A stretch of DNA of 64,000 nucleotides, taken from positions 1 through 64,000 of the forward strand of contig CALXKU010000010.1 in the NCBI GenBank assembly GCA_944389025.1, in the 5' to 3' direction. A model generated the notes under the pieces. That model saw only the letters and a program-made list of their open reading frames with translations. It had not been told where the DNA came from and searched no databases. Source of the stretch: an uncultured Spirochaetaceae bacterium (GTDB taxonomy: Bacteria; Spirochaetota; Spirochaetia; Sphaerochaetales; Sphaerochaetaceae). Below are positions 1 to 64,000 of this stretch, in pieces; positions within the stretch are counted from its first letter, which is position 1, and each line of letters starts with the position of its first letter. The position numbers and the translations under genes are program-made.

Positions 1-46
1 GGTCTGTCTGCATATCCAAAGTATACATACAAGATACTTCGTTTTC

Positions 47-340
47 CTACCTACCCACTAAAAACAGCGAAAGGCCAGATAAGTTCAATGATTTCGATAT
101 CACATCAGCATTAACGCCGTTTTTAAATAGCCTTTCAGCAATATTCATTGTTGCTTCTTTTACCGCTTCCTTTCTTTCATTCTCCAGAATTCTCTCTTGT
201 CTTTCCGTCATCTTGTATTGCTCCTCTCTTCCTAAGATGTAGTTTACAACATTTTTGTTTTCATCTAAATATAATTCTTCTCTGACATAATCTGCTGTTA
301 AATCATGGAAAAAGTCGTTATCAGCTTTTCTAGTTCATGA
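47..340 (-). pseudogene. C-terminal remnant of an Rpn/PD-(D/E)XK-type nuclease
   Basis: Read on the minus strand, one frame stays open from about 340 to a TAG at 47-49. It gives roughly 95 residues: an acidic stretch beginning KADNDFFHDLTADYVREELY, a charged helix rich in E, R and K (MTERQERILENERKEAV), then a short tail with AERLFKNGVNADVISKSL. A charged helix followed by an 'L.K.G...D.I....L' tail is typical of the C-terminus of Rpn-family recombination-promoting nucleases (transposase_31-like). The nuclease core is absent; a stop lies just upstream of the open frame, and the adjacent frame carries NYPLLYHELEKL, which suggests a frameshift. I infer a decayed gene; family assignment is by pattern only. 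Confidence 0.45.
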
Positions 341-387
341 TATAAAAGCGGGTAGTTAAAGATAATGAATTACTTTTTATGGAACGT

Positions 388-479
388 ACTATGCCAAATT
401 TACCATAGTCAGTATGGCAAATTCACCATAGTCGGTATGGCAAATTCACCATAGTCGATGGGGGAAAACTGGCATAATC
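388..479. repeat. 23-bp tandem direct repeat, three copies plus a degenerate fourth
   Basis: Units start at 388, 411 and 434 at exact 23-bp spacing. Each ends in ACCATAGTC and has ATG(G/C)CAAATT(T/C) in the middle; a fourth, degenerate unit runs 457-479. Each unit is also an imperfect inverted repeat, because CTATGG reads back against CCATAG. It lies in AT-rich DNA 460 bp upstream of the Dam-like gene. It could be an iterated protein-binding site or the scar of an unstable repeat. With so few units and no spacers it is not a CRISPR. Confidence 0.75.
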
Positions 480-584
480 TAAATGTGATCATATAAATAG
501 TGCATGTCACGGAAGCATAGGGGAATAGATATCCATTTCTTTTTAATCATTTTGTATTGAGAGATCTTTAGATATACAGTGCTG

Positions 585-716
585 TTAACGGTTTCAACCT
601 GTATCATCATTAAGAAGGATAACGATGTTGATATCGTTGTTGATGTGGATGATAGCACATTCTGCATTATTTCCGGTCTGATCTCATATCCTATAAGGAT
701 CCTTTCGGTGTGCTAG
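585..716 (+). pseudogene. Fragment of an MNT-type nucleotidyltransferase
   Basis: A plus-strand frame ending at TAG 714-716 contains KKDNDVDIVVDVDDSTF followed by ISGL. This resembles the catalytic strand of minimal nucleotidyltransferases, where the motif is (S/N)DVDI(L/V)V, as in the antitoxin halves of MNT/HEPN pairs. The upstream GSxARG motif is not in frame and no start codon or partner is visible, so it can only be a scrap. The call rests on one motif and could be chance. Confidence 0.3.
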
Positions 717-940
717 TTGGTCCACTTATCGCTTTACAATCGTAAAACTTTTTTGATTCAATACCGGGGATGATATAATGAACGATAATGCCTTTTGTTT
801 AATCAAGGTTCTATAATGTCATAGGTGCATATCAGATAAAATTGATGTTCATATCTGTATATTTTAGATTTCCTAGATTTATATAAACAACCATATTGTT
901 GATTACTCTGGTTTTTGCTACCATTATAGATGGTGATACA

Positions 941-1783
941 ATGCAAAAAAATAAGCTTGTAAGTCCTGTTGTTAAATGGGTAGGAGGAAAACGACAACTT
1001 CTTGGAGAGATTATTCCACTCATTCCTAAATCATTTTCATCTTATGCCGAGCCTTTTTTGGGAGGCGGAGCTGTTTTGTTTGCTCTACAACCCAATAAAG
1101 CAATTATCAATGATTTGAACTCTGATTTGATTACAATGTATAAGGTGATAAAAGAACACCCTGATGAGTTAATTGCAGATTTGGGAACACATATCAATTC
1201 TCAGCCATATTTTTATTCTTTGCGTGATATAGATAGGGATAAAGAAGCCTATTCACTCTTGTCTGATGTAAAAAAAGCATCTCGGCTGATATACTTGAAT
1301 AAGACCTGCTATAATGGATTATTTAGAGTCAATTCAGCAGGTGAGTTTAATACACCTTTCGGACATTATAAAAATCCCAACATTGTTAACGAGCCTGTAA
1401 TTCGTGCTGTTAGCAATTACTTCAATAAGGCACAAATTACTTTTTTCAGTCAGGATTTTGCTAAAGTACTTGATACTTTGAAGAAAGGCTGTTTTGTTTA
1501 TCTTGATCCTCCATATGATCCTGTTTCTGATACTGCAAGTTTCACCGGGTATAATAAAGGTGGTTTTGATAGAGACGAGCAACTTAGATTAAAAGAATGT
1601 TGTGACTTTCTCACTAAAAGAAACATCAAGTTTATGCTTTCAAATTCAGCTACTGAGTATATCAAAGATATCTATTGTGATTATAATATCACGTTTGTCA
1701 AAGCAACTAGAGCTGTTAATTCGGATGGTGCAAAAAGGGGAGCAGTTGACGAGGTTATAATCAGGAACTATGACACAGAATGA
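941..1783 (+). CDS. Dam-type (D12 class) adenine-specific DNA methyltransferase
   Basis: A 280-residue N6-adenine methyltransferase of the Dam/DpnM class, which transfers methyl from SAM to adenine in a short target. Seen: the N-terminal SAM motif KWVGGKRQ at residues 12-19, the PFLGGGAV segment, the NKTCYNGLFRVN block, and the catalytic DPPY at 189-192. I chose the ATG at 941; a TTG at 896 would add 15 residues that do not look like the family N-terminus. The end overlaps the next gene by 14 nt, so methylase and nuclease are probably co-translated. The region is visibly more AT-rich than genes after 4.3 kb, which fits acquisition. Target sequence cannot be read from the protein; GATC-containing sites are common for this class. 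Confidence 0.9.
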   Translation: MQKNKLVSPVVKWVGGKRQLLGEIIPLIPKSFSSYAEPFLGGGAVLFALQPNKAIINDLNSDLITMYKVIKEHPDELIADLGTHINSQPYFYSLRDIDRDKEAYSLLSDVKKASRLIYLNKTCYNGLFRVNSAGEFNTPFGHYKNPNIVNEPVIRAVSNYFNKAQITFFSQDFAKVLDTLKKGCFVYLDPPYDPVSDTASFTGYNKGGFDRDEQLRLKECCDFLTKRNIKFMLSNSATEYIKDIYCDYNITFVKATRAVNSDGAKRGAVDEVIIRNYDTE

Positions 1784-3038
1784 TAATGCGTGGAATAAGA
1801 TATTTGAGAAGTATGACATTCTCAAACATGTAGAAACAGAAGGATGTTTTGAAATTCAAGCAAGCAGCATCAAAGAATTTCGAGAACCTCGGTTGATGAC
1901 TAAGTTTGATCACCAGCAGGATTTGCCTCAACTTTTTAAAGTTAATAAATTGTCAATTTTGCCTATTACGAGAGGTAGCTATATCATTGCACCTTTTTTA
2001 ACATTTTGCAAATTTGAGGAAGCCAGTACAGCGATTAAGCGTGTATATATTCCAGATCATCTTCAATCTCTAATGCCTGAGAATATAATGAACGAGGCAA
2101 TGGCTCTGGATTGTGCTTATTCTTGTGGTATATTGGAAGAATTTTTGAGAGATGAAGCTCTCTATCCTACAGTAAGTGGAAGAATGGGCTCTGGAAAGTT
2201 TGAATTTAAGATCAATACAACTAATGGTGAAAGAAAAGTAAACGTTGAAAACTCGCAAATAGAAATCGATGCCGCTTATGAAGGAGTTAACTTTCTGTCT
2301 TTATTTGAGGCTAAGAGCGAAATTTATGATGATTTTCTGATTCGTCAATTATACTATCCATTTAGAGCATGGCGCTCAAGAGTGACAAAAGAAATTAAAT
2401 CAGTGTTTCTTGTTTATTCAAATGGAACGTTTAACCTTTATCAATATAAATTTGCTGATCCATTTAATTATAATTCCTTGCAATTGGTTAAGCAGGAAAA
2501 TTTCTTGATTGCTACTAGTATAAGCGTGAGAGATATACAAGAACTGCTCAGAGATGTTGAGATAGAGCCTGAACCAGAACTCCCGTTTCCTCAGGCCGAT
2601 TCAATGTCCCGTATCATTAATCTGCTAGAAACATTGAATAAGCATGATATGAGTAAGAGTGATATTACTGATTTTTATGCATTTGATGAACGACAAACAA
2701 ATTATTATACTGATGCTGGAAGATATTTAGGTTTAATTGAAAAAACTGTTACATCACGAAAGGTTATTAAGTTTTCTCTCACTTATTTAGGTAAGAAAAT
2801 CATGAATTTGCCTTATAAGGATAGACAACTAGGAATTGTAAAACAAATTGTGAAGCATTCAGCGTTTAGGAATGTATTAGAGATTCATTTGAAATATGGT
2901 GAGATGCCAAGTCGAAGTCGGGTAATACAGATTATGAAAAATAGTCATCTGTATAAAATCAATTCTGAAGAAACGTATAATCGAAGAGCTTCTACAATAA
3001 TTGGCTGGGTTAATTGGATTTTAACTGTCATAGATTAA
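1770..3038 (+). CDS. Type II restriction endonuclease, partner of the Dam-like methylase
   Basis: A 422-residue protein starting inside the methylase gene, behind a weak AGGA site. It matches in style a family of restriction enzymes usually encoded beside adenine methylases, with the N-terminal block EFREPRLMTKFDH and LSILPITRGSYII. A PD-(D/E)XK catalytic pattern is visible: D167 in IEIDAAYEG, then E180-A-K182 in LSLFEAK. The C-terminal ~140 residues (from about 280) look like a winged-helix module (TDAGRYLGLIEK, then LTYLGKKIMNL) that may help DNA recognition. I infer that it cleaves unmethylated copies of the site protected by the 941-1783 enzyme. Specificity is unknown. Confidence 0.75.
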   Translation: MTQNDNAWNKIFEKYDILKHVETEGCFEIQASSIKEFREPRLMTKFDHQQDLPQLFKVNKLSILPITRGSYIIAPFLTFCKFEEASTAIKRVYIPDHLQSLMPENIMNEAMALDCAYSCGILEEFLRDEALYPTVSGRMGSGKFEFKINTTNGERKVNVENSQIEIDAAYEGVNFLSLFEAKSEIYDDFLIRQLYYPFRAWRSRVTKEIKSVFLVYSNGTFNLYQYKFADPFNYNSLQLVKQENFLIATSISVRDIQELLRDVEIEPEPELPFPQADSMSRIINLLETLNKHDMSKSDITDFYAFDERQTNYYTDAGRYLGLIEKTVTSRKVIKFSLTYLGKKIMNLPYKDRQLGIVKQIVKHSAFRNVLEIHLKYGEMPSRSRVIQIMKNSHLYKINSEETYNRRASTIIGWVNWILTVID

Positions 3039-3471
3039 GGCTTCTATGGTAAATGCTTGTGTATTAGAACCCAAATAAACATGGAACGGTTTCTTTAAAG
3101 GCGTAAGTGTTTGATCTGACTTTTGTGATGTTTTATGGCAGAAGGAAACAATGATAGTCGAACTTATACTTGTTTTTAGATACAAAAACTATCAAGATGA
3201 AAAATAGTTTCTCTGTTTATGCCCAGTCACTTATAACCCTAAACTCTATTTTATCAACTAGAAATCTCGTATCAATTTGTTTTTATATATATAGTTAATG
3301 GGATAGTTTCTATTTCCACTATGTTATTATTATCACAATGATACGTCAAGTATAAAATTTTTGCAAAGAAGTTATACTTATGTTGAGTATTTTGATAGCT
3401 TTAAAAATCTTGATATCAATTTGTAGAACCCTGTTTTCTAAAATATTAAGATATTGGTCAAAATCTTTTTT
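3039..3471. other. Gene-free AT-rich gap
   Basis: This 433-bp gap separates the tail-to-tail restriction gene and the second methyltransferase. It is very AT-rich with stops in all frames. I see no RNA gene, no clear terminator with a T-run, no repeat and no recognisable protein fragment. Confidence 0.6.
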
Positions 3472-4218
3472 TTATTCTTTCTTTTTAAGTATAAATAGGT
3501 ATTCATGAGCTAAAAGAAGGAAATTGCTCTGCTCTGTTTTATTTAACCATTGACTTGTAGTAGAGCAATTAAACTGTTCTTTTATAACGATTTCTTTTAG
3601 ATGGAAACCTGCATTAAGGTATTTTGATAAACATTGGAATCCCAGCGGGTAAACGTAACCGTGCCTTCTGATATCTCCCATTAAAAAAGCACAATACTTA
3701 TTTTCTTTTAGTACTCTAAAGCTTTCTTTTGCTACAGCCTCCATACTTTTAAGGAAGTCATCTAATGAAAGTAAAGATAGATCTCCATTTAGATTTGAGC
3801 TGTATTTTATGATGTTTGCATAAGGCGGATGAGTGCATATTAAATCTATACTGCTATCATCAATAAACGAGATATTTGTTGCATTCCCTTTTATTATTCT
3901 AATTTTAGAAGAAGATGGGTAATTAAAATTAGTATTCTCTTTTGCAATTTCTAATGCATTTGAATTTACATCTATTCCTATTGCATTTCGTTGTAGAAGT
4001 TTTGCTTCTATTAAGGTTGTTCCACTCCCAACAAATTGATCAAGTATTAAATCTTTTTCTTTTGAATAGCGTAAGATAAGATTTCGTGGGATAAAAGGTG
4101 ACCAATTGCCTCGGTAACTACCATTATGAGTTGCCCAATTACCTCTGGTAGGAAATCTCCATACGCTTGTTTTTTCCAGTTCAAATTTTTCCGGTTGCAT
4201 TGTTGTATTGAGTATCAT
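3472..4218 (-). CDS. Site-specific DNA methyltransferase, N4/N6 class (beta order)
   Basis: A 248-residue amino-methyltransferase. The SAM-binding FVGSGT (residues 62-67) precedes the catalytic THPPYANIIKYS (from 129), which is the beta-class order; HPPY replaces the usual (D/S)PPY, as in a known subgroup of m4C/m6A enzymes. The C-terminus (SQWLNKTEQSNFLLLAHEYL) is also typical of that subgroup. The ATG at 4218 has a strong AAGGAG site 7 nt upstream. No nuclease is beside it, so it is either an orphan modification enzyme or the remainder of a second restriction-modification system. The AT-rich composition matches the neighbouring pair, suggesting a shared foreign origin. Confidence 0.82.
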   Translation of the reverse strand: MILNTTMQPEKFELEKTSVWRFPTRGNWATHNGSYRGNWSPFIPRNLILRYSKEKDLILDQFVGSGTTLIEAKLLQRNAIGIDVNSNALEIAKENTNFNYPSSSKIRIIKGNATNISFIDDSSIDLICTHPPYANIIKYSSNLNGDLSLLSLDDFLKSMEAVAKESFRVLKENKYCAFLMGDIRRHGYVYPLGFQCLSKYLNAGFHLKEIVIKEQFNCSTTSQWLNKTEQSNFLLLAHEYLFILKKKE

Positions 4219-4327
4219 TAGCTTTCTCCTTATATAACTAATGCAAAAAGCAAATGATTTGTTCTTTATTATTATTTACAAGAAAAAATATTTGGTTGTA
4301 TAAGATTTAAGAATAGAGGATATATAC

Positions 4328-5053
4328 ATGCCTTTCTTAGGTACTATCATAGATGCGGTTGCAATTATAGTAGGAGGCTTTCTTGGGCTTTTGTTTGGTC
4401 GTAGGCTTTCAGAGCGTTATCAGGAGACAATGCTCAAGGCGTGCGGGCTCTCAATCTTTTTTATCGGGGTAGGGGGAGTGATGGCGAAGATGCTCGTTGC
4501 CTCCTCTTCAGGTTTTTCAACCTCCGGTACGGTCATGATGGCCTCCTCCCTTACTCTTGGAGCCTTAATAGGAGAGGCTCTTGATATAGAGAAGAGGATG
4601 GTGAGCTTTGGAGAGTGGCTCAAAAGAAAGACTGGCAGTCACGATGAGAACACCTTCGTCTCCGCTTTCGTAAATGCTTCTCTTGTTGTTTCCATCGGTG
4701 CAATGGCGGTTCTCGGCCCTATTAACGAGGTGATTGCAGGCGATGAGTCCGTACTCTTCTCAAAATCCATTCTTGATCTTATTCTCATACTGCTTATGAC
4801 GCTATCAAGTGGGAAGGGTGCTGTCTTCTCGTTCATTCCCGTTCTTCTTGTGCAGGGGGCTGTTACTGTGCTTGCGAGTCTTATAAGTCCAGTGATGACA
4901 GCTGAGGCTATAAATGCGCTTAGCCTTGTGGGCTCGGTGCTCATAGCGACACTTGGAATCAACATGGTATGGGAGAAAAACATAAGGGTGTCAAACATGT
5001 TTCCATCTGTCATCGTAGCTGTCTTATGGGCTTTCATAGCTCAAGCGCTTTAG
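4328..5053 (+). CDS. DUF554 family integral membrane protein
   Basis: A 241-residue hydrophobic protein with about six to seven predicted membrane helices. The N-terminus has the Gly-rich AIIVGGFLGLLFG typical of the DUF554 (YdfK/YqgA) family, and the body has GALIGEALDIEKR, also characteristic. The biochemical role of the family is not established; transport has been suggested. The start is supported by a GAGGA site 7 nt before the ATG and a possible promoter (TTTACA, 18 bp, TATAAG) upstream. It is the first gene with the normal composition of the chromosome after the AT-rich island. Confidence 0.85.
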   Translation: MPFLGTIIDAVAIIVGGFLGLLFGRRLSERYQETMLKACGLSIFFIGVGGVMAKMLVASSSGFSTSGTVMMASSLTLGALIGEALDIEKRMVSFGEWLKRKTGSHDENTFVSAFVNASLVVSIGAMAVLGPINEVIAGDESVLFSKSILDLILILLMTLSSGKGAVFSFIPVLLVQGAVTVLASLISPVMTAEAINALSLVGSVLIATLGINMVWEKNIRVSNMFPSVIVAVLWAFIAQAL

Positions 5054-5055
5054 CC

Positions 5056-5084
5056 TTGTGAACGAAAGTCCTTTATGCTATGAT
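5056..5084 (+). promoter_or_regulatory. Promoter for the Fic gene, with a leader hairpin
   Basis: TTGTGA (5056-5061), 17 bp, TATGAT (5079-5084). The predicted leader is about 70 nt and contains a stem GGCAGGAA / TTCTTGCC at about 5125-5142, just ahead of the ribosome-binding site. The hairpin could modulate translation. Confidence 0.5.
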
Positions 5085-5160
5085 TGCAACATCTGGAATT
5101 TTAGGTTTCAGAAGAAAATAGGGTGGCAGGAAGTTCTTGCCGCCTAAGGGAAAGGTTGAA

Positions 5161-5928
5161 ATGAAGGAAGCCCTTATAGAGGGATGTATAAACTATCTGA
5201 AGTTCGGTTATGATTTTGACGGAATAGACTTTCCGGAAATGGATGAGGCTGTGTTCAAGAGAATCCTTGATGAGGATGAGAGTGCTGATGATGTGGTCTC
5301 TGCGTTCATTTCATCCCATGGGCTGGATGTAAGATATGATGCTTCATTTGATGAACTAGGACGCTACCCCGGGTCTCGTTCTTTGGTGAATTATTTCAAT
5401 ATAAAAGACAGAACGGAGCTCAAGAAGATTGAGATATTCCTTTCCTCCGTACGTGTTGCAGAACTTTTCGTTAACCCTCTTGATATGGGATTCTCATTCG
5501 ATTACCTGAAAGCCCTTCATAACAGGATATTCGGTGATATCTACCCGTCTGCCGGAATGGTTAGAAACAGAGATGAAAACAAAAGAAGCGAGTACTGTAA
5601 GAGCATCTACATCGATAAGATGGCCTCGGACATATTCGATAAGCTGAGAAACTCGAAATTTCTCCGCTCTATCGACGATGTTGATGAGTTCATAAACGAG
5701 CTTGCTTATTTCATGGGGGAGATGGAGGCTCTGCATCCGTTCCTTGACGGAAACGGACGTACCACCAGATACTTCTTTACTGATCTTGCAAGAAAGGCGG
5801 GGTATGACATCGTATGGTCCGCAACAGATCCCGATAGGTACCTTGAGGGTAATATTGCAGCTCTGGATGGTGATTACCAGCCCTTGATCGATGTTCTTGA
5901 GGAAGCTGTCATACCAATTGTCGACTAA
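5161..5928 (+). CDS. Fic domain protein, probable AMP-transferase
   Basis: A 255-residue protein with a complete Fic core: HPFLDGNGRTTR at residues 192-203, which holds the catalytic His and the phosphate-binding Gly-Asn-Gly-Arg loop. Fic enzymes usually move AMP (or another phosphate-containing group) from a nucleotide to a hydroxyl on a target protein. The N-terminal ~85 residues are acidic and helical and show no clear (S/T)xxxE(G/N) inhibitory helix. No small antitoxin gene is next to it. I prefer the ATG at 5161, which has AAAGG at good spacing, over a TTG 24 nt upstream. Target and regulation are unknown. Confidence 0.85.
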   Translation: MKEALIEGCINYLKFGYDFDGIDFPEMDEAVFKRILDEDESADDVVSAFISSHGLDVRYDASFDELGRYPGSRSLVNYFNIKDRTELKKIEIFLSSVRVAELFVNPLDMGFSFDYLKALHNRIFGDIYPSAGMVRNRDENKRSEYCKSIYIDKMASDIFDKLRNSKFLRSIDDVDEFINELAYFMGEMEALHPFLDGNGRTTRYFFTDLARKAGYDIVWSATDPDRYLEGNIAALDGDYQPLIDVLEEAVIPIVD

Positions 5929-6056
5929 AAAAAAAGAACCCGGAGAAATCTCTCACGGGTTCCATCTTGAGGAGGCAGAGGGATGTTCCCTCTCCTTGGG
6001 GATGCCTTTGCTCTTTCTTTAGCAAAGGAAAACAAGAACTTATTTCATCTAAATAT
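5928..6056 (-). ncRNA. Candidate structured small RNA ending in an intrinsic terminator
   Basis: Three hairpins lie in a row in the gap between Fic and the YhhN gene. Stems are CCTTTGCT/AGCAAAGG (6005-6012 with 6021-6028), AGAGGGA/TCCCTCT (5977-5983 with 5987-5993) and GAACCCG/CGGGTTC (5936-5942 with 5956-5962). On the minus strand the last stem is followed by an uninterrupted run of about nine T, the signature of an intrinsic terminator. A TTGACA lies upstream on the minus strand near 6080-6085, but its -10 is poor. No open frame fits. It does not match tmRNA, SRP RNA or RNase P by eye. Alternatively it is only a terminator region. Confidence 0.4.
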
Positions 6057-6201
6057 AGGCTAAGGCTGAAATCTCACGTTGTCAACAAAAATAAACTGAA
6101 ACATTTTCTCAAAATATTTTGGAAAAGGAGCATGGAAAAATTTAACAATCGGCGAAACATTTTTCCCTGTTAGCTGTTATAATGATTATAGGAGTTGAGC
6201 C

Positions 6202-6876
6202 ATGGCGATTTATGTAATAATGACGGCATTGGTGATTGCGATTCACCTCGTTGCGATAAAGAAGAAGCTTAGATATGTGAAATCGATAAGCAAGGTCTTC
6301 CTAATCCCTTATCTTTTTATGACTTTTTTAGTGCTTACGGAGACAAACGGTGTCATCGTTCCAGGTCGTGGTCTCCTTATGGCTGCTCTCGTATTTTACA
6401 CTTTGGGAGATCTTCTTCTTGAGTTTGAGAAGGAGGGCATGTTCCGCATTGGAGGCATTTCTTTCTCTGTAGGACACATACTTTATTCGGCATTCTTCCT
6501 CTCTCATGGTTTCAGTTTCGCAATGGCTGTCCTATTCATCGGCATATGGGCGCTCATATACATTTTCCTATTCGAGGATAAGATGCGTGCTCTTAGACCT
6601 AACTCGACACCATACCTCGTGTATGCTGCAATCGTCATGCTCCTCGGAGTCTCAGTCGGTGCTACCGGTTTTGATGGAAACTGGATTGCCAAGATGATTG
6701 CGGTTGCTGGAACCGTTTCTTTCGCATTTTCGGATGCGCTTGTAATAATAAGGGAGACAGATGATACGAAAAACGAGGAGGAGAGGGTATCTGATGATCT
6801 TCTCATCATGGTAACTTATATCGGAGCCAACATTCTCCTCCTCTCGTCCGTCGCCCTCTTGGCTGTGATGGCTTAG
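6202..6876 (+). CDS. YhhN family (lysoplasmalogenase-like) membrane protein
   Basis: A 224-residue protein with about seven to eight hydrophobic helices. The family pattern is visible: YTLGDLLLEFEKEGMFRIGG, then SVGHILY. YhhN/TMEM86 proteins include lysoplasmalogenases, which cleave the vinyl-ether bond of lysoplasmalogens. Plasmalogens occur in anaerobic bacteria, so that role is plausible but not shown here. An AGGAG site sits 7 nt before the ATG, and a TATAAT lies just upstream of it. The 3' end overlaps the convergent ccdA-like gene by 4 nt. Confidence 0.75.
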   Translation: MAIYVIMTALVIAIHLVAIKKKLRYVKSISKVFLIPYLFMTFLVLTETNGVIVPGRGLLMAALVFYTLGDLLLEFEKEGMFRIGGISFSVGHILYSAFFLSHGFSFAMAVLFIGIWALIYIFLFEDKMRALRPNSTPYLVYAAIVMLLGVSVGATGFDGNWIAKMIAVAGTVSFAFSDALVIIRETDDTKNEEERVSDDLLIMVTYIGANILLLSSVALLAVMA

Positions 6877-7550
6877 AATCCAAGATAGAACATATAGAGA
6901 GCAAGAAGGAGTATCAGGAGGCCGAGCGTGATATTCGCTATCCTCGGAAGTACTCCTTTTTTCAGTTCTTTGATAGCACCGAGTGCAGTCCCGACAATTA
7001 TTGAGAGCAGGCTGTAGCCCATGCTGTATAAAAGCAGCATAAGCACTGAGTGAGCCATGTTGCTTTCGACTGTCAGGGTAAGAAGAAGTGCGATAAGAAC
7101 CGGGGTGGAGCACGGGGATGAGAAGATTGCAGAGAGAATACCCGCAATGAGTGCTCCGATGTATCCTGTCTTCTTATTTCTTGTAAGCAGATTTGTCGAT
7201 GGTATTATGTTTATCACACCGAATGACTGGAGTGATAAGAGTGTCATTATTATTCCCAGTATTATGTAATACCATCTTCCGGCCTGAGAAAGCATTCCAC
7301 CAACAGCTGTTATTATGATTCCAAGAATCATGAAAGTGATGCTGGAACCGAGCGCGAAAAGAAGGGAATGACGAAATGCGCTTTTTTTATCGCTGGAGCC
7401 GCCCGAGACATAGAGTATGATAAGCGGAAGACTTGAGAGTGAGCATGGCAGGAGGCTCGTCAGAGCCCCTGATGCGAATGCGATAACAAGGGAGAGTGCT
7501 GAGCCCGAGCTTATGACAGCCGAGAAATTTTCAAGTATATTCTCAATCAA
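6873..7550 (-). CDS. CcdA-like transmembrane thiol-disulphide transporter
   Basis: A 225-residue, six-helix membrane protein of the CcdA/DsbD-core family. It passes electrons from cytoplasmic thioredoxin across the inner membrane. The two redox cysteines are visible: C36 in LLPCSLSSLPLI and C147 in FSSPCSTPVLIALL, each beside a Pro as the family requires. Its start overlaps the end of the upstream thioredoxin-like gene by 4 nt, so the two form one translationally coupled unit. The pair is likely to keep exported proteins reduced. No cytochrome c maturation genes are nearby, so a role in that process is not supported. Confidence 0.88.
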   Translation of the reverse strand: MIENILENFSAVISSGSALSLVIAFASGALTSLLPCSLSSLPLIILYVSGGSSDKKSAFRHSLLFALGSSITFMILGIIITAVGGMLSQAGRWYYIILGIIMTLLSLQSFGVINIIPSTNLLTRNKKTGYIGALIAGILSAIFSSPCSTPVLIALLLTLTVESNMAHSVLMLLLYSMGYSLLSIIVGTALGAIKELKKGVLPRIANITLGLLILLLALYMFYLGF

Positions 7551-8077
7551 AGCTCCACCCCCATGTCACGGAATATGGCATACATCTGCTCTTTTGAGAG
7601 CATCCCGTAGTGCCCTGTGAGCACATGCTCACCGCTATCTTTGAGTGAATAGAGCGAAAAACCGATTGAGGAGAGGATTTCCTCCGATGGTACGTACGGG
7701 CTTCCGTCCGCATTGAAGAAGTACTGAACAGGAACTGCATACGCGGGTAGTCCTCCGCTTAAGGCAGGATCTGCCCATATGTCAGCATAACGTACGCTTA
7801 CCTTGCCATAGCTTTCTTCATAGAAAGCCTTGAGATCCGGTTTCATCTGGAGGCATGGACCACATGATGCGGATCCCATGTCAAGCATCAGAGGCAGTCC
7901 TGGCTCGAGGAAGGCATCCATGTCAAAAATCGTGTATTCAAGAGGGATTCTCTCCTCTTCAACAAAGAGGATTTCCTCTGCTTCATTGCTGCTTTCCCTC
8001 CCTCTTTTTAGAAGGAAAACACCTGCGATAAGTGCTATCACGATAAGTATGATAAGTATCTTTATCCCTTTACTCAT
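7547..8077 (-). CDS. Membrane-anchored thioredoxin-like protein
   Basis: A 176-residue protein with an N-terminal membrane anchor (residues 5-23), an acidic linker and a thioredoxin fold carrying the active site SCGPC (CGPC at 72-75). The catalytic site should face the periplasm, where the CcdA-like protein encoded next would reduce it. The cis-Pro segment appears as AVPVQYFF. It is probably the first gene of the two-gene redox operon. Upstream, TAGGAT ends 6 nt before the ATG with no ribosome-binding site, so it may be another leaderless gene, though its -35 is weak. Confidence 0.87.
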   Translation of the reverse strand: MSKGIKILIILIVIALIAGVFLLKRGRESSNEAEEILFVEEERIPLEYTIFDMDAFLEPGLPLMLDMGSASCGPCLQMKPDLKAFYEESYGKVSVRYADIWADPALSGGLPAYAVPVQYFFNADGSPYVPSEEILSSIGFSLYSLKDSGEHVLTGHYGMLSKEQMYAIFRDMGVEL

Positions 8078-8120
8078 GCTAATATCCTAACAGTATCTGT
8101 TCTATTCGTTTGTGCTTATG

Positions 8121-8858
8121 TCACAGAAAGAGCTCGGCTTCCTTTCTTTTTTCGCACATTGCAAGGATTCTTTCCTTGAGCTTTGAAACATCACTCTCAT
8201 CATAGCCTCTTGCTTTGACAGGGCAGATTGATATGCATCGCGCGCATCCTATGCATTTCATGCTGTCCGTGATATCCGGTCTGAGTTCGTCTATCGCACC
8301 AGATGGGCATGAGAGGTAGCACCTTCCACAGCGTATGCATTCTTTTGATGCCTTTGGCACGAGGAACTTTCCAATCATCTTATATGGCCTGATGCCTGGG
8401 ACGCTTAAAAGCTCGCTTTCTGTTCTAAGACGTTCATCTATTCTTTCTTTGAATGAAAGCAGTCTTGCTTTATCATCATTGTCCGGTCTGCCTGATGCTA
8501 TCGAGCGAAGCATCGAGTGCTCTGCTATCGCACTAACCGCTGCTACCACCCTGAAGCTGCACCCTTTAACAGTATCGAAGAGCTCTATCAGCGTGTCCTC
8601 ATAGGCCCTGTTACCGTATACTGCTATGAGGACGGCTTTTGCTCCACCTCCATTCATATTTCTTATTCTATCTATCGCGAGAGACGGGCATCTTCCTCCG
8701 AAAGAGGGGAGGGCGAAATATACAATATCAAAAGCAGAGAAAGAATGTTTCTCTTTCATTTCCTTCCTCGAAATATCTATTACAAAGCCATCGTCCGATA
8801 GCAGGCTTAGGCATCTCATCGTTCCCCCTGTGGGGCTGAAAACAACGCTATATTTCAT
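8121..8858 (-). CDS. Flavodoxin domain-ferredoxin fusion (EFR1 type)
   Basis: A 245-residue cytoplasmic electron carrier. The N-terminal ~150 residues resemble a flavodoxin, with the FMN phosphate loop in SPTGGTMRCL. The C-terminus has two 4Fe-4S motifs, CIRCGRCYLSCP and CIGCARCISICP. Proteins of this layout (EFR1 family ferrodoxins) are common in anaerobes; their physiological partners are not defined. It is transcribed from a consensus promoter that ends 6 nt before the ATG, so the mRNA is predicted leaderless. Confidence 0.85.
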   Translation of the reverse strand: MKYSVVFSPTGGTMRCLSLLSDDGFVIDISRKEMKEKHSFSAFDIVYFALPSFGGRCPSLAIDRIRNMNGGGAKAVLIAVYGNRAYEDTLIELFDTVKGCSFRVVAAVSAIAEHSMLRSIASGRPDNDDKARLLSFKERIDERLRTESELLSVPGIRPYKMIGKFLVPKASKECIRCGRCYLSCPSGAIDELRPDITDSMKCIGCARCISICPVKARGYDESDVSKLKERILAMCEKRKEAELFL

Positions 8859-8915
8859 GAATACAGTCTAGGGAAATTGTTTCCAGTTTGCAATGGAATC
8901 ATATATAATACTGCT
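8859..8915. promoter_or_regulatory. Divergent promoter pair with leaderless spacing
   Basis: Minus strand: TTGCAA (8888-8893), 17 bp, TAGACT (8865-8870), then 6 nt to the ATG at 8858. Plus strand: TATAAT (8904-8909), then 6 nt to the ATG at 8916, with only a weak -35. The two promoters interleave in a 57-bp gap, so their use may be mutually exclusive. Neither gene has a ribosome-binding site. Confidence 0.65.
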
Positions 8916-9419
8916 ATGTTTGCGACTCACGAGTTTGCTCCCTTTTATGATGGGGATTCAAAGATACTCATACTCGGCTCGTTTCCTTCTGTCAAATCCA
9001 GGGAGGATGGATTCTACTATGCTCATAAGAGCAACAGGTTCTGGCCTCTTATGGAGAAAATGTTCTCCACAAGTCTTAAGAGCAGGGAAGAAAAGATTTC
9101 CTTCCTTCAGTCAAGGCATATCGCACTATGGGATGTTGTGTCGGAGTGCGAGATAGATTCCAGTTCGGATTCCTCAATAAGAAGTGTTGTACCAACCAAT
9201 CTTAGTCTTATTTTGAGTGCTGCGAACATAGAGTGCATATTCGTTAACGGAAACAAGGCTTATGAACTCTATCAGAAGTATCAGAGAGAAAAAACAGGGA
9301 GGAAAGCTTTCAAGCTTCCCTCCACATCCGCGGCTAACGCGTCTTTCTCTTTTTCCCGTCTTCTTGAAAAATGGATGGTAATCAGGACTTCCTTGGACCC
9401 TTTCTCAGATTCACCTTGA
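8916..9419 (+). CDS. DNA-deoxyinosine/uracil glycosylase family protein
   Basis: A 167-residue protein of the uracil-DNA glycosylase superfamily, close to the DNA-deoxyinosine glycosylase group. Seen: FAPFYDGDSKILILGSFPS, the glycine-serine loop of these enzymes, then FYYAHKSNRFWPLM and a C-terminal LPSTSAANASFSF that corresponds to the substrate-contacting loop. It would remove deaminated bases (hypoxanthine or uracil) to start base-excision repair. I start it at the ATG at 8916, because the -10 box TATAAT lies inside any longer frame. The last 38 nt overlap the convergent rlmKL gene. Confidence 0.8.
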   Translation: MFATHEFAPFYDGDSKILILGSFPSVKSREDGFYYAHKSNRFWPLMEKMFSTSLKSREEKISFLQSRHIALWDVVSECEIDSSSDSSIRSVVPTNLSLILSAANIECIFVNGNKAYELYQKYQREKTGRKAFKLPSTSAANASFSFSRLLEKWMVIRTSLDPFSDSP

Positions 9420-11592
9420 CCTTGTTCCTTATGAGATAGCAGTGGTGGATCTTCTTGTCCCTGAAATCCTCTCCAATCGTATCTTCCGTTATGTCCTTTA
9501 CGACATACTCGTCCAGAATCTCCTCATCCATCTTGAATTTTCTATAGTTGTTGCTGAAGATCATGAGTCCGCCCGGACTTAGATGCATCATGGCAGCCCT
9601 AATGAGTTTCCTGTGATCCCTTTGGATGTCGAACGTGGATCTCGATTTGCTGTTCGAGAAGGTAGGGGGATCGCAGAAGATGAAATCGTATCGGTCATAG
9701 GTTGAGTATAGGAAATCGATAACATCGCTCTTATAGAAATAGTTGTCGATCGTTATAGGGAAGCCGTTCACCCTGAGATTCTCCATCGCCCAGTCAAGGT
9801 ATGTGGAGGATGAGTCGACGCTTACCGTCGATACCGCGCCGCCCTTGATGGCGTTGAGTGTGGCCGTTCCCGTATAAGAGAAGAGATTCAGGAATCTCTT
9901 GCCTTCGCTTATGCTCTGAATGTATGCCCTTATTTTCCTGTGATCGAGGAAAATACCTGTGTCGAGGTAATCCTGGAAGTTCACAAGTATGTTGAGCCCG
10001 TTCTCATGAACGACATTGAAGCGGTTCGAGGAGGAGAGCCTGTTGTACTGGCTTTTACCTTTCATCTCCTTTCTCTGTTTCACATAGATGTTCTCGATAT
10101 CGATTCCCGTGGCCCTCTCTGTGGCATAGATGAGCTCGTTGAGCCTTCTCTCCGCATCCTCAGGGTCTATGGTATCCGGTGCGGCGTATTCTGCAAGGTT
10201 TACCCACTTGTTTTCATATATGTCGATGGCAGCCGAATACTCCGGCATGTCCGCATCATATATTCTGTAGCAGGTGACCCCGGCCTTCTCCATGACCGGC
10301 TTTATTTCCTTTATGTTCTTGATGAGGCGGTTATATGCCATTTCAGCACCCTTTGAAAGAGGGGTTGCAAGCCTCTCCTGTTTCTTCTCAAGGCTCTTTT
10401 TTCTCATCTCCTCCTTCTCTTCATCTGTGAAGATGGAGTAGTGTGCGGCCTGGCATGAGAGCGCGCCGTTGAAAAGGCTGTTAACCCTTTCCGGTTTCAT
10501 CGCGATATTCGAGAGAAGCTGGCTGTCTGCTGCCATGATTGTGGCCTTCCATCCTTTAAATAGGGACGACATCTGGTCTCCTATCATGGCATAGAGCTCA
10601 TCAAGCTCCCTTTCCTTCAATCTGACACCGTAAGGCGGGTCCGTCACGATGTATCCGAGCCCAGAAGGAACATCATCTGCAGTATATGATGCAAAGTCCT
10701 TTTCCTTGAAGTCGATGAGTTCAAGAACTCCTGCGGCTTTCGCATTCTCACGTGAAATCCTGATAGCCTTGGCAGAGATGTCTGACGCATAGATTTTTAT
10801 GTCCCTGTTATCAAGGGCTTTTGTTCTTCTTTCCTCTGCTTCGCTTACGATTCTTGCCCAGAGCTCCTCGTCATAGGAGGGAAGCTTCTTGAATGCGAAC
10901 TCATCCCTCTTTATAAGTCCAGGGGCTGTGTCGGAAGCTATGAGGGCAGCCTCGATTGCTATCGTCCCAGATCCCACGAACGGATCGAGCAGTGTTCCCG
11001 AATCCTCATCCGTGATGCTTTTTTTCCATTCGCTCCTGTAAAGCAGTGCGGCTGCTAGCTGTTCTTTTAAGACAGCATCTGTCTGGTCCCTTCTGTAGCC
11101 CCTCTTCTGCATTCCTTCTCCAGAGAAATCAAGATACCAGATCGCTCTCTTCTGATGCAGATGAACATGGATTGTAATATCGGGATTCTCCGTATCGACG
11201 TCTGGGCGCTCATCATTGAACTTCTCCTTTATCCTGTCGATTATTCCATCTTTGACTCTGAGTGCTGCGAAATGGGCGTTATTGAGATATGGACAGTCCT
11301 GAGCGGTTTTCGTGACCTTTATTGTGGTCTCTGGGGTTATGAACTCCTCCCATGGAATCTGCTTTGTAGATTCATAAAGCTCATCCACATCGATTATGTC
11401 ATCATCAAGGTAGATTGCCTCCAAAAGCCTGCTTGCTATGCGGCTGTACATGCAGAAGCGGTATCCGGTCTCAAGGTCTCCTACGAACTCCACACCGGCC
11501 TTCGTCTGCCTTATCTCGCTTGCTCCCGCCTCCTCGGCTTCCTTTGCCACAAGGTCTGACTGATTAAGTGAATTGCTTGCAAAATAGATCAT
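9382..11592 (-). CDS. rlmKL: Bifunctional 23S rRNA methyltransferase RlmKL
   Basis: A 736-residue fusion that methylates two guanines of 23S rRNA (m2G2445 and m7G2069 in E. coli numbering). An N-terminal THUMP region (about 45-155) binds RNA. The RlmL domain has DPFVGSGT at 203-210 and a catalytic TDPPYGVRL near 318. The RlmK domain has FLNLFSYTGTATL near 570 and CDPPTFSNS near 640. Length and domain order match the enterobacterial fusion. It is coupled to hslO by a 4-nt overlap, and its 3' end overlaps the glycosylase gene by 38 nt. Confidence 0.93.
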   Translation of the reverse strand: MIYFASNSLNQSDLVAKEAEEAGASEIRQTKAGVEFVGDLETGYRFCMYSRIASRLLEAIYLDDDIIDVDELYESTKQIPWEEFITPETTIKVTKTAQDCPYLNNAHFAALRVKDGIIDRIKEKFNDERPDVDTENPDITIHVHLHQKRAIWYLDFSGEGMQKRGYRRDQTDAVLKEQLAAALLYRSEWKKSITDEDSGTLLDPFVGSGTIAIEAALIASDTAPGLIKRDEFAFKKLPSYDEELWARIVSEAEERRTKALDNRDIKIYASDISAKAIRISRENAKAAGVLELIDFKEKDFASYTADDVPSGLGYIVTDPPYGVRLKERELDELYAMIGDQMSSLFKGWKATIMAADSQLLSNIAMKPERVNSLFNGALSCQAAHYSIFTDEEKEEMRKKSLEKKQERLATPLSKGAEMAYNRLIKNIKEIKPVMEKAGVTCYRIYDADMPEYSAAIDIYENKWVNLAEYAAPDTIDPEDAERRLNELIYATERATGIDIENIYVKQRKEMKGKSQYNRLSSSNRFNVVHENGLNILVNFQDYLDTGIFLDHRKIRAYIQSISEGKRFLNLFSYTGTATLNAIKGGAVSTVSVDSSSTYLDWAMENLRVNGFPITIDNYFYKSDVIDFLYSTYDRYDFIFCDPPTFSNSKSRSTFDIQRDHRKLIRAAMMHLSPGGLMIFSNNYRKFKMDEEILDEYVVKDITEDTIGEDFRDKKIHHCYLIRNKVKVNLRKGPRKS

Positions 11593-12518
11593 TTTCCCAC
11601 TCCCATGATTTCAACAGCTTCTTCTTTCGTGAATGAATATACGCTCCCGCAATTGAAACATTCCACCTCGAGGGGGAACTTTCCTTCAAGTATGTCCTTC
11701 TTCTCGTTTTCTGGAAGGCTGTGAAGATATTGCTCGAAGCTTGATTTTGAACATGGACATGAGAATCCGATCATGCCACGCTCAAGATGCTCCGGGGCAA
11801 ACTCTGCGAACTCTTTTTCCACATACTCTCTTGCACTCATCCCTTCGGATAGGCATTTTGAAAGGTTTGTAAGCCCTTTTGCCTTATTCTGAAGTTTTTC
11901 AAGCATATCATCAGCAGCACCGGGCATAGCCTGTATGAAGAGGCCTCCTGCCCCGTATAGTCTTGCCTTCTCATCAAAATGGAGTGATAGGTAGAACAGG
12001 GTGGGAGTCTGCTCACTTTGCTGGAAATAGAGTGCCAGATCGTTTGCAAGATTTCCATATTCAAGCATTATCTGCCCTGTAAAAGGGGTTTTTGAGCCTT
12101 CAAGAATCTTCGTTATCGTTAGGAACCCCGGCCCATATAAAAGGGATGTGTCAAGGCTCGTAAGCGGTTTCTCAAGCTTTATTGGATTTGAAAGCAGGTA
12201 ACCTCTGACAGCTCCTCCTGCCCAGCTTTCAATGCTGATTCCCTTAACCGGTCCTCCGCACTCGATTTCAAGGCGTATCCTGTCGTTACCCTTTATCGTA
12301 GACTGAAGCAGGGCTCCAGCCACATACGCCTGTCCAAGGATATAGGTCTCCAGTGGTCCAAGCTTATGGTTTACTCTCATCTGGTTGCACATTTCCGTTG
12401 CTGCAACCGCCGTCAGTCGCACTTTTCCGCCCTCTAGGAGGAATATCTCCCTGCCATCCTCGGCAAGGGAGGCAATGTGCTCTCTAAGCTCATTGTCTGT
12501 AATAGTTTGTTTTATCAT
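11589..12518 (-). CDS. hslO: Redox-regulated chaperone Hsp33
   Basis: A 309-residue Hsp33, a holdase switched on by oxidation. The zinc-binding redox switch is at the C-terminus, CPCSKSSFEQYL followed about 30 residues later by CFNCG, giving the CxC...CxxC set. The substrate-binding core (MCNQMRVNHKLGP, GAGGLFIQAMPGA) is complete. A longer frame begins 36 nt upstream, but a TATAAT lies within it, so I start at MIKQT (12518). It is first in the hslO-rlmKL operon. Confidence 0.93.
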   Translation of the reverse strand: MIKQTITDNELREHIASLAEDGREIFLLEGGKVRLTAVAATEMCNQMRVNHKLGPLETYILGQAYVAGALLQSTIKGNDRIRLEIECGGPVKGISIESWAGGAVRGYLLSNPIKLEKPLTSLDTSLLYGPGFLTITKILEGSKTPFTGQIMLEYGNLANDLALYFQQSEQTPTLFYLSLHFDEKARLYGAGGLFIQAMPGAADDMLEKLQNKAKGLTNLSKCLSEGMSAREYVEKEFAEFAPEHLERGMIGFSCPCSKSSFEQYLHSLPENEKKDILEGKFPLEVECFNCGSVYSFTKEEAVEIMGVGK

Positions 12519-12527
12519 AAGGGCAAT

Positions 12528-12533
12528 ATTATA
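12528..12533 (-). promoter_or_regulatory. -10 box of hslO, leaderless spacing
   Basis: TATAAT on the minus strand, 9 nt from the ATG at 12518, with no ribosome-binding site in between. A TTGAAC lies 15 bp upstream as a possible -35. Confidence 0.55.
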
Positions 12534-12649
12534 GGTTTTGAATATTTTGTTCAATCTTGCTGTAAAGCTTTTGGCTCAATGTGTTTTTCAGCCTCCTGTT
12601 TCATGAGTCTCATTCTCTTTTCTCTTCACGAAAACAACAAGAAAAACTA

Positions 12650-12694
12650 TTGACTGGTTTTTTATGAACGATTATATTTCGTTAAGCGGTTAAC
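12650..12694 (+). promoter_or_regulatory. Promoter with overlapping inverted repeats ahead of marR-type gene
   Basis: TTGACT (12650-12655), 17 bp, TATATT (12673-12678). Two inverted repeats cover it: AACGA (12667-12671) with TCGTT (12679-12683), which flank the -10, and GTTAA (12681-12685) with TTAAC (12690-12694), over the likely start site. Both suit autorepression by the MarR-type regulator encoded next. Leader is about 14 nt with no ribosome-binding site. Confidence 0.65.
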
Positions 12695-12698
12695 AAAT

Positions 12699-13121
12699 AT
12701 GAATAATCGTTTCTTTCTAGATCTGAAGTACATATCAATTTCTTTCGATAAGCTCATAGAGAAGAGGACCGGATTCACATCCGCGCAGCTTCGCATCCTC
12801 GGCTACCTGATGCAGCATGAGGAGGTTGTAGTTTATCAGAAGGATATCGAGGACAGCATCGCGGTAAGCAGGGCCGCCGTTTCTACAATACTGGACAAGA
12901 TGGAGAGGGCGGGGCTCCTTGTGAGGGAAAATAGCAGTATGGATAAGAGGATGAAGAGGATTTCTCTCACCTCAAAAGGACGTGCTGCCGCTATTGATGT
13001 CTATAAAATGATGTGTCAGATAGAGGATGATCTCTGTTCAACTCTCAATGAGGAAGAGAAGGATACGGTTATACGAGTTAAAAATAAACTGATAAACAAG
13101 CTGGAGGAATCAGGATGCTGA
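12699..13121 (+). CDS. MarR family transcriptional regulator
   Basis: A 140-residue winged-helix regulator. The recognition helix is in VSRAAVSTILDKMERAGLLV and the wing in DKRMKRISLTSKG, the normal MarR layout. It heads an operon with two ABC exporter half-transporters and overlaps the first by 7 nt. Inverted repeats at its own promoter suggest it represses the whole operon and is released by a transported compound, as for LmrR- or MarR-controlled pumps. The ligand is unknown. Confidence 0.9.
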   Translation: MNNRFFLDLKYISISFDKLIEKRTGFTSAQLRILGYLMQHEEVVVYQKDIEDSIAVSRAAVSTILDKMERAGLLVRENSSMDKRMKRISLTSKGRAAAIDVYKMMCQIEDDLCSTLNEEEKDTVIRVKNKLINKLEESGC

Positions 13122-14836
13122 AAGATCTTGCTTCCCGGATAAGGGAATACAGGAAAGAGGCCATACTCACCCCGCTATTAATGGTTGGGGAAGTGTTCAT
13201 GGAAGTGCTTATCCCAGCACTTATGGCCAATATAATCGATATCGGGGTAAGTCAAGGGAATATTCCGTATACGGTAAAAATGAGTATTCTCCTGATTGTA
13301 TGTGCGTTTGCATCGATGTTCTTTGGTGTTCTTGGAGCGAAGACCGCTTCCGTCGCAAGTTCCGGATTCGCACGCAATCTCAGACACGATCTTTATTACA
13401 AGATCGAAGATTTCTCTTTCTCCAATATCGATTCATTCTCAACATCGAGCCTTATTACAAGGCTTACCACCGATGTTCAGAACGTGCAGATGGCTTTCCA
13501 GATGATAATAAGAATGTTCGTCAGAAGCCCTATGATGTTCCTTTTCGCAATATTCATGGTCGCCCGTAATGGCGGCTCTCTCACGTTCGTCTACATCGTC
13601 GCCATTCCTGTTCTTGCCACAGGCATATTCCTTATGATGAGCAAGGCTCACCCGAAATTCGACAGGGCATTCAAGAGCTATGATGGACTGAACAGGGTGG
13701 TTGGAGAGAACCTGAATGGAATCAGGACCGTGAAGGCTTATGTCAGAGAGGATAAGGAGACTGAGAAATTCGACGAGGCTGCAACCGAGATCTATGATAA
13801 TTTCGTATCCGCTCAGAAGATAATGGCCCTTTCTCAGCCCATGATGAGCGCTGTCATGAATCTCTGTATCGTCGCAGTATGTTTCCTTGGTGCAAGGCTT
13901 ATCAACAACGGGCATATGACGACAGGTCAGCTGATGAGTATCTTCACTTACAATGCTCAGATTCTCATGAGCCTGATCATGATAGGAATGTTCATGGTCA
14001 TGGTAACGATTGCACGAACCAGTGCAGAGCGTATCATGGAGGTTCTCAGAACAGTCCCCGATATGGATATCAATGAGGATGGGGAGAAGAGTGTCAGGGA
14101 TGGATCAATAGAGTTTGATCACGTGAATTTCTCATATAAGAAGGGAAGTGCTGTTCTTGAGGATATAAATCTGAAAATCGAGAGTGGAATGATGGTTGGC
14201 ATACTCGGACCGACAGGAAGCGGAAAGAGTACGCTCATAAGCCTTATCGCACGTCTTTATGATGTCGAGTCCGGAACACTTAAAGTCGGAGGGCTGGACG
14301 TTAAAAAGTATAATCTGAAAGCTCTGAGGGACGAGGTGTCGGTAGTCCTTCAAAAAAACCAGCTCTTCTCTGGTACTGTCAAGGAGAACCTGAAGTGGGG
14401 AAACAAGGATGCCAGTGATGAGGAGATTGTGAGAGTCTGCAAGATCGCTGCCGCCGATTCGTTCATAGCACCACTTGCCGAGGGCTATGACAGTCATGTT
14501 GAGCAGGGAGGTACTAACTTCTCAGGAGGACAGCGCCAGAGGCTCTGCATCGCAAGGGCCCTGCTTAAACGTCCTAAGATCCTAATAATGGATGACAGTA
14601 CAAGTGCTGTTGATACCGCAACTGACAGCCAGATCAGGAATGCGCTTAGAAACGATGTCAAGGATCTGACGAAGATCATCATCGCACAGAGGATATCATC
14701 CGTACAGGATGCGGATATGATCATTATGATGAATGACGGGCATATCGAGGATATCGGAACCCATGATGAGCTTCTAGCCCGTAATAAGAACTACCAGGGT
14801 CTCTATAGGACTCAGGCGAAAGCGAAGGAGGCCTGA
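13115..14836 (+). CDS. ABC exporter half-transporter, degenerate Walker B subunit
   Basis: A 573-residue fusion of six membrane helices and an ATPase domain. Walker A is GPTGSGKST, the signature is FSGGQRQRL, and Walker B reads LIMDDSTSAVD. The residue after the Walker B Asp is Asp rather than the catalytic Glu, so this subunit probably forms the non-hydrolytic site of a heterodimer. The partner is the next gene, 1 nt away. The pair resembles LmrCD or TM287/288-type multidrug exporters. It sits in the inner membrane and is co-transcribed with the MarR regulator. Confidence 0.92.
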   Translation: MLKDLASRIREYRKEAILTPLLMVGEVFMEVLIPALMANIIDIGVSQGNIPYTVKMSILLIVCAFASMFFGVLGAKTASVASSGFARNLRHDLYYKIEDFSFSNIDSFSTSSLITRLTTDVQNVQMAFQMIIRMFVRSPMMFLFAIFMVARNGGSLTFVYIVAIPVLATGIFLMMSKAHPKFDRAFKSYDGLNRVVGENLNGIRTVKAYVREDKETEKFDEAATEIYDNFVSAQKIMALSQPMMSAVMNLCIVAVCFLGARLINNGHMTTGQLMSIFTYNAQILMSLIMIGMFMVMVTIARTSAERIMEVLRTVPDMDINEDGEKSVRDGSIEFDHVNFSYKKGSAVLEDINLKIESGMMVGILGPTGSGKSTLISLIARLYDVESGTLKVGGLDVKKYNLKALRDEVSVVLQKNQLFSGTVKENLKWGNKDASDEEIVRVCKIAAADSFIAPLAEGYDSHVEQGGTNFSGGQRQRLCIARALLKRPKILIMDDSTSAVDTATDSQIRNALRNDVKDLTKIIIAQRISSVQDADMIIMMNDGHIEDIGTHDELLARNKNYQGLYRTQAKAKEA

Positions 14837-14837
14837 T

Positions 14838-16727
14838 ATGTCAAGGTTCAGAGCAGGAAACACAAGGGCGAAGAACCCCGTTAAAACATTCAAGCGTCTT
14901 TTTGCAATGGTTTTCAAAGGGCATAAGGCGGTTCTCACCATCGTTCTTATTAGCATAGTGCTGGTCGCTTTTGCGATGAGCTATTTCTCCACATTCATGG
15001 AGAGCATAATCGATGACTATATCGCACCGCTTGTTGGAAATCCGAATCCGGATTTCATGCCGCTGATGAGAGCAATCCTTTCTTTCCTTATCGTCATACT
15101 GCTTTGCCAGGTGATTCCGCAGTATGTTCAGCAGAGGATAATGATTAAGGTCTCCCAGGGAGCGATGCTCACGATGCGAAAGAACATGTTCCGAAAACTT
15201 GAGAGCCTTCCAATCTCATATTTCGACCGTCATCAGCATGGTGAGACGATGAGCCGTTTCTCTAACGATACCGATACTCTCAACCAGATGATGAGCCAGG
15301 CTCTCGTACAGGTCATGAGCGCAATCATCACCATACTCTTTCTGTTTACGACGATGCTCCTTAATAGCGTGTTGCTGTCTGTCGTTGTAGTGTTCTTCAT
15401 TTTCCTGATGTTCCGTGTTTCAGCAGTAGTTGCGGGAAAGAGTGGCAAATACTTTGCTGTGCAGCAGGGTGATCTTGCTGATGTGAACGGCTTCATCGAG
15501 GAGATGATAAACGGACAGAAGGTGATAAAGGTCTTCACTCATGAGGAGGAGAGCAAGAAGGATTTCGACAGGTTCAATGACAAGCTCAATGCGAGCATGA
15601 GCAAGGCTAACACGTATGCGAACGCCATGGGACCGGTAAGTGCGAACATGAGCAATCTGCAGTATGTTTCCCTGGTGCTTGTCGGGTCCCTGGTGACTAT
15701 ACTCAATCCTGATTACACTGTCGGAGCTCTTGCGGCATTCCTCCTTCTTTCCCGCTCCCTTTCAAACTCGGTCAGCCAGATCGCGCAGCAGTCGAACAGC
15801 ATACTTCTTGCCTTGGCTGGTGCTGAAAGGATTTTTGAACTTCTGGATGAGGAGAGCGAGGTCGATAACGGCTATGTGACACTTGTGAATGCCAAAGTCG
15901 AGAACGGGGAGATCGTGGAAAGTTCGGAGAGAACCGGACTCTGGGCATGGAAGCATCCTCATACCGATGGCAGTGGGGTGACATATGTTCCGTTAAAGGG
16001 TGATATCGTGATGGAACATGTTGATTTCGGTTATGTTCCGGATAAGATCGTGCTTCACGATATATCGCTATATGCGAAACCAGGACAGAAGATTGCATTC
16101 GTAGGTGCCACCGGTGCGGGTAAGACGACAATTACGAACCTCCTCAACCGTTTCTATGACATTCAGGATGGCAAGATCCGTTTTGACGGTATAAACATCA
16201 ATAAGATAAAGAAAGCCGATCTCAGGCACTCCCTTGGCATGATACTCCAGGATACGAACCTCTTTACAGGTACAATCAGGGAGAACATAAGATTCGGCCG
16301 TCTTGATGCGAGCGATGAGGATGTTATCAAGGCTGCTAAGCTCGCTAACGCCCATGATTTCATAATGAGAATGCCTGATGGCTATGACACCATGATAACA
16401 AATAACGGGGAAGGGCTTTCGCAGGGGCAGAGACAGCTTCTGAGCATAGCCCGTGCCGCTATTGCTGATCCACCGGTAATGGTGATGGATGAGGCTACAA
16501 GCAGCATCGATACCCATACAGAGGCCCTTGTACAGGCCGGCATGGACAGAATTATGGAAAACAGGACCGTATTCGTAATCGCGCACCGTCTTAGCACGGT
16601 TCGAAACAGTAATGCGATAATGGTTCTTGACCACGGTAATATAATAGAACGTGGTGACCACGATTCCCTGATAGCTGAGAAGGGAACCTACTACAGACTC
16701 TATACAGGAGCTTTCGAGCTAGAATGA
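14838..16727 (+). CDS. ABC exporter half-transporter, catalytic subunit
   Basis: A 629-residue half-transporter with six membrane helices and a C-terminal ATPase. Walker A is GATGAGKTT. The signature is LSQGQRQLL, a deviation from SGGQ, while Walker B is VMVMDEATSSID with the catalytic Glu intact. This mirrors its partner: in heterodimeric exporters the normal signature and the normal Glu contribute to the same active site. An extra ~35-residue insertion lies between the membrane and ATPase domains, around residues 345-385. It is followed by a clear terminator. Confidence 0.92.
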   Translation: MSRFRAGNTRAKNPVKTFKRLFAMVFKGHKAVLTIVLISIVLVAFAMSYFSTFMESIIDDYIAPLVGNPNPDFMPLMRAILSFLIVILLCQVIPQYVQQRIMIKVSQGAMLTMRKNMFRKLESLPISYFDRHQHGETMSRFSNDTDTLNQMMSQALVQVMSAIITILFLFTTMLLNSVLLSVVVVFFIFLMFRVSAVVAGKSGKYFAVQQGDLADVNGFIEEMINGQKVIKVFTHEEESKKDFDRFNDKLNASMSKANTYANAMGPVSANMSNLQYVSLVLVGSLVTILNPDYTVGALAAFLLLSRSLSNSVSQIAQQSNSILLALAGAERIFELLDEESEVDNGYVTLVNAKVENGEIVESSERTGLWAWKHPHTDGSGVTYVPLKGDIVMEHVDFGYVPDKIVLHDISLYAKPGQKIAFVGATGAGKTTITNLLNRFYDIQDGKIRFDGININKIKKADLRHSLGMILQDTNLFTGTIRENIRFGRLDASDEDVIKAAKLANAHDFIMRMPDGYDTMITNNGEGLSQGQRQLLSIARAAIADPPVMVMDEATSSIDTHTEALVQAGMDRIMENRTVFVIAHRLSTVRNSNAIMVLDHGNIIERGDHDSLIAEKGTYYRLYTGAFELE

Positions 16728-16732
16728 GTACT

Positions 16733-16769
16733 ATCCGGATGAGGTGTTTTCCCCGTCCGGATTTTTTTT
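16733..16769 (+). terminator. Intrinsic terminator of the ABC exporter operon
   Basis: ATCCGGA (16733-16739) pairs with TCCGGAT (16756-16762), followed by a run of T to 16769. It lies 6 nt after the stop codon. Confidence 0.9.
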
Positions 16770-16944
16770 CTCAAATTTATGAACATTTTTGAACTTCCTA
16801 CAACTAATAAGTAGGAGGTTGATATGCTTGTTTATAAGGGCGTGCTCCATCTGCCATATGGCGGAGGGAATGGAGAGAGCTTTAACAGTTTACCGCTCGT
16901 CTCGGAAAAGAGAGAGGATTATGAGGCGCCAAGTGAAGAGATGA

Positions 16945-17268
16945 GACTGGAAGTATGAAGGGGAGGACAAGTATGGGAGGATCGCGCATGACATAAGGTG
17001 TGCGGATGCGGGGAAAATGCATTATAATGAGATAAGAGCGAGGATGAGCGCATTGAAGGACGAGGAAGGAGGAGAGAAGATGGCTGAGGACATATTCGCA
17101 AGGATGAGAAGAGAAGGGCGTGAAGAAGGTCGGGAGGAAGGCAGAGCTGAAGGACAGAACTTTGCGATATCTACAATTATAAAAAACGGACTCTCTACGC
17201 CGGAAAGTATCGCTATGGCTTTCGATATATCGATTTCTGAGGTTGAGAGAATTGCTAAAGGCCTGTAG
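16945..17268 (+). pseudogene. Second C-terminal remnant of an Rpn-type nuclease
   Basis: From 16945 the frame reads ...EDKYGRIAHDIRCADAGKMH, then YNEIRARMSALKDEEGG, then a charged helix (REGREEGREEGRAEGQ) and a tail, NGLSTPESIAMAFDISISEV. This is the end of the catalytic domain plus the tail of the Rpn/PD-(D/E)XK transposase-like family, in which 'G(R)..HD.RC.(D)...M.Y.E' is typical. The upstream nuclease motifs are gone and a stop lies just before the open frame. An upstream 44-codon frame at 16823 does not resemble the family. It is probably a decayed gene; translation from the ATG at 17017 is possible but unsupported. Confidence 0.6.
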
Positions 17269-17362
17269 TTTCAGTCCATTTCTGAAATATAGATACCCAA
17301 GTGTCTGAAAATAGATTATATTAATAATACGCATTAAGCGAATAAAGATTAAGGAGAACAAT

Positions 17363-17479
17363 ATGAAGTGGGTTTGCACTCTTTGTGGTTATGAGTATGA
17401 AGGTGACGAGCTTCCAGAGGATTTCGTATGTCCACTCTGCGGAGCAGGTGCTGATGCCTTTGAGAAGGTAGAAGACTGA
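17363..17479 (+). CDS. Short rubredoxin-type protein, 38 residues
   Basis: A complete 38-codon gene with an AAGGAG site 6 nt before the ATG and a terminator right after it. The protein begins [16 protein letters not shown] and has CPLCGAG in its second half, giving the paired CxxCG motifs that bind one iron in rubredoxins or rubredoxin-like domains. At 38 residues it lacks the central part of a normal ~53-residue rubredoxin, as do the small rubredoxin-like modules of rubrerythrins. It probably shuttles electrons in oxygen or peroxide defence; no partner is adjacent. Confidence 0.85.
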
Positions 17480-17495
17480 ATCTTTGTATATCACG

Positions 17496-17520
17496 GCGGT
17501 CATTTTCTGGCCGCTTTTTT
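17496..17520 (+). terminator. Intrinsic terminator of the rubredoxin gene
   Basis: GCGGTCA (from 17496) pairs with TGGCCGC, followed by six T. It ends 7 nt before the next start codon. Confidence 0.85.
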
Positions 17521-17527
17521 ATTTCAA

Positions 17528-18040
17528 ATGATTAGAGTACTGGTTTCAGATATTACAAAACTAAGTGTTGATGCAGTTGTGAATGCCGCGAACAACTCCC
17601 TTCTCGGAGGTGGTGGAGTTGATGGGGCGATACACTCTGCGGCAGGAAATGGCTTATTAAAGGAGTGCATGGGCCTTGGCGGGTGTGAGACTGGGGATGC
17701 AAAGATAACCGCAGGTTACCGTCTTAAAGCAAAGTATGTAATTCATACCGTGGGTCCCGTCTGGCATGGTGGTGCTATGGGGGAGGATGATAAGCTGAGA
17801 AGCTGCTATGAGCGCTCTCTTGAGCTTGCTAAGAAGTATGGCGTAGAGAGTATCGCATTCCCCCTGATAAGTTGCGGCGTATACGGCTTCCCAAAGGAGC
17901 GGGCATCACGAATCGCACTATCGGTACTTTCAAAAAGCGATCTGGACATAACGATCTCCTGTTTCTCTCAAGGTGATATGGAAATATACCGGAAAACGGC
18001 TAAAGAGATGGGACTTGATGATATGATATCATTTTCATGA
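17528..18040 (+). CDS. Macrodomain protein (O-acetyl-ADP-ribose deacetylase type)
   Basis: A 170-residue single macrodomain. The ADP-ribose binding elements are present: [20 protein letters not shown] near residue 17-36 and [10 protein letters not shown] near 119. It resembles YmdB/MacroD enzymes that hydrolyse O-acetyl-ADP-ribose or remove ADP-ribose from proteins. The ATG comes only 7 nt after the rubredoxin terminator and has no ribosome-binding site, so its own promoter is unclear. It is followed after 13 nt by the aconitase X genes. Confidence 0.92.
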
Positions 18041-18053
18041 TGGAAGGGAATTA

Positions 18054-19322
18054 ATGGAACTTACAGAAAGACAGCAGGCAATTCTGGATGGAAAGGAAGG
18101 GGAAGTCAAGGCAAAGGTGATGAGGACTCTCATCATGTACGGTGAGACTTTCGGTTCAACACGCATGGTTGATATCACAGGGGAGTACGGACATCTGGTT
18201 ACAAGCTTCGGACTCTCGGTGATGAAACCCGTATATGATCTTATGGATACTCTTATTGACGGAGGAGCGATATCGGGGCAGAAATTCTCCGTTGATCCTC
18301 GCCCCTTGGATGGTTCGGTGCCGAGCAATCTGATACAGAACTTATTTTTCAAGGTCATGTACTCTAAACAGGCGGATTATGATGCCCAGCTTAAAAAGCT
18401 TGGAATTCTTGCCGACGACGCATATACGTGTACATGTTACATGGATGAGGTCGGAAACACACCGAAGGAAGGTGATATCCTCTCCTGGGCAGAGAGTTCT
18501 GCGGTTGTTTATGCGAACAGCATCCTTGGTGCGCGCTGCAACCGTAATAGCGGCATTCTGGATCTTTTCGGCTCGATTGTGGGCTGTGTCCCTTATTTCG
18601 GTCTTCTTACCGACGAGGGGAGAAAGGCGGACTGGCTTATAGAAGTGAGGACAAGCAAAAAGCCTGAGGCACAGCTCATTGGCTCGGCTATCGGTATGAA
18701 GGTCATGGAGGATGTTCCCTATGTGGTCGGTCTCGATAAGTATTTCGGTTCACTTGATGATGAGGCAAAGGCTTACTTCAAGGATTTCGGAGCCGCTACA
18801 GCTTCAAATGGTGCTGTCGGGCTCTATCATATTGAGAATCTCACACCCGAGGCTAAGAGGATGGGGCGCAGTCTTCTAAGGGAGGGCTACAAGACTTTCC
18901 TCATTGACGATGAAGTACTTGAGAACACTCAACGAAACTATCCTGTCATATGGAAAGATAAGAACGCTAGGCCACGCCTTGCTTTCATCGGATGTCCGCA
19001 TCTCTCGCGTGCACAGCTTGAATCCTGGGAGGAAAGGATAGGAAATGAGCTTAAGAGGAAAGGTGCGAAGAAGCTTTCAATCAAGACCGTAATGACTGCA
19101 GCTCCTGCCGTTTTAAAAGAGTTCAGAAAGAGCGATGCTTATAAGAGGCTTGAAAGTTATGGGGTCATCATCTCATATATCTGTCCTCTGATGTACATGA
19201 ATAACCCGATGTGCGGTTCAATGCCTGTAATCACATGCTCGAACAAACTGAGAACATATACTTCCGCAAGATATTTCAAAGAGGATGAGCTTCTGGCTAT
19301 CATAACAGGGGGTGCGCTATGA
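18054..19322 (+). CDS. Aconitase X large (catalytic) subunit
   Basis: A 422-residue protein of the AcnX/DUF521 family. Characteristic blocks are KVMRTLIMYGETFGSTRMVD, ARCNRNSGILDLFGSIVG and ITCSNKLRTYTSAR. AcnX members dehydrate small hydroxy acids with an Fe-S cluster; characterised ones are cis-3-hydroxy-L-proline dehydratase in bacteria and mevalonate 5-phosphate dehydratase in archaea. The first is more likely here, but no proline-catabolism neighbour is visible. A GAAGGG site precedes the ATG. It overlaps the small-subunit gene by 4 nt, so the two are co-translated. Confidence 0.9.
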   Translation: MELTERQQAILDGKEGEVKAKVMRTLIMYGETFGSTRMVDITGEYGHLVTSFGLSVMKPVYDLMDTLIDGGAISGQKFSVDPRPLDGSVPSNLIQNLFFKVMYSKQADYDAQLKKLGILADDAYTCTCYMDEVGNTPKEGDILSWAESSAVVYANSILGARCNRNSGILDLFGSIVGCVPYFGLLTDEGRKADWLIEVRTSKKPEAQLIGSAIGMKVMEDVPYVVGLDKYFGSLDDEAKAYFKDFGAATASNGAVGLYHIENLTPEAKRMGRSLLREGYKTFLIDDEVLENTQRNYPVIWKDKNARPRLAFIGCPHLSRAQLESWEERIGNELKRKGAKKLSIKTVMTAAPAVLKEFRKSDAYKRLESYGVIISYICPLMYMNNPMCGSMPVITCSNKLRTYTSARYFKEDELLAIITGGAL

Positions 19323-19768
19323 GTGAGAGAATTTTCAAGGGAAGAGCTGTTGTGAAGGGAAATGCAAGTGCCGAGGCTCTAGTTTCAAAAGGCGGTTTCA
19401 ATACGCTTGCAAGTTACCAGCATTCGCTCATGTTCGGTGATAAGAAGGGCAAGTGCTCGGATCAGAACAACCCTGATCTCTATAAGAAGGAGATGGCTGG
19501 AAAGGCCTTATGCCTGCCTCAGACCATCGGCTCAACCACCGGAGGTTTAGTCCTCTACTGCGCCGCATGCATGGAGCGTCAGCCCGCATGTCTTCTTTTT
19601 TCAAAAGAGATAGACTCTCTTGCCGCAGCTGGGGCTGTACTTGCCGCTGTATGGACCGATAATCCGATGCCTACGGTTGACAGCCTAGGAGATGAGTTCC
19701 TCTCATACGTTCGTACCGGGGACAGGATAACGGTTCTTGAAGACGGCTCTGTGAAGGTTGAGCGCTAA
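19319..19768 (+). CDS. Aconitase X small (swivel domain) subunit
   Basis: A 149-residue DUF126 swivel-domain protein. It begins RIFKGRAVVKGNASAEALVS and has FGDKKGKCSDQNNPDL and LPQTIGSTTGGLVLYCAA, which are family-typical. It completes the active site of the large subunit encoded just upstream. In some organisms the two are fused; here they are separate, with overlapping stop and start codons. A hairpin after the gene separates it from the convergent reductase. Confidence 0.9.
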   Translation: MSERIFKGRAVVKGNASAEALVSKGGFNTLASYQHSLMFGDKKGKCSDQNNPDLYKKEMAGKALCLPQTIGSTTGGLVLYCAACMERQPACLLFSKEIDSLAAAGAVLAAVWTDNPMPTVDSLGDEFLSYVRTGDRITVLEDGSVKVER

Positions 19769-19771
19769 GCA

Positions 19772-19791
19772 GTGGAGGCCTCAGCCTCCAC
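19772..19791. terminator. Hairpin between convergent genes
   Basis: GTGGAGGC (19772-19779) pairs with GCCTCCAC (19784-19791) with a 4-nt loop. It lies between two convergent genes and could stop both transcripts, although neither side has a strong T-run. Confidence 0.6.
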
Positions 19792-19794
19792 CCA

Positions 19795-21846
19795 TCATAT
19801 TTTCATTGCGACCTCGTATGCTCTCCATATCACGCTTCTGAGATTGCCTACGCTGAGACAGTCTCCGACAAGATGAGCTTTACGTGATGATTTGAGCGGA
19901 GAAGGAACATATCCTACGCTGCTTATGACGCTCTCTGCTCTGACTTCCACTTCTTTTCCATCCTTATCTACAATTAAGACCTCTTTATCGCGGATCTCTT
20001 TCACTTTCGCATTAAGGTAAACAGGTACCCTGTTCAGTTCGAACCACTCTCTGAGGTATGAGCTGTTCGCAAGGCATACGCCTTTCTGAGAGATGAGATC
20101 GTCCTTCATCTCGATTATGCTAACTCTCTTTTTCTGGAGTGCCAGCTCATAGGCGATCTCACATCCCGTAAGGCCACCGCCAATGAGAGCGACATCATCG
20201 CCGACTTCTTTTCCTCTTAGATAGTCACAGGCTTCGATTGTCCTTTCAAAACCCGGGATGTCGAGCTTTCTTGCAACAGCACCTGTTGCGATTACAATCT
20301 CGTCCGCATCAAGGTTTGATACATCTTTTATCTCACTGTCATACACAACCTGGATGTCGAGCTCTCGCATCTGTCTCCTGTACCACTCGAGAAGATCTCG
20401 CAGCTTACCTTTATAAGACTCTGCACTCGCAGGTATGAAAGTGCCTCCAAGCTCTTTGCTCTTCTCGTATATCACGGGTTCGTGTCCTCTTAGCTTAAGC
20501 ACTCTAGCCGTCTCCATGCCGCCGATGCCTCCACCGATTATGGCAACCTTCTTTTTCTTTTCCGCCTTCTTGATGTAATGCTTCTCCCATTGCATCATCT
20601 CGGCATTTACAGCGCACCTTGCAAGATGGAGACTGTCCGAAAGATCCTGGTCGTTCGGAACACCTTTGTAGTGGCACATGTTGAAGCATCCGTTATGGCA
20701 GAGTATGCACGGCCTGATATCCTCTTTCCTTCCGTTTATCAGCTTCGTGACCCACTCCGGATCTGCAAGGAACTGCCTTGCAAACCCCGCACCATCGATC
20801 CTGTTCTCCCTGATAGCCTCCGCGGCGACAAAGGGATCCATCCTTCCAGCTGCGACTACGGGGATATCCACAAACTTCCTTATGTGCTCCACATCCTCAA
20901 GATTGCAGTTCTCCGGCATGTAGATCGGTGGATGAGCCCAATACCATGCATCGTACGTTCCGTTATCGCAGTTTAGCATGTCATAGCCTGCATCCTGAAG
21001 CATTTTCGCAGCTTTTTCCGACTCTTCCATGTCCCTCCCGGCCTCGATATATTCCTCTCCGGGAAGGGCGCCTTTTCTGAAATCCTTCGTCTTGGATAAT
21101 ACGCTGTATCGGAGCGATACAGGAAAGTCATCTCCGCAACTTTTCTTTATTGCCTCGACAATCTCGATTGCGAAACGGTATCTGTTCTCCATTGATCCGC
21201 CGTACTCGTCTTTTCTCTTGTTAACGTATTTAAGCGTGAACTGATCTAGAAGATAACCCTCATGCACAGCATGTACCTCAACACCATCTACACCGGCATC
21301 CCTCAGCATGAGTGAGCTCTCTGCAAAAGAGTGGACCATCTCTTTTATCTCATCCCTCGTCATCTCCCTTGATGGGACCTTGTCCGACCATCTGTTCGGC
21401 GATGGGCTTGCAGATGCTGTGATCCTGTCGAGATCCATTATCGGCTTTGAGATTGTCCTGATTACGGGTGTGTTGTACAGCATTTCCATCATGCTGCTTA
21501 TCGTGAATGAGCGTCCGAAACCAGCTGTAAGCTGTACAAAGAGCTTTGCTCCTGTCTCATGAAATGTGGGCATCCATTCTGCAAGATCCCTATACATCTT
21601 CTTGTTCTTGTGCAGCCACTGTCCGAACATCGGGTTGTAGACTGGTTGACAACCAGGAAGCACGAGGCCTGCGTTGTTCTTCGCAACTTCCATTATGAAA
21701 CGGGCGCCGGCTTTGTCGAAATGGTTCTTCTCCATCCAGCCGAAAAGATCTGTTCCTCCCATGCTGGTAAGAACAATCCTGTTTTTTATCTCACATTTTC
21801 CGATTTTCCACGGAGTGAACAATGATTCTAAGCGTGTATCCATCAT
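19795..21846 (-). CDS. Old-yellow-enzyme/Fe-S/FAD oxidoreductase (dienoyl-CoA reductase-like)
   Basis: A 683-residue NADH:flavin oxidoreductase. The N-terminal ~380 residues are an FMN-binding TIM barrel (LFTPWKIGKCEIKNRIVLTS; HAVHEGYLLDQF). A 4Fe-4S motif follows (CILCHNGCFNMCHYKG). The C-terminus has two nucleotide-binding folds for FAD and NAD(P)H (VAIIGGGIGGMETARVL; VALIGGGLTGCEIAYEL). This matches 2,4-dienoyl-CoA reductase, enoate reductases and related anaerobic reductases; the substrate cannot be told. I start at the ATG at 21846, because a consensus promoter occupies the upstream bases. Confidence 0.88.
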   Translation of the reverse strand: MMDTRLESLFTPWKIGKCEIKNRIVLTSMGGTDLFGWMEKNHFDKAGARFIMEVAKNNAGLVLPGCQPVYNPMFGQWLHKNKKMYRDLAEWMPTFHETGAKLFVQLTAGFGRSFTISSMMEMLYNTPVIRTISKPIMDLDRITASASPSPNRWSDKVPSREMTRDEIKEMVHSFAESSLMLRDAGVDGVEVHAVHEGYLLDQFTLKYVNKRKDEYGGSMENRYRFAIEIVEAIKKSCGDDFPVSLRYSVLSKTKDFRKGALPGEEYIEAGRDMEESEKAAKMLQDAGYDMLNCDNGTYDAWYWAHPPIYMPENCNLEDVEHIRKFVDIPVVAAGRMDPFVAAEAIRENRIDGAGFARQFLADPEWVTKLINGRKEDIRPCILCHNGCFNMCHYKGVPNDQDLSDSLHLARCAVNAEMMQWEKHYIKKAEKKKKVAIIGGGIGGMETARVLKLRGHEPVIYEKSKELGGTFIPASAESYKGKLRDLLEWYRRQMRELDIQVVYDSEIKDVSNLDADEIVIATGAVARKLDIPGFERTIEACDYLRGKEVGDDVALIGGGLTGCEIAYELALQKKRVSIIEMKDDLISQKGVCLANSSYLREWFELNRVPVYLNAKVKEIRDKEVLIVDKDGKEVEVRAESVISSVGYVPSPLKSSRKAHLVGDCLSVGNLRSVIWRAYEVAMKI

Positions 21847-21852
21847 ACCATG

Positions 21853-21881
21853 ATGATACGTCACAAAAAGGAACGGGTCAA
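21853..21881 (-). promoter_or_regulatory. Consensus promoter, leaderless spacing
   Basis: On the minus strand, TTGACC (21876-21881), 17 bp, TATCAT (21853-21858), then 6 nt to the ATG at 21846. No ribosome-binding site. The start of transcription should coincide with the start codon. Confidence 0.75.
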
Positions 21882-21988
21882 AAATAATTGTTAAGATTTT
21901 TATGATGTGTAGGTTAAAGATAGAAAATAATATTCCTAATACGGAAATCTAATTATTCATTATTTTTTTTGAACCGTGTATAGATAAT

Positions 21989-22010
21989 GGCTCATGCAAG
22001 CGCATGAGCC
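21989..22010 (-). terminator. Stem-loop after adhE
   Basis: GGCTCATGC (21989-21997) pairs with GCATGAGCC (22002-22010), a perfect 9-bp stem with a 4-nt loop, 22 nt past the adhE stop. There is no T-run directly after it on the minus strand, so it may protect or process the 3' end rather than terminate. Confidence 0.55.
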
Positions 22011-22031
22011 AATGTGTCAAATCGAATATTC

Positions 22032-24692
22032 TTATACCTCTTCCTTCCAGGCTCTGCCATAGTAGGAATCGAGATAGAGCTGCTTGATCTGGCTGATGAG
22101 AGGATAGCGAGGGTTGCTTCCTGTGCACTGATCGTCGAATGCCTTCACGGCAAGCTCGTCAACCGCTGCGAGGAACTCAGCCTCATCAACTCCCCATTCC
22201 TTTATCGAAGACGGTACGCCAAGCTGCTTCTTGAGCTTCTCGATACCCTCGATAAGGATCTCAACCTTCTCTTCCTGGCTCTTTGCATTCCTGCTGTCCA
22301 TCAGGTCAGTATTCTTCACATCATTGACAGGTGTTGAGATGTAATCCGCAACACGTGCGTATCTGCTGATTACCGATGGGAACTCATACTGAGGGAATGA
22401 GGCCTGCTTTGTAGGATTGTCGTTCGCGTTGAAGCGGATGACGTTCGTAAGAAGCAGTGCGTTCGCCATTCCGTGTGGAACGTGGAAGCGCGCTCCGAGC
22501 TTATGAGCCATTGAGTGACATACTCCGAGGAAGGCGTTGCTGAATGCCATACCTGCCATCGTGGACGCATCATGGACCTTCTCTCTTGCTTTCTTGTTGC
22601 TTCCATCCTCATATGCCTGTGGAAGGTATTTGAAGATGATTCTCGCCGCTTCAAGAGAGAGTGAGTTCGTATAATCCGTGCTCATCGAGGACACGAGAGC
22701 CTCAAGCGCATGAGTCAGTACGTCGATACCGCAACTTGCTGTAAGGCCCTTTGGCTGTCCCATGGCAAGTTCGCTGTCAACGATAGCCATGCTCGGGGTA
22801 AGTGCGTAATCCGCGATTGCCCACTTCATACCGGTCTTCTCGTCGGTGATGATTGCGAACGGTGTGACCTCACTACCTGTTCCACTTGTTGTCGGGATAC
22901 ATACGAGCTCCGCCTTCTTACCCATGTTCGGGAATGCGTAGATTCTCTTCCTGATATCCATGAATCTTAGTGCAAGGCCCTGGAACTCTACCTCTGGATG
23001 CTCATAGAGGAGCCAGATGATCTTAGCGGCATCCATTGGAGAACCGCCTCCGACCGCGATGATCACATCAGGATTATATGCGTTAACAAGCTGCATGGCT
23101 GTGTTGATCGTTCCAAGTGTCGGGTCCGGTTTTACCTGGTGGAACACCTCTGTCTCGACTCCGATCTGCGTAAGTGTTTCCTGAATCCTGTCGATCATAC
23201 CGGATGAGAAGAGGAAGCTGTCGGTGACGATGAACGCTCTCTTCTTGCCCTGAAGCTCCTGAAGCGCTACAGGCAGACAGCCGTACTTGAAATAGATTTT
23301 CGGTGGCAACTTGAACCAGAGCATGTTCTCCCTCCTCTCTGCTACTGTCTTTACGTTCAATAGGTGCTTAGGTCCAACGTTTTCGCTTATGCTGTTGTTT
23401 CCCCAAGAACCGCATCCGAGTGTAAGGGATGGCTCGAGACGGAAGTTATAGATGTCTCCGATGGCACCCTGGCTTGCAGGCATGTTGATCAGAACCCTGC
23501 TTGTCTTCACGGTCTTTCCGTAGTTGTCGATCTTATCCTGTTCCTTCTCATCGACATAGAGAACGGATGTGTGTCCGAATCCACCGAGTGCGATGAGCTG
23601 GGCAGCCATCATGCATCCCTCTCCATAGTTGTCGCATGAGTACATTCCAAGGACAGGGGAGAGCTTCTCGTGAGCAAACGGCTCATCAGCTGCTACTTTC
23701 TTTACCTCTCCAATGAGTACTTTCGTATTCTTTGGAACACTGAATCCTGCGATCTCTGCAATCTTATATGCAGGCTGTCCTACAATCTTCGGATTGACAG
23801 AGCCCCTCTGAGGATCGAGGATGATCGGACTGAGCTTTGCCATCTCTTCTTTATTTAAGAAGTGTGCTCCCTGCTCCTTGAGCTCCTTCTTTACCTCGTT
23901 ATAGATATCCTTATGGGCGATGATACACTGCTCTGATGCACAGACGACACCGTTATCGAATGTCTTACTCATAAGAATGGATGCGACAGCCATCTTGATA
24001 TTGCAGCTCTTGTCGAGCAGGGCAGGGGTGTTACCCGCACCAACTCCGATAGCAGGCTTACCGGATGAGTATGCCGACTTAACCATTCCAGGGCCACCAG
24101 TTGCAAGAATCAGGTTGACATGAGGATGGTGCATGAGATAGTTCGTTTTCTCCATCGTCGGCTCTTCAATCCATCCGATTATGTCCTCCGGTGCTCCTGC
24201 CGCGACAGCCGCCTCAAGTACGATACGTGCTGCGTCGCATGTGCATTTCTTTGCCCTTGGATGTGGGCTGAAGATGATGGCGTTCCTTGTTTTGAGTGCG
24301 ATAAGTGATTTGAAAATCGCGGTACTTGTCGGGTTTGTCGTCGGAATGATACCGCATATTACCCCCTTAGGCTCAGCGATTTTCTTTATGCCGAATCCCG
24401 GGTCATCCTCGATTATTCCGCAAGTCTTGTCATCTTTATATTTATGGAAGATGTATTCGGCTGCGAAGTGGTTCTTGATAACCTTATCTTCGATGATTCC
24501 CATTCCGGTCTCTTCCACGGCATCTTGGGCGAGGCTGATCCTGGCGTTATTGGCCGCGATACTGGCCGCGCGGAAGATGGCGTCGACCTTTTCCTGAGGG
24601 TAGTTCGCATAAATACGCTGGGCTCTCTTAACTCTTTCAATCAGGTCCTGAAGTTCCTTCTCTCCAGGAAACTGCTCATTGATTTCTGCCAT
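22032..24692 (-). CDS. adhE: Bifunctional aldehyde-alcohol dehydrogenase AdhE
   Basis: An 886-residue fusion that turns acetyl-CoA into ethanol in two NADH-dependent steps. The N-terminal aldehyde dehydrogenase carries the catalytic Cys in FDNGVVCASEQC. The C-terminal iron-dependent alcohol dehydrogenase has GGGSPMDAAK and the His-rich VCHSMAHKLGARFHVPHG. The length is standard. It points to fermentation with NAD+ regeneration, fitting a strict anaerobe. An AAGGAG site and a strong promoter precede it, and an inverted repeat flanks the -10 box. It is monocistronic by position. Confidence 0.97.
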   Translation of the reverse strand: MAEINEQFPGEKELQDLIERVKRAQRIYANYPQEKVDAIFRAASIAANNARISLAQDAVEETGMGIIEDKVIKNHFAAEYIFHKYKDDKTCGIIEDDPGFGIKKIAEPKGVICGIIPTTNPTSTAIFKSLIALKTRNAIIFSPHPRAKKCTCDAARIVLEAAVAAGAPEDIIGWIEEPTMEKTNYLMHHPHVNLILATGGPGMVKSAYSSGKPAIGVGAGNTPALLDKSCNIKMAVASILMSKTFDNGVVCASEQCIIAHKDIYNEVKKELKEQGAHFLNKEEMAKLSPIILDPQRGSVNPKIVGQPAYKIAEIAGFSVPKNTKVLIGEVKKVAADEPFAHEKLSPVLGMYSCDNYGEGCMMAAQLIALGGFGHTSVLYVDEKEQDKIDNYGKTVKTSRVLINMPASQGAIGDIYNFRLEPSLTLGCGSWGNNSISENVGPKHLLNVKTVAERRENMLWFKLPPKIYFKYGCLPVALQELQGKKRAFIVTDSFLFSSGMIDRIQETLTQIGVETEVFHQVKPDPTLGTINTAMQLVNAYNPDVIIAVGGGSPMDAAKIIWLLYEHPEVEFQGLALRFMDIRKRIYAFPNMGKKAELVCIPTTSGTGSEVTPFAIITDEKTGMKWAIADYALTPSMAIVDSELAMGQPKGLTASCGIDVLTHALEALVSSMSTDYTNSLSLEAARIIFKYLPQAYEDGSNKKAREKVHDASTMAGMAFSNAFLGVCHSMAHKLGARFHVPHGMANALLLTNVIRFNANDNPTKQASFPQYEFPSVISRYARVADYISTPVNDVKNTDLMDSRNAKSQEEKVEILIEGIEKLKKQLGVPSSIKEWGVDEAEFLAAVDELAVKAFDDQCTGSNPRYPLISQIKQLYLDSYYGRAWKEEV

Positions 24693-24711
24693 TGTAGTCT
24701 CCTTATATTTA

Positions 24712-24750
24712 TCGATAAAAATTTATATATAATTAATTATCGAATGTCAA
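24712..24750 (-). promoter_or_regulatory. adhE promoter with flanking inverted repeat
   Basis: Minus strand: TTGACA (24745-24750), 17 bp, TATAAA (24722-24727). TCGATAA (24712-24718) and TTATCGA (24737-24743) form an inverted repeat around the -10 box and part of the spacer. It does not match the Rex site TTGTGAANNNNTTCACAA. An operator for another redox or carbon regulator is possible. Confidence 0.7.
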
Positions 24751-24781
24751 TAGAATTATAAAAAAATAGCATTAATGCTTC

Positions 24782-25825
24782 TCATAAAACAAAGGTGTCA
24801 AGTATATTAAGAGCAATTAAAACAATTAAAATGAAAAATGATGTGAAATAAGGTATTTTATTGTTATTATATTTCACTTCATTAGAGATTTTCACATTTA
24901 TAGCGCTGTTTATTCTTTTCTTTATGCTTCCACTGGTGGCATAGAATGCGCTTTCCATCTCAAAGAAACGACTGAGAATGGAAGATAGGAATCCAGATGA
25001 GAGTGCGTAGTGTGAGAAAGTAAGGCTTTCAATGACAGTGATTGAGAGCCTGAGAGCCTGTCTCATCCCAGCTCTCAGAGCCTCATCAGTGATTGGGAAT
25101 GCCAGGACTCTCGCTATCACTTCACCTCTTGGCACAATAAGGGAAGAAAACAGAGAGATTGCAATGAGGGTGATGTAATTAAGGGGCCTGAATTTTCTTT
25201 TCAGGTGGAGAGAGATGAGAATCATGAGAACGAAGAGGGCTGCATTCAATGCGATGCTTTCAAGAATTGAGGAGAAAAAGATTATGAGAAAAAGCGATAG
25301 GGAGAAAGTCCTGTTGATTCCTGTCCCTTTTTCTGTCCTCATCCCTACTGCGTCAATATCGTAATGTATATGCTTTGCGATGTGCGCCGTTATGAATGCG
25401 GCTACAAAAGATAGGATCAAAAAGAGGGGAAGGAGACTCCATATTCCGCTTCCAATCAGCATTGACGCTAAAAACAGCTGTGTAAATGCAGATGCTGCTG
25501 CTCCAGTAAGAGATATGCCGTAAAGGCTGACATGATCTTTTAAGGTAAATTGGCAGATGTACATTGCAAGAGCGCTCGTCAGGCTCTGTGAAAGGGATAT
25601 CAGGAAGAATGGTGAAAAGAGTGTTCCAGCAAGGTAGGAGTTTGCAACCGCCTTTAAAAAGGAAAGTGCGAAAAACTCGCATGCTCCCATTTTTGAAACT
25701 GCGAGCAGAAGGGGAATATTCGCCAGTCCAAGGCGGAAGAACGGAAGGGGCTTTGGAATGAGATTCTCTGCAAGGGAGAAAAGCAGAGCCAGTGATGTGA
25801 GGGCTGCAATCCGGTCAGTACGCAT
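24782..25825 (-). CDS. Gx transporter family membrane protein
   Basis: A 347-residue membrane protein whose first half, RIAALTSLALLFSLAENLIP followed by FRLGLANIPLLLAV, is the Gx-transporter (PF07456-type, once called heptaprenyl diphosphate synthase component I) signature. The second half has several more hydrophobic helices and a C-terminal membrane span. It is encoded last in a three-gene unit with a NusG-II domain protein and a lipoprotein, overlapping the former by 11 nt. Proteins of both families occur together in flavin-based electron export clusters of Gram-positives and near Rnf/ApbE genes, so a role in quinone, flavin or electron export is a reasonable guess only. Confidence 0.78.
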   Translation of the reverse strand: MRTDRIAALTSLALLFSLAENLIPKPLPFFRLGLANIPLLLAVSKMGACEFFALSFLKAVANSYLAGTLFSPFFLISLSQSLTSALAMYICQFTLKDHVSLYGISLTGAAASAFTQLFLASMLIGSGIWSLLPLFLILSFVAAFITAHIAKHIHYDIDAVGMRTEKGTGINRTFSLSLFLIIFFSSILESIALNAALFVLMILISLHLKRKFRPLNYITLIAISLFSSLIVPRGEVIARVLAFPITDEALRAGMRQALRLSITVIESLTFSHYALSSGFLSSILSRFFEMESAFYATSGSIKKRINSAINVKISNEVKYNNNKIPYFTSFFILIVLIALNILDTFVL

Positions 25826-26150
25826 AGGTATCGACTCCGTCCGAGCTCTCACTAAAGGTGAGAAGCACCCTGTTCGGAAGGCAGCAGATTGTGTTTCCCA
25901 TCCTCGTGTAAAGGCATGTCTTATTCGGACATGGGGAATCTGTTATGCGTGCCTTCATATCCTTTATTTCAATCGTGGTCTCACCGAGTGGGCCCTCAAC
26001 CCTTATTATCCTATCATCAGAGAGTGGATAGCGGTACTCTCTTCCATCGGCATTGATTATAATCTCATCTCCTTTTGCGGGAAAAGCCTTGAAAGAGAGG
26101 AGAATGAGGGCTGTAAATAAGATTGCGATTATGATATCTGCGACTTTCAA
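25815..26150 (-). CDS. NusG domain II protein, membrane-anchored
   Basis: A 111-residue protein with one N-terminal membrane helix (residues 5-22) and a small extracytoplasmic beta domain of the NusG-II family. Two cysteine pairs are visible: SPCPNKTCLYTR and NTICCLPNRV, which is usual in this family. Despite the name it has no link to transcription. Its start overlaps the upstream lipoprotein gene by 4 nt, and it overlaps the downstream Gx-transporter gene, so the three are coupled. Function is unknown. Confidence 0.8.
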   Translation of the reverse strand: MKVADIIIAILFTALILLSFKAFPAKGDEIIINADGREYRYPLSDDRIIRVEGPLGETTIEIKDMKARITDSPCPNKTCLYTRMGNTICCLPNRVLLTFSESSDGVDTYAY

Positions 26151-26854
26151 TTCCAGCTGATTGAGAAGGCCATCGGCTCAGATAGGAGGAGGAAATCAAT
26201 GAGAGGGAAGCTGTATGTGCAGGTGTTTGAACCTGTTACGGTAACACCTTCTGAACTGACAATCTCCCCTGGCGTCGTGATGTTGATGTCAATCATGCTG
26301 CTGCTTATCGCATCCGGGGCCTCTTCTCCAAGCAGGTAGTAGATCATGTCTAGGTAATCCGCCTCACTCATCCCCTGATTGTACTCCGGGCCGTATACCT
26401 CGAAGTTCGGATCGGCAAGGAACGGGATCATCTCTTTAAGCTCTACATAATTGTTGATATCAAGATAGAAAGAGAGCGAGTTCTCACCTTCCTTGAGCAC
26501 ACTGTTTCCCTCAGCCCCATTAAGTGCGGAAAGGGCGTTGCTGATGCTCTTGAAATCGAATGAAAGCTTGTATTCGTTACCGCTTCCCTTCGTATATATG
26601 ATGTTACTGTTATCAGGATTCGAAGCGAGCCCGTCAGCAAAACCTCTGACAGCGGCATCCATTATGCTCTCATCCTGGCTCTCATCAGAGACGAATGCAG
26701 AAAAATCGTTCAACACATCAATAAAGAAGTCGTAAACGATGATATCGCTCTCACTTGTGTTTTCCCCATCTGATATTATAATGTTTTCTGTAACCTGGCA
26801 TGAGGAAAGCAGTATAATTGATATGAAGGTTAATATTGCAAAGATTCTTTTCAT
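26147..26854 (-). CDS. Lipoprotein of unknown function
   Basis: A 235-residue exported protein with a signal peptide ending in the lipobox LLSSC, so Cys 19 is probably lipidated. The mature part is acidic, with no cysteines and no family I recognise. It is first in the operon with the NusG-II and Gx-transporter genes, which suggests a shared envelope function. It is predicted to be translated from a leaderless mRNA (TTGCTA-17-TATCCT, 6 nt before ATG). Confidence 0.75.
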   Translation of the reverse strand: MKRIFAILTFISIILLSSCQVTENIIISDGENTSESDIIVYDFFIDVLNDFSAFVSDESQDESIMDAAVRGFADGLASNPDNSNIIYTKGSGNEYKLSFDFKSISNALSALNGAEGNSVLKEGENSLSFYLDINNYVELKEMIPFLADPNFEVYGPEYNQGMSEADYLDMIYYLLGEEAPDAISSSMIDINITTPGEIVSSEGVTVTGSNTCTYSFPLIDFLLLSEPMAFSISWN

Positions 26855-26860
26855 GGTCTA

Positions 26861-26889
26861 AGGATACTGATTTATTGTGGGAGTAGCAA
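26861..26889 (-). promoter_or_regulatory. Promoter of the lipoprotein/NusG-II/Gx operon, leaderless spacing
   Basis: Minus strand: TTGCTA (26884-26889), 17 bp, TATCCT (26861-26866), then 6 nt to the ATG at 26854. The -35 box directly abuts the GTG start codon of the divergent gene at 26890. Confidence 0.6.
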
Positions 26890-27699
26890 GTGAGAAAGCT
26901 GATAGCGTTAATCACCCAGATATTAGGAACTTCATTACTGTTTGCTCTGTCTCTGAATCCGACGCCTTATGGTGCGCGAATATCCTATGAGCCGGCAGAG
27001 GGGAGCATATATACCGATATTTATATCGATAACGGTTTCATAGCGCGGCTTGAAGGTGGTAACAGTTATGAGATAAAAGGGCTTGAGTCGGATAGGGAGT
27101 ATCTTCTCTCGGTTGCTTACCGCGATGGGGAGAATAACGATATCGATGCGGAGTTCGCCACTTTCACCACAGCCAACTGGACCGGCGAGTACGCTTGGTA
27201 CAACAATACTGATAAGGATAACGGAGGAATGGTCAGGGAGCTGAGGCTCCGCGTAGAGACTGTTCATGATGAGACGTATGGGCAGTATAATCAGATCTTC
27301 TTCGAGGAGAATGGGACAGAGTACAGACTTTTCCCCCTTTTCAATCTTGGAGAGAGTGTGACCTGGGTTGACTATGATGACGAGTCGGTGCAGGCTGTCT
27401 GCTACAGGTTGAATGCGGAGAGGTTCAATAAAAGCTTGATAGACCCCTCATCATGGCTTCTTACAGCCATGGAGGTGTCCCCAACCAGTTGCATCTCATA
27501 TGTGGATACAAAGGCTATCGGAATTACGATAGGCTGTACCACGAGCTTCAATTTCTTCATCGATGAGAATGGGGTAAGACACATATCCTTCCTTATAACG
27601 GGACCGTCGATTCTGAAATCTTTCTTTTTTTATTCCCCTAATGGGGAATCGGAGGATGGAGCATTCATTCTCACCGATACAGCAGCTTTTAAAGGTTGA
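26890..27699 (+). CDS. Exported protein with an FN3-like N-terminus, unknown function
   Basis: A 269-residue protein with a signal peptide (about residues 1-20) and a GTG start behind a GGGAG site. Residues ~28-95 (ISYEPAEGSIYTDIYIDNGF and YEIKGLESDREYLLSVAYRD) have the strand pattern of a fibronectin-III-like domain. The remainder is rich in aromatic residues and has no family I recognise. It is divergent from the lipoprotein operon, with only 35 nt between start codons, so the two may be co-regulated. It is probably periplasmic or surface-exposed. Confidence 0.65.
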   Translation: MRKLIALITQILGTSLLFALSLNPTPYGARISYEPAEGSIYTDIYIDNGFIARLEGGNSYEIKGLESDREYLLSVAYRDGENNDIDAEFATFTTANWTGEYAWYNNTDKDNGGMVRELRLRVETVHDETYGQYNQIFFEENGTEYRLFPLFNLGESVTWVDYDDESVQAVCYRLNAERFNKSLIDPSSWLLTAMEVSPTSCISYVDTKAIGITIGCTTSFNFFIDENGVRHISFLITGPSILKSFFFYSPNGESEDGAFILTDTAAFKG

Positions 27700-27724
27700 C
27701 AAACTGATTTTATGCCTTTATTTT
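27696..27724 (+). promoter_or_regulatory. topA promoter
   Basis: TTGACA (27696-27701), 17 bp, TATTTT (27719-27724). The -35 overlaps the stop codon of the preceding gene. It rules out the ATG at 27712 as the main topA start. Confidence 0.6.
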
Positions 27725-27756
27725 CCATATTAGCAAAAAGGGAAAATCAGAGGTAC

Positions 27757-30285
27757 ATGAAAGCAGATCCGAACAAGAAGAGTCTTATTATCGTGGAGTC
27801 GCCTACCAAAGCGCGTACTATCAAGCGGTATCTGGGACAGAACTGTACGGTAATGGCAAGCCTGGGACATATAGAAGACCTTGCCGTACAGCCTAAGAAA
27901 GGTGTTCATGGAGTCATGGTTGATGACGGCTATGAGCTTGAGTACGAGATGAGCGATGAGAAGAAGAAGCTACTCTCAGAGATGAGGAAGGAGCTTGCCA
28001 AGGCCGATCAGCTTATTCTTGCAAGTGATGAGGATAGGGAAGGTGAATCGATTGCTTGGCATTTATATAACAACCTGAAACCGAAAGTGCCATGCTACAG
28101 GATGGTATTCCATGAGATAACCAAGCAGGCAATAACAAACGCCTTCAACAACTGCAGGGAAATCGATATGAATCTCGTCTCTGCTCAGGAGGCAAGGCGT
28201 GCTATAGACCGTCTTCAGGGGTATGAGATCAGTCCGATACTGGCCAGAAAGATCGGTTTTACGAAAGCTTCGGCCGGCCGGGTACAGTCCCCGGGCCTTA
28301 AGATAATCGTTGACAGGGAGAAGGAAAGGCGCGATTTCATACGTAACGATTACACTTCCGTGAATGTCTTCTTCGAGGATTTCAAAGCAAAGCTTGATGC
28401 AGTCGGATCAAAGATTGTTGCTACAAAATCAAGTTTTGATGGAACGAGCGGGAAGATAAAGGACGGACACATTGCTCTTACTGCTGCTGAGGCAGCTGCG
28501 ATCATAAGGGATCTCAGGGGCTCTAAGGCTACTGTCAGAAACGTGAGCCGACAGGAGAAGAAGACGAGTCCCGCATATCCTTTCACGACAAGTACCCTCC
28601 AGCAGGATGCATCCCGCAAACTCAATAAGAGTGTCAAGGAGATAATGAGTATAGCTCAGGCCCTTTACGAGAAAGGCTTCATTACATACATGCGTACGGA
28701 CAGTCCTAACCTTTCAAGTGAGTGCATCAGAGCTTCCAGAGCCCAGATAAAAACACTTTTCGGAGATGGATATCTCTCTTCCTACGAGCGGAATTACAAG
28801 GCCAAGAGCGAATCGGCACAGGAGGCGCATGAGGCTATCCGCCCGGCAGGAGACAGTTTCAGAACTCCAAAAGATACGGGGCTTACAGGGGATGAGCTTA
28901 AGCTGTACACCCTGATTTGGAAAAGGACACTTGCAACCCAGATGAAGGATGCACTGCGTGCCGTAACCTCCGTGAAACTTGAAAGCGGGGATTACAAGCT
29001 TTCTGCAAGTGGAACGGAGCTCCTTTTTGATGGCTTTCTGAAGCTTTACTCCGAGTCGTCCGATGAGAGTTCGAATGAGGATGATGAGGGGGAGAACACG
29101 AGACTGCTCCCGTCCCTTAAAGAGGGGGATGAGAGAACGGTTGAGGATGCTGCGGAGGTATCGCATACTACCGAGCCACCTTTGAGATATAACGAGGCCA
29201 GTCTTGTTAAGACCCTTGAGGATAAGGGAATCGGCAGACCGAGCACATATGCCCAGATCATTTCCACTATCATGGGAAAGGGTTATGCTGTGAAGCTCAA
29301 GTCATCCCTTGTACCTACCTTCCTCGGCTTTTTCGTTGCGGATTTCCTTGATTCCGCATTCCCCCTTTATGTTGGATATGATTTCACATCCAGAATGGAG
29401 GAAGGGCTTGATGAGATAGCAAGCGGGAAGGAGGACAAGAACGATTACCTTGACCTCTTCTGGAAAGGAAAGGATGGGGGAAGCGGACTGAAAGACGCTG
29501 TTTCGAATGTGAGCCGTGGTGTAAGAATCAGTGAGGCAAAAACACTTCACCTCTCAAACCTCAGCTACTCTTTCTCCTTAGCTGGACGTGAGTACGGATA
29601 TTCCATCAAGAACGGTAAATACGGCCCTTATATCGAAATCAGGGAGAAGGGCAGTGAAAGTGTAGAATACGCTTCCATTGATGAAAGTGCGTATTATCCT
29701 GGGACATTCACGGATGATGATGCGAGAAAGATATTCGAAGATAAGAATAGAAAAGCCGATATCATAAGCGGAACCGATATCGAGATCAGAAACTCAAGGA
29801 ACGGGACATATCTTTATCGCGAGAGTGATGGAAAAAGTGTCAGCCTTCCACGCCTTATGAAGGCTGAGAATCTCACAGCTGATGATGCTACCTTCCTTTT
29901 CAGCCTCCCCAAAGTCATCGGAGAGGATGAGCTGGGTGTAGCGGAGCTCAGGATCGGTCCTTACGGTTACTACATCTCGTATGATGGGAAGAACACTTCT
30001 GTGAAGGATCCGAGAAGCGTGAGTTTCGCCTCATTCAAGGCTGACCTTGAGAGTGCTGCAACGAAGAGTGAGAAAACGGTTCTCAGGACATTCCCCGATC
30101 TGGAAGGCAAGGGCTTGGAGATTCTCTCCGGCAGGTATGGCGCATATCTTAAATGGGGAGAGAGGAACATCGCTCTTAGTAAGGAGGATAGGGATAACAT
30201 AGATTCCCTCAGCGCGGAAAGGGTGAATGAGCTTGCCCTGAACGCTCCAGAGAAGAAGAGGACGTTCAGAAGGAGAAAGAGCTGA
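27757..30285 (+). CDS. topA: DNA topoisomerase I
   Basis: An 842-residue type IA topoisomerase that relaxes negative supercoils. The Toprim domain begins KSLIIVESPTKARTIKRYLG and contains ASDEDREGESIAWH. The catalytic Tyr is in GFITYMRTDSPNLS. The C-terminus lacks Cys zinc fingers; instead it has several short repeats of the Toprim-Crpt type (YGYSIKNGKYGPYIEI, LRIGPYGYYISYDGK, EILSGRYGAYLKWG) and ends in a basic tail. This C-terminal type is known in chlamydiae, spirochaetes and cyanobacteria. I start at 27757, where AGAGG precedes the ATG, because a promoter lies inside the longer frame. Confidence 0.95.
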   Translation: MKADPNKKSLIIVESPTKARTIKRYLGQNCTVMASLGHIEDLAVQPKKGVHGVMVDDGYELEYEMSDEKKKLLSEMRKELAKADQLILASDEDREGESIAWHLYNNLKPKVPCYRMVFHEITKQAITNAFNNCREIDMNLVSAQEARRAIDRLQGYEISPILARKIGFTKASAGRVQSPGLKIIVDREKERRDFIRNDYTSVNVFFEDFKAKLDAVGSKIVATKSSFDGTSGKIKDGHIALTAAEAAAIIRDLRGSKATVRNVSRQEKKTSPAYPFTTSTLQQDASRKLNKSVKEIMSIAQALYEKGFITYMRTDSPNLSSECIRASRAQIKTLFGDGYLSSYERNYKAKSESAQEAHEAIRPAGDSFRTPKDTGLTGDELKLYTLIWKRTLATQMKDALRAVTSVKLESGDYKLSASGTELLFDGFLKLYSESSDESSNEDDEGENTRLLPSLKEGDERTVEDAAEVSHTTEPPLRYNEASLVKTLEDKGIGRPSTYAQIISTIMGKGYAVKLKSSLVPTFLGFFVADFLDSAFPLYVGYDFTSRMEEGLDEIASGKEDKNDYLDLFWKGKDGGSGLKDAVSNVSRGVRISEAKTLHLSNLSYSFSLAGREYGYSIKNGKYGPYIEIREKGSESVEYASIDESAYYPGTFTDDDARKIFEDKNRKADIISGTDIEIRNSRNGTYLYRESDGKSVSLPRLMKAENLTADDATFLFSLPKVIGEDELGVAELRIGPYGYYISYDGKNTSVKDPRSVSFASFKADLESAATKSEKTVLRTFPDLEGKGLEILSGRYGAYLKWGERNIALSKEDRDNIDSLSAERVNELALNAPEKKRTFRRRKS

Positions 30286-30286
30286 C

Positions 30287-30787
30287 ATGTTCAGACCGAT
30301 GCGGCGCATGGCACAGAGAATGGATGAGTGTGAGTGCCTTGAGATACTGAAAGAAGCATCCCATGGCACACTCGCACTCTCAGGCGATGATGGATACCCT
30401 TATTCAATCCCGATGAGTTTCGTCCTTGATGGTAAGAGAATCCTGTTTCACTCAGCCTTAAGCGGTCATAAGATAGACAGCATCAAGAGATGTGAGAAAG
30501 CTTCCTTTGCCGTAGTATCGAGGGATGATGTCATAAAGGAGAAATATACAACAGGATACGAGAGCGTGATAGTCTTCGGTAGGATCGGAATTATCCGGGA
30601 TGAGATCGAGAGGTTCAATGCAATCTCAATTCTAGCAAGAAAATACTATCCGGAAGATAGCACTGAGCATCTTAACTCCATCATTGAACGCGATAAGAGC
30701 TTTTGCATCCTTTCTCTTGAAATTGAACATATCAGCGGAAAGCGGGGCTTGGAGAGGTTAAAAAAGCCCCTCAAGGACCGGCCTTAA
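30287..30787 (+). CDS. NimA-like pyridoxamine 5'-phosphate oxidase family protein
   Basis: A 166-residue FMN-binding split-barrel protein of the NimA/PNPOx-like group. The pattern LALSGDDGYPYSIPMSFVLD, then ILFHSALSGHKIDSI, is typical. Relatives reduce nitroaromatics or bind other cofactors; the natural substrate is uncertain. Its ATG lies 1 nt after the topA stop, so it is co-transcribed with topA. The last codons lie inside a stem-loop that forms a terminator for the opposite strand. Confidence 0.85.
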   Translation: MFRPMRRMAQRMDECECLEILKEASHGTLALSGDDGYPYSIPMSFVLDGKRILFHSALSGHKIDSIKRCEKASFAVVSRDDVIKEKYTTGYESVIVFGRIGIIRDEIERFNAISILARKYYPEDSTEHLNSIIERDKSFCILSLEIEHISGKRGLERLKKPLKDRP

Positions 30788-30850
30788 GGGGAAGAGGGAA
30801 ATAGGCAATGCCTATGAGATGCAAAACAAGGTAGGAAGTCATCCCTCTAT
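30760..30850 (-). ncRNA. Candidate ~90-nt structured small RNA with terminator
   Basis: On the minus strand, a possible promoter (TTCAAA at 30878-30883, 15 bp, TATATT at 30857-30862) would start an RNA near 30850. Its 5' end holds TCCCTCT/AGAGGGA arms (30842-30848 with 30793-30799) closing over a 6-bp hairpin, ATAGGC/GCCTAT (30801-30815). It ends in a 10-bp stem, CCCCTCAAGG/CCTTAAGGGG (30767-30776 with 30782-30791), followed by six T. The terminator overlaps the end of the NimA-like gene on the other strand. Function is unknown. Confidence 0.4.
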
Positions 30851-30938
30851 TAATGAAATATAATTATTTTACATTGTTTTGAACATCCGGATTTTCTGTA
30901 ATTAATTTCATCATTATCTTCGGATTCTGTTTTTCCCC

Positions 30939-30967
30939 TTGACAGGGAGTGTATAAGGATATATGAT
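30939..30967 (+). promoter_or_regulatory. Promoter of the metal-efflux operon
   Basis: TTGACA (30939-30944), 17 bp, TATGAT (30962-30967). Downstream, ATGAT...ATCAT (30963-30978) and the TAAATG/CATATGTTTA region near 30985-31002 form imperfect inverted repeats in the leader, where an ArsR/SmtB-type metal sensor could bind. No such regulator gene is adjacent. Confidence 0.6.
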
Positions 30968-31018
30968 TAATTCATCATTTAAGTAAATGTTCATATGTTT
31001 AATTGTTTGGAGGTTTTC

Positions 31019-31237
31019 ATGAGAAAGACATACTCGATAGAAGTCGATTGCGCAGCATGTGCGAATAAGATGGAACTAGCAGCAAAGAAAACAGAAGGGG
31101 TCAAGGATTGCACTGTCAATTTCATGATGCAGAGGATGATTGTCGACTTTGATGATGATGCGGATAAGAAGAGCGTGATGGAAAGCGTTCTGAGAAGCTG
31201 TAAAAAAGTTGAGAGCGACTGCGAGATTTATATCTGA
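31019..31237 (+). CDS. Heavy-metal-associated (HMA) domain protein
   Basis: A 72-residue ferredoxin-fold metal-binding protein. The metal motif is VDCAACANKME, so CAAC takes the place of the usual GMTCxxC. A GGAGG site lies before the ATG at 31019. The downstream P-type ATPase lacks its own N-terminal HMA domain, so this small protein probably supplies the missing module in trans, or acts as a soluble metal chaperone for the pump. The two genes are 10 nt apart. Confidence 0.87.
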   Translation: MRKTYSIEVDCAACANKMELAAKKTEGVKDCTVNFMMQRMIVDFDDDADKKSVMESVLRSCKKVESDCEIYI

Positions 31238-31247
31238 GGGTATTGCC

Positions 31248-33131
31248 ATGAATAAGAAACAGCGCCAGATGCTAATCCGCATAATAATTTCTGCTTTTCT
31301 GATGATAGCTCTTTCTTTTTCATCCCTGTCAGGGCTCTCCAGATTGATCTGCTATTTCGCCGTTTATCTCTTAATAGGGTATGACATCCTTTTGAAGGCT
31401 GGACGCGGCATAATTCACGGGCAGGTCATGGATGAGTGTTTTTTAATGGCGATTGCCACGGTTGGTGCCATGGCTCTTGCCATCTGGCAGAAGAGCGGGG
31501 ATTATACCGAGGCCATCGCCGTAATGCTTTTTTATCAGATAGGGGAGCTCTTCCAGAGCTACGCCGTTGGTAAGAGCAGGAGGAATATTACCAAGCTGAT
31601 GGATATCCGTCCCGATTATGCAAATGTCGAAAAGAATGGCAAGCTTGAGAGGGTGGATCCGGATGATGTTCCTGTCGGCGCAGTCATAATCGTACAGCCC
31701 GGGGAGAAGATTCCCATCGATGGCATAGTAGTAAAAGGCGAATCAAGCCTTAATACGAGCGCTCTTACAGGAGAAAGCCTTCCTCGTGATGTCAGCGCAG
31801 GCGATGAGGTCATATCCGGCTCGATAAGCATGACAGGAGTGCTCAGCATCCGTACGACAAAGGAGTTCGGAGAGTCAACAGTATCGAAGATTCTTGAGCT
31901 TGTTGAGAATGCCAGCTCCAGGAAATCGAAGTCGGAGGATTTCATTTCAAAATTCGCACGGATCTATACTCCTGCAGTGTGCATCGCATCTCTTCTCCTA
32001 GCATTTATACCTCCTGTCGTTACAATGATAGCAGGAGGGGAAGCCTCTTTTGGAAAGTGGCTATACCGTGCTCTCACATTCCTTGTCATAAGTTGCCCAT
32101 GTGCGCTTGTGATATCGATTCCACTTTCCTTCTTCGCCGCTATCGGAGGGGCAGGGAACGCTGGAATACTCATAAAGGGCTCGAACTATCTTGAGACGCT
32201 TTCCAAGACATCGGTTGTTGTCTTTGATAAGACCGGAACTCTTACTGCGGGGGTTTTTGAGGTGCGCGGAATTCATCACAGCAGTCTTGAGAACGAGAAG
32301 ATACTCGAGTATGCCGCCCTCGCTGAGAGCGCATCCTCCCATCCGATTGCAAAGAGCATTCAGCGGGCATATGGGAAGGAAATTGACAGGAGAAGGGTGG
32401 CGAACATCCGGGAAAAGAGCGGTGGTGGCGTGATTGCAACTGTGGATGGGTGTGAGGTTGCATGCGGGAACGAGCGCCTCATGAGGGAGCTTGGACTTGA
32501 GCCAATACCATGCCACAGTGTTGGTACAATCATTCATGTGTCGATTGATGGGAAATACTCTGGTCATATTCTGATAAGCGATGTCATGAAAGACTCCTCT
32601 GCTGATGCGATAAAAGCACTTAGAAAGGCTGGGGTAAGTAAGATTGCCATGCTTACCGGGGATTCAGAGAAAGTTGCAAGAAACGTAGCCTCTGCTCTTG
32701 GAATCGACAGCGTTTACAGTAATTTACTGCCGGATGACAAAGTCAGGAAGCTTGAGGAGATGATGGATGAGAAGGATAGGAATTCAAGTCTGGCCTTTGT
32801 CGGTGACGGAATAAACGATGCCCCGGTTCTAGGACGGGCGGATATCGGGATTGCAATGGGTGCGATGGGCTCGGATGCTGCAATAGAAGCATCTGATGTC
32901 GTACTTATGGATGATGATCCCATGAAGATATCGAAGGCGATAAGAATCGCAAAAAAGTGTATGGCGATCGTGTATGAGAACATAGTCTTCGCAATCGGAG
33001 TGAAGCTCATATGCCTTGTTCTCGGTGCACTCGGCATTGCGAACATGTGGCTTGCAATTTTCGCTGATGTAGGTGTCATGGTCATTGCCGTCCTGAATGC
33101 GATAAGAGCGCTCTTTGCGAAAAAACTTTGA
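31248..33131 (+). CDS. P1B-type heavy-metal-exporting ATPase (Zn/Cd/Pb type)
   Basis: A 627-residue pump. Seen: the actuator TGES loop (SALTGESLPRDV), the transmembrane metal site CPC in ISCPCALVISIPL, the phosphorylation motif DKTGTLT and the hinge GDGINDAPVLGRADIGIAMG. The last helices have FADVGVMVIAVLNAIRAL, in which the Asp fits the Zn/Cd/Pb (P1B-2) group rather than copper pumps. There is no N-terminal metal-binding domain; that is encoded separately just upstream. A GAGGG site precedes the ATG at 31248. The operon ends with a stem shared with the tRNA on the other strand. Confidence 0.92.
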   Translation: MNKKQRQMLIRIIISAFLMIALSFSSLSGLSRLICYFAVYLLIGYDILLKAGRGIIHGQVMDECFLMAIATVGAMALAIWQKSGDYTEAIAVMLFYQIGELFQSYAVGKSRRNITKLMDIRPDYANVEKNGKLERVDPDDVPVGAVIIVQPGEKIPIDGIVVKGESSLNTSALTGESLPRDVSAGDEVISGSISMTGVLSIRTTKEFGESTVSKILELVENASSRKSKSEDFISKFARIYTPAVCIASLLLAFIPPVVTMIAGGEASFGKWLYRALTFLVISCPCALVISIPLSFFAAIGGAGNAGILIKGSNYLETLSKTSVVVFDKTGTLTAGVFEVRGIHHSSLENEKILEYAALAESASSHPIAKSIQRAYGKEIDRRRVANIREKSGGGVIATVDGCEVACGNERLMRELGLEPIPCHSVGTIIHVSIDGKYSGHILISDVMKDSSADAIKALRKAGVSKIAMLTGDSEKVARNVASALGIDSVYSNLLPDDKVRKLEEMMDEKDRNSSLAFVGDGINDAPVLGRADIGIAMGAMGSDAAIEASDVVLMDDDPMKISKAIRIAKKCMAIVYENIVFAIGVKLICLVLGALGIANMWLAIFADVGVMVIAVLNAIRALFAKKL

Positions 33132-33141
33132 TGAAAAGAAC

Positions 33142-33166
33142 AGGCCCTGGAAAAAATCCGGGGCCT
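33142..33166. terminator. Stem-loop between the ATPase gene and tRNA-Arg
   Basis: AGGCCCTGGA (33142-33151) pairs with TCCGGGGCCT (33157-33166), one G-T pair. It ends the metal-efflux operon; on the minus strand it lies 14 nt past the tRNA and is followed by a short T-rich stretch. Bidirectional use is likely. Confidence 0.75.
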
Positions 33167-33180
33167 AGTCATTAAAAAAG

Positions 33181-33254
33181 TGACCCTGAGCAGATTCGAA
33201 CTGCTGACCTTCCGCTTAGGAGGCGGACGCTCTATCCAGCTGAGCTACAGGATC
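33181..33254 (-). tRNA. tRNA-Arg (anticodon CCU)
   Basis: A 74-nt cloverleaf on the minus strand. Acceptor GATCCTG pairs with CAGGGTC, with discriminator A. The D-arm is GCTC...GAGC, the anticodon stem is TCCGC/GCGGA with loop CTCCTAA, and the T-arm is AGCAG-TTCGAAT-CTGCT. The anticodon CCT reads AGG, a frequent arginine codon in this window. CCA is not encoded. It lies 37 nt downstream of the NusG-like gene on the same strand, so it may be co-transcribed with it. Confidence 0.95.
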
Positions 33255-33291
33255 ACGCACTAAGGTAGTGTAAAGAATTTTCGATTTAATA

Positions 33292-33843
33292 TCAAGGAGA
33301 TTTTTCTTCTTTAGCAATCTCTCCCGTTTCTTCCACATGATCGACGGGAAGGGTTATCTTAGTAGGCTTCCCAAGTAGCATTATCTCAACATCCACCCTC
33401 TCTCTTTTCATGTCTATTTTCAGAATCTTACCCTTTAAAGCTGTAAAAGCACCCCGAGTGACGATAACAACCTCGCCGGCTTTTATGAAAACGTTCTTCT
33501 GCCTGATAATCTGTGGAAAATCGAAGAGCTGTGAGCAGTAGGCCTCGTCATCCCCTCTCATCACATATGACCTGTCGCTATAGGTGAGAAAATAGAAGAA
33601 GTCATTTGCTTTTGTAAGTTCCGCAAGAGTCCCTACCCCTATCTTTTGATCTGAACGTGCGAAGATATAGCCGGGAATGAGATTGTACTTCTTCGTCACC
33701 TTTCCCGTTTTGCTGTGGTTCACCATCTCCTTTTCCTGGAGCCTGAAATCCATGTCGATACCCATCTTCTTTACGATTCTTTTAAGGCTTTTTACTGTCG
33801 CATGTTCCTTTGTGCTTTTGCAGAAAATGATATAGTACGGCAT
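33292..33843 (-). CDS. NusG family transcription factor, specialised paralogue
   Basis: A 183-residue protein with an N-terminal NGN domain (MPYYIIFCKSTKEHATVKSL; NLIPGYIFARSD) and a C-terminal KOW domain (GEVVIVTRGAFTALKGKILK). NusG relatives bind the RNA polymerase clamp and alter pausing or termination. It differs from housekeeping NusG in sequence and is not beside secE or rplK, so I call it a paralogue of the LoaP/UpxY sort. Unlike those, it is not followed by a long biosynthetic operon; only a tRNA lies downstream. A promoter with leaderless spacing precedes it. Confidence 0.82.
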   Translation of the reverse strand: MPYYIIFCKSTKEHATVKSLKRIVKKMGIDMDFRLQEKEMVNHSKTGKVTKKYNLIPGYIFARSDQKIGVGTLAELTKANDFFYFLTYSDRSYVMRGDDEAYCSQLFDFPQIIRQKNVFIKAGEVVIVTRGAFTALKGKILKIDMKRERVDVEIMLLGKPTKITLPVDHVEETGEIAKEEKSP

Positions 33844-33852
33844 TGCTCTAAC

Positions 33853-33881
33853 AGAATAGCAATTTTTACATGCTACAACAA
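33853..33881 (-). promoter_or_regulatory. Promoter of the NusG-like gene, short-leader spacing
   Basis: Minus strand: TTGTTG (33876-33881), 17 bp, TATTCT (33853-33858), then 9 nt to the ATG at 33843. No ribosome-binding site. Confidence 0.5.
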
Positions 33882-33994
33882 TGTTTTTATGATTTCTGAT
33901 GGATCTTTGACGTTAATATTTCAGTTGAACATCCATGGATTTATAGCTATATTTTTTTTAACGGACAATGCAATGACGAGTAGGGGAGAAATTT

Positions 33995-34639
33995 ATGATA
34001 ATCGCTAGAAGAATGACGAAACATCCTGTGGTTGCGAACCAGAAAATGAGTACTCTGGAAGCCCTTGATCTGATGAAGAGGAAAGGGGTTGCGAAACTTC
34101 CCGTTCTTGATGACAACATGAATCTGGTCGGAATTCTCACGGAAAAGGATATTCTGAGGGCGAGTCTGCCGGAAGTGAAGCAGCTTTCTCTCCTCGAGAT
34201 GGCATATAAGGTTGGAATAACGAGCATAGAGAGCATAATGACGAGGGATGTGATATCCATAACTCCTGAGACAGGGATCGAGGAGGCTGCGCGAATCATG
34301 GTAATGCAGGATCTGTCGTTTCTTCCCGTTGTGAAGGATGGAAAGCTTGAAGGGGTAGTATCGAAATCTGACATGTTCAAGATCATGATGGACCTCTTCG
34401 GTGCAAGACAGTATGGTGCGCGCATAACGCTAGCCGTGGATGACAAGGTGGGAATAGTGGCCAAGATTTCTAAAATCCTTGCAGATAACAATCTCTCAAT
34501 AATCAGCTTCTGCAACATAAGTGATGATGATAGCAGGAAGGTGATATGCACGCTCAAAGTCGAAGGAACCGATGAAAAGACACTCAGAGAACTCTTAAGC
34601 CCTCTCGCAATTGCAATTGTCGATGAGAGAGAAGAGTAA
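33995..34639 (+). CDS. CBS-pair plus ACT domain protein (AcuB-like)
   Basis: A 214-residue sensor protein with two CBS domains (ARRMTKHPVVANQKMSTLEA and IMTRDVISITPETGIEE) and a C-terminal ACT domain (ITLAVDDKVGIVAKISKILA). CBS pairs bind adenine nucleotides and ACT domains bind amino acids or similar small molecules, so the protein may report energy or amino-acid status. Relatives are annotated AcuB, but no acetoin genes are here. A GGGGAG site precedes the ATG. Its stop codon shares 1 nt with the start of the next gene. Confidence 0.87.
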   Translation: MIIARRMTKHPVVANQKMSTLEALDLMKRKGVAKLPVLDDNMNLVGILTEKDILRASLPEVKQLSLLEMAYKVGITSIESIMTRDVISITPETGIEEAARIMVMQDLSFLPVVKDGKLEGVVSKSDMFKIMMDLFGARQYGARITLAVDDKVGIVAKISKILADNNLSIISFCNISDDDSRKVICTLKVEGTDEKTLRELLSPLAIAIVDEREE

Positions 34640-36012
34640 TGGGAAAGAAAGTAAGAAAATACACACCACATCAGGACTTCTCATCCAGGAAGGAGGAAGA
34701 GGCAAGGCTTAAAGAGAGCCCGTTCTCTTCAATCGTTCTGAAGGAGAAGAAGGAAAGCGTCGTTAAAGATGATAAGAGACGGGGAGAGGGGAAAAAGAAA
34801 AGGGGCTCTGAAGTAGTTCAGGGCTATGATCCGAATGCCTCATTTGCAGATATCCTTGCCAATTTCGAAAGGACTGGGAATCCGTATGCCATGCCAAAGA
34901 AGAAAGCGGATACGGGTAAATCAGTCTCCTTCGGGGACATCCTTGACAAATGGGAGGGAAAGGATAAGAAAAAGAAAGTGAGGGAGGAGGACAGGGTAAA
35001 GAGCAGCTACAAAGCTACGAAAGATTTCGGTCAGATCCTCTCCGAGTTTGAGAAGACCCCACTCCCTGTTAAAGAACGTCCGCTCTCTGTGATTGACGAA
35101 GAAATAGAGGTTCGAGTGGATAACGAAGGGAGGCAGGAAGATGAGACTTCCCTCTTCAAAAAAGAGAGTGAGGAAGAGTTCCGTTCCCCTGAGGCCTCCT
35201 GGTCCATATATGGCAATAATGAGAGCTTCGTGCGCCCTGAGATTGAGACTAGGAAAGAGGATAATGATTCATCACAGGAAAAAGTTGTGAAGGAGGAAAA
35301 GAAGAGCTCATATAAGCCTACAAAGGATTTTGGTGAGATCCTGAGCGGTTTTTATTCAAGTGATGACAGCACCCCATCTTCTGATATCGTGGAGGAGATT
35401 GGCAAGGTTGAAGAGGAGATTGCAAAAGATGATTTCTTCTTCAAGAAAGAGAGTGCGGAAGAAACACGCTCTCCCGAGGCATCCTGGTCGGTTTATGGTA
35501 ATAACGGCTCTTTCCAGCGAAAAGAGAGCGAGAAGAAGGAAGAGAAAGAGGGGGAGAAGAAAAGCGAGGGCGTACAGAGAAAAAAGGACGGCAGGGCGAA
35601 AAAGGATTTCTCGAAGATTTACGACAGCTATGAGTCTAGAAAGAAGGAAAAGAATGACGTTAAGACTTTCGAGGAGATAATAAAGGAGAAGGGGGATTTT
35701 CCTGAGAAGAAGGATTACACTATAAGCCAGCTCAGGACTATGATGCCACAGGCAACGCTCGATCTCCATGGAAAGACTCAGGAGGAGGCTCTTGCTGCCG
35801 TTACCGCATTCCTTTCGGACTGCAGGTCTCACAGGATAAGGAAAGTCAGCATAATAACAGGTAAAGGCCTTCATTCTGAAGGTGGCGTCGGAGTATTGCG
35901 TGATGCTGTCATCGCCCTCCTCGATAGCGATGGGGGAATTTCAGAGAAAAATAACGCACCTCTCCAGTACGGTGGAAATGGTGCTCTCTGGGTGATTCTT
36001 AAGAAAAGCTAG
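34639..36012 (+). CDS. Smr domain protein with a long repeat-bearing linker
   Basis: A 457-residue protein. Only the last ~90 residues are a recognisable Smr nuclease-like domain (LDLHGKT at 374-380, then TGKG at 407-410). The first ~360 are lysine- and glutamate-rich and probably disordered. They carry a short motif five times: SFADILANFE (69), SFGDILDKWE (97), DFGQILSEFE (129), DFGEILSGFY (230), DFSKIYDSYE (323). A block of about 100 residues is duplicated (from 122 and from 223), including SPEASWS(I/V)YGNN at 183 and 278. The repeated motif may be a docking peptide. It is coupled to the CBS-ACT gene. Confidence 0.85.
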   Translation: MGKKVRKYTPHQDFSSRKEEEARLKESPFSSIVLKEKKESVVKDDKRRGEGKKKRGSEVVQGYDPNASFADILANFERTGNPYAMPKKKADTGKSVSFGDILDKWEGKDKKKKVREEDRVKSSYKATKDFGQILSEFEKTPLPVKERPLSVIDEEIEVRVDNEGRQEDETSLFKKESEEEFRSPEASWSIYGNNESFVRPEIETRKEDNDSSQEKVVKEEKKSSYKPTKDFGEILSGFYSSDDSTPSSDIVEEIGKVEEEIAKDDFFFKKESAEETRSPEASWSVYGNNGSFQRKESEKKEEKEGEKKSEGVQRKKDGRAKKDFSKIYDSYESRKKEKNDVKTFEEIIKEKGDFPEKKDYTISQLRTMMPQATLDLHGKTQEEALAAVTAFLSDCRSHRIRKVSIITGKGLHSEGGVGVLRDAVIALLDSDGGISEKNNAPLQYGGNGALWVILKKS

Positions 36013-37343
36013 ATTACCGCCTTCTCCTTCCATTTTCCTCCTTTGTAGCGTAAGAAGTAGAGCACTCCTCGGAAAGCCCAGTCCGCGTACATCGAATACC
36101 ATACACCTTCAACACCAAAACTGAAGTGTTTTATAAGGAGGTAGGAGAGGGCTACGCGGAATATCCACATCGAGAAGAAGGATGTAAGCATTATGAATTT
36201 CACATCTCCGTTTGCTTTGAGTGTGTTCGGGAGCGTGAAAGCAAATGGCCAGATGAGAAGGCATGCCATAAGGCAGCCCCTGGCTATCGGAAGGGCAGTA
36301 ATTGCCGTAGTGCTCTCAAGTCCATATAGGTGTATTACGAGAGGGGAGAGAATGTAGAGCGGGATTGTGATGATGAGTGTCGATATGTAGACAATCAGCA
36401 TCATAAGTTTCGTGTAGTAATTGATGTCCTTGAAATTATCTTTTCCTCTACACTGCCCGATAATAGTGATGAGTGCAAGGTTGATTCCGTTGCCCGGGAT
36501 GTTCGAGTAAGAGTTGAAATTCATCACTACAGCGTTTATCGCTATGCTTGCCGTACCAAGGGTCGTGATGAGGCTCTGGACAAGGATCTTCCCAACATGG
36601 AATACAGTGCTCTCTATTCCAGCGGGAATTGCTATTCTCAATATTCTTTTTATCATGGCAAGTGATACGGGACCTTTCAGAAAGCCTATCATGCTGAGCT
36701 CTTCATCTCTTCTATGCATTAAAGAGAGCATCAGTATGCATCCTGCAACCCTTGAGGAGAATGAGGCGATGCCAGCACCTCTGGGTCCCATATCGAAAAT
36801 ATAGATGAGAATGGCGTTTCCAGATATGTTTATTGCGTTCATGAGTATCGCAGCCCCCATTGTGCGGGCAGTTTTCCCTTCGCTTCTTGAAATCGCTGTC
36901 AGGGACTCAAAGAATGCAAGTGCCGGGTAGGAGAGGAGTATTGGAACGAAATAGTCACCAGTATAGGCTCGGACATCCTCCTCTATGGCGCCGAATACGG
37001 CATTGATGACCGATGACCTGAATATGAGCATCAGAATGGACAAGGTAAGTGCGATGGAAAACGATATGTATATGAGGTTTCTTGCACTTAAAAGTGCGCT
37101 AGGCCTGTCTTTTCTTCCGAGATACTGCGATACGATCACAGCCCCACCTGTTGAGAATGCGGTAAAGAGCTGGATGAGCAGCGTGGAAACTGAATCCACC
37201 AGAGAGACTGCGGATACCGCGGCTTCCCCGCAGCTTGCAACCATGATTGTATCTGCCATACCGATCATCATGTTCAGAAGGGATTCGAACACGAGAGGAA
37301 CGATCAGGGAAAATAAATAGGAAGGAGAGAACTGGTGTTCCAT
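36009..37343 (-). CDS. MATE family multidrug/Na+ antiporter
   Basis: A 444-residue protein with about twelve membrane helices in two similar halves. The first begins LIVPLVFESLLNMMIGMADT with GEAAVSAVSLVDS, and the second has IAIPAGIESTVFHVGKILVQ. MATE proteins expel cationic compounds in exchange for H+ or Na+. A promoter, TTGCAC-16-TATAAT, and a GAGG site precede the ATG. The 3' end overlaps the stop region of the convergent Smr gene by 4 nt. Confidence 0.93.
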   Translation of the reverse strand: MEHQFSPSYLFSLIVPLVFESLLNMMIGMADTIMVASCGEAAVSAVSLVDSVSTLLIQLFTAFSTGGAVIVSQYLGRKDRPSALLSARNLIYISFSIALTLSILMLIFRSSVINAVFGAIEEDVRAYTGDYFVPILLSYPALAFFESLTAISRSEGKTARTMGAAILMNAINISGNAILIYIFDMGPRGAGIASFSSRVAGCILMLSLMHRRDEELSMIGFLKGPVSLAMIKRILRIAIPAGIESTVFHVGKILVQSLITTLGTASIAINAVVMNFNSYSNIPGNGINLALITIIGQCRGKDNFKDINYYTKLMMLIVYISTLIITIPLYILSPLVIHLYGLESTTAITALPIARGCLMACLLIWPFAFTLPNTLKANGDVKFIMLTSFFSMWIFRVALSYLLIKHFSFGVEGVWYSMYADWAFRGVLYFLRYKGGKWKEKAVI

Positions 37344-37405
37344 GTTTACCTCAGAGAGGCATTATACTCACCTAGAAAAATTGTGCAATAAAAAACAGGG
37401 AGTAA

Positions 37406-37624
37406 TTAACGCTCCCTGTAGACAATCCTGCCTTTCGTAAGATCGTATGGTGAAAGCTCCACTTTGACCGTATCCCCTGGAACGATCCTGATATAATGCT
37501 TCCTCATCTTACCTGAAAGGTGTGCAAGGATTACGAGCTTGTTCTGAAGCTCTACGCGGAACATTGTGTTTGGAAGTGCTTCCTTTACGACTCCCTCAAC
37601 TTCGATTGCTTCTTCTTTTGCCAT
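37406..37624 (-). CDS. infA: Translation initiation factor IF-1
   Basis: A 72-residue S1-type OB-fold protein. The sequence from [20 protein letters not shown] through [15 protein letters not shown] and LTKGRIVYR is typical IF-1, and the length is exact. The ATG at 37624 has an AAGGAG site 6 nt upstream; a longer frame extends past it but does not belong to the family. It stands apart from the usual ribosomal protein operon, next to a MATE gene. Confidence 0.96.
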
Positions 37625-37770
37625 TATAGCTCCTTCTAAACCGTTAGAAAGTATAGGGATAAGGGGAATATTTGTCAATTGACGTCTTTTACTCGAAAAC
37701 GTTAGCAAATCGATTGTACAAATTCGGATAAACACTCATACTTTTTCTATCTTTCTTTGAGGAGGAGAGA

Positions 37771-39279
37771 ATGGACGCTGTTGAGAAGTACCTTAAAAGA
37801 GGAAATGTGAATGCAAGGATGCTGCAGTATGTCTCATCACTTTCGCTGGTGAGTGAGGTTTCCCCGTTCGTCGCAGATAGGATTGTGCGTGAGCTGAGGG
37901 ACCAGAGGGAGAATCTGAAGCTTATTGCGAGTGAGAATTTTTCATCGATCTCCGTGCAGGCTGCGATGAGCAACCTTCTTACGGATAAATATGCCGAGGG
38001 CTATCCGATGCACCGTTTTTACGCCGGCTGTGACAATGTGGATGCCATAGAGGCATATGGTGCGAGGAAAGCGGAAGAGCTTTTTGGCGCTGAGCATGCG
38101 TATATCCAGCCACACTCAGGAGCCGATGCCAATCTCTGCGCATACTGGGCGATACTCAACGCTAAGGTGCAGGTTCCGGCGCTTGAAGAGATGGGGATAA
38201 CGAATGTAAGCAATCTCTCAAGGGATGACTGGACGAGGATCAGGGAGGCCTGCCATAACCAGAGGCTTCTTGGACTCGATTACTATTCCGGCGGCCACCT
38301 TACGCATGGTTACAGGCAGAACGTATCGGCGCAGATGTTCGACGCCTATTCCTACTCTGTAGATGAGAAGACGGGACTGCTTGATTATGATGAGATAGAG
38401 CGTCTGGCAAAAGAGATAAAACCATTGATCCTTCTTGCAGGATACTCAGCCTACCCGAGGAAGATAGATTTCAGGAGAATGAGCGAGATAGCGCATTCGG
38501 TCGGAGCCGTTTTCATGGTTGATATGGCACATTTCGCAGGTCTTGTTGCAGGCAAGGTGTTTGAGGATGAGGCCGATCCCGTCAAGTGGGCGGATGTTGT
38601 CACAAGCACTACTCATAAGACACTACGAGGACCCCGTGGCGGTCTTATACTCTGTAAGAGTGAGTTCGCAGAGAGCGTGGATAAAGGCTGTCCGCTTGTA
38701 ATCGGAGGACCGCTTTCGCATGTTCTTGCTGCAAAAGCTGTCGCATTCGAGGAGGCACTTAGCCCGGAATTCAGAAAATATGCCAGAAAAATCGTTGAAA
38801 ACGCAAAAGCCCTTTCATCCGCTCTGATGGAGGAAGGTGTTCCAGTTCTGACCGGTGGAACGGATAACCATCTGATGCTCATTGATGTCACCCCGTTCTC
38901 TCTAAACGGCAGGATGGCAGAAAGCCTTATGAGGGAGGCGGGAATCACCCTTAACCGTAACGCCCTTCCATTCGATCCGAACGGGCCTTGGTACACCTCG
39001 GGGCTCAGAATCGGTACTCCCGCTGTTACAACCCTTGGCATGGAAGAGGAGGATATGAAGGAGATAGCCTCAATCATGGCAATGGTTCTCAAGAACGCTA
39101 AACCTGCGATTCTCAGCAAAGGTGAGAATGCGGGAAAACTATCTAAGAACCGTGCCAAAGTGGATGCCGCGATTCTCGATGAGGCAAGGGGTAGGGTAAG
39201 GAGCCTTCTTGAGAAACACCTGTTATATCCAGAACTTGATCTTGAATTTCTTGAGGAAGAATTCATGATTCATGAGTAA
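37771..39279 (+). CDS. glyA: Serine hydroxymethyltransferase
   Basis: A 502-residue PLP enzyme that interconverts serine and glycine with tetrahydrofolate. The PLP lysine is in VTSTTHKTLRGPRGG. IASENFSSISVQAAMSN and PHSGADANLCAYWAIL are also diagnostic. It is longer than the usual ~420 residues, mainly because of an N-terminal extension and an insertion around residues 130-170, as in chlamydial and treponemal enzymes. A GAGGAGGAG site precedes the ATG, and a terminator follows. Confidence 0.95.
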   Translation: MDAVEKYLKRGNVNARMLQYVSSLSLVSEVSPFVADRIVRELRDQRENLKLIASENFSSISVQAAMSNLLTDKYAEGYPMHRFYAGCDNVDAIEAYGARKAEELFGAEHAYIQPHSGADANLCAYWAILNAKVQVPALEEMGITNVSNLSRDDWTRIREACHNQRLLGLDYYSGGHLTHGYRQNVSAQMFDAYSYSVDEKTGLLDYDEIERLAKEIKPLILLAGYSAYPRKIDFRRMSEIAHSVGAVFMVDMAHFAGLVAGKVFEDEADPVKWADVVTSTTHKTLRGPRGGLILCKSEFAESVDKGCPLVIGGPLSHVLAAKAVAFEEALSPEFRKYARKIVENAKALSSALMEEGVPVLTGGTDNHLMLIDVTPFSLNGRMAESLMREAGITLNRNALPFDPNGPWYTSGLRIGTPAVTTLGMEEEDMKEIASIMAMVLKNAKPAILSKGENAGKLSKNRAKVDAAILDEARGRVRSLLEKHLLYPELDLEFLEEEFMIHE

Positions 39280-39285
39280 TATTCA

Positions 39286-39312
39286 GGCTCTCTTCGGAGA
39301 GCCATCTTTTTT
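39286..39312 (+). terminator. Intrinsic terminator of glyA
   Basis: GGCTCTC (39286-39292), loop TTCG, GAGAGCC (39297-39303), then ATCTTTTTT. It overlaps the -35 region of the next promoter almost directly. Confidence 0.92.
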
Positions 39313-39313
39313 C

Positions 39314-39342
39314 TTGAAAGCTCTTATGAGTGTGATTATCAT
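39314..39342 (+). promoter_or_regulatory. Consensus promoter of the hydantoinase operon, leaderless spacing
   Basis: TTGAAA (39314-39319), 17 bp, TATCAT (39337-39342), then GAGAGC and the ATG at 39349. The gap is 6 nt and no ribosome-binding site can fit, so the mRNA should begin at the start codon. Confidence 0.78.
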
Positions 39343-39348
39343 GAGAGC

Positions 39349-40716
39349 ATGGCTAAGATACTGATAAAAGACGGATTGCTTGTTGATACCGAGTGGCAGA
39401 GGCATCAGGACATACTCATTGATGGATCTAAGATTGTGCGGATTGCTCCGCATATTGATGAGAGTGCGCTAGCAGAGGATGTTAACATTATAAGCGCGGA
39501 TGGCTTATGCGTCCTTCCCGGACTGATAGACGCACATACCCACTATCATCTTGTAAGCCGTGGGACTGTTACTGCCGACAGCTTCCCTGAGGGCTCCAGA
39601 CTTGCCGCGTTCGGAGGTGTTACGACCGTCATCGATTTTGCTGATGATAACAAGAAAAGCCTCCTCTCGAGCTTTGACTCACGACGTCGCGAGATGAGGA
39701 CAATGGCAATCGATTATGCCTTGCATCAGGGGGTTTATGCCTACCGTGATGATATTAAGAAAGAACTGGAAGAGATAAAGGCCAAGGGAATAGGGACTAT
39801 TAAGATTTTCACGACCTATAAGAACGTTGGCTATCTTGTTGAGAAGCGCGATGAGCTCAAGGAGATTTTCAAAGCATGCCGGGATCTCGGCATCATGGTC
39901 TCGATACACTGCGAGGATGACGGGATAATAACAGGTATTGAAGAAAACTGGAAAGGTACCTATCTTCCAAAGGACCATGCCACATTACGACCGGCAGAGG
40001 CGGAGGCCGAGGCGATAAGGTATGTCGGATCAATAGCGAAGGAGCTTGGCATGCCGCTATACATAGTCCACCTCTCATCACGCCAAGGCCTTGAGGCCGT
40101 ACGGGAGCTCAGGAGTAAGGGAGTTCACCTTACGGTTGAGACCACGCCGCATTACCTTTTCCTTGACAAGAGCAAGCTGGAAGGGGAGGATGGGGCGCTA
40201 TACGTGATGACCCCTCCTCTAAGGACGATGGAGGATAACGAGGCACTTCAGAAAGCCCTTCTGGAGGGGGAGATTCAGGTTGTAGCGACCGATCACTGCG
40301 CATTTACGAGGGAGCAGAAACTCTCGAGCAAAGACTGCCGTACGATCTACCCTGGAATTCCCGGAACGGAGGAGATGCTGCCACTTCTTCACACCTTTGC
40401 GATAAGCAGTGGCCGTCTTTCCCTTTCCCAGATTGTGAATCTCATCTCAACGGGACCTGCGAAAGCCTTCGGACTCTATCCTGAGAAGGGTACTCTCTCA
40501 GAGGGAAGTGATGCCGATATAGTGCTCTTCAATCCGGATCTATCATGGACAATAAGCAGAGAGAGCATACATAGTGCTTCTGGCTACAGTGCATATGACG
40601 GGATGACGGTTACAGGAAAGGTCATGATGACCATACTCCGTGGCAGGATAATCATGGGTGATGGCATATATCTTGGACTTGACGGGGATGGTCAGTATCT
40701 GAAGGCGAAGAGATGA
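39349..40716 (+). CDS. Dihydropyrimidinase/hydantoinase family amidohydrolase
   Basis: A 455-residue metal-dependent cyclic amidohydrolase. Metal ligands are visible: HTHYH in DAHTHYHLVSRG, the likely carbamylated Lys in GTIKIFTTYKN, His in SIHCEDD and IVHLSS, and Asp in VATDHCAF. The enzyme opens the ring of dihydropyrimidines or hydantoins. The next gene starts within its stop codon (ATGA overlap) and encodes a HAD-cytidine deaminase fusion, which supports a pyrimidine-salvage or breakdown role. No dihydropyrimidine dehydrogenase is nearby. Confidence 0.9.
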   Translation: MAKILIKDGLLVDTEWQRHQDILIDGSKIVRIAPHIDESALAEDVNIISADGLCVLPGLIDAHTHYHLVSRGTVTADSFPEGSRLAAFGGVTTVIDFADDNKKSLLSSFDSRRREMRTMAIDYALHQGVYAYRDDIKKELEEIKAKGIGTIKIFTTYKNVGYLVEKRDELKEIFKACRDLGIMVSIHCEDDGIITGIEENWKGTYLPKDHATLRPAEAEAEAIRYVGSIAKELGMPLYIVHLSSRQGLEAVRELRSKGVHLTVETTPHYLFLDKSKLEGEDGALYVMTPPLRTMEDNEALQKALLEGEIQVVATDHCAFTREQKLSSKDCRTIYPGIPGTEEMLPLLHTFAISSGRLSLSQIVNLISTGPAKAFGLYPEKGTLSEGSDADIVLFNPDLSWTISRESIHSASGYSAYDGMTVTGKVMMTILRGRIIMGDGIYLGLDGDGQYLKAKR

Positions 40717-41861
40717 TTAAAGCTGTGTTTTTTGATATGGATGGAGTCCTTGTGGACAGTGAGGAGCTATCCATAGAAATAGGGATAAGATACTTCAAAG
40801 AGAGGGGATACGATGCCAGAAGGGAGAATTTTCTCTCCCACCTTGGAACGGGTATGAGTGATTTCATACTTGGCACCGCATCTGAAATTAAAGCTGAGAA
40901 TGTCTCTGTTGAGGATGCCGACCGCTTCTACCGCTTTGTGTATTCAAAAGAGCTTGAGAGCCATCCTATTGCCATGAAAGGGGCTCGCGAAGTACTTGAG
41001 AACATGAGGGAAATGGGGCTTAAGATTGCGATTTGCTCATCAGCTCAGCGCTGGAAGGTTGAGGCAAACATCTCATCGTTAGGACTTTCTCCCTCCTTCT
41101 TCGATCTTGTTATAGCTGAGGACATGATAAGACGCAATAAGAGCAATCCCGACATCTACCTTCTTGCTGCGGCGATGCTCGGTGTTGACATATCCGATGC
41201 TGTGGTGTTCGAGGACAGCCCCGGTGGCGTGCTTTCTGGGATTAATGCGGGGCTACGCACTGTTGCTCTCTGCACGACCATGGAAAGGGCTGAGGCGGAG
41301 AGCTCAGGGGCGACAAGGGTTATTGAGAATATTGATGAGCTTTCCGGCATTAAAGATGTATTGGCTCTCGAGGATTATCTGTTCTCTCTCAGGAATAAGG
41401 ATATCCTTTATGGAGCCTCTTATGTGAAGGCGTCAGGGCAGAGTGTAAGAGCTGAAGATATCGCAAGATGCATCACTGCTGCGATGCGGGCCCGTGAAGG
41501 GGCCTATGCACCTTATTCGGGCTATAAGGTTGGAGCTGCCTTGATAAGCGCATCAAGCGGGAAAATCTACGTGGGAAGCAATATAGAGAACTCTTCCTAT
41601 GGGGCAACCATATGTGCAGAGCGCAATGCCGTCACTACGGCACTTACTGCGGAGGGAGGGAAACTTGGCATTGACCTTCTTGTCGTTGCAAGCGATGACT
41701 ATCCTCCAGCCCCTCCTTGTGCACTATGCCTCCAGGTGATTGCAGAGTTCGCACGCAGAGATACTCCTGTCATACTTGTGGACACTCTGGGGCGCAGGGT
41801 GGAGTACCGCTTTGAGGAGCTTCTGCCCCATCCGTTCATCTTCCCATCGATGAGAAAATGA
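40713..41861 (+). CDS. HAD phosphatase-cytidine deaminase fusion
   Basis: A 382-residue two-domain enzyme. Residues ~1-215 form a HAD phosphatase/phosphomutase-like domain: nucleophile D8 and acid D10 in FFDMDGVLVDS, motif II in CSSAQRW (~108), Lys 143, and acidic motif FEDSPGG (~166). Residues ~245-382 are a complete cytidine deaminase, with catalytic E303 in CAERNA and zinc ligands C301, C336 and C339 (PPCALC). There is no stop or frameshift between them. I infer sequential action, such as dephosphorylating a nucleotide or sugar phosphate and deaminating cytidine. It is coupled to the hydantoinase. Confidence 0.9.
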   Translation: MIKAVFFDMDGVLVDSEELSIEIGIRYFKERGYDARRENFLSHLGTGMSDFILGTASEIKAENVSVEDADRFYRFVYSKELESHPIAMKGAREVLENMREMGLKIAICSSAQRWKVEANISSLGLSPSFFDLVIAEDMIRRNKSNPDIYLLAAAMLGVDISDAVVFEDSPGGVLSGINAGLRTVALCTTMERAEAESSGATRVIENIDELSGIKDVLALEDYLFSLRNKDILYGASYVKASGQSVRAEDIARCITAAMRAREGAYAPYSGYKVGAALISASSGKIYVGSNIENSSYGATICAERNAVTTALTAEGGKLGIDLLVVASDDYPPAPPCALCLQVIAEFARRDTPVILVDTLGRRVEYRFEELLPHPFIFPSMRK

Positions 41862-41879
41862 TAATCTCTCTTTAATCAC

Positions 41880-41908
41880 TTGCAAAACTCATCCATTTTG
41901 CCCACTAT
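41880..41908 (+). promoter_or_regulatory. Promoter of the PLD lipoprotein gene, leaderless spacing
   Basis: TTGCAA (41880-41885), 17 bp, CACTAT (41903-41908), then 8 nt to the ATG at 41917. An AAGG within those 8 nt is too close to the ATG to act as a normal ribosome-binding site. Confidence 0.55.
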
Positions 41909-41916
41909 GAGAAGGC

Positions 41917-43191
41917 ATGAAGAGAGTATTGTTATCCCTTTTTTCCATACTCATGCTTGCACTCACATCCTGCGTGAGTACTGATGTGTACCTATCTCCT
42001 CTTACGATGGATGATTCGCTTAGCGTGGAGGAGAAGTTTGAAGCGCTTGGAAAGGAGAGGATCCTTGTAGATGAGCCTGATGTTTTCTTCTCCGGTCAGC
42101 AGTGGCTTGATAAGCTGATGGAACTTACAGAAGAGAGTGAGGATTACATTCTGATCTCTACGTTCCTCGGCTCATCCAGTGAGCTCTTGGAGCCTTTCTA
42201 TGAACTCTTATGCCAGAAAGCTGAAAGTGGCGTTGATGTCTATTTGATAATGGATGGTTCATCCAGCTATGATATGACAGAGTCGAAGGAGTACCTTACC
42301 CCGTTATATTTCCTGAGAGACAGGGGAGTGCATCTTCTTGAGTATTCGCCCTATACGGTAACCCACTTGATTTCCCCCGCTACGCTGATGATAAGGGAGC
42401 ACAGGAAACTCTTCATATTCGATGGAAAATGCTGTGCTATCGGGGGGATGAACCTGAACTATATATCTCTGGGTGCTGGGGATATGGATCAGAGGGACAG
42501 CATGTATCTCTTCCGTTCTGGCAGTCTATGTTCTTCTTTCATAGATGAGTTCGTATCGATCTGGAACGGTGTTTCCGTGGAGAAGATAGATCGTGATGAT
42601 TTCGTAACATCTGATGGCGGGGATGAGGCAATGCTTCCCGCATATCTCTTCAATCAGGGGCCGGGCGGGGATGATTCGATGGCGGAACTCTATTCGGTTC
42701 TCATCAACAGTGCAAAGGAGGAGATTCTCTTCCTGCCGTATCTTCCGGCTCTCGATGAGAACATGATGGCATCCCTTGTGAGGGCTAAGGAGCGTGGTGT
42801 AAAGATAACGATGTTAATCCCCATTGAGCTTTTCAGATACTCAGGGGAAGGAATAGCCTACATTCTTCCGGATATCGTTCCTCTCTGTCATGAGTTCTAT
42901 CTCTGCTATATCGATAAGGGGGTAAAGCCTACGAACCTTCATGAGAAGCTCATGGTGGTTGATGGGCGGTATTCCGTAATCGGCTCCACCAATTTCAATT
43001 ACCGCTCAATGGGACTTAGCAATGAGATTGCGATGGTGATAGACAGCCCAGCTTTCGCCGCTATGGAGCGCTCTCATTTCTATGACAGGATTTCTGAGGG
43101 TTCCATCCTCGTTGATGAGAAGATGGCTAAAGAGATGAAGGATGATATGGGCTCATTCTTCATTTATCTATTCATGTATTATGGAGGCTGA
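41917..43191 (+). CDS. Phospholipase D-like (cardiolipin synthase type) lipoprotein
   Basis: A 424-residue exported protein with a lipobox LALTSC, so Cys 19 is probably lipidated. It has two HKD catalytic motifs: EHRKLFIFDGKCCAIGGMN in the first half and LHEKLMVVDGRYSVIGSTN in the second. This arrangement is shared by bacterial cardiolipin synthases and secreted phospholipases D. Being a lipoprotein rather than a polytopic membrane enzyme, it would act on envelope phospholipids from the outer face. The next gene begins 1 nt after its stop. Confidence 0.88.
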   Translation: MKRVLLSLFSILMLALTSCVSTDVYLSPLTMDDSLSVEEKFEALGKERILVDEPDVFFSGQQWLDKLMELTEESEDYILISTFLGSSSELLEPFYELLCQKAESGVDVYLIMDGSSSYDMTESKEYLTPLYFLRDRGVHLLEYSPYTVTHLISPATLMIREHRKLFIFDGKCCAIGGMNLNYISLGAGDMDQRDSMYLFRSGSLCSSFIDEFVSIWNGVSVEKIDRDDFVTSDGGDEAMLPAYLFNQGPGGDDSMAELYSVLINSAKEEILFLPYLPALDENMMASLVRAKERGVKITMLIPIELFRYSGEGIAYILPDIVPLCHEFYLCYIDKGVKPTNLHEKLMVVDGRYSVIGSTNFNYRSMGLSNEIAMVIDSPAFAAMERSHFYDRISEGSILVDEKMAKEMKDDMGSFFIYLFMYYGG

Positions 43192-43192
43192 T

Positions 43193-43672
43193 GTGAAAAG
43201 GGTATTAATGTTTTTTTTACTGCTTCTCGCACTCTCACCCCTTTTTGCTTTCTCATTCTTCTATGGTGCAGGGGGCGAGGGTGAGCGTCTTGATGATGAA
43301 AATCACTATGCGGGGCTTAGCATTGACATGGGCTTTTCATTCTTCAGCGAGCCGTACCTGATGCTTGACGCGGAGGTGGTCCTATCTCCTCTTTTCGAGT
43401 CTGTCTCTCTCAATCTCTCGACAAGTCCTTTTGCCACTCCTGTACGTCTTGCTTTCCTTTTCCCGAACCCTGTCCTTTACTCTCCAAAACTCAGAATTGG
43501 CGCTCAGTATGTCTATCGTGATGGCTGGTATTATAAGGCGGAACTTGCCCTTCTGAATTTCAGGGATACGTCGTTCGAATATGAATTTCTCACTCCCATA
43601 CTTCTCATTGATGCACTTGATTATTCTCTTGGATATGGTGTGAGGCTTGTTAAATTCACCTATTTCATCTGA
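43193..43672 (+). CDS. Small exported envelope protein
   Basis: A 159-residue protein with a GTG start at 43193 behind a GGAGG site, just after the PLD gene. A signal peptide (VKRVLMFFLLLLALSPLFAF) is clear. The mature part has alternating hydrophobic and polar residues and many aromatic residues, which suggests a small outer-membrane beta-barrel or periplasmic lipid-binding protein. I recognise no family. It appears to be in one operon with the lipoprotein before it and the similar-sized exported protein after it. Confidence 0.65.
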   Translation: MKRVLMFFLLLLALSPLFAFSFFYGAGGEGERLDDENHYAGLSIDMGFSFFSEPYLMLDAEVVLSPLFESVSLNLSTSPFATPVRLAFLFPNPVLYSPKLRIGAQYVYRDGWYYKAELALLNFRDTSFEYEFLTPILLIDALDYSLGYGVRLVKFTYFI

Positions 43673-43681
43673 GGAGGGCGT

Positions 43682-44233
43682 ATGAAAAAGATATTCTTGA
43701 CATTGATTTTAGTTTCCATTTCCATTTTCACACTCCACTCTGGTGATCATCAGGACATAGCCTTCTCCTTCTCCCCATCCTCCACTTACGGTTACTACGG
43801 CCCGTTCGGTGTTGAGGACTCTCTACGCCTGGATCTTTCAATGAGCCTTGGCATATCTTCCCGTTTCGAGGCTGGATTGGGCATCATAACAGAGCTTACC
43901 CCTGATATCGTGGATGAGAATACAATCTATTTCGAAGTGCTCTATTCCATCATCGGACCGCGAAGTACCGCAAGCAAGGTGGCGGGAACAGGAATAAACA
44001 CGCTTATCGGCATAGGTGGTTTCTACAGCCATGTCTTCTCAAACGGGAGAAATGGTGCGGGAGCTTACATTACGCTGACTCCAATAACCCTTGGAAGCCC
44101 GATAAGCGGAAGAAGAGAGCGGGCTCTGAGAACCAACGTTGGCTATGATTTCATCAATAACAGGGTTGTTCTCTCTTTCTCGATTATCGGATTCGATTTC
44201 TATGTTCGTGGCACATACAGGGATTACTACTGA
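43682..44233 (+). CDS. Small exported envelope protein, probable beta-barrel
   Basis: A 183-residue protein with a signal peptide (about 20 residues, to HSG). GAGGG precedes the ATG. The mature sequence (FGVEDSLRLDLSMSLGISSR, FEAGLGIITEL, VVLSFSIIGFDFYVRG) has strand-like alternation and ends in an aromatic-rich stretch typical of outer-membrane barrels. Function is unknown. It is last in the PLD operon and overlaps the convergent rpiB gene by 7 nt. Confidence 0.65.
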   Translation: MKKIFLTLILVSISIFTLHSGDHQDIAFSFSPSSTYGYYGPFGVEDSLRLDLSMSLGISSRFEAGLGIITELTPDIVDENTIYFEVLYSIIGPRSTASKVAGTGINTLIGIGGFYSHVFSNGRNGAGAYITLTPITLGSPISGRRERALRTNVGYDFINNRVVLSFSIIGFDFYVRGTYRDYY

Positions 44234-44670
44234 TTGCTCTCGAGTGCCATTATCTTGTTGACCCTTCTCTCATGCCGTCCTCCTTCGAACTTTGAGTCGA
44301 GGTAGGCATCGAGTATCTTGAGGGGATCTTCCTTGTATTCAACCCTTCCACCGAAAGCGAGCATGTTGGCATTGTTATGCTGCTTTGCCATCGCCGCGCA
44401 ATACGAGTCCATGACGAGAGCGCATCTTATCCCCCTGATCTTGTTTGCGGCAATCGATATCCCGATGCCTGTGCCGCAGAGGACGATTGCGAAATCATAT
44501 CCCCCTTTGAGGTATTCTTTTGCGCATTCGGCAGCCTTGTCGGGGTAGTCTACGCTTTCAGGTTTATCAACACCAAGATATTTTACAGATATGCCCCTCT
44601 CTTCGAGATGGGCTTTCATTCTCATTGCAAGTTCGACCGCTCCATGGTCATTTGCCATAACACATTTCAT
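44227..44670 (-). CDS. rpiB: Ribose 5-phosphate isomerase B
   Basis: A 147-residue RpiB/LacAB family isomerase linking ribose 5-phosphate and ribulose 5-phosphate in the pentose phosphate pathway. Seen: ANDHGAVELAMRMKAHL at the N-terminus, the active-site loop LCGTGIGISIAANKIRGIRC and the HNNANMLAFGGR block. The length is normal. The promoter ends 8 nt before the ATG with no ribosome-binding site. It is divergent from the pyrophosphatase gene. Confidence 0.95.
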   Translation of the reverse strand: MKCVMANDHGAVELAMRMKAHLEERGISVKYLGVDKPESVDYPDKAAECAKEYLKGGYDFAIVLCGTGIGISIAANKIRGIRCALVMDSYCAAMAKQHNNANMLAFGGRVEYKEDPLKILDAYLDSKFEGGRHERRVNKIMALESNQ

Positions 44671-44678
44671 AGCTAAAG

Positions 44679-44707
44679 ATTATGAAGCAAAATTCAGCAG
44701 AAGGCAA
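44679..44707 (-). promoter_or_regulatory. rpiB promoter, leaderless spacing
   Basis: Minus strand: TTGCCT (44702-44707), 17 bp, CATAAT (44679-44684), then 8 nt to the ATG at 44670. No ribosome-binding site. Confidence 0.65.
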
Positions 44708-44719
44708 CGATTAGAACGG

Positions 44720-44748
44720 TTTATATTTTCCTCTTTTTACGTTACCAT
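44720..44748 (+). promoter_or_regulatory. Pyrophosphatase gene promoter, leaderless spacing
   Basis: TTTATA (44720-44725), 17 bp, TACCAT (44743-44748), then TGCCTT and the ATG at 44755. It is divergent from the rpiB promoter within an 84-bp gap. Confidence 0.5.
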
Positions 44749-44754
44749 TGCCTT

Positions 44755-46383
44755 ATGGCGAAGATATATGTTTTAGGGCACAGGAATCCCGACATGGACT
44801 CCATATGTTCTGCTTGGGCGTATGCCAGGCTTAAGAACATGATTGATAGCGAGAATGAATACGTTCCTGTAAGGCTTGGCAATGTCAATGATAATGTGAA
44901 ATATCTTTTCTCCCGTGCAGGAGCTGAGATTCCCCAGCTTTTAAAGGATGTGAAGGCAAAGAGCCGGGACATAGTGAAAACTCCGACATTCACAGTGACG
45001 GGGGAGGATCCCGTATATGAGCTTATCAGTCTTCTGAACACATATCATCCTTCGGTTGTGCCTGTAATAGATGACGGCGAGTACAAGGCGCTTGTAAGCG
45101 TTGATGACATAAACAGGTTCTTTTTGATGGAGAATCATAAGGGTAGGCCGTTCTACACCATAAGCCAAAAAAACATACCGAGAATCATCGAAGGACATTT
45201 TCTCCGTCGCGGACCTGAGGATACGTTCGATGCCCAGATAGTCGTCGGGGCAATGGACTATGAGGTATTCTGCGACAGGGTCAGCTCATGCGAGAAACCA
45301 CCTCTTCTGGTCGTTGGTAATCGCAAAAGGCATATCGCGTACGCCATAGAGCATAAGCTTGCTGGAATCATCCTGACAGGGATTACGGATATTGAGAGCG
45401 TTGAATGCGATTTCTCCAATTACGAGGGCATGGTATACCTCTCTGAGGAGGATACGGCCGAGACACTGCGTCTGCTCCGTCTCTCAACACCTATAAACCA
45501 GGTGATAGCCGTCAAGGATGCTCCCAGGGTTGAGATGGACAGCCTTTATGATGAGGTCAAGGCGATTCTTACCGATGGCGAGAACAGGGGCGTGAGTGTC
45601 TTTGAAGATGGTAAGTGGAAAGGTTTCATCACAAGAAGGTGTTTCCTCAACAGGCCACGGGCAAAGATAATCATGATGGATCACAATGAGGCCGAACAGT
45701 CGGTAATCGGAATCGAGGAGGCTGATATCGTCGAGATCGTGGATCATCACCGTCTTGCAGCTCCTAAGATGAATAATCCGATCTTCATATGCTCTGAGCC
45801 GGTTGGTAGCACATGCACCATAGTTTATGAGCAGTATGTGAAATGGCAGGTTCCCCTTGATGCTCTCACAGCCACAATCCTCCTTGGTGGCCTTGTTGCC
45901 GACACTGTGATGTTAAAGAGCCCTACGACTACGGATTATGACAGGTTTGTCGCCCAGGAGCTTGGAAAGAGTGCGAAAATAGATGATTTCGATGAATTCT
46001 GTCACTCTCTCTTCTCATCTTCATCATCCCTCAAGGACAAGGATCCGATGAGCCTCATTTCATCCGATTTCAAGAAATACCGTGAGCATGGCGTGCATTT
46101 CGGGATTGGCCAGGTAGAGGTTGGCAGCCTGGAGGAGATAAAGGAGCTCAAGGACACATATCTTGAGAAGCTCAGGGAGTTCCGCGACAGGGAGGCGCTA
46201 TCAATAGCCATGCTTCTTGTGACCGATGTCTTCAAGGAGGAATCAGTTCTTCTTACGACCAATTTCGATAAGGAGTACAAGATACCTTATGAGAAGATGG
46301 GAAAAGGGATGTACTATCTTCCGGGAGTGCTCTCAAGGAAGAAGCAGCTCCTGCCGGAGACTCTGAAGGTCCTTGAGGACTGA
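44755..46383 (+). CDS. CBS/DRTGG-regulated manganese-dependent inorganic pyrophosphatase
   Basis: A 542-residue family II pyrophosphatase with regulatory inserts. Catalytic DHH-family motifs are HRNPDMDSICSAWA at the N-terminus, MDHNEAEQS and VEIVDHHRLA in the middle, and the DHHA2 domain at the end. Between them lie CBS-type segments (FTVTGEDPVYELISLLNTYH) and a DRTGG-like domain. Such enzymes hydrolyse pyrophosphate and are tuned by adenine nucleotides. The gene has a short-leader promoter and abuts the convergent rel gene. Confidence 0.92.
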   Translation: MAKIYVLGHRNPDMDSICSAWAYARLKNMIDSENEYVPVRLGNVNDNVKYLFSRAGAEIPQLLKDVKAKSRDIVKTPTFTVTGEDPVYELISLLNTYHPSVVPVIDDGEYKALVSVDDINRFFLMENHKGRPFYTISQKNIPRIIEGHFLRRGPEDTFDAQIVVGAMDYEVFCDRVSSCEKPPLLVVGNRKRHIAYAIEHKLAGIILTGITDIESVECDFSNYEGMVYLSEEDTAETLRLLRLSTPINQVIAVKDAPRVEMDSLYDEVKAILTDGENRGVSVFEDGKWKGFITRRCFLNRPRAKIIMMDHNEAEQSVIGIEEADIVEIVDHHRLAAPKMNNPIFICSEPVGSTCTIVYEQYVKWQVPLDALTATILLGGLVADTVMLKSPTTTDYDRFVAQELGKSAKIDDFDEFCHSLFSSSSSLKDKDPMSLISSDFKKYREHGVHFGIGQVEVGSLEEIKELKDTYLEKLREFRDREALSIAMLLVTDVFKEESVLLTTNFDKEYKIPYEKMGKGMYYLPGVLSRKKQLLPETLKVLED

Positions 46384-48399
46384 TCAGACTCCGACAACTT
46401 TCTTTATGGATGGAATTGCCCTTATCGCGGCGGTCGTCTTTCTCAGAGCATCCTCGTCATCGCATGAAATCGTGAAGATTCCCTCAAGGTCCTGACCGTC
46501 GGCCTTGAGTTCACCGCTTATAAGGTGTCCTCCATGCTTTCTTGTGGCGTTATCTATCTCTCCGAAGAGCTCGGCATTCATTTTCGCAGTCACTTTGAAT
46601 CTTCTCACAAGATCCTTGCCATCCCACTCCACAGGAACGAGTCTCACATCCTTTTCAGGCATGTTCTTCAGATTAGGACAGTCTTTCTTATGTATGACAT
46701 ATCCTCTTCCCCTCGATATGTAAGCAACTATCTCATCTCCATGTACGGGGTTGCAGCATTTGGCGAAATCGAAGAGTATGTTCGAGTTGTTTCCGATTAT
46801 TACGGTACCTTTCTTCTCTTTGCTGAGGAATTTTATCCCGCCATTCTGGGGTATGATCGTTCTTGGCTTCTCGGCAATCTCTTTAGGAGCCTTATCCTCT
46901 TTCTTCCCCGGTGCGATTGGGATGTTCGTATTTTCGTTCTTATTCAGCCATGCCTTTATCTTCTTCTTCGCATTAGGTGTGTATGCGTATTCAAGCCAGG
47001 CCTGGTTTGGATGTGCGTTGGGGCTTGTGAGGATTTCAACAATCTGGGTGTTCTGCAGTGGTTTGTTAAGGGGGATTATCGTATTGTCCGCCCTGGCACC
47101 GGAGCAGTGAATACCGACCTCGGAGTGTACCTTGAATGCAAAATCGAGGGCTGTTGAGCCTACGGGAAGCTCTATGACGTGCCCCTGTGGGGTAAAGACT
47201 ATGATCGAGTCCTTGAGAAGCTCGTTCTTGATCTCATCCATGAAATCATCCTCGTTCTTCTCAATCTCCTGCTGCCAGGTCTTCAGCTTGGCTATGATCT
47301 TGTTGTAGTTGATGCTGTCAACGGTTTTCCAGGTGCCGCTCTCGCTGCCGCTTGCCGCCTTGTAGGACCAGTGCGCCGCAACTCCCTCCTCGGCAGTCTT
47401 ATGCATCTCGAACGTTCTTATCTGGATCTCAAGATGTTTCGCTCCCGGTCCGAGAACCGTCGTATGAAGGCTCTGGTAGTTGTTAGGCTTCGGCATCGCT
47501 ATGTAGTCCTTGAACCTTCCTTCTATCGGAACCCAGATTGAGTGGATGAGGCCGAGTATCGTGTAGCATTCCACCTGCGTCTCGCAGATTACCCTCACAC
47601 CGAGTATGTCATAGATCTCATCGATCTCCTTCTTTCTCTTCTTTATCTTCTGATAGATGGAGTAGGCGTGTTTCACCCTCCCTGATATCTGTACGTTCTT
47701 AAGGCCTGCTTTCTTACACGCTTCCTCGAGTGTCCTCGATACCCCTTTTATGTATGCAGTGTACTCACCCTTCCTTTCCAGAAGGTATTCGCTTATGTAG
47801 TTGTAACTTTCGGGTTTTAGAGCCTTGAGGGAGAGATCCTCAAGCTCGCACTTTATGGTGGACATTCCAAGTGAGTCCGCGATAGGGGCGAATATGTCGA
47901 GGCAATCCTCGGCAAAAGCCTTCTTCCTCTCAGGAGAGAGGTACTCCGCTGTCCTCATGTTATGAAGCTTGTCTGCAAGTTTTATCAGGATGACGCGCAC
48001 ATCCTTGCTCATGGCGAAGAACATCTTCTTTATGGTCTCTGCTTCCTGGATGCTCTTGTTGTCGGTGATATGGCTTATCTTTGTGACACCTTCCACCATG
48101 ATTGCGACCTCTTTACCGAAGAGGCGCTCTATCTCCTCCCTGGTGGTCTCAGTGTCTTCGAGAGTGTCATGAAGAAGGCCTGCGCAGATGGTATCCGAAT
48201 CCATTCCAAAGCTCATCAGGATCTCAGCAACCGACAGGGGATGTATGATGTATGGCTCCCCGCTCTTTCTTTTCTGATCCCCATGCTTCTTAGCCGCATA
48301 AATCGCAGCCGCGGCTATCTTGTCCTTCTCTTCGGCATGGAATCTGATGATGTTCGTTATGAACTTGTCTACAAGTTCCTTGTTTGGAATGTCGTCCAT
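46384..48399 (-). CDS. rel: Bifunctional (p)ppGpp synthetase/hydrolase Rel
   Basis: A 671-residue stringent-response enzyme. The HD hydrolase domain has GLLHDTLEDTETTREE. The synthetase domain includes YDILGVRVICET and PKPNNYQSLHTTV. TGS (VFTPQGHVIELPVGSTALDF) and a C-terminal ACT domain (TAKMNAELFGEIDNATRKHG onward) complete the long-Rel architecture. Both active sites look intact, so it can make and destroy (p)ppGpp. It is first in a cluster with prmC and prfA on the same strand, but has its own leaderless promoter. Confidence 0.96.
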   Translation of the reverse strand: MDDIPNKELVDKFITNIIRFHAEEKDKIAAAAIYAAKKHGDQKRKSGEPYIIHPLSVAEILMSFGMDSDTICAGLLHDTLEDTETTREEIERLFGKEVAIMVEGVTKISHITDNKSIQEAETIKKMFFAMSKDVRVILIKLADKLHNMRTAEYLSPERKKAFAEDCLDIFAPIADSLGMSTIKCELEDLSLKALKPESYNYISEYLLERKGEYTAYIKGVSRTLEEACKKAGLKNVQISGRVKHAYSIYQKIKKRKKEIDEIYDILGVRVICETQVECYTILGLIHSIWVPIEGRFKDYIAMPKPNNYQSLHTTVLGPGAKHLEIQIRTFEMHKTAEEGVAAHWSYKAASGSESGTWKTVDSINYNKIIAKLKTWQQEIEKNEDDFMDEIKNELLKDSIIVFTPQGHVIELPVGSTALDFAFKVHSEVGIHCSGARADNTIIPLNKPLQNTQIVEILTSPNAHPNQAWLEYAYTPNAKKKIKAWLNKNENTNIPIAPGKKEDKAPKEIAEKPRTIIPQNGGIKFLSKEKKGTVIIGNNSNILFDFAKCCNPVHGDEIVAYISRGRGYVIHKKDCPNLKNMPEKDVRLVPVEWDGKDLVRRFKVTAKMNAELFGEIDNATRKHGGHLISGELKADGQDLEGIFTISCDDEDALRKTTAAIRAIPSIKKVVGV

Positions 48400-48406
48400 A
48401 GAATAG

Positions 48407-48434
48407 ATTATATCCAGAATGAGAAAATAGGCAA
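48407..48434 (-). promoter_or_regulatory. rel promoter, leaderless spacing
   Basis: Minus strand: TTGCCT (48429-48434), 16 bp, TATAAT (48407-48412), then 7 nt to the ATG at 48399. No ribosome-binding site. Confidence 0.75.
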
Positions 48435-48465
48435 GAAAAGAGGGACTCTGGCAGTGATTTTTAGC

Positions 48466-49296
48466 TTAGCAGATGCTGCCGAGACTCACCCTCTCAAGGC
48501 CCGATAGGTCGTTAATTGTACGAATTTTTATGAAACCATGTTTTTCAAGAAGAGTCCTTATTTCTTCGTGCTGCCTGTAGTCCGCCTCAAGAATGAGATA
48601 TCCCCCCTTCTCAAGATAGGACGGGGCTTCCTTTATTATCCTTCTCGTAATCCCGAGTCCGTCATCATCCTCATCTATGAGTGCAAGCTCTGGCTCATTT
48701 TTCACTTCTTTGCTGACACCCTCATACCAAGCTCTGGTCACATACGGGGGATTTGCTGTTATCATATTGAATCTCATGCCGTTCCAAGGCTCGAATAGCG
48801 AGCCGAGGCGGCAGCATCCCTTTTCCCCCGTGATACTCTCATAGTTCTTCTTAGCAACAAGGAGAGCCTTTTCGCTTATGTCCGAGAAAAAAGCCATGAT
48901 TTCTGGCTTTTGGGCTTTTATGGATGTGATTATCGCACCGCTTCCGGTGCAGATGTCCAAAACCTTCTCATTTCCTTTTAGGGCGTCAAGGGCGGTTTCC
49001 ACTAGAGTCTCGGTATCGGGCTGGGGGATAAGAACATCACTGTTTACAGAGAAAGTGTAGCCGTAAAATTCCTTCTTTCCCGTTATGTATGCCATCGGGA
49101 CGCCTTCAAGTCTGAGAGCGGCGGCATCTAGTATCGCGCGCTCTCTATCTTCTGGTATTTCTCTCGTATCGTTGATTATGAGCTCGCTATGGCTCATTGA
49201 GAGAAAAAAGGAGAGGAGGATGCGTGCTTCCAACGCAGGGTTTTCCAAAGAGGAAAGCCTCTCAGAAAGGAGGCTTCTTAGCTCCTTTATCCTCAT
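48466..49296 (-). CDS. prmC: Release factor glutamine methyltransferase PrmC
   Basis: A 276-residue SAM-dependent enzyme that methylates the GGQ glutamine of RF1 and RF2. It has the SAM motif [15 protein letters not shown] and the catalytic NPPYV (in [13 protein letters not shown]), and the N-terminal helical substrate domain. It overlaps its substrate's gene prfA by 4 nt, the classic prfA-prmC pairing. The length is normal. Confidence 0.95.
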
Positions 49297-50354
49297 AGCT
49301 CCTTAAGCGCCTCTTCTCCTGCAGCGATCTTAAGAGGTTCGATCAGGTCATCAAGATCCCCGTTCATTATCGCATCGAGCTTATAGAGTGTCAGGTTGAT
49401 CCTGTGATCTGTTACCCTTCCCTGAGGGAAGTTATACGTTCTTATTCTTTCCGAGCGGTCTCCGGAACCAACCTGGCTCTTTCTCTGCTGGCTGCGCTCC
49501 TTCTGCTTCTTCTCCTCTTCCATCTCATAAAGGCGGCTTCTAAGAACCCTCAGTGCTTTTGCCTTGTTCTTTATCTGACTCTTCTCATCTTGGCAGATTA
49601 CGACAAGACCTGTTGGAATGTGTGTCAGTCTTACTGCGCTGTCTGTGGTATTAACGCACTGCCCGCCAGGTCCTCCGGCTCTCATGACGTCTATCTTGAG
49701 GTCCTCAGGCTTTATCTCGATATCCGTCTCCTCCGCCTCAGGAAGGACTGCCACAGTGATTGCTGATGTATGGATTCTTCCCCCGGATTCGGTCTCAGGC
49801 ACCCTCTGAACCCTGTGAACCCCGGACTCGTACCTGAGTGATGCATAGACATCCTTTCCCGTGATTGAGAACACGATCTCCTTAAGACCTCCGATTCCGG
49901 TCTCGTTGCTGTTCATGACCTCGATCTTCCAGCGCTTGGCCTCTGCGTAGTGGGAGTACATGCGGAACACATCCGCTGCGAAAAGTGCGGCCTCATCCCC
50001 TCCTGTTCCAGCTCTGATCTCCATTATTATGTTCTTCCCATCAAGCGGATCTGGCGGAATGAGAAGCATTTTCACTTCCTTTTCGGCCCTCTCAAGCTTC
50101 TTCTCGCACTCGCTTATCTCCTCCTTGGCCATCTCTACAAGCTCCGGATCACTTTCTTTGAGCATCTCCATTGCATCTTTTCTGTTCTCCTCGAGCTTTG
50201 CCATCTCCTCCATCTTCTCCACGATGGGAGCGATGTGTGAGCGCTCAACCATGAGCTCCTTATATTTTTTCATGTCGGACATAACCTCGGGGCTTGAAAT
50301 TCTTAAGTCAAGCTCCTCAAGCTGTTTCCTGTATCCGGGAAGTTTTTCCAGCAT
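49293..50354 (-). CDS. prfA: Peptide chain release factor 1
   Basis: A 353-residue RF1 recognising UAA and UAG. The GGQ motif is in [20 protein letters not shown] (Gln 232), and [20 protein letters not shown] is diagnostic. I start at [11 protein letters not shown] (50354), with an AGGAG site 10 nt upstream. Co-translated with prmC, whose product modifies it. Its presence agrees with UAG being used as a stop codon. Confidence 0.96.
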
Positions 50355-50421
50355 TATGAATTTTCTCCTAAACAATAATTATAGCCCAAAACAAATAATC
50401 ATGGATAGATGGCCTTCCTCT

Positions 50422-50449
50422 TTGAAAAAGTGTGGTTTTGGATTAACAT
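50422..50449 (+). promoter_or_regulatory. AI-2E transporter gene promoter, leaderless spacing
   Basis: TTGAAA (50422-50427), 16 bp, TAACAT (50444-50449), then 8 nt to the ATG at 50458. It decides the start codon in an open frame that otherwise runs far upstream over prfA. Confidence 0.6.
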
Positions 50450-50457
50450 GTCCTCTG

Positions 50458-51564
50458 ATGAGCAATTTCAAGAGGAACGTCATATTTTCGGCTGTCGTAG
50501 TTTTCATCCTTTTCCTCGCTTTCAGATATTACGGGGCGATAGAAGGTTTCCTTTCTACATTTCTTGACAGCCTCACATCGATAGCTGTTGGAGCTGTGAT
50601 GGCCTATGTGATGAATCTCCCGATGACATTCTTCGAAACCAGGATCCTTAAGAAGGTGAGGAAGGGCAGGAGGGTGCTATCTATACTGCTTTCGATATTC
50701 GTTGTCGTAATCATAGTAGCTCTCATCTTCTCTTATATCATACCGCGCTTCATAGAGTCTCTGACACTGCTGATAAACAGCCTTCCTCTGTTCTTATCGG
50801 ACCTCTCTGAGCTTGCATCGGATAATCTTGACCCGTACATCGAGAGCCTTAGCACTTATCTGAAGCCGCTTGAGAACCTCAGGGCATTCCTCACGGAGAG
50901 GAGAGACATAATAGTAAGCGAAATATTCAACCTCGTAGGCTCTCTGCTCGGTCTTATCGTCTCTCTTGTGCTCTCACTGGCATTCGCGATTTACATGCTT
51001 GCCGGAAAAGAGAGGATAATAGAGGTAGGACGAAGGCTTATGAACGCTTATCTTGGCAGGAAAAGAAGTGATAGCGCACTTGCGGTTCTATCAAAGGCCA
51101 ATTCCATATTCAAGCGTTTCTTTGTCGGACAGCTTACCGAGGCTACAATACTTGGCTCTCTGAGCGCTGCAGGAATGATTATCTTACGCCTCCCATATGC
51201 GGGTGCTATAGGAGCCCTTATCGCTGTTACGGCCCTTATCCCTATAGCGGGAGCCTGGATAGGGGCTATAGTAGGGGCCATCATGATATTCCCGATAAGC
51301 CCTGTGAAATCGCTTGTGTTCCTTATATTCCTGCTGATACTCCAGCAGACGGAGAACAATGTGATTTATCCACGCGTTGTCGGTTCATCGATAGGACTTC
51401 CTGGAATATGGGTTCTTGCGGCAATTACGATTGGCGGCGGAATCGGAGGGGTGGCCGGAATGCTTGTCGCAGTCCCGACAGTTGCCCTTATTGTCGCCCT
51501 TGTCTCGGAGGATGCGGAGAAGAGGCTGAATGAAAGGGAGTCGAATTTCGCTGACTCACTCTGA
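50458..51564 (+). CDS. AI-2E family transporter
   Basis: A 368-residue membrane protein with about seven helices. The body (FLSTFLDSLTSIAVGAVMAY; LGSLSAAGMIILRLPYAGAI; GSSIGLPGIWVLAAITIGGG) is typical of the AI-2E/PerM family, whose members export small molecules or exchange Na+/H+. The frame stays open another 500 bp upstream, but that part is a shadow of prfA; the promoter at 50422-50449 places the start at 50458. It ends 1 nt from the convergent sbcB stop. Confidence 0.88.
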   Translation: MSNFKRNVIFSAVVVFILFLAFRYYGAIEGFLSTFLDSLTSIAVGAVMAYVMNLPMTFFETRILKKVRKGRRVLSILLSIFVVVIIVALIFSYIIPRFIESLTLLINSLPLFLSDLSELASDNLDPYIESLSTYLKPLENLRAFLTERRDIIVSEIFNLVGSLLGLIVSLVLSLAFAIYMLAGKERIIEVGRRLMNAYLGRKRSDSALAVLSKANSIFKRFFVGQLTEATILGSLSAAGMIILRLPYAGAIGALIAVTALIPIAGAWIGAIVGAIMIFPISPVKSLVFLIFLLILQQTENNVIYPRVVGSSIGLPGIWVLAAITIGGGIGGVAGMLVAVPTVALIVALVSEDAEKRLNERESNFADSL

Positions 51565-51565
51565 A

Positions 51566-52978
51566 CTATGAGAGTATCCTTCTCTCCAGATCCTTGCCGT
51601 AATCATAAAGAGCCTTGTATATGAGCTTGTCCTGGGCATCGATCTCGATGCTGGCCATATGCTCCTCGCACTCCCTCAGATAGAGCTCAAGGGGCCTTGA
51701 GAACTTGCTTGGCGGGTTTATAAGGCGGGATGCGCAGAAGTTCTTCCACTGCATCCTCTCCTTCTCGCTTAGGCTCTCTGGCCAGTTGCGTGCCACCATG
51801 CGCCAAAGCAGCTTATGGTATTTCTCATCCTCGAAATTGTACTCTCCGGCTTTGAGCTTCTCTTTTGGGCTGAGGCGTGCTATGTCTTTCAGCTTCGCCT
51901 TGTCAGCCTCGCTCATGAACTTGTCGTAAATCGTATAGTCGGCATCTGTCTCATTCTCATACTCTTTTTTCACGTTTATAAGGCTGTCAAGGTCGAAAAG
52001 ATACCTGTGGCCACGTCTGATGCTCTCAGCTTTTTCCTCAATCTCTTTTCTTGTAAAGCCGAGTCTTTTCTCAGCTTCGGCATCAAGGACTGAGAGCGGT
52101 GCTACGAACGGACATTTGTTTGCAAGGACCTTTACAATGCCGGCTTTTCTTAAATCCTCGATTCTCTCAAGGCTCTCTGGGATTGGAAAGGTAAGGTCGA
52201 AACAGTAGACCTCGTTACCCCTTTCCTTGTTCGTCATGAGAGGAATCAGGGGATGGGTGTTTCCCCGCTCAGAGACATATGCGGCGCTAGTATGCAGAAA
52301 CGGGCGGTGTCTTATGAGGTCTATCTGGGCCCAGATCTCATTCTTGAAACGGGTTTTGAACGCATATGAGAAGAGTTTTGGCTGTTTGTCTCTTATAAGG
52401 CGTGCAACCTCAATCGTGGCTCTGACGTCCACAAGGGCATCATGTGCACCAATCTGGTCGATCCCGTTTGATTTTGTTATGTCAGTGAGCTTGAAGCTCG
52501 TGTATCCGGTCTCCGGATTGATAGCGGAGAAATCTATACCCTCTGGCCTTAAGTCCTTTGTTGCCCTGACAAGGTTCATTATGTCCCATCTGCTTCTTCC
52601 TTCCTTGTACTCCCTCTCAAAGGGGTCGAAGAGATTCCTGTAAAGAGTGGCTCTTATGCACTCATCATCGAAGTTCACGTTATTAAAGCCCGCGGCAACG
52701 GTTCCGGGGACGAGGAACATGTCGTTTATCTTCTTTATGAAATCATACTCCCTGATTCCCTTCTCGTTCACCTCCTGCGGGGTAAGACGGGTCACTATGC
52801 AACTCTCAGGATTTGGAAGGTAGTCATCGGTAAGCTTTGAGTAAAGCAGTACCGGCTCTTCTATGATGTTAAGCTGCAGGTCAGTCCTGATAAGTGCTGC
52901 CTGGGCTATCCTGTCGACCCTGGGGTTGAGACCGAATGTCTCAAGGTCGTACCAAAGTATGGATTTCGCGTAGTTCAT
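51566..52978 (-). CDS. sbcB: Exodeoxyribonuclease I
   Basis: A 470-residue 3'-5' single-strand DNA exonuclease of the DEDD class. Motif I is LWYDLETFGLNPRVDRIAQA, motif II is FNNVNFDDECIRATLYRN, and motif III lies in GAHDALVDVRATIEVA. The SH3-like and C-terminal helical regions are present at the length expected of E. coli SbcB. It acts in mismatch repair and recombination. The gene has a TATTAT 7 nt before its ATG and no ribosome-binding site. Confidence 0.93.
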   Translation of the reverse strand: MNYAKSILWYDLETFGLNPRVDRIAQAALIRTDLQLNIIEEPVLLYSKLTDDYLPNPESCIVTRLTPQEVNEKGIREYDFIKKINDMFLVPGTVAAGFNNVNFDDECIRATLYRNLFDPFEREYKEGRSRWDIMNLVRATKDLRPEGIDFSAINPETGYTSFKLTDITKSNGIDQIGAHDALVDVRATIEVARLIRDKQPKLFSYAFKTRFKNEIWAQIDLIRHRPFLHTSAAYVSERGNTHPLIPLMTNKERGNEVYCFDLTFPIPESLERIEDLRKAGIVKVLANKCPFVAPLSVLDAEAEKRLGFTRKEIEEKAESIRRGHRYLFDLDSLINVKKEYENETDADYTIYDKFMSEADKAKLKDIARLSPKEKLKAGEYNFEDEKYHKLLWRMVARNWPESLSEKERMQWKNFCASRLINPPSKFSRPLELYLRECEEHMASIEIDAQDKLIYKALYDYGKDLERRILS

Positions 52979-52985
52979 ATTCCAG

Positions 52986-52991
52986 ATAATA
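52986..52991 (-). promoter_or_regulatory. -10 box of sbcB, leaderless spacing
   Basis: TATTAT on the minus strand, 7 nt before the ATG at 52978. The -35 is not clear. Confidence 0.45.
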
Positions 52992-53088
52992 GCACAACAG
53001 GGGAGTAAATTTGAGTTTTTTCAGAAAATAAAGGTTAATGTAATGAAGTTTTCACAACATTCCTTTATCCTGAAATGTGGGAGAAAAA

Positions 53089-54366
53089 ATGCAGGATTCA
53101 AAAAAAGAGATAATTTCATGGGCCCTTTATGACTGGGCAAATTCGGCTTTCGCCACAACGGTGATGGCCGCATTCTTTCCGATTTTCTTTTCACAGTACT
53201 GGGCCTATGGTGCTGATAGCGCAGAGAGTACTTTCTACCTAGGGCTGGCTAACAGCCTTGCAAGCATACTTGTTGCTGCGATGGCGCCTGTGATCGGTGC
53301 GATAGCGGACAGGGGCAGTTACAGAAAGAAGCTTCTCGTCTTCTTCGCTTTCCTTGGCGCGATAATGACCGGAGCCCTCTGGTTCGTCTCAATGGGCAGC
53401 TGGCCTGTTGCCGTCATATTCTATGTTGGAGCGAATATCGGATTTGCAAGTGCGAACTCTTTCTATGACAGCCTTCTTACCACCGTCGCAAGCCATAAGA
53501 AGGTCGATTCCGTCTCTTCCCTCGGTTACGCCCTTGGCTATATAGGTGGTGGCCTTTTATTCCTTCTTAACGTGCTGATGTACCTGATGCCATCAGCCTT
53601 CGGTATTCCCGATGGCCCTACAGCAATCAGAATCAGCTTTGTCATGGTAGCAATATGGTGGATTCTCTTCTCTCTTCCCATCGCACTCTTTGTAAAAGAG
53701 GAGAAGGGGGAGAAGGTTCGTCTTATGGATGCTGTCAGGGATGGTTTTACGCAAATCAGATTCACACTCAAGAGCCTTAAGCATCTAAGAAACACTGCTA
53801 TCTTTCTTGTGGCGTACTGGTGCTATATAGACGGGGTGGATACGATTATTCGCATGGCTACCGATTACGGTACCGCACTTGGTTTCCCATCCGAGAGCCT
53901 GATTGTTGCCCTTCTTATTACGCAGTTCGTAGCTTTTCCTTCTGCAATCGCATATAACATCCTTGGAAAGAAGATCGGTATAAAAATGGCGATATTGATT
54001 GCAATAGGTGCATATGCCTTGATTGCTATAATCGGATTCTTCATGACGAATGTGAGCCAGTTCTATATCCTCGCATGTGCTATCGGTCTCTTCCAGGGCG
54101 GCATCCAGGCACTTTCCAGAAGTTATTACACCAGGCTGATTCCCAAGGAGAACGCCTCCGAGTTCTACGGGTTTTTCAACATGCTTGGAAAATTCGCGGC
54201 GATTATCGGGCCAATGCTTGTCGGCATCGTGACACTTATCACTGGTGAGCAGAGATATGGTATAATATCTCTTGTTCTTCTTTTCCTTGCTGGGTTCATA
54301 TTGCTTAGAAAGGTTGATGAGAACATGGCAAAGAAGGAAATCAAGGCTTTCTCAGAAAGAGCGTAA
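53089..54366 (+). CDS. MFS transporter, UMF1/Atg22-like
   Basis: A 425-residue twelve-helix transporter of the major facilitator superfamily. The start, ISWALYDWANSAFATTVMAA, and the GAIADRGSYRKK loop are hallmarks of the UMF1/Atg22-like group, often annotated as sugar or amino-acid effluxers. Its substrate is not known. I start at the ATG at 53089 with GGGAG 5 nt upstream. A strong terminator follows it, before the glucosidase operon. Confidence 0.88.
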   Translation: MQDSKKEIISWALYDWANSAFATTVMAAFFPIFFSQYWAYGADSAESTFYLGLANSLASILVAAMAPVIGAIADRGSYRKKLLVFFAFLGAIMTGALWFVSMGSWPVAVIFYVGANIGFASANSFYDSLLTTVASHKKVDSVSSLGYALGYIGGGLLFLLNVLMYLMPSAFGIPDGPTAIRISFVMVAIWWILFSLPIALFVKEEKGEKVRLMDAVRDGFTQIRFTLKSLKHLRNTAIFLVAYWCYIDGVDTIIRMATDYGTALGFPSESLIVALLITQFVAFPSAIAYNILGKKIGIKMAILIAIGAYALIAIIGFFMTNVSQFYILACAIGLFQGGIQALSRSYYTRLIPKENASEFYGFFNMLGKFAAIIGPMLVGIVTLITGEQRYGIISLVLLFLAGFILLRKVDENMAKKEIKAFSERA

Positions 54367-54375
54367 GAGCTGACG

Positions 54376-54400
54376 ATCCCGCTTTTTGCGGGATTTTTTT
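54376..54400 (+). terminator. Intrinsic terminator of the MFS gene
   Basis: ATCCCGC (54376-54382) pairs with GCGGGAT (54388-54394), followed by T to 54400. Confidence 0.92.
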
Positions 54401-54453
54401 CTTTTTTTCCCTCTTCTTCATGCTATCATGGGCCATATAGGAGAATGATTTTA

Positions 54454-56769
54454 ATGAACGCTAAAGATATAGTTGCTCAAATGAGTCTTGAAGAGAAGGC
54501 ATCTCTTACGGTCGGACCCGATTTCTGGCACTTTGAGAAGATTGAGAGGCTTGGCCTTCCTTCAATTCTTGTTACCGACGGTCCTCATGGGATAAGGAAA
54601 CAGAAGATAATCGGTGAGACTATGGGATCTGGGGAGAGTGTCGAGGCGACATGTTTTCCTCCCGCATGCCTCTCTGCATCAGGCTGGGATACCGAGGCCC
54701 TGGAGACGGAAGGGGACGCAATAGGTGCAGAGGCTGCAAGTGAGGGGGTATCCATCGTACTCGGACCTGGAATTAACATAAAGAGAAGTCCTCTTTGTGG
54801 AAGGAATTTCGAATATTTCAGCGAGGACCCTTTCCTTGCCGGATCTATGGCCGCCTCTTGGATAAAAGGGGTGCAGAAGAGGGGGATCGGTACATCGTTA
54901 AAGCACTTTGCTGCGAACAGTCAGGAGAAGAAGAGGCTTATTTCGAACTCCGTTGTGGACGAGAGGGCGCTAAGGGAGATATATCTCTCAGGATTTGAGA
55001 AGGCGGTGCGGGAGAGTCAGCCATGGACTCTCATGTGCTCTTATAACAAAATAAACGGGACCTATTCTTCTGATAACAGATGGCTTCTGAGTGATGTTCT
55101 TAGAAAAGAGTGGGGCTTTAATGGAATCGTAATTACCGACTGGGGTGCCATGAATGACCGCGTGGAAGGCATAAAGGCTGGCCTTGATATCGAGATGCCC
55201 GGCCCTGATGAGTCGAATGTTGAGGCGGTAGTGCGAGCTGTGAGGGAAAAAAGGCTTCACGAGAATGTCCTGGATGAGGCGGCAGAGCGTATTGTCTCAA
55301 TCATATTAAAGGCGATGGAGAGGAAAAAGAGTTCAAGCTATGACAGACGAGAACATCATGAGATTGCACGCAAGATCGCTTCCCACTCTTTCGTTCTTTT
55401 AAAGAATGAGGGATCTCTTCTTCCTCTTTCCAAGGATAAGAGCTATGCGGTTTTGGGACAGTTCGCGAAATTCCCACGAATCCAAGGCAATGGAAGCAGC
55501 CAGATAAACAGCAATTATGTGGACCTGCCGTTTGATGAGCTTATAAAGGCGGGCTATGATGCCGAGTATGCTCCAGGCTACAGCCTTGAAGGAACTGAAG
55601 ATAATGAGGCCCTTATAAGTGAGGCTGTGGCTCTTGCTGGGAAAAAAGATGCCGTAATCGTTTTCGCAGGTCTAACGAAAGAAAGTGAGAGCGAGGGTTT
55701 TGACAGAACCACTCTTGGCCTGCCATCATGCCATGACCGTCTGATAGAAGAGGTTGCAAAAGTAAACGCGAGTGTTATCGTCGTCCTTTATGGAGGATCC
55801 CCGTTCCTTATGCCATGGCTTGGCAGCGTGAAGTCTGTCATCATGGGCTATCTTCCTGGCGATGCTGCGGGAGAAGCGACAGTGGATGTTTTAAGTGGTG
55901 CTGTCAATCCTTCCGGAAAGCTTGCGGAGACTTTTCCCCTCTCTCTTGAGGACACCCCATGCTATGGCAACTATGCAATCGATGATATCGACGTGCTATA
56001 TAAGGAGTCCATACTTGTCGGCTATCGCTACTACGATTACATGAAAAAAGATGTGCTCTTCCCCTTCGGTTTCGGGCTGAGTTACACGAGTTTCAGCTAT
56101 GAGGATATGAGCGTTGATTTCTCTGATGACAAGAAGGAGGGAGTAGTATCTGTAAAAGTAAGGAACACTGGAGACTATGATGGCTCAGAGGTCGTGGAAA
56201 TCTATGTCGAAAAGCTCGAGAGCGCAATCTTTCGACCTCTTAGGGAGTTGAAGGGTTTTTCGAAGGTGTTTCTTAAAAAAGGTGAGGAGAAGACTGTTAG
56301 CATTCCACTTTCATTTAGCTCGTTCGCCTATTACTCTGTGCCCCTTGGCCGTTTTGATATCGAGGATGGAATATACAGGATATATGCCTCATCCTCTTCC
56401 CGTGACCACCGCCTTCATGTGGATATCCAGGTAAGCGGGAACAAAATGCCGGAGGTGATGCCGTGGAGAATAGGCGATGATTTTTCTCTCCTTTTCCCTT
56501 GCGGTCTGCCCCTCTCTCCTTCAAGGGAGAAGCTCTCGCTTAACTCGACACTCTCCGAGGTTCTAAGGGATGAGAAGGCCTCTCTGGTGTTCCGTCCGCT
56601 CAGGGATGCGTTCATAACCCCGTTTGAGGGAAAAAGCGATGGTATGAGCAGGATGCAGCTCGCGATGGCTTCTGATATGCCACTTCGTAGCGCTGCAGTG
56701 CTGACAGGTGCCATGAGTCTTGATGAAGTAAGAGAGAAACTGGTCGCTCTGGAAGAAGAGAAGGCTTGA
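54454..56769 (+). CDS. Glycoside hydrolase family 3 beta-glucosidase
   Basis: A 771-residue GH3 enzyme without a signal peptide, hence cytoplasmic. The nucleophile Asp 229 is in GIVITDWGAMNDR; SIVLGPGINIKRSPLCGRNF and GTSLKHFAANSQE are the usual substrate-binding blocks. The second domain and a C-terminal fibronectin-III-like domain follow. It would split imported beta-glucosides into glucose. The operon also has a hexokinase, so the released sugar can be phosphorylated at once. An AGGAG lies 10 nt before the ATG at 54454; another ATG at 54445 is too close to it. Confidence 0.93.
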   Translation: MNAKDIVAQMSLEEKASLTVGPDFWHFEKIERLGLPSILVTDGPHGIRKQKIIGETMGSGESVEATCFPPACLSASGWDTEALETEGDAIGAEAASEGVSIVLGPGINIKRSPLCGRNFEYFSEDPFLAGSMAASWIKGVQKRGIGTSLKHFAANSQEKKRLISNSVVDERALREIYLSGFEKAVRESQPWTLMCSYNKINGTYSSDNRWLLSDVLRKEWGFNGIVITDWGAMNDRVEGIKAGLDIEMPGPDESNVEAVVRAVREKRLHENVLDEAAERIVSIILKAMERKKSSSYDRREHHEIARKIASHSFVLLKNEGSLLPLSKDKSYAVLGQFAKFPRIQGNGSSQINSNYVDLPFDELIKAGYDAEYAPGYSLEGTEDNEALISEAVALAGKKDAVIVFAGLTKESESEGFDRTTLGLPSCHDRLIEEVAKVNASVIVVLYGGSPFLMPWLGSVKSVIMGYLPGDAAGEATVDVLSGAVNPSGKLAETFPLSLEDTPCYGNYAIDDIDVLYKESILVGYRYYDYMKKDVLFPFGFGLSYTSFSYEDMSVDFSDDKKEGVVSVKVRNTGDYDGSEVVEIYVEKLESAIFRPLRELKGFSKVFLKKGEEKTVSIPLSFSSFAYYSVPLGRFDIEDGIYRIYASSSSRDHRLHVDIQVSGNKMPEVMPWRIGDDFSLLFPCGLPLSPSREKLSLNSTLSEVLRDEKASLVFRPLRDAFITPFEGKSDGMSRMQLAMASDMPLRSAAVLTGAMSLDEVREKLVALEEEKA

Positions 56770-56793
56770 AAGCCTGAGAAAGTGTGCTATCAT
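56766..56793 (+). promoter_or_regulatory. Internal promoter before the exported protein and hexokinase
   Basis: TTGAAA (56766-56771), 16 bp, TATCAT (56788-56793). The -35 overlaps the stop codon of the glucosidase gene. It excludes the ATG at 56792 as a start codon. Confidence 0.6.
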
Positions 56794-56824
56794 GAAAGCT
56801 AGGTTTTCCGGAGGACCGGTGGTC

Positions 56825-57463
56825 ATGAAGAGACGTATTCTTTTCCTCGCCATTCTGACTGTCTTCTGTTGCTCTATTCTGTCTTCGATAAGTATCAGGG
56901 ATACTGATACCGCTTTGTCATCAGCTCTTGATGGAACGATAGCTGCGGTTGCATCCGTGGTCTCGGATCCTCCAATCCCCCTGCAAGGGGTCTCTTTCGA
57001 GTATTCGGACTCTGGAATCCCGTGGCGTCTAATTTTCACGCGTTCAGATATCTCCACATTCCTTGAATCCCTCTCTTTCTCTGGGGAGAACAGGAGAAGC
57101 TGGTATGAGACTCTGCTTGATCAGGACAAATCTGCGTTCATCCCCTGTCGGGTTCGTGCTATCACCTATCTTGAGAGTTCTGGTTATGCCCGTAATGATG
57201 TCATATTGGATGGGACGATCACTCTCGACCTTGATAAGGCTGAGAACCTTGCTCTTCTAGAGTGCTCATCATCCTGGAGCGGCCTTGATATGCCGCTTTC
57301 AATCAGCCTGATAGTAAGCGGTAGCAGGCTCGAGCAATCGGTCATCATCGAAGGCGATATTGAAATTATCGGTGGCACTGATTCCAAGATTACGGTATAC
57401 TCAGAGAATCTAATGCTTAACGGGGAGAATATCAGTTTTTCTCCGTTTGAGATTTCTTATTGA
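56825..57463 (+). CDS. Exported protein of unknown function
   Basis: A 212-residue protein with a signal peptide (MKRRILFLAILTVFCCSILS) and a GGAGG site 10 nt before the ATG at 56825. It has no family I recognise. The mature part has strand-like alternation and ends with hydrophilic repeats of DGTITLDL/EGDIEI type, which suggests a beta-rich periplasmic protein. It lies between the glucosidase and hexokinase genes and 15 nt before the latter, so they are probably co-transcribed. Confidence 0.65.
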   Translation: MKRRILFLAILTVFCCSILSSISIRDTDTALSSALDGTIAAVASVVSDPPIPLQGVSFEYSDSGIPWRLIFTRSDISTFLESLSFSGENRRSWYETLLDQDKSAFIPCRVRAITYLESSGYARNDVILDGTITLDLDKAENLALLECSSSWSGLDMPLSISLIVSGSRLEQSVIIEGDIEIIGGTDSKITVYSENLMLNGENISFSPFEISY

Positions 57464-57478
57464 CAAGGAGAATTGCCG

Positions 57479-58774
57479 ATGTCCGACAAGGTTGATGATT
57501 TTCTTACCCGTCATATGATCAAGGCGGAAACTGTTAATGATGACGAGGTCCTTTCTTTCTTCATGAGCGAGATGGAAAAAGGACTTAACGGGGAGAAGAG
57601 CAGTCTTCAGATGATTCCCACCTACTGCTCTCTCAACAGCAGCATAAAGGCGGGAGACAAGGTCATCGTTCTTGATGCGGGTGGAACGAATTTCAGAACA
57701 TGTCTGGTAACGTTCAATGATAATCTCGAGCCGGAAATCAGCGATTTCAAAAAAGTGGGCATGCCGGGAGTCAAGGAGGAGGTCAGTGCAAAGGAGTTCT
57801 TCTCCATCCTTGCGGATAACGTTGAGCGTCTTATCGATAAATCCGACAAGATCGGTTTCTGCTTCTCATACGCGGCAAAGATAACAGAGGATCACGATGG
57901 CATTCCATTGATGTTCTCAAAGGAAATCAAAGCGCCGGAGGTGATTGGGAAGCCTATCGGAGCATCTCTTCTCAAAGAACTTGAAGAGAGGGGGTATGAT
58001 GTCTCAAAGAAGAAAGTATCCGTTGTGAATGATACTGTTGCAACCCTTCTTGCTACGAAGGCAAAATGTTCTGATATCTGTTCGGGGTATATCGGATTCA
58101 TACTTGGAACCGGTACAAACACGGCTTATGCCGAGCTTAACAGGAATATCGGGAAGATAAGCAGCGCAGAGCCTGAGGAGCGTCAGATAATCAACGTTGA
58201 ATCCGGTGATATGCACATTGAGCTTGGAGATATAGATAAGGCGTTCATCGCGGGAACGAAGGATCCAGGAAGCTATTTCTTTGAGAAGGCCATCAGCGGT
58301 GCCTATCTTGGACCATTCAGCCATCGTGTGATTGAAGAGGCTGTCAAGGAGGGTGTTTTATCCTCCGGCTTTGGAGGGAGGTTCTCAAAAATATCCACCC
58401 TCTCTACCACATACATGTCGAACTATCTTGAAATGTGTCACAATCCTGATTACGTTCTTGTTTCCCTTCTCGATAACGAGGAGGATGCTTCCGCTCTATT
58501 CAGAATTCTTGATGCCATTATTGAAAGAGCTGCTAAGCTTACGGCGATCAACCTCACAGCTGCTGTTCTTAAGAGCGGGCTTGGAAGCGAGCCGAGATAT
58601 CCTGTTCTTATAAATGCCGATGGGACGACGTTCTATAAGACGGAGAATCTCGAATTCTATACGAGAAAATACCTTTTCGATATTCTTTTAAAGAAACATC
58701 ACCGATATGTCAGGATAGTTAATGTTCCAGACAGCCCTGTCTATGGAGCTGCCATTGCCGGGTGCTCCGTATAA
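57479..58774 (+). CDS. Hexokinase (eukaryotic-type family)
   Basis: A 431-residue ATP-dependent hexose kinase of the hexokinase family. The phosphate-1 motif is VLDAGGTNFRTCLV and the sugar/phosphate-2 region includes GYIGFILGTGTNTAYAE. Treponemes are known to use this enzyme type rather than the short glucokinase of most bacteria, which supports a spirochaete source. An AAGGAG site precedes the ATG at 57479. Its stop is directly followed by the next ATG, so it is coupled to the pyridoxal-kinase-like gene. Confidence 0.92.
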   Translation: MSDKVDDFLTRHMIKAETVNDDEVLSFFMSEMEKGLNGEKSSLQMIPTYCSLNSSIKAGDKVIVLDAGGTNFRTCLVTFNDNLEPEISDFKKVGMPGVKEEVSAKEFFSILADNVERLIDKSDKIGFCFSYAAKITEDHDGIPLMFSKEIKAPEVIGKPIGASLLKELEERGYDVSKKKVSVVNDTVATLLATKAKCSDICSGYIGFILGTGTNTAYAELNRNIGKISSAEPEERQIINVESGDMHIELGDIDKAFIAGTKDPGSYFFEKAISGAYLGPFSHRVIEEAVKEGVLSSGFGGRFSKISTLSTTYMSNYLEMCHNPDYVLVSLLDNEEDASALFRILDAIIERAAKLTAINLTAAVLKSGLGSEPRYPVLINADGTTFYKTENLEFYTRKYLFDILLKKHHRYVRIVNVPDSPVYGAAIAGCSV

Positions 58775-59593
58775 ATGAGCAGGATAATCGCAATCCATGA
58801 TCTCAGCCTCTGGTCCAAGTCGAGCCTCTCTGTGGTTCTGCCTGTACTGGAGGCGATGAATCATGAGGTCTTCATCCTTCCTACGACGATTTTAAGCACT
58901 CAGAGCGACGGTTTTGAAAACCTTCTGGAAGTGGACATGTCAAAGAGCCTGGAATCTTTTTATGACAGGGTCAAGAGCTATGGCTATTCGTTTGACGCGG
59001 TATATTCGGGCTATCTTGGAAAGCCTGAGACCGTCAGTGCCGTGAAAAGAATAATGGAAAGAGAGAATGCTTTTTCCCTGGTGGATCCGGTGCTGGGAGA
59101 TAATGGACAGCTTTACCAGGGGCTTGGGAAAGAGAATATCAGCTCTCTTCTTACTCTGGTTGGAAAGGCGGATGTGATAACTCCGAACATTACGGAGGCT
59201 GCGTTGCTGACTGGCCTTAATATGCAGAGCTCATACTCAAACCCTGAAATCAAAACCCTCGTTTCAAAGCTCCGTGAAATCGGGCCTGAGAGGGGAATCA
59301 TAACTTCCGTTCCACTTTCCCTCGGTAAGCTTTCAAACATAGCATATGATGCGGATGAGATCAGGATTTTCGCTTTTGAGGATCTTGCTGTCTCATATCC
59401 CGGAAGCGGGGATCTTTTCGCCTCCCTCTTTATATCAATATTCCTTTCGGGATACTCCTTTTTCCCTTCCGTCAAAATGAGCGGAGAGATCACAAGCCGA
59501 GCAATACGCTATGCAAAAGAGAGTGAGAGGGAGCGGCGTATGGGAATAAGCCTCATTCCTGTGATGGAGGACATCAGGAAGGTTACATTATGA
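58775..59593 (+). CDS. Pyridoxal/pyridoxamine kinase-like ribokinase family protein
   Basis: A 272-residue PfkB/ribokinase-superfamily protein. IIAIHDLSLWSKSSLSVVLPV at the start and LPTTILSTQSDGF are typical of pyridoxal kinases (PdxY type), and the ATP/anion-hole motif is YPGSGDLFASLF. It would phosphorylate pyridoxal or pyridoxamine for the salvage of PLP, which SHMT in this window needs. It starts right after the hexokinase stop and overlaps the nucleosidase gene by 4 nt. Confidence 0.87.
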   Translation: MSRIIAIHDLSLWSKSSLSVVLPVLEAMNHEVFILPTTILSTQSDGFENLLEVDMSKSLESFYDRVKSYGYSFDAVYSGYLGKPETVSAVKRIMERENAFSLVDPVLGDNGQLYQGLGKENISSLLTLVGKADVITPNITEAALLTGLNMQSSYSNPEIKTLVSKLREIGPERGIITSVPLSLGKLSNIAYDADEIRIFAFEDLAVSYPGSGDLFASLFISIFLSGYSFFPSVKMSGEITSRAIRYAKESERERRMGISLIPVMEDIRKVTL

Positions 59594-60150
59594 AGGCCCT
59601 GATAGTAGCAAGCAGCAGGGAAGAGCTCAAACCTTTCAAAGATCAGAGATGCATAAAAGTTGCATCCGGTGTCGGCCTTGTGCTTGCAGCCGTAGAGACG
59701 ATGAGGGCAATAGTCGAGTACTGTCCAGATATCGTTATAAGCGTTGGAAGCGCAGGTGCGATGAACCCTTCTTACAATATAGGTGATGTGCTTTCTTTCA
59801 GCTCTGTCAGCAATGCCGACCAGAATCTGAGCTCTTTCCATCTTCCAAGATTTTCAACATTGAAAAAAGACGGCTCAACCCTTGGCTCTATCAGTCTTTC
59901 AAGCGTAGGGGGTGCTCTCCTTTCTTCCTCAACTTTCGCCTCAAGGCGTGTTGACGGCTATGATGCTTCCGATATGGAAGGCTATGCCGTTGCTCTTGCC
60001 GCTTCAAGCTTCAATATAAGAGCTGCCGCATTCAAGCTGATTACGGATATCGTTGGAGAGAAGCCTTACATTGCGGACTATAGGAGAATTCTCAGAGAAG
60101 GCAGGATGAAGCTTGAGAGTGAGGTAATGTCATACATTGATAGCCTCTAA
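59590..60150 (+). CDS. Nucleosidase of the MTA/SAH nucleosidase-like superfamily
   Basis: A 186-residue protein of the purine nucleoside phosphorylase/uridine phosphorylase fold. IVISVGSAGAMNPSYNIGDV and DASDMEGYAVALAASSF correspond to the nucleobase- and ribose-binding blocks; the catalytic Asp is probably in FKLITDIVGEK. It is shorter than the usual ~230 residues, because the central part is reduced. It may hydrolyse methylthioadenosine, S-adenosylhomocysteine or futalosine; which is not clear. It is the last gene of the operon. Confidence 0.75.
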   Translation: MKALIVASSREELKPFKDQRCIKVASGVGLVLAAVETMRAIVEYCPDIVISVGSAGAMNPSYNIGDVLSFSSVSNADQNLSSFHLPRFSTLKKDGSTLGSISLSSVGGALLSSSTFASRRVDGYDASDMEGYAVALAASSFNIRAAAFKLITDIVGEKPYIADYRRILREGRMKLESEVMSYIDSL

Positions 60151-60207
60151 TCATTCCGAATATGGATTGTAATAATCAAATTAATTTTTGTATTGGGCAT
60201 TAATAAT

Positions 60208-60226
60208 GGCAGGCACTTGGCCTGCC
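60208..60226. terminator. Hairpin between convergent nucleosidase and pyk genes
   Basis: GGCAGGC (60208-60214) pairs with GCCTGCC (60220-60226), 5-nt loop. It lies 10 nt past the pyk stop and 58 nt past the nucleosidase stop. There is no strong T-run on either side. Confidence 0.6.
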
Positions 60227-60235
60227 TGAATGGAA

Positions 60236-61651
60236 TCATAGGTAGGTTATCTGCATCGTATCCGCATACTGGTATCCCGTCATGCTTCCAGAGATGATGA
60301 TGGCAAGTTCTCCTTTCTCTATCACATTGGTACTCAGAGCAAGCTTGATGGAGTTCTTCTTCATTTCCACTGTGTCATCCGTGTAAGGTGCGAGAAGGGG
60401 ATATACTCCGAACTGGAGGCGTAGCTGCCTGCATGCCTTCTCGTTCGTGACACATGCGATTATCGGGGCCTCAGGACGATAGAATGATGTGAGAAGCGCG
60501 GTCCTTCCGGTTGCCGACATGCAGATTATCGCCTTCGCATCAAGAAAGTAGGAGGCATCAACGCTCGCGCTTGCAATAGTGTTCGGAATGTCCTCGCTGA
60601 GCTTGAGCTGGCTTGAGAAGAAACGCTCCTTGTTATTGATCTGGTCCTCCGTGTATTTCGCAATGGAAGCCATCGTACGAACGGCCTCGACGGGGTATTT
60701 ACCGGCTGCTGTCTCTCCGCTGAGCATCAGGCAGGTTGTCCCATCGTATATGGCGTTTGCAACATCGGATACCTCAGCCCTTGTCGGACGGGGATGTTCT
60801 GTCATGCTTTCAAGCATCTGGGTCGCAGTCACTACAAGCTTTCCGCTCTTGTAACATTTCTCGATTATCCTCTTCTGTATGCTCGGCAGTTCCCTGAAGG
60901 GTATCTCAACGCCCATGTCTCCGCGGGCTACCATCACCCCGTCCGCAATCTCAATTATCTGGTCCAGATTGTCCACACCCTTCTGGTTCTCGATCTTGGC
61001 AATTATCTTTATCTGCTCGCCGCCATTGACATTCAGAAGCTTTCTCAGCTTCCTGACATCCTCAATACCACGTACGAAACTTGCCGCTATATAGTCGACA
61101 TCCATCTTGATTCCGAAGAGGATGTCCTCCCTGTCTTTTTCAGAGATGTAGTTCTGGTCGATTTCAACCCCGGGAACGTTTATGCTCTTATGGTTGCTTA
61201 TCTTCCCTCCGTTCTTAACACGGCAGATGAGATCGTTTCCCTTGATGCTTTCAACAGTCATTGACACGAGGCCATCATCGATGAGAATCTCATCTCCGGC
61301 TTTTACATCCTCAGACATGTACGGGAATGTGACGCTGACACCATCCTTGTTGCCTACGACATCTGCGGATGCATAGAGAGTGAACGTCTGACCTTCTTCA
61401 AGGATTACGGAGCCATTCTCGAAATCCCTGACCCTTATCTCTGGCCCCTTGGTATCAAGTATCAGCGGAATCTGCTGCTTTAGCTCCTTGCTAATCCTTT
61501 TAACCCTGTCCATTCTTGCCTTGTGCTCATCATATGAGCCATGCGAGAAATTGAACCTTGCGGCATCCATTCCAGCAAGTATCAGTTCCCTGATCTTCTC
61601 ATCCGAGTCCACGCTTGGACCCATGGTGCAAATTATCTTAGTCTGTCTCAT
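60236..61651 (-). CDS. pyk: Pyruvate kinase
   Basis: A 471-residue glycolytic enzyme converting phosphoenolpyruvate and ADP to pyruvate and ATP. Characteristic blocks are KIICTMGPSVDSDEKIREL, ARFNFSHGSYDEH, IIAKIENQKGVDNLDQI, GDMGVEIPF and SGETAAGKYPVEAV. The start is set at 61651, where GAGGG precedes the ATG; the longer frame upstream is not part of the family. It is monocistronic by position. Confidence 0.96.
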   Translation of the reverse strand: MRQTKIICTMGPSVDSDEKIRELILAGMDAARFNFSHGSYDEHKARMDRVKRISKELKQQIPLILDTKGPEIRVRDFENGSVILEEGQTFTLYASADVVGNKDGVSVTFPYMSEDVKAGDEILIDDGLVSMTVESIKGNDLICRVKNGGKISNHKSINVPGVEIDQNYISEKDREDILFGIKMDVDYIAASFVRGIEDVRKLRKLLNVNGGEQIKIIAKIENQKGVDNLDQIIEIADGVMVARGDMGVEIPFRELPSIQKRIIEKCYKSGKLVVTATQMLESMTEHPRPTRAEVSDVANAIYDGTTCLMLSGETAAGKYPVEAVRTMASIAKYTEDQINNKERFFSSQLKLSEDIPNTIASASVDASYFLDAKAIICMSATGRTALLTSFYRPEAPIIACVTNEKACRQLRLQFGVYPLLAPYTDDTVEMKKNSIKLALSTNVIEKGELAIIISGSMTGYQYADTMQITYL

Positions 61652-61810
61652 AATATCCCTCAGCATAATGCTAGCACAAAATGAAAATGAAGTAAGCAGA
61701 AAATTGGTTTTTAAGAGGCAAGATAATTTCATTTTTGTGCTGAAGTCTTTTTATGTTTCTCAATTGTGGTATCAGATTTTAAAGTTAATTCATTTGCAAT
61801 CCTTACTAAT

Positions 61811-61908
61811 ATAATTCTCATCTTACCTTTCAATTACATATATGGAGAATTATAGTGGGGTAAATATGTCTAATTACTGTATACACAAAGATATATAAAT
61901 TAGTAATT
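61811..61908. repeat. Two AT-rich inverted repeats between pyk and patatin genes
   Basis: ATAATTCTC (61811-61819) is inverted at 61845-61853, and AATTACT (61872-61878) is inverted at 61902-61908. The second overlaps the patatin stop codon. Loops of 23-25 nt make them weak terminators; they may be remnants or binding sites. The 167-bp gap itself is strikingly AT-rich. Confidence 0.45.
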
Positions 61909-63051
61909 GTGACTAATTAAAGGAAGAGAACCTGATGTCTCTGATAGCCTTATGTTATCAAAACCTTTCTTTCCGGTCATCTCATCCACAAAGAGTGCTA
62001 TCTCATCCTTCTTTGCATCATATGCTCTTTTCCCGCCTTCCAGAAGTGTCATGATGCTCTCCTTGGATGTGTCATCGAGGGCTATCCTTTTTTCGGAAAT
62101 TGGCGAGTGTATGCGTAGATAGCTTACATCACTCATGTTCCGTATCTCATCGGAAACAAGACTCTCCTGCGCGTTCGAATAGATTTTCGTGATGTTCATC
62201 AACCAAGGGGCGGCCCCTCCGGCCGTCTTTCCGGGATCGAACGAGAAGGCCCTCTTGCATGTTGAGAGCGAGAGAATGTGAAACTCATCAGCTTCGGGAT
62301 AAAGTTTTTTCGCCTCGATGTATGCGATCATTGCGGGGTTGTTAGCCACAAGGCCGCCATCGGATAGTGTCAGCTCATCTCCGCTCTCCCTGTCTTTGGT
62401 GTGATAGGGTGGAAAATAGAGCGGGGCTGCCGTTGATGCTCTTGCCGCCTCCCTCATGAGAAAACCGTGGCTCTCGTAGCTCTTAAAAAGAAAAGGTCGC
62501 GTTCTTATCGGATCGTAGGAAACTGCAATGGTTGGAACTAGCAGACTGTCAAGTCTCGCATCTCCGAGATACTCAGAGAGGAACGTCTCGAACGGTCTTA
62601 TATCATATTTCTGTTGGAATATCTGGTTGAATACGCTCAAAACGGATTTGGGAAAGATCCTCTCGCCATGTCTGAGGTAGATGTCAAGAAGTGAGGATGG
62701 TGCGGTAGATGGCATGATATAGCCCTCAAAACGGCTCTCAGGCCTTCTGAATAACCCCTTTTTCTCCGTCGTATAAACGGGATAGGGCTCAGCCTCCTCT
62801 TTGATCAGGTTTCCTGTTCCTCCCGGAGCTGTGAGGCCGAGCGCGAGAAGGGCTCCTGTGCTCGTTCCTGCCACGAGGTCGAAGAATGAGTATAGGGGTC
62901 TTCTTATGCCTTTTTCTTTAAGCAGCTCGTCAAGACGCGAGATTACGTATGCGGGAATGATTCCACGCATGCCACCTCCGTCTATTGATAGAATGTACCT
63001 TATCTCTTTTTCTCTCTCTTCCTTGAAGAGCAGATTAGCAAGTTTACCCAT
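61900..63051 (-). CDS. Patatin-like phospholipase
   Basis: A 383-residue lipid acyl hydrolase without a signal peptide. The oxyanion loop is SIDGGGMRGIIPA, the nucleophile Ser is in VAGTSTGALLALG, and the catalytic Asp is in LSDGGLVANNPAM. These match the Ser-Asp dyad family. It is not next to a cyclic-nucleotide synthase, so nothing suggests an anti-phage role of the CapV kind. It may act in lipid turnover. It is divergent from the radical-SAM gene, with 22 nt between start codons. Confidence 0.9.
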   Translation of the reverse strand: MGKLANLLFKEEREKEIRYILSIDGGGMRGIIPAYVISRLDELLKEKGIRRPLYSFFDLVAGTSTGALLALGLTAPGGTGNLIKEEAEPYPVYTTEKKGLFRRPESRFEGYIMPSTAPSSLLDIYLRHGERIFPKSVLSVFNQIFQQKYDIRPFETFLSEYLGDARLDSLLVPTIAVSYDPIRTRPFLFKSYESHGFLMREAARASTAAPLYFPPYHTKDRESGDELTLSDGGLVANNPAMIAYIEAKKLYPEADEFHILSLSTCKRAFSFDPGKTAGGAAPWLMNITKIYSNAQESLVSDEIRNMSDVSYLRIHSPISEKRIALDDTSKESIMTLLEGGKRAYDAKKDEIALFVDEMTGKKGFDNIRLSETSGSLPLISHNY

Positions 63052-63073
63052 TTCCTATTAATTGATAATATCT

Positions 63074-64000
63074 ATGGCGGGGAGGGTCAAGAAGTTGGAT
63101 TATACTAATTGCATGCTGTGTCCGAACGGCTGTGCTGTTGATAGGACAAGAGGAGAGCGAGGAGTCTGCAGAATGTCGGATAAGGTGAAAGTTGCCTGGT
63201 CCGGACTGCATAAGGGGGAGGAACCGCCTCTTGTAGGCTCTTATGGCTCAGGTATGATCTTTTTCACAGGTTGTCCGCTTCATTGCGCATACTGCCAGAA
63301 CAGGCAGATCAGCGGTTCTGACGGGATGGACATAGGCTATGAGGTAAGCGATGAGGAGCTTTCAGCGCTGATGCTCTCCTTGGAGCAGATGAAGGCATCC
63401 AGCATAAATCTTGTGACAGGAACGCACTTCATCCCATCCATAAGGAGGGCGATTGTGATGGCACGCTCAAAAGGTCTCAGCCTTCCCATCGTGTGGAACT
63501 CCTCAGGCTATGAGAGCGTTGATGCCCTTTCTGAGATCGATGATCTGATTGACATATATCTTCTTGACTGCAAGAGCCTGTCACGGAAGGTTTCTTCCAT
63601 TTTCTGCGGCTCATCACGCTATGCTGATGTGATAATCCCCGTAATGGATTACATAAAAGAGAGGCATCCGAAGACAGATCTTGATGCGATGAAAGGAACG
63701 ATTTTACGCCATCTCGTATTTCCTGGGACAGTTTCTGCGACACGGAACTTTCTCAGGTATTTCGCATCACACTATAAGGACAGTTTCTTCCTCTCTCTGA
63801 TGGTCCAGTTCGTTCCTCCGAAGATGGATGTCTCTTTCCCCGAGATGAACGATGAGGAGTATGACGGACTTGTAGAGCTGCTTGAAGAGCTCGATATCGA
63901 TAACGGCTTCATGCAGGAAAGGGGAGATGATATCCTCTGGATTCCAGATTTTACAAAGGATGTCCCCTTCCCTGAGAATTTCGCCGTGGCAAATCCTTAT
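63074..64000 (+). CDS. Radical SAM protein, pyruvate-formate-lyase-activase-like (3' end beyond window)
   Basis: An open frame of 309 codons from the ATG at 63074 to the window edge. It begins with a Cys-rich block, NCMLCPNGCAVDRTRGERGV followed by CRM, then the radical SAM motif TGCPLHCAYCQN (CxxxCxxC, 4Fe-4S and SAM). This layout matches proteins annotated as putative PFL-activating enzymes, distinct from classic PflA. TIM-barrel segments follow (VTGTHFIPSIRRAI; ILRHLVFPGT). The substrate protein is unknown. GATAAT lies 4 nt before the ATG and no ribosome-binding site is seen. Confidence 0.88.
   Translation, partial: MAGRVKKLDYTNCMLCPNGCAVDRTRGERGVCRMSDKVKVAWSGLHKGEEPPLVGSYGSGMIFFTGCPLHCAYCQNRQISGSDGMDIGYEVSDEELSALMLSLEQMKASSINLVTGTHFIPSIRRAIVMARSKGLSLPIVWNSSGYESVDALSEIDDLIDIYLLDCKSLSRKVSSIFCGSSRYADVIIPVMDYIKERHPKTDLDAMKGTILRHLVFPGTVSATRNFLRYFASHYKDSFFLSLMVQFVPPKMDVSFPEMNDEEYDGLVELLEELDIDNGFMQERGDDILWIPDFTKDVPFPENFAVANPY

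Follow-up and report, generated by a model that had tools for sequence, protein, structure and literature searches.

The locus described here raises the question of what is made by a single gene that encodes a HAD phosphatase and a cytidine deaminase in one frame, and whether the two halves of its product carry out successive steps of one pathway. The gene lies at positions 40713 to 41861 on the forward strand of the window (the whole 64,000-nucleotide stretch of DNA that was analysed) and comprises 382 codons in a single open frame with no internal stop; the host genome is 2.31 Mb in size and 97.6% complete. The initial annotation had identified both domains, had remarked that no well-described enzyme with it was known, and had proposed a three-step route of dephosphorylation, deamination and ring opening. 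Its domain identities and its remark on the pairing stand, but the three-step pathway is not supported in the form proposed.

The N-terminal half (residues ~1-211; 40713 to 41345, forward strand) is a HAD phosphatase of class IA, the class with a C1 cap. Residues 5-185 match Pfam HAD_2 (1.2e-26), and all four HAD motifs are present, with the DxD of motif I contributed by D8 and D10, the S/T of motif II by S110, the lysine of motif III by K143 and the ED of motif IV by E167 and D168. The C-terminal half (residues ~247-377; 41451 to 41843, forward strand) matches Pfam dCMP_cyt_deam_1 at residues 251-350 (7e-15) and exceeds the curated NCBIfam cut-off for the tetrameric cytidine deaminases (TIGR01354; 120.9 against 113.65 bits). 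All of the zinc-binding and catalytic residues are the same as in the tetramer-type enzymes of B. subtilis (1jtk) and B. anthracis (2d30), from which the fusion differs in that its deaminase follows a HAD domain and a linker that is itself conserved. In an alignment of 41 fused homologues every residue that had first been listed as key to the two domains (D8, D10 and K143; C301, E303, C336 and C339) is present and invariant. The same holds for S110, E167 and D168, absent from that list, and for N290 and E292 of the deaminase. The CxE and PCxxC motifs and the substrate-binding asparagine and glutamate of the deaminase are likewise invariant in 53 of 53 alignment rows.

The two halves are joined by a linker (residues ~212-246; 41346 to 41450, forward strand) that carries a YGA-type motif in most fused homologues. 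An AlphaFold2 model of the fusion, built on the homologue alignment, has a mean pLDDT of 92 and a pTM of 0.82, and in it the linker of ~35 residues is ordered rather than floppy and forms two short strands. The N-terminal half has the HAD core with a C1 helical cap, the cap helices (residues 17-80) being placed between strand 1 and the remainder of the core. In Foldseek searches the best PDB fold matches of the HAD half were CbbY and TM_1254, the deaminase half matched 2d30 with a TMt of 0.86, and none of the 50 best PDB matches spanned both halves as such a pair. No description of a HAD and cytidine deaminase pairing was found in the open-access literature, a result that falls short of proof of novelty; the earlier statement that no well-described enzyme has this pairing agrees with both searches. 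The protein appears to be a new architecture built from known parts.

A sequencing or assembly error that ran two genes together could in principle give the same appearance. The fusion is, however, present as one ORF in ~95 of 139 genomes of the family, named genome collection records included, with a full-length match in 39 of the 48 genomes of the same genus (counts from match tables). Fused homologues are 34-75% identical to the fusion, and the family set includes the single-contig genomes G076, G090, G091, G093 and G110. Because the same one-ORF fusion recurs so widely, such an error is excluded; we found no point that supports it and give it practically no credence. The gene therefore encodes a real single protein, as had been supposed, and the fusion is common to most members of a single family of spirochaetes from gut and environmental sources. 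A search at the level of the order added no genomes, as no second family was represented there, and a tblastn search of plasmids for spread of the fusion returned only one distant match, to a HAD alone. In the pairs compared, dN is well below dS in both halves of the fusion (dN/dS of 0.07 for the HAD and 0.01 for the deaminase in L008/L009, and of 0.075 and 0.047, respectively, in L119/L120), and in most of them the deaminase half is the slower-evolving of the two.

Outside the family, in genomes belonging to two other families (G140, G154, G177 and G207), the HAD and the deaminase are adjoining separate genes. The HAD is followed at a short distance by the deaminase in G140 and G154, and in G207 the two stretches are in different frames, at L133:3-632 and 617-1060. 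In G177 the deaminase ORF starts at L132:8266, before the end of the HAD ORF at 8288, an overlap of ~23 bp; a hydantoinase gene lies just upstream of the pair on the same contig, and RpiB and PPase genes are alongside. Since the same two genes adjoin or overlap in these outgroups, with hydantoinase, RpiB and PPase nearby in G177, the fusion probably arose by the merger of two operon neighbours. In G141, G167 and G193 hydantoinase and deaminase occur in one neighbourhood with no HAD between them. In G167 a RihC-like ribonucleoside hydrolase gene (L136:6213-7172) directly precedes the stand-alone cytidine deaminase, an arrangement that favours a role of the locus in pyrimidine-nucleoside metabolism. 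Inspection by eye also showed that outgroup loci have a gamma-carbonic-anhydrase-like gene, which either adjoins the HAD or separates the hydantoinase from the deaminase (L130 gene 10, L131 gene 11, L132 gene 5, L134 gene 1, L135 gene 5 and L136 gene 4).

In a midpoint-rooted tree of 92 HADs, the fused, adjacent and stand-alone HADs of the Spirochaetia form one clade (support 98/99), apart from the other sampled bacterial HADs. Because adjacent and stand-alone HADs nest among the fused ones in this tree, the direction from operon to fusion is one that we infer. The simplest history would be that a deaminase was already in the neighbourhood, that a HAD gene came to lie beside it, and that the two were then fused in this spirochaete family.

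Either half has subsequently been lost or has decayed in some members of the family. The HAD half has been deleted or stripped of motif I in several lineages: a deaminase with no preceding HAD is found in L127 (g2), L146 (g10) and L128, L147 and L148 (g2), while in g13 the HAD lacks motif I (L124, L125) or its N-terminus (L126), and in g21 the HAD region is reduced (L143). A YGAN stretch resembling the one in the fused linkers is retained in L127 but missing from the other stand-alone deaminases, and for this reason the L127 deaminase probably descends from a fused ancestor that lost the HAD. The deaminase tree (133 columns) is poorly resolved and does not by itself separate loss from original absence of the HAD in L128, L147 and L148. 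The reverse is seen in g7 (L140, L141), where the HAD motifs are kept and the deaminase half has neither CxE nor PCxxC; these genomes carry another deaminase match elsewhere. The g7 fused protein (L140:6890-7900, L141:6620-7633), with its intact HAD and decayed deaminase, is a possible pseudoenzyme. Each half can thus persist without the other, and their independent loss implies that the two steps are not obligately coupled. The remnants without motif I in g13 and g21, together with the faster evolution of the HAD half, might suggest that this half is mainly a structural or regulatory element for the deaminase and not an enzyme. We consider this very improbable: its catalytic residues are invariant in the 41 fused homologues and are present in g7 despite the decay of the deaminase half there.

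The stop codon of a cyclic amidohydrolase gene of the D-hydantoinase/dihydropyrimidinase family (39349 to 40716, forward strand) overlaps the start of the fusion gene by 4 bases. Its product exceeds the TIGR02033 cut-off (409.9 against 393.25 bits), as expected of that family, and is predicted from this score to be a dihydropyrimidinase-type enzyme; it is encoded by a gene separate from the fusion, and any functional link between the two is putative. Over most of the family the recurrent order is serine hydroxymethyltransferase (SHMT; 37771 to 39279, forward strand, by Pfam and synteny), hydantoinase, the fusion, a phospholipase-D-like protein (41917 to 43191, forward strand, by Pfam and synteny), small proteins, RpiB, PPase and RelA. 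In one relative the phospholipase-D-like gene 3' of the fusion is a tandem duplicate (L012:7203-9654). In g7, g10 and g21 the genes between SHMT and hydantoinase match GcvH, GcvPA and GcvPB in size, and in L140 (g7) they were identified as these three. The fusion is found with no adjoining hydantoinase in several genera (L113, L116 and L119-L123), whose genomes mostly carry a hydantoinase elsewhere (G087 has a partial match only), and in G076 no hydantoinase was found (E up to 1e-30), though the fusion is present. The proposed coupling of the fusion with a hydantoinase is not borne out by these genomes.

Ring opening by dihydropyrimidinase requires prior reduction of uracil. Pathway genes were sought in the genome family by family, and no dihydropyrimidine dehydrogenase (PreA) was recognised; as the genome is 97.6% complete, this absence is not absolute. 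The two genes of the DHO_dh family that were found score 97.2 and 85.3 bits against a PreA cut-off of 335 bits, and are a PyrD-PyrK fusion adjoining pyrE/pyrF and a PRK07565-type protein. The PyrD-PyrK gene, a 572-codon ORF at L170 (G000:C10) ~19 kb past the end of the window, unites dihydroorotate dehydrogenase (PyrD) with its electron-transfer subunit (PyrK) and is a second pyrimidine-gene fusion in this genome. A complete uracil-degradation pathway was rejected, since no dihydropyrimidine dehydrogenase was recognised in the genome. With no PreA recognised and with either half of the fusion lost independently, the chain from dephosphorylation through deamination to ring opening is not supported as a unit. 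Nucleoside-metabolism genes identified in the genome are a uridine kinase that exceeds its cut-off, a uridine phosphorylase-like (Udp-like) gene just under its cut-off over a partial stretch (277.8 against 280.3 bits), a purine nucleoside phosphorylase and a gene of the nucleoside-hydrolase family; no match to pyrimidine-nucleoside phosphorylase (PyNP, TIGR02644) was found in the genome, the Udp-like gene being present instead. At 59644-60117 of the window there is a frame of 207 codons, perhaps for a short or diverged nucleosidase, that PNP_UDP_1 matches weakly in two places.

What the HAD half hydrolyses bears directly on whether the two activities are sequential. Every specific equivalog model scores below its cut-off, and the closest-scoring are sugar-phosphate phosphatases: among the NCBIfam models, HxpB gives 80.9 against 191, PGMB-YQAB 79.3 against 153.35 and bPGM 64.4 against 189.4, while of the nucleotidase models TIGR01993 (pyrimidine 5'-nucleotidase) gives 35.9 against 142.9 and Pfam NT5C 21.7 against 24.8. 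Its relatives by sequence or fold, at 21-28% identity, are TM_1254, CbbY, BT pyrophosphatase, beta-phosphoglucomutase, AlnB and HDHD1. The same four catalytic motifs and the C1-cap fold are shared with the HAD-IA group of TM_1254 (3kbb), CbbY (4uar), BT pyrophosphatase (3qu2) and AlnB (4ex6), but the half differs from the beta-phosphoglucomutase/CbbY/HxpB group in scoring below each equivalog cut-off and in being attached to a deaminase. A HAD stretch such as 'GAGENRYIGGVAEQYG' in L130 may also resemble, we presume, the HAD region of plant SOQ1. Related stand-alone HADs in the class adjoin LivHMGF-like transporter genes, or genes for a rhamnulokinase-like kinase and a transketolase. Judged from these similarities, sugar phosphates appear more likely than nucleotides as substrates.

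A sequential enzyme would require the HAD half to be a CMP/dCMP 5'-nucleotidase, with the freed cytidine turned into uridine by the deaminase, channelled or directly coupled; this is the core of the route first proposed. Both active sites are intact, the separate genes adjoin in outgroups, the ordered linker and the pTM suggest a defined arrangement, and the distant relatives include HDHD1/pseudouridine-5'-phosphatase and AlnB. We nevertheless regard this reading as unlikely, given that the NT5C and Pyr-5-nucltdase models fall below cut-off, that some genomes of g2, g10, g13 and g21 retain a deaminase whose HAD is missing or has no motif I, that g7 keeps the HAD beside a decayed deaminase half, and that the related stand-alone HADs have LivHMGF-type transporter or rhamnulokinase-like and transketolase neighbours. 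Were it correct, CMP and dCMP would be converted directly to uridine and deoxyuridine in a deaminase tetramer bearing four phosphatase domains, in one spirochaete family and undone in some of its lineages where either half was lost, an outcome that we hold to be doubtful. Acinetobacter MtlD (mannitol-1-phosphate dehydrogenase/phosphatase, 7ocn) similarly has an N-terminal HAD-IA phosphatase on a metabolic enzyme, but the enzyme to which it is attached, and the pathway, are different ones. The HAD of MtlD takes the product of the dehydrogenase as its substrate; for the fusion such a relation would be hypothetical. In another reading the HAD half would dephosphorylate ribose-1-phosphate or deoxyribose-1-phosphate (or the 5-phosphate) after uridine phosphorylase had cleaved the deaminase product. 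The sugar-phosphate phosphatases closest to the HAD half, the Udp-like gene and the conserved neighbour RpiB (ribose-5-phosphate isomerase B) are consistent with this, but it would be wasteful to destroy a useful pentose phosphate, and we think it rather improbable.

The reading that we favour, with moderate confidence, is that the gene encodes a bifunctional protein derived from fused operon neighbours, in which a working deaminase and a working phosphatase are co-produced but not obligately channelled. The C-terminal half is predicted to be a zinc-dependent cytidine/deoxycytidine deaminase of the homotetrameric type, although its substrate could be a modified cytidine, and its product, uridine or deoxyuridine, would be used by the uridine kinase and the uridine phosphorylase-like enzyme that the genome encodes. 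The N-terminal half is predicted to be a magnesium-dependent HAD phosphatase with D8 as the aspartate nucleophile and D10 as the general acid/base, and would hydrolyse a small phosphomonoester, most likely a pentose or other sugar phosphate or a nucleoside phosphate that belongs to this salvage metabolism too. Both halves would be made together in a fixed ratio, with four HAD domains on each deaminase tetramer. Against this reading, the family-wide persistence of the fusion could itself argue for coupling.

The history of the fusion can be read in living relatives, in which the deaminase occurs alone, with the HAD adjoining, fused to it, and then with one half lost or decayed. A protein of this kind should not be named after one half only. 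For these bacteria it raises a concrete question that is cheap to answer, namely which phosphate ester meets cytidine salvage.
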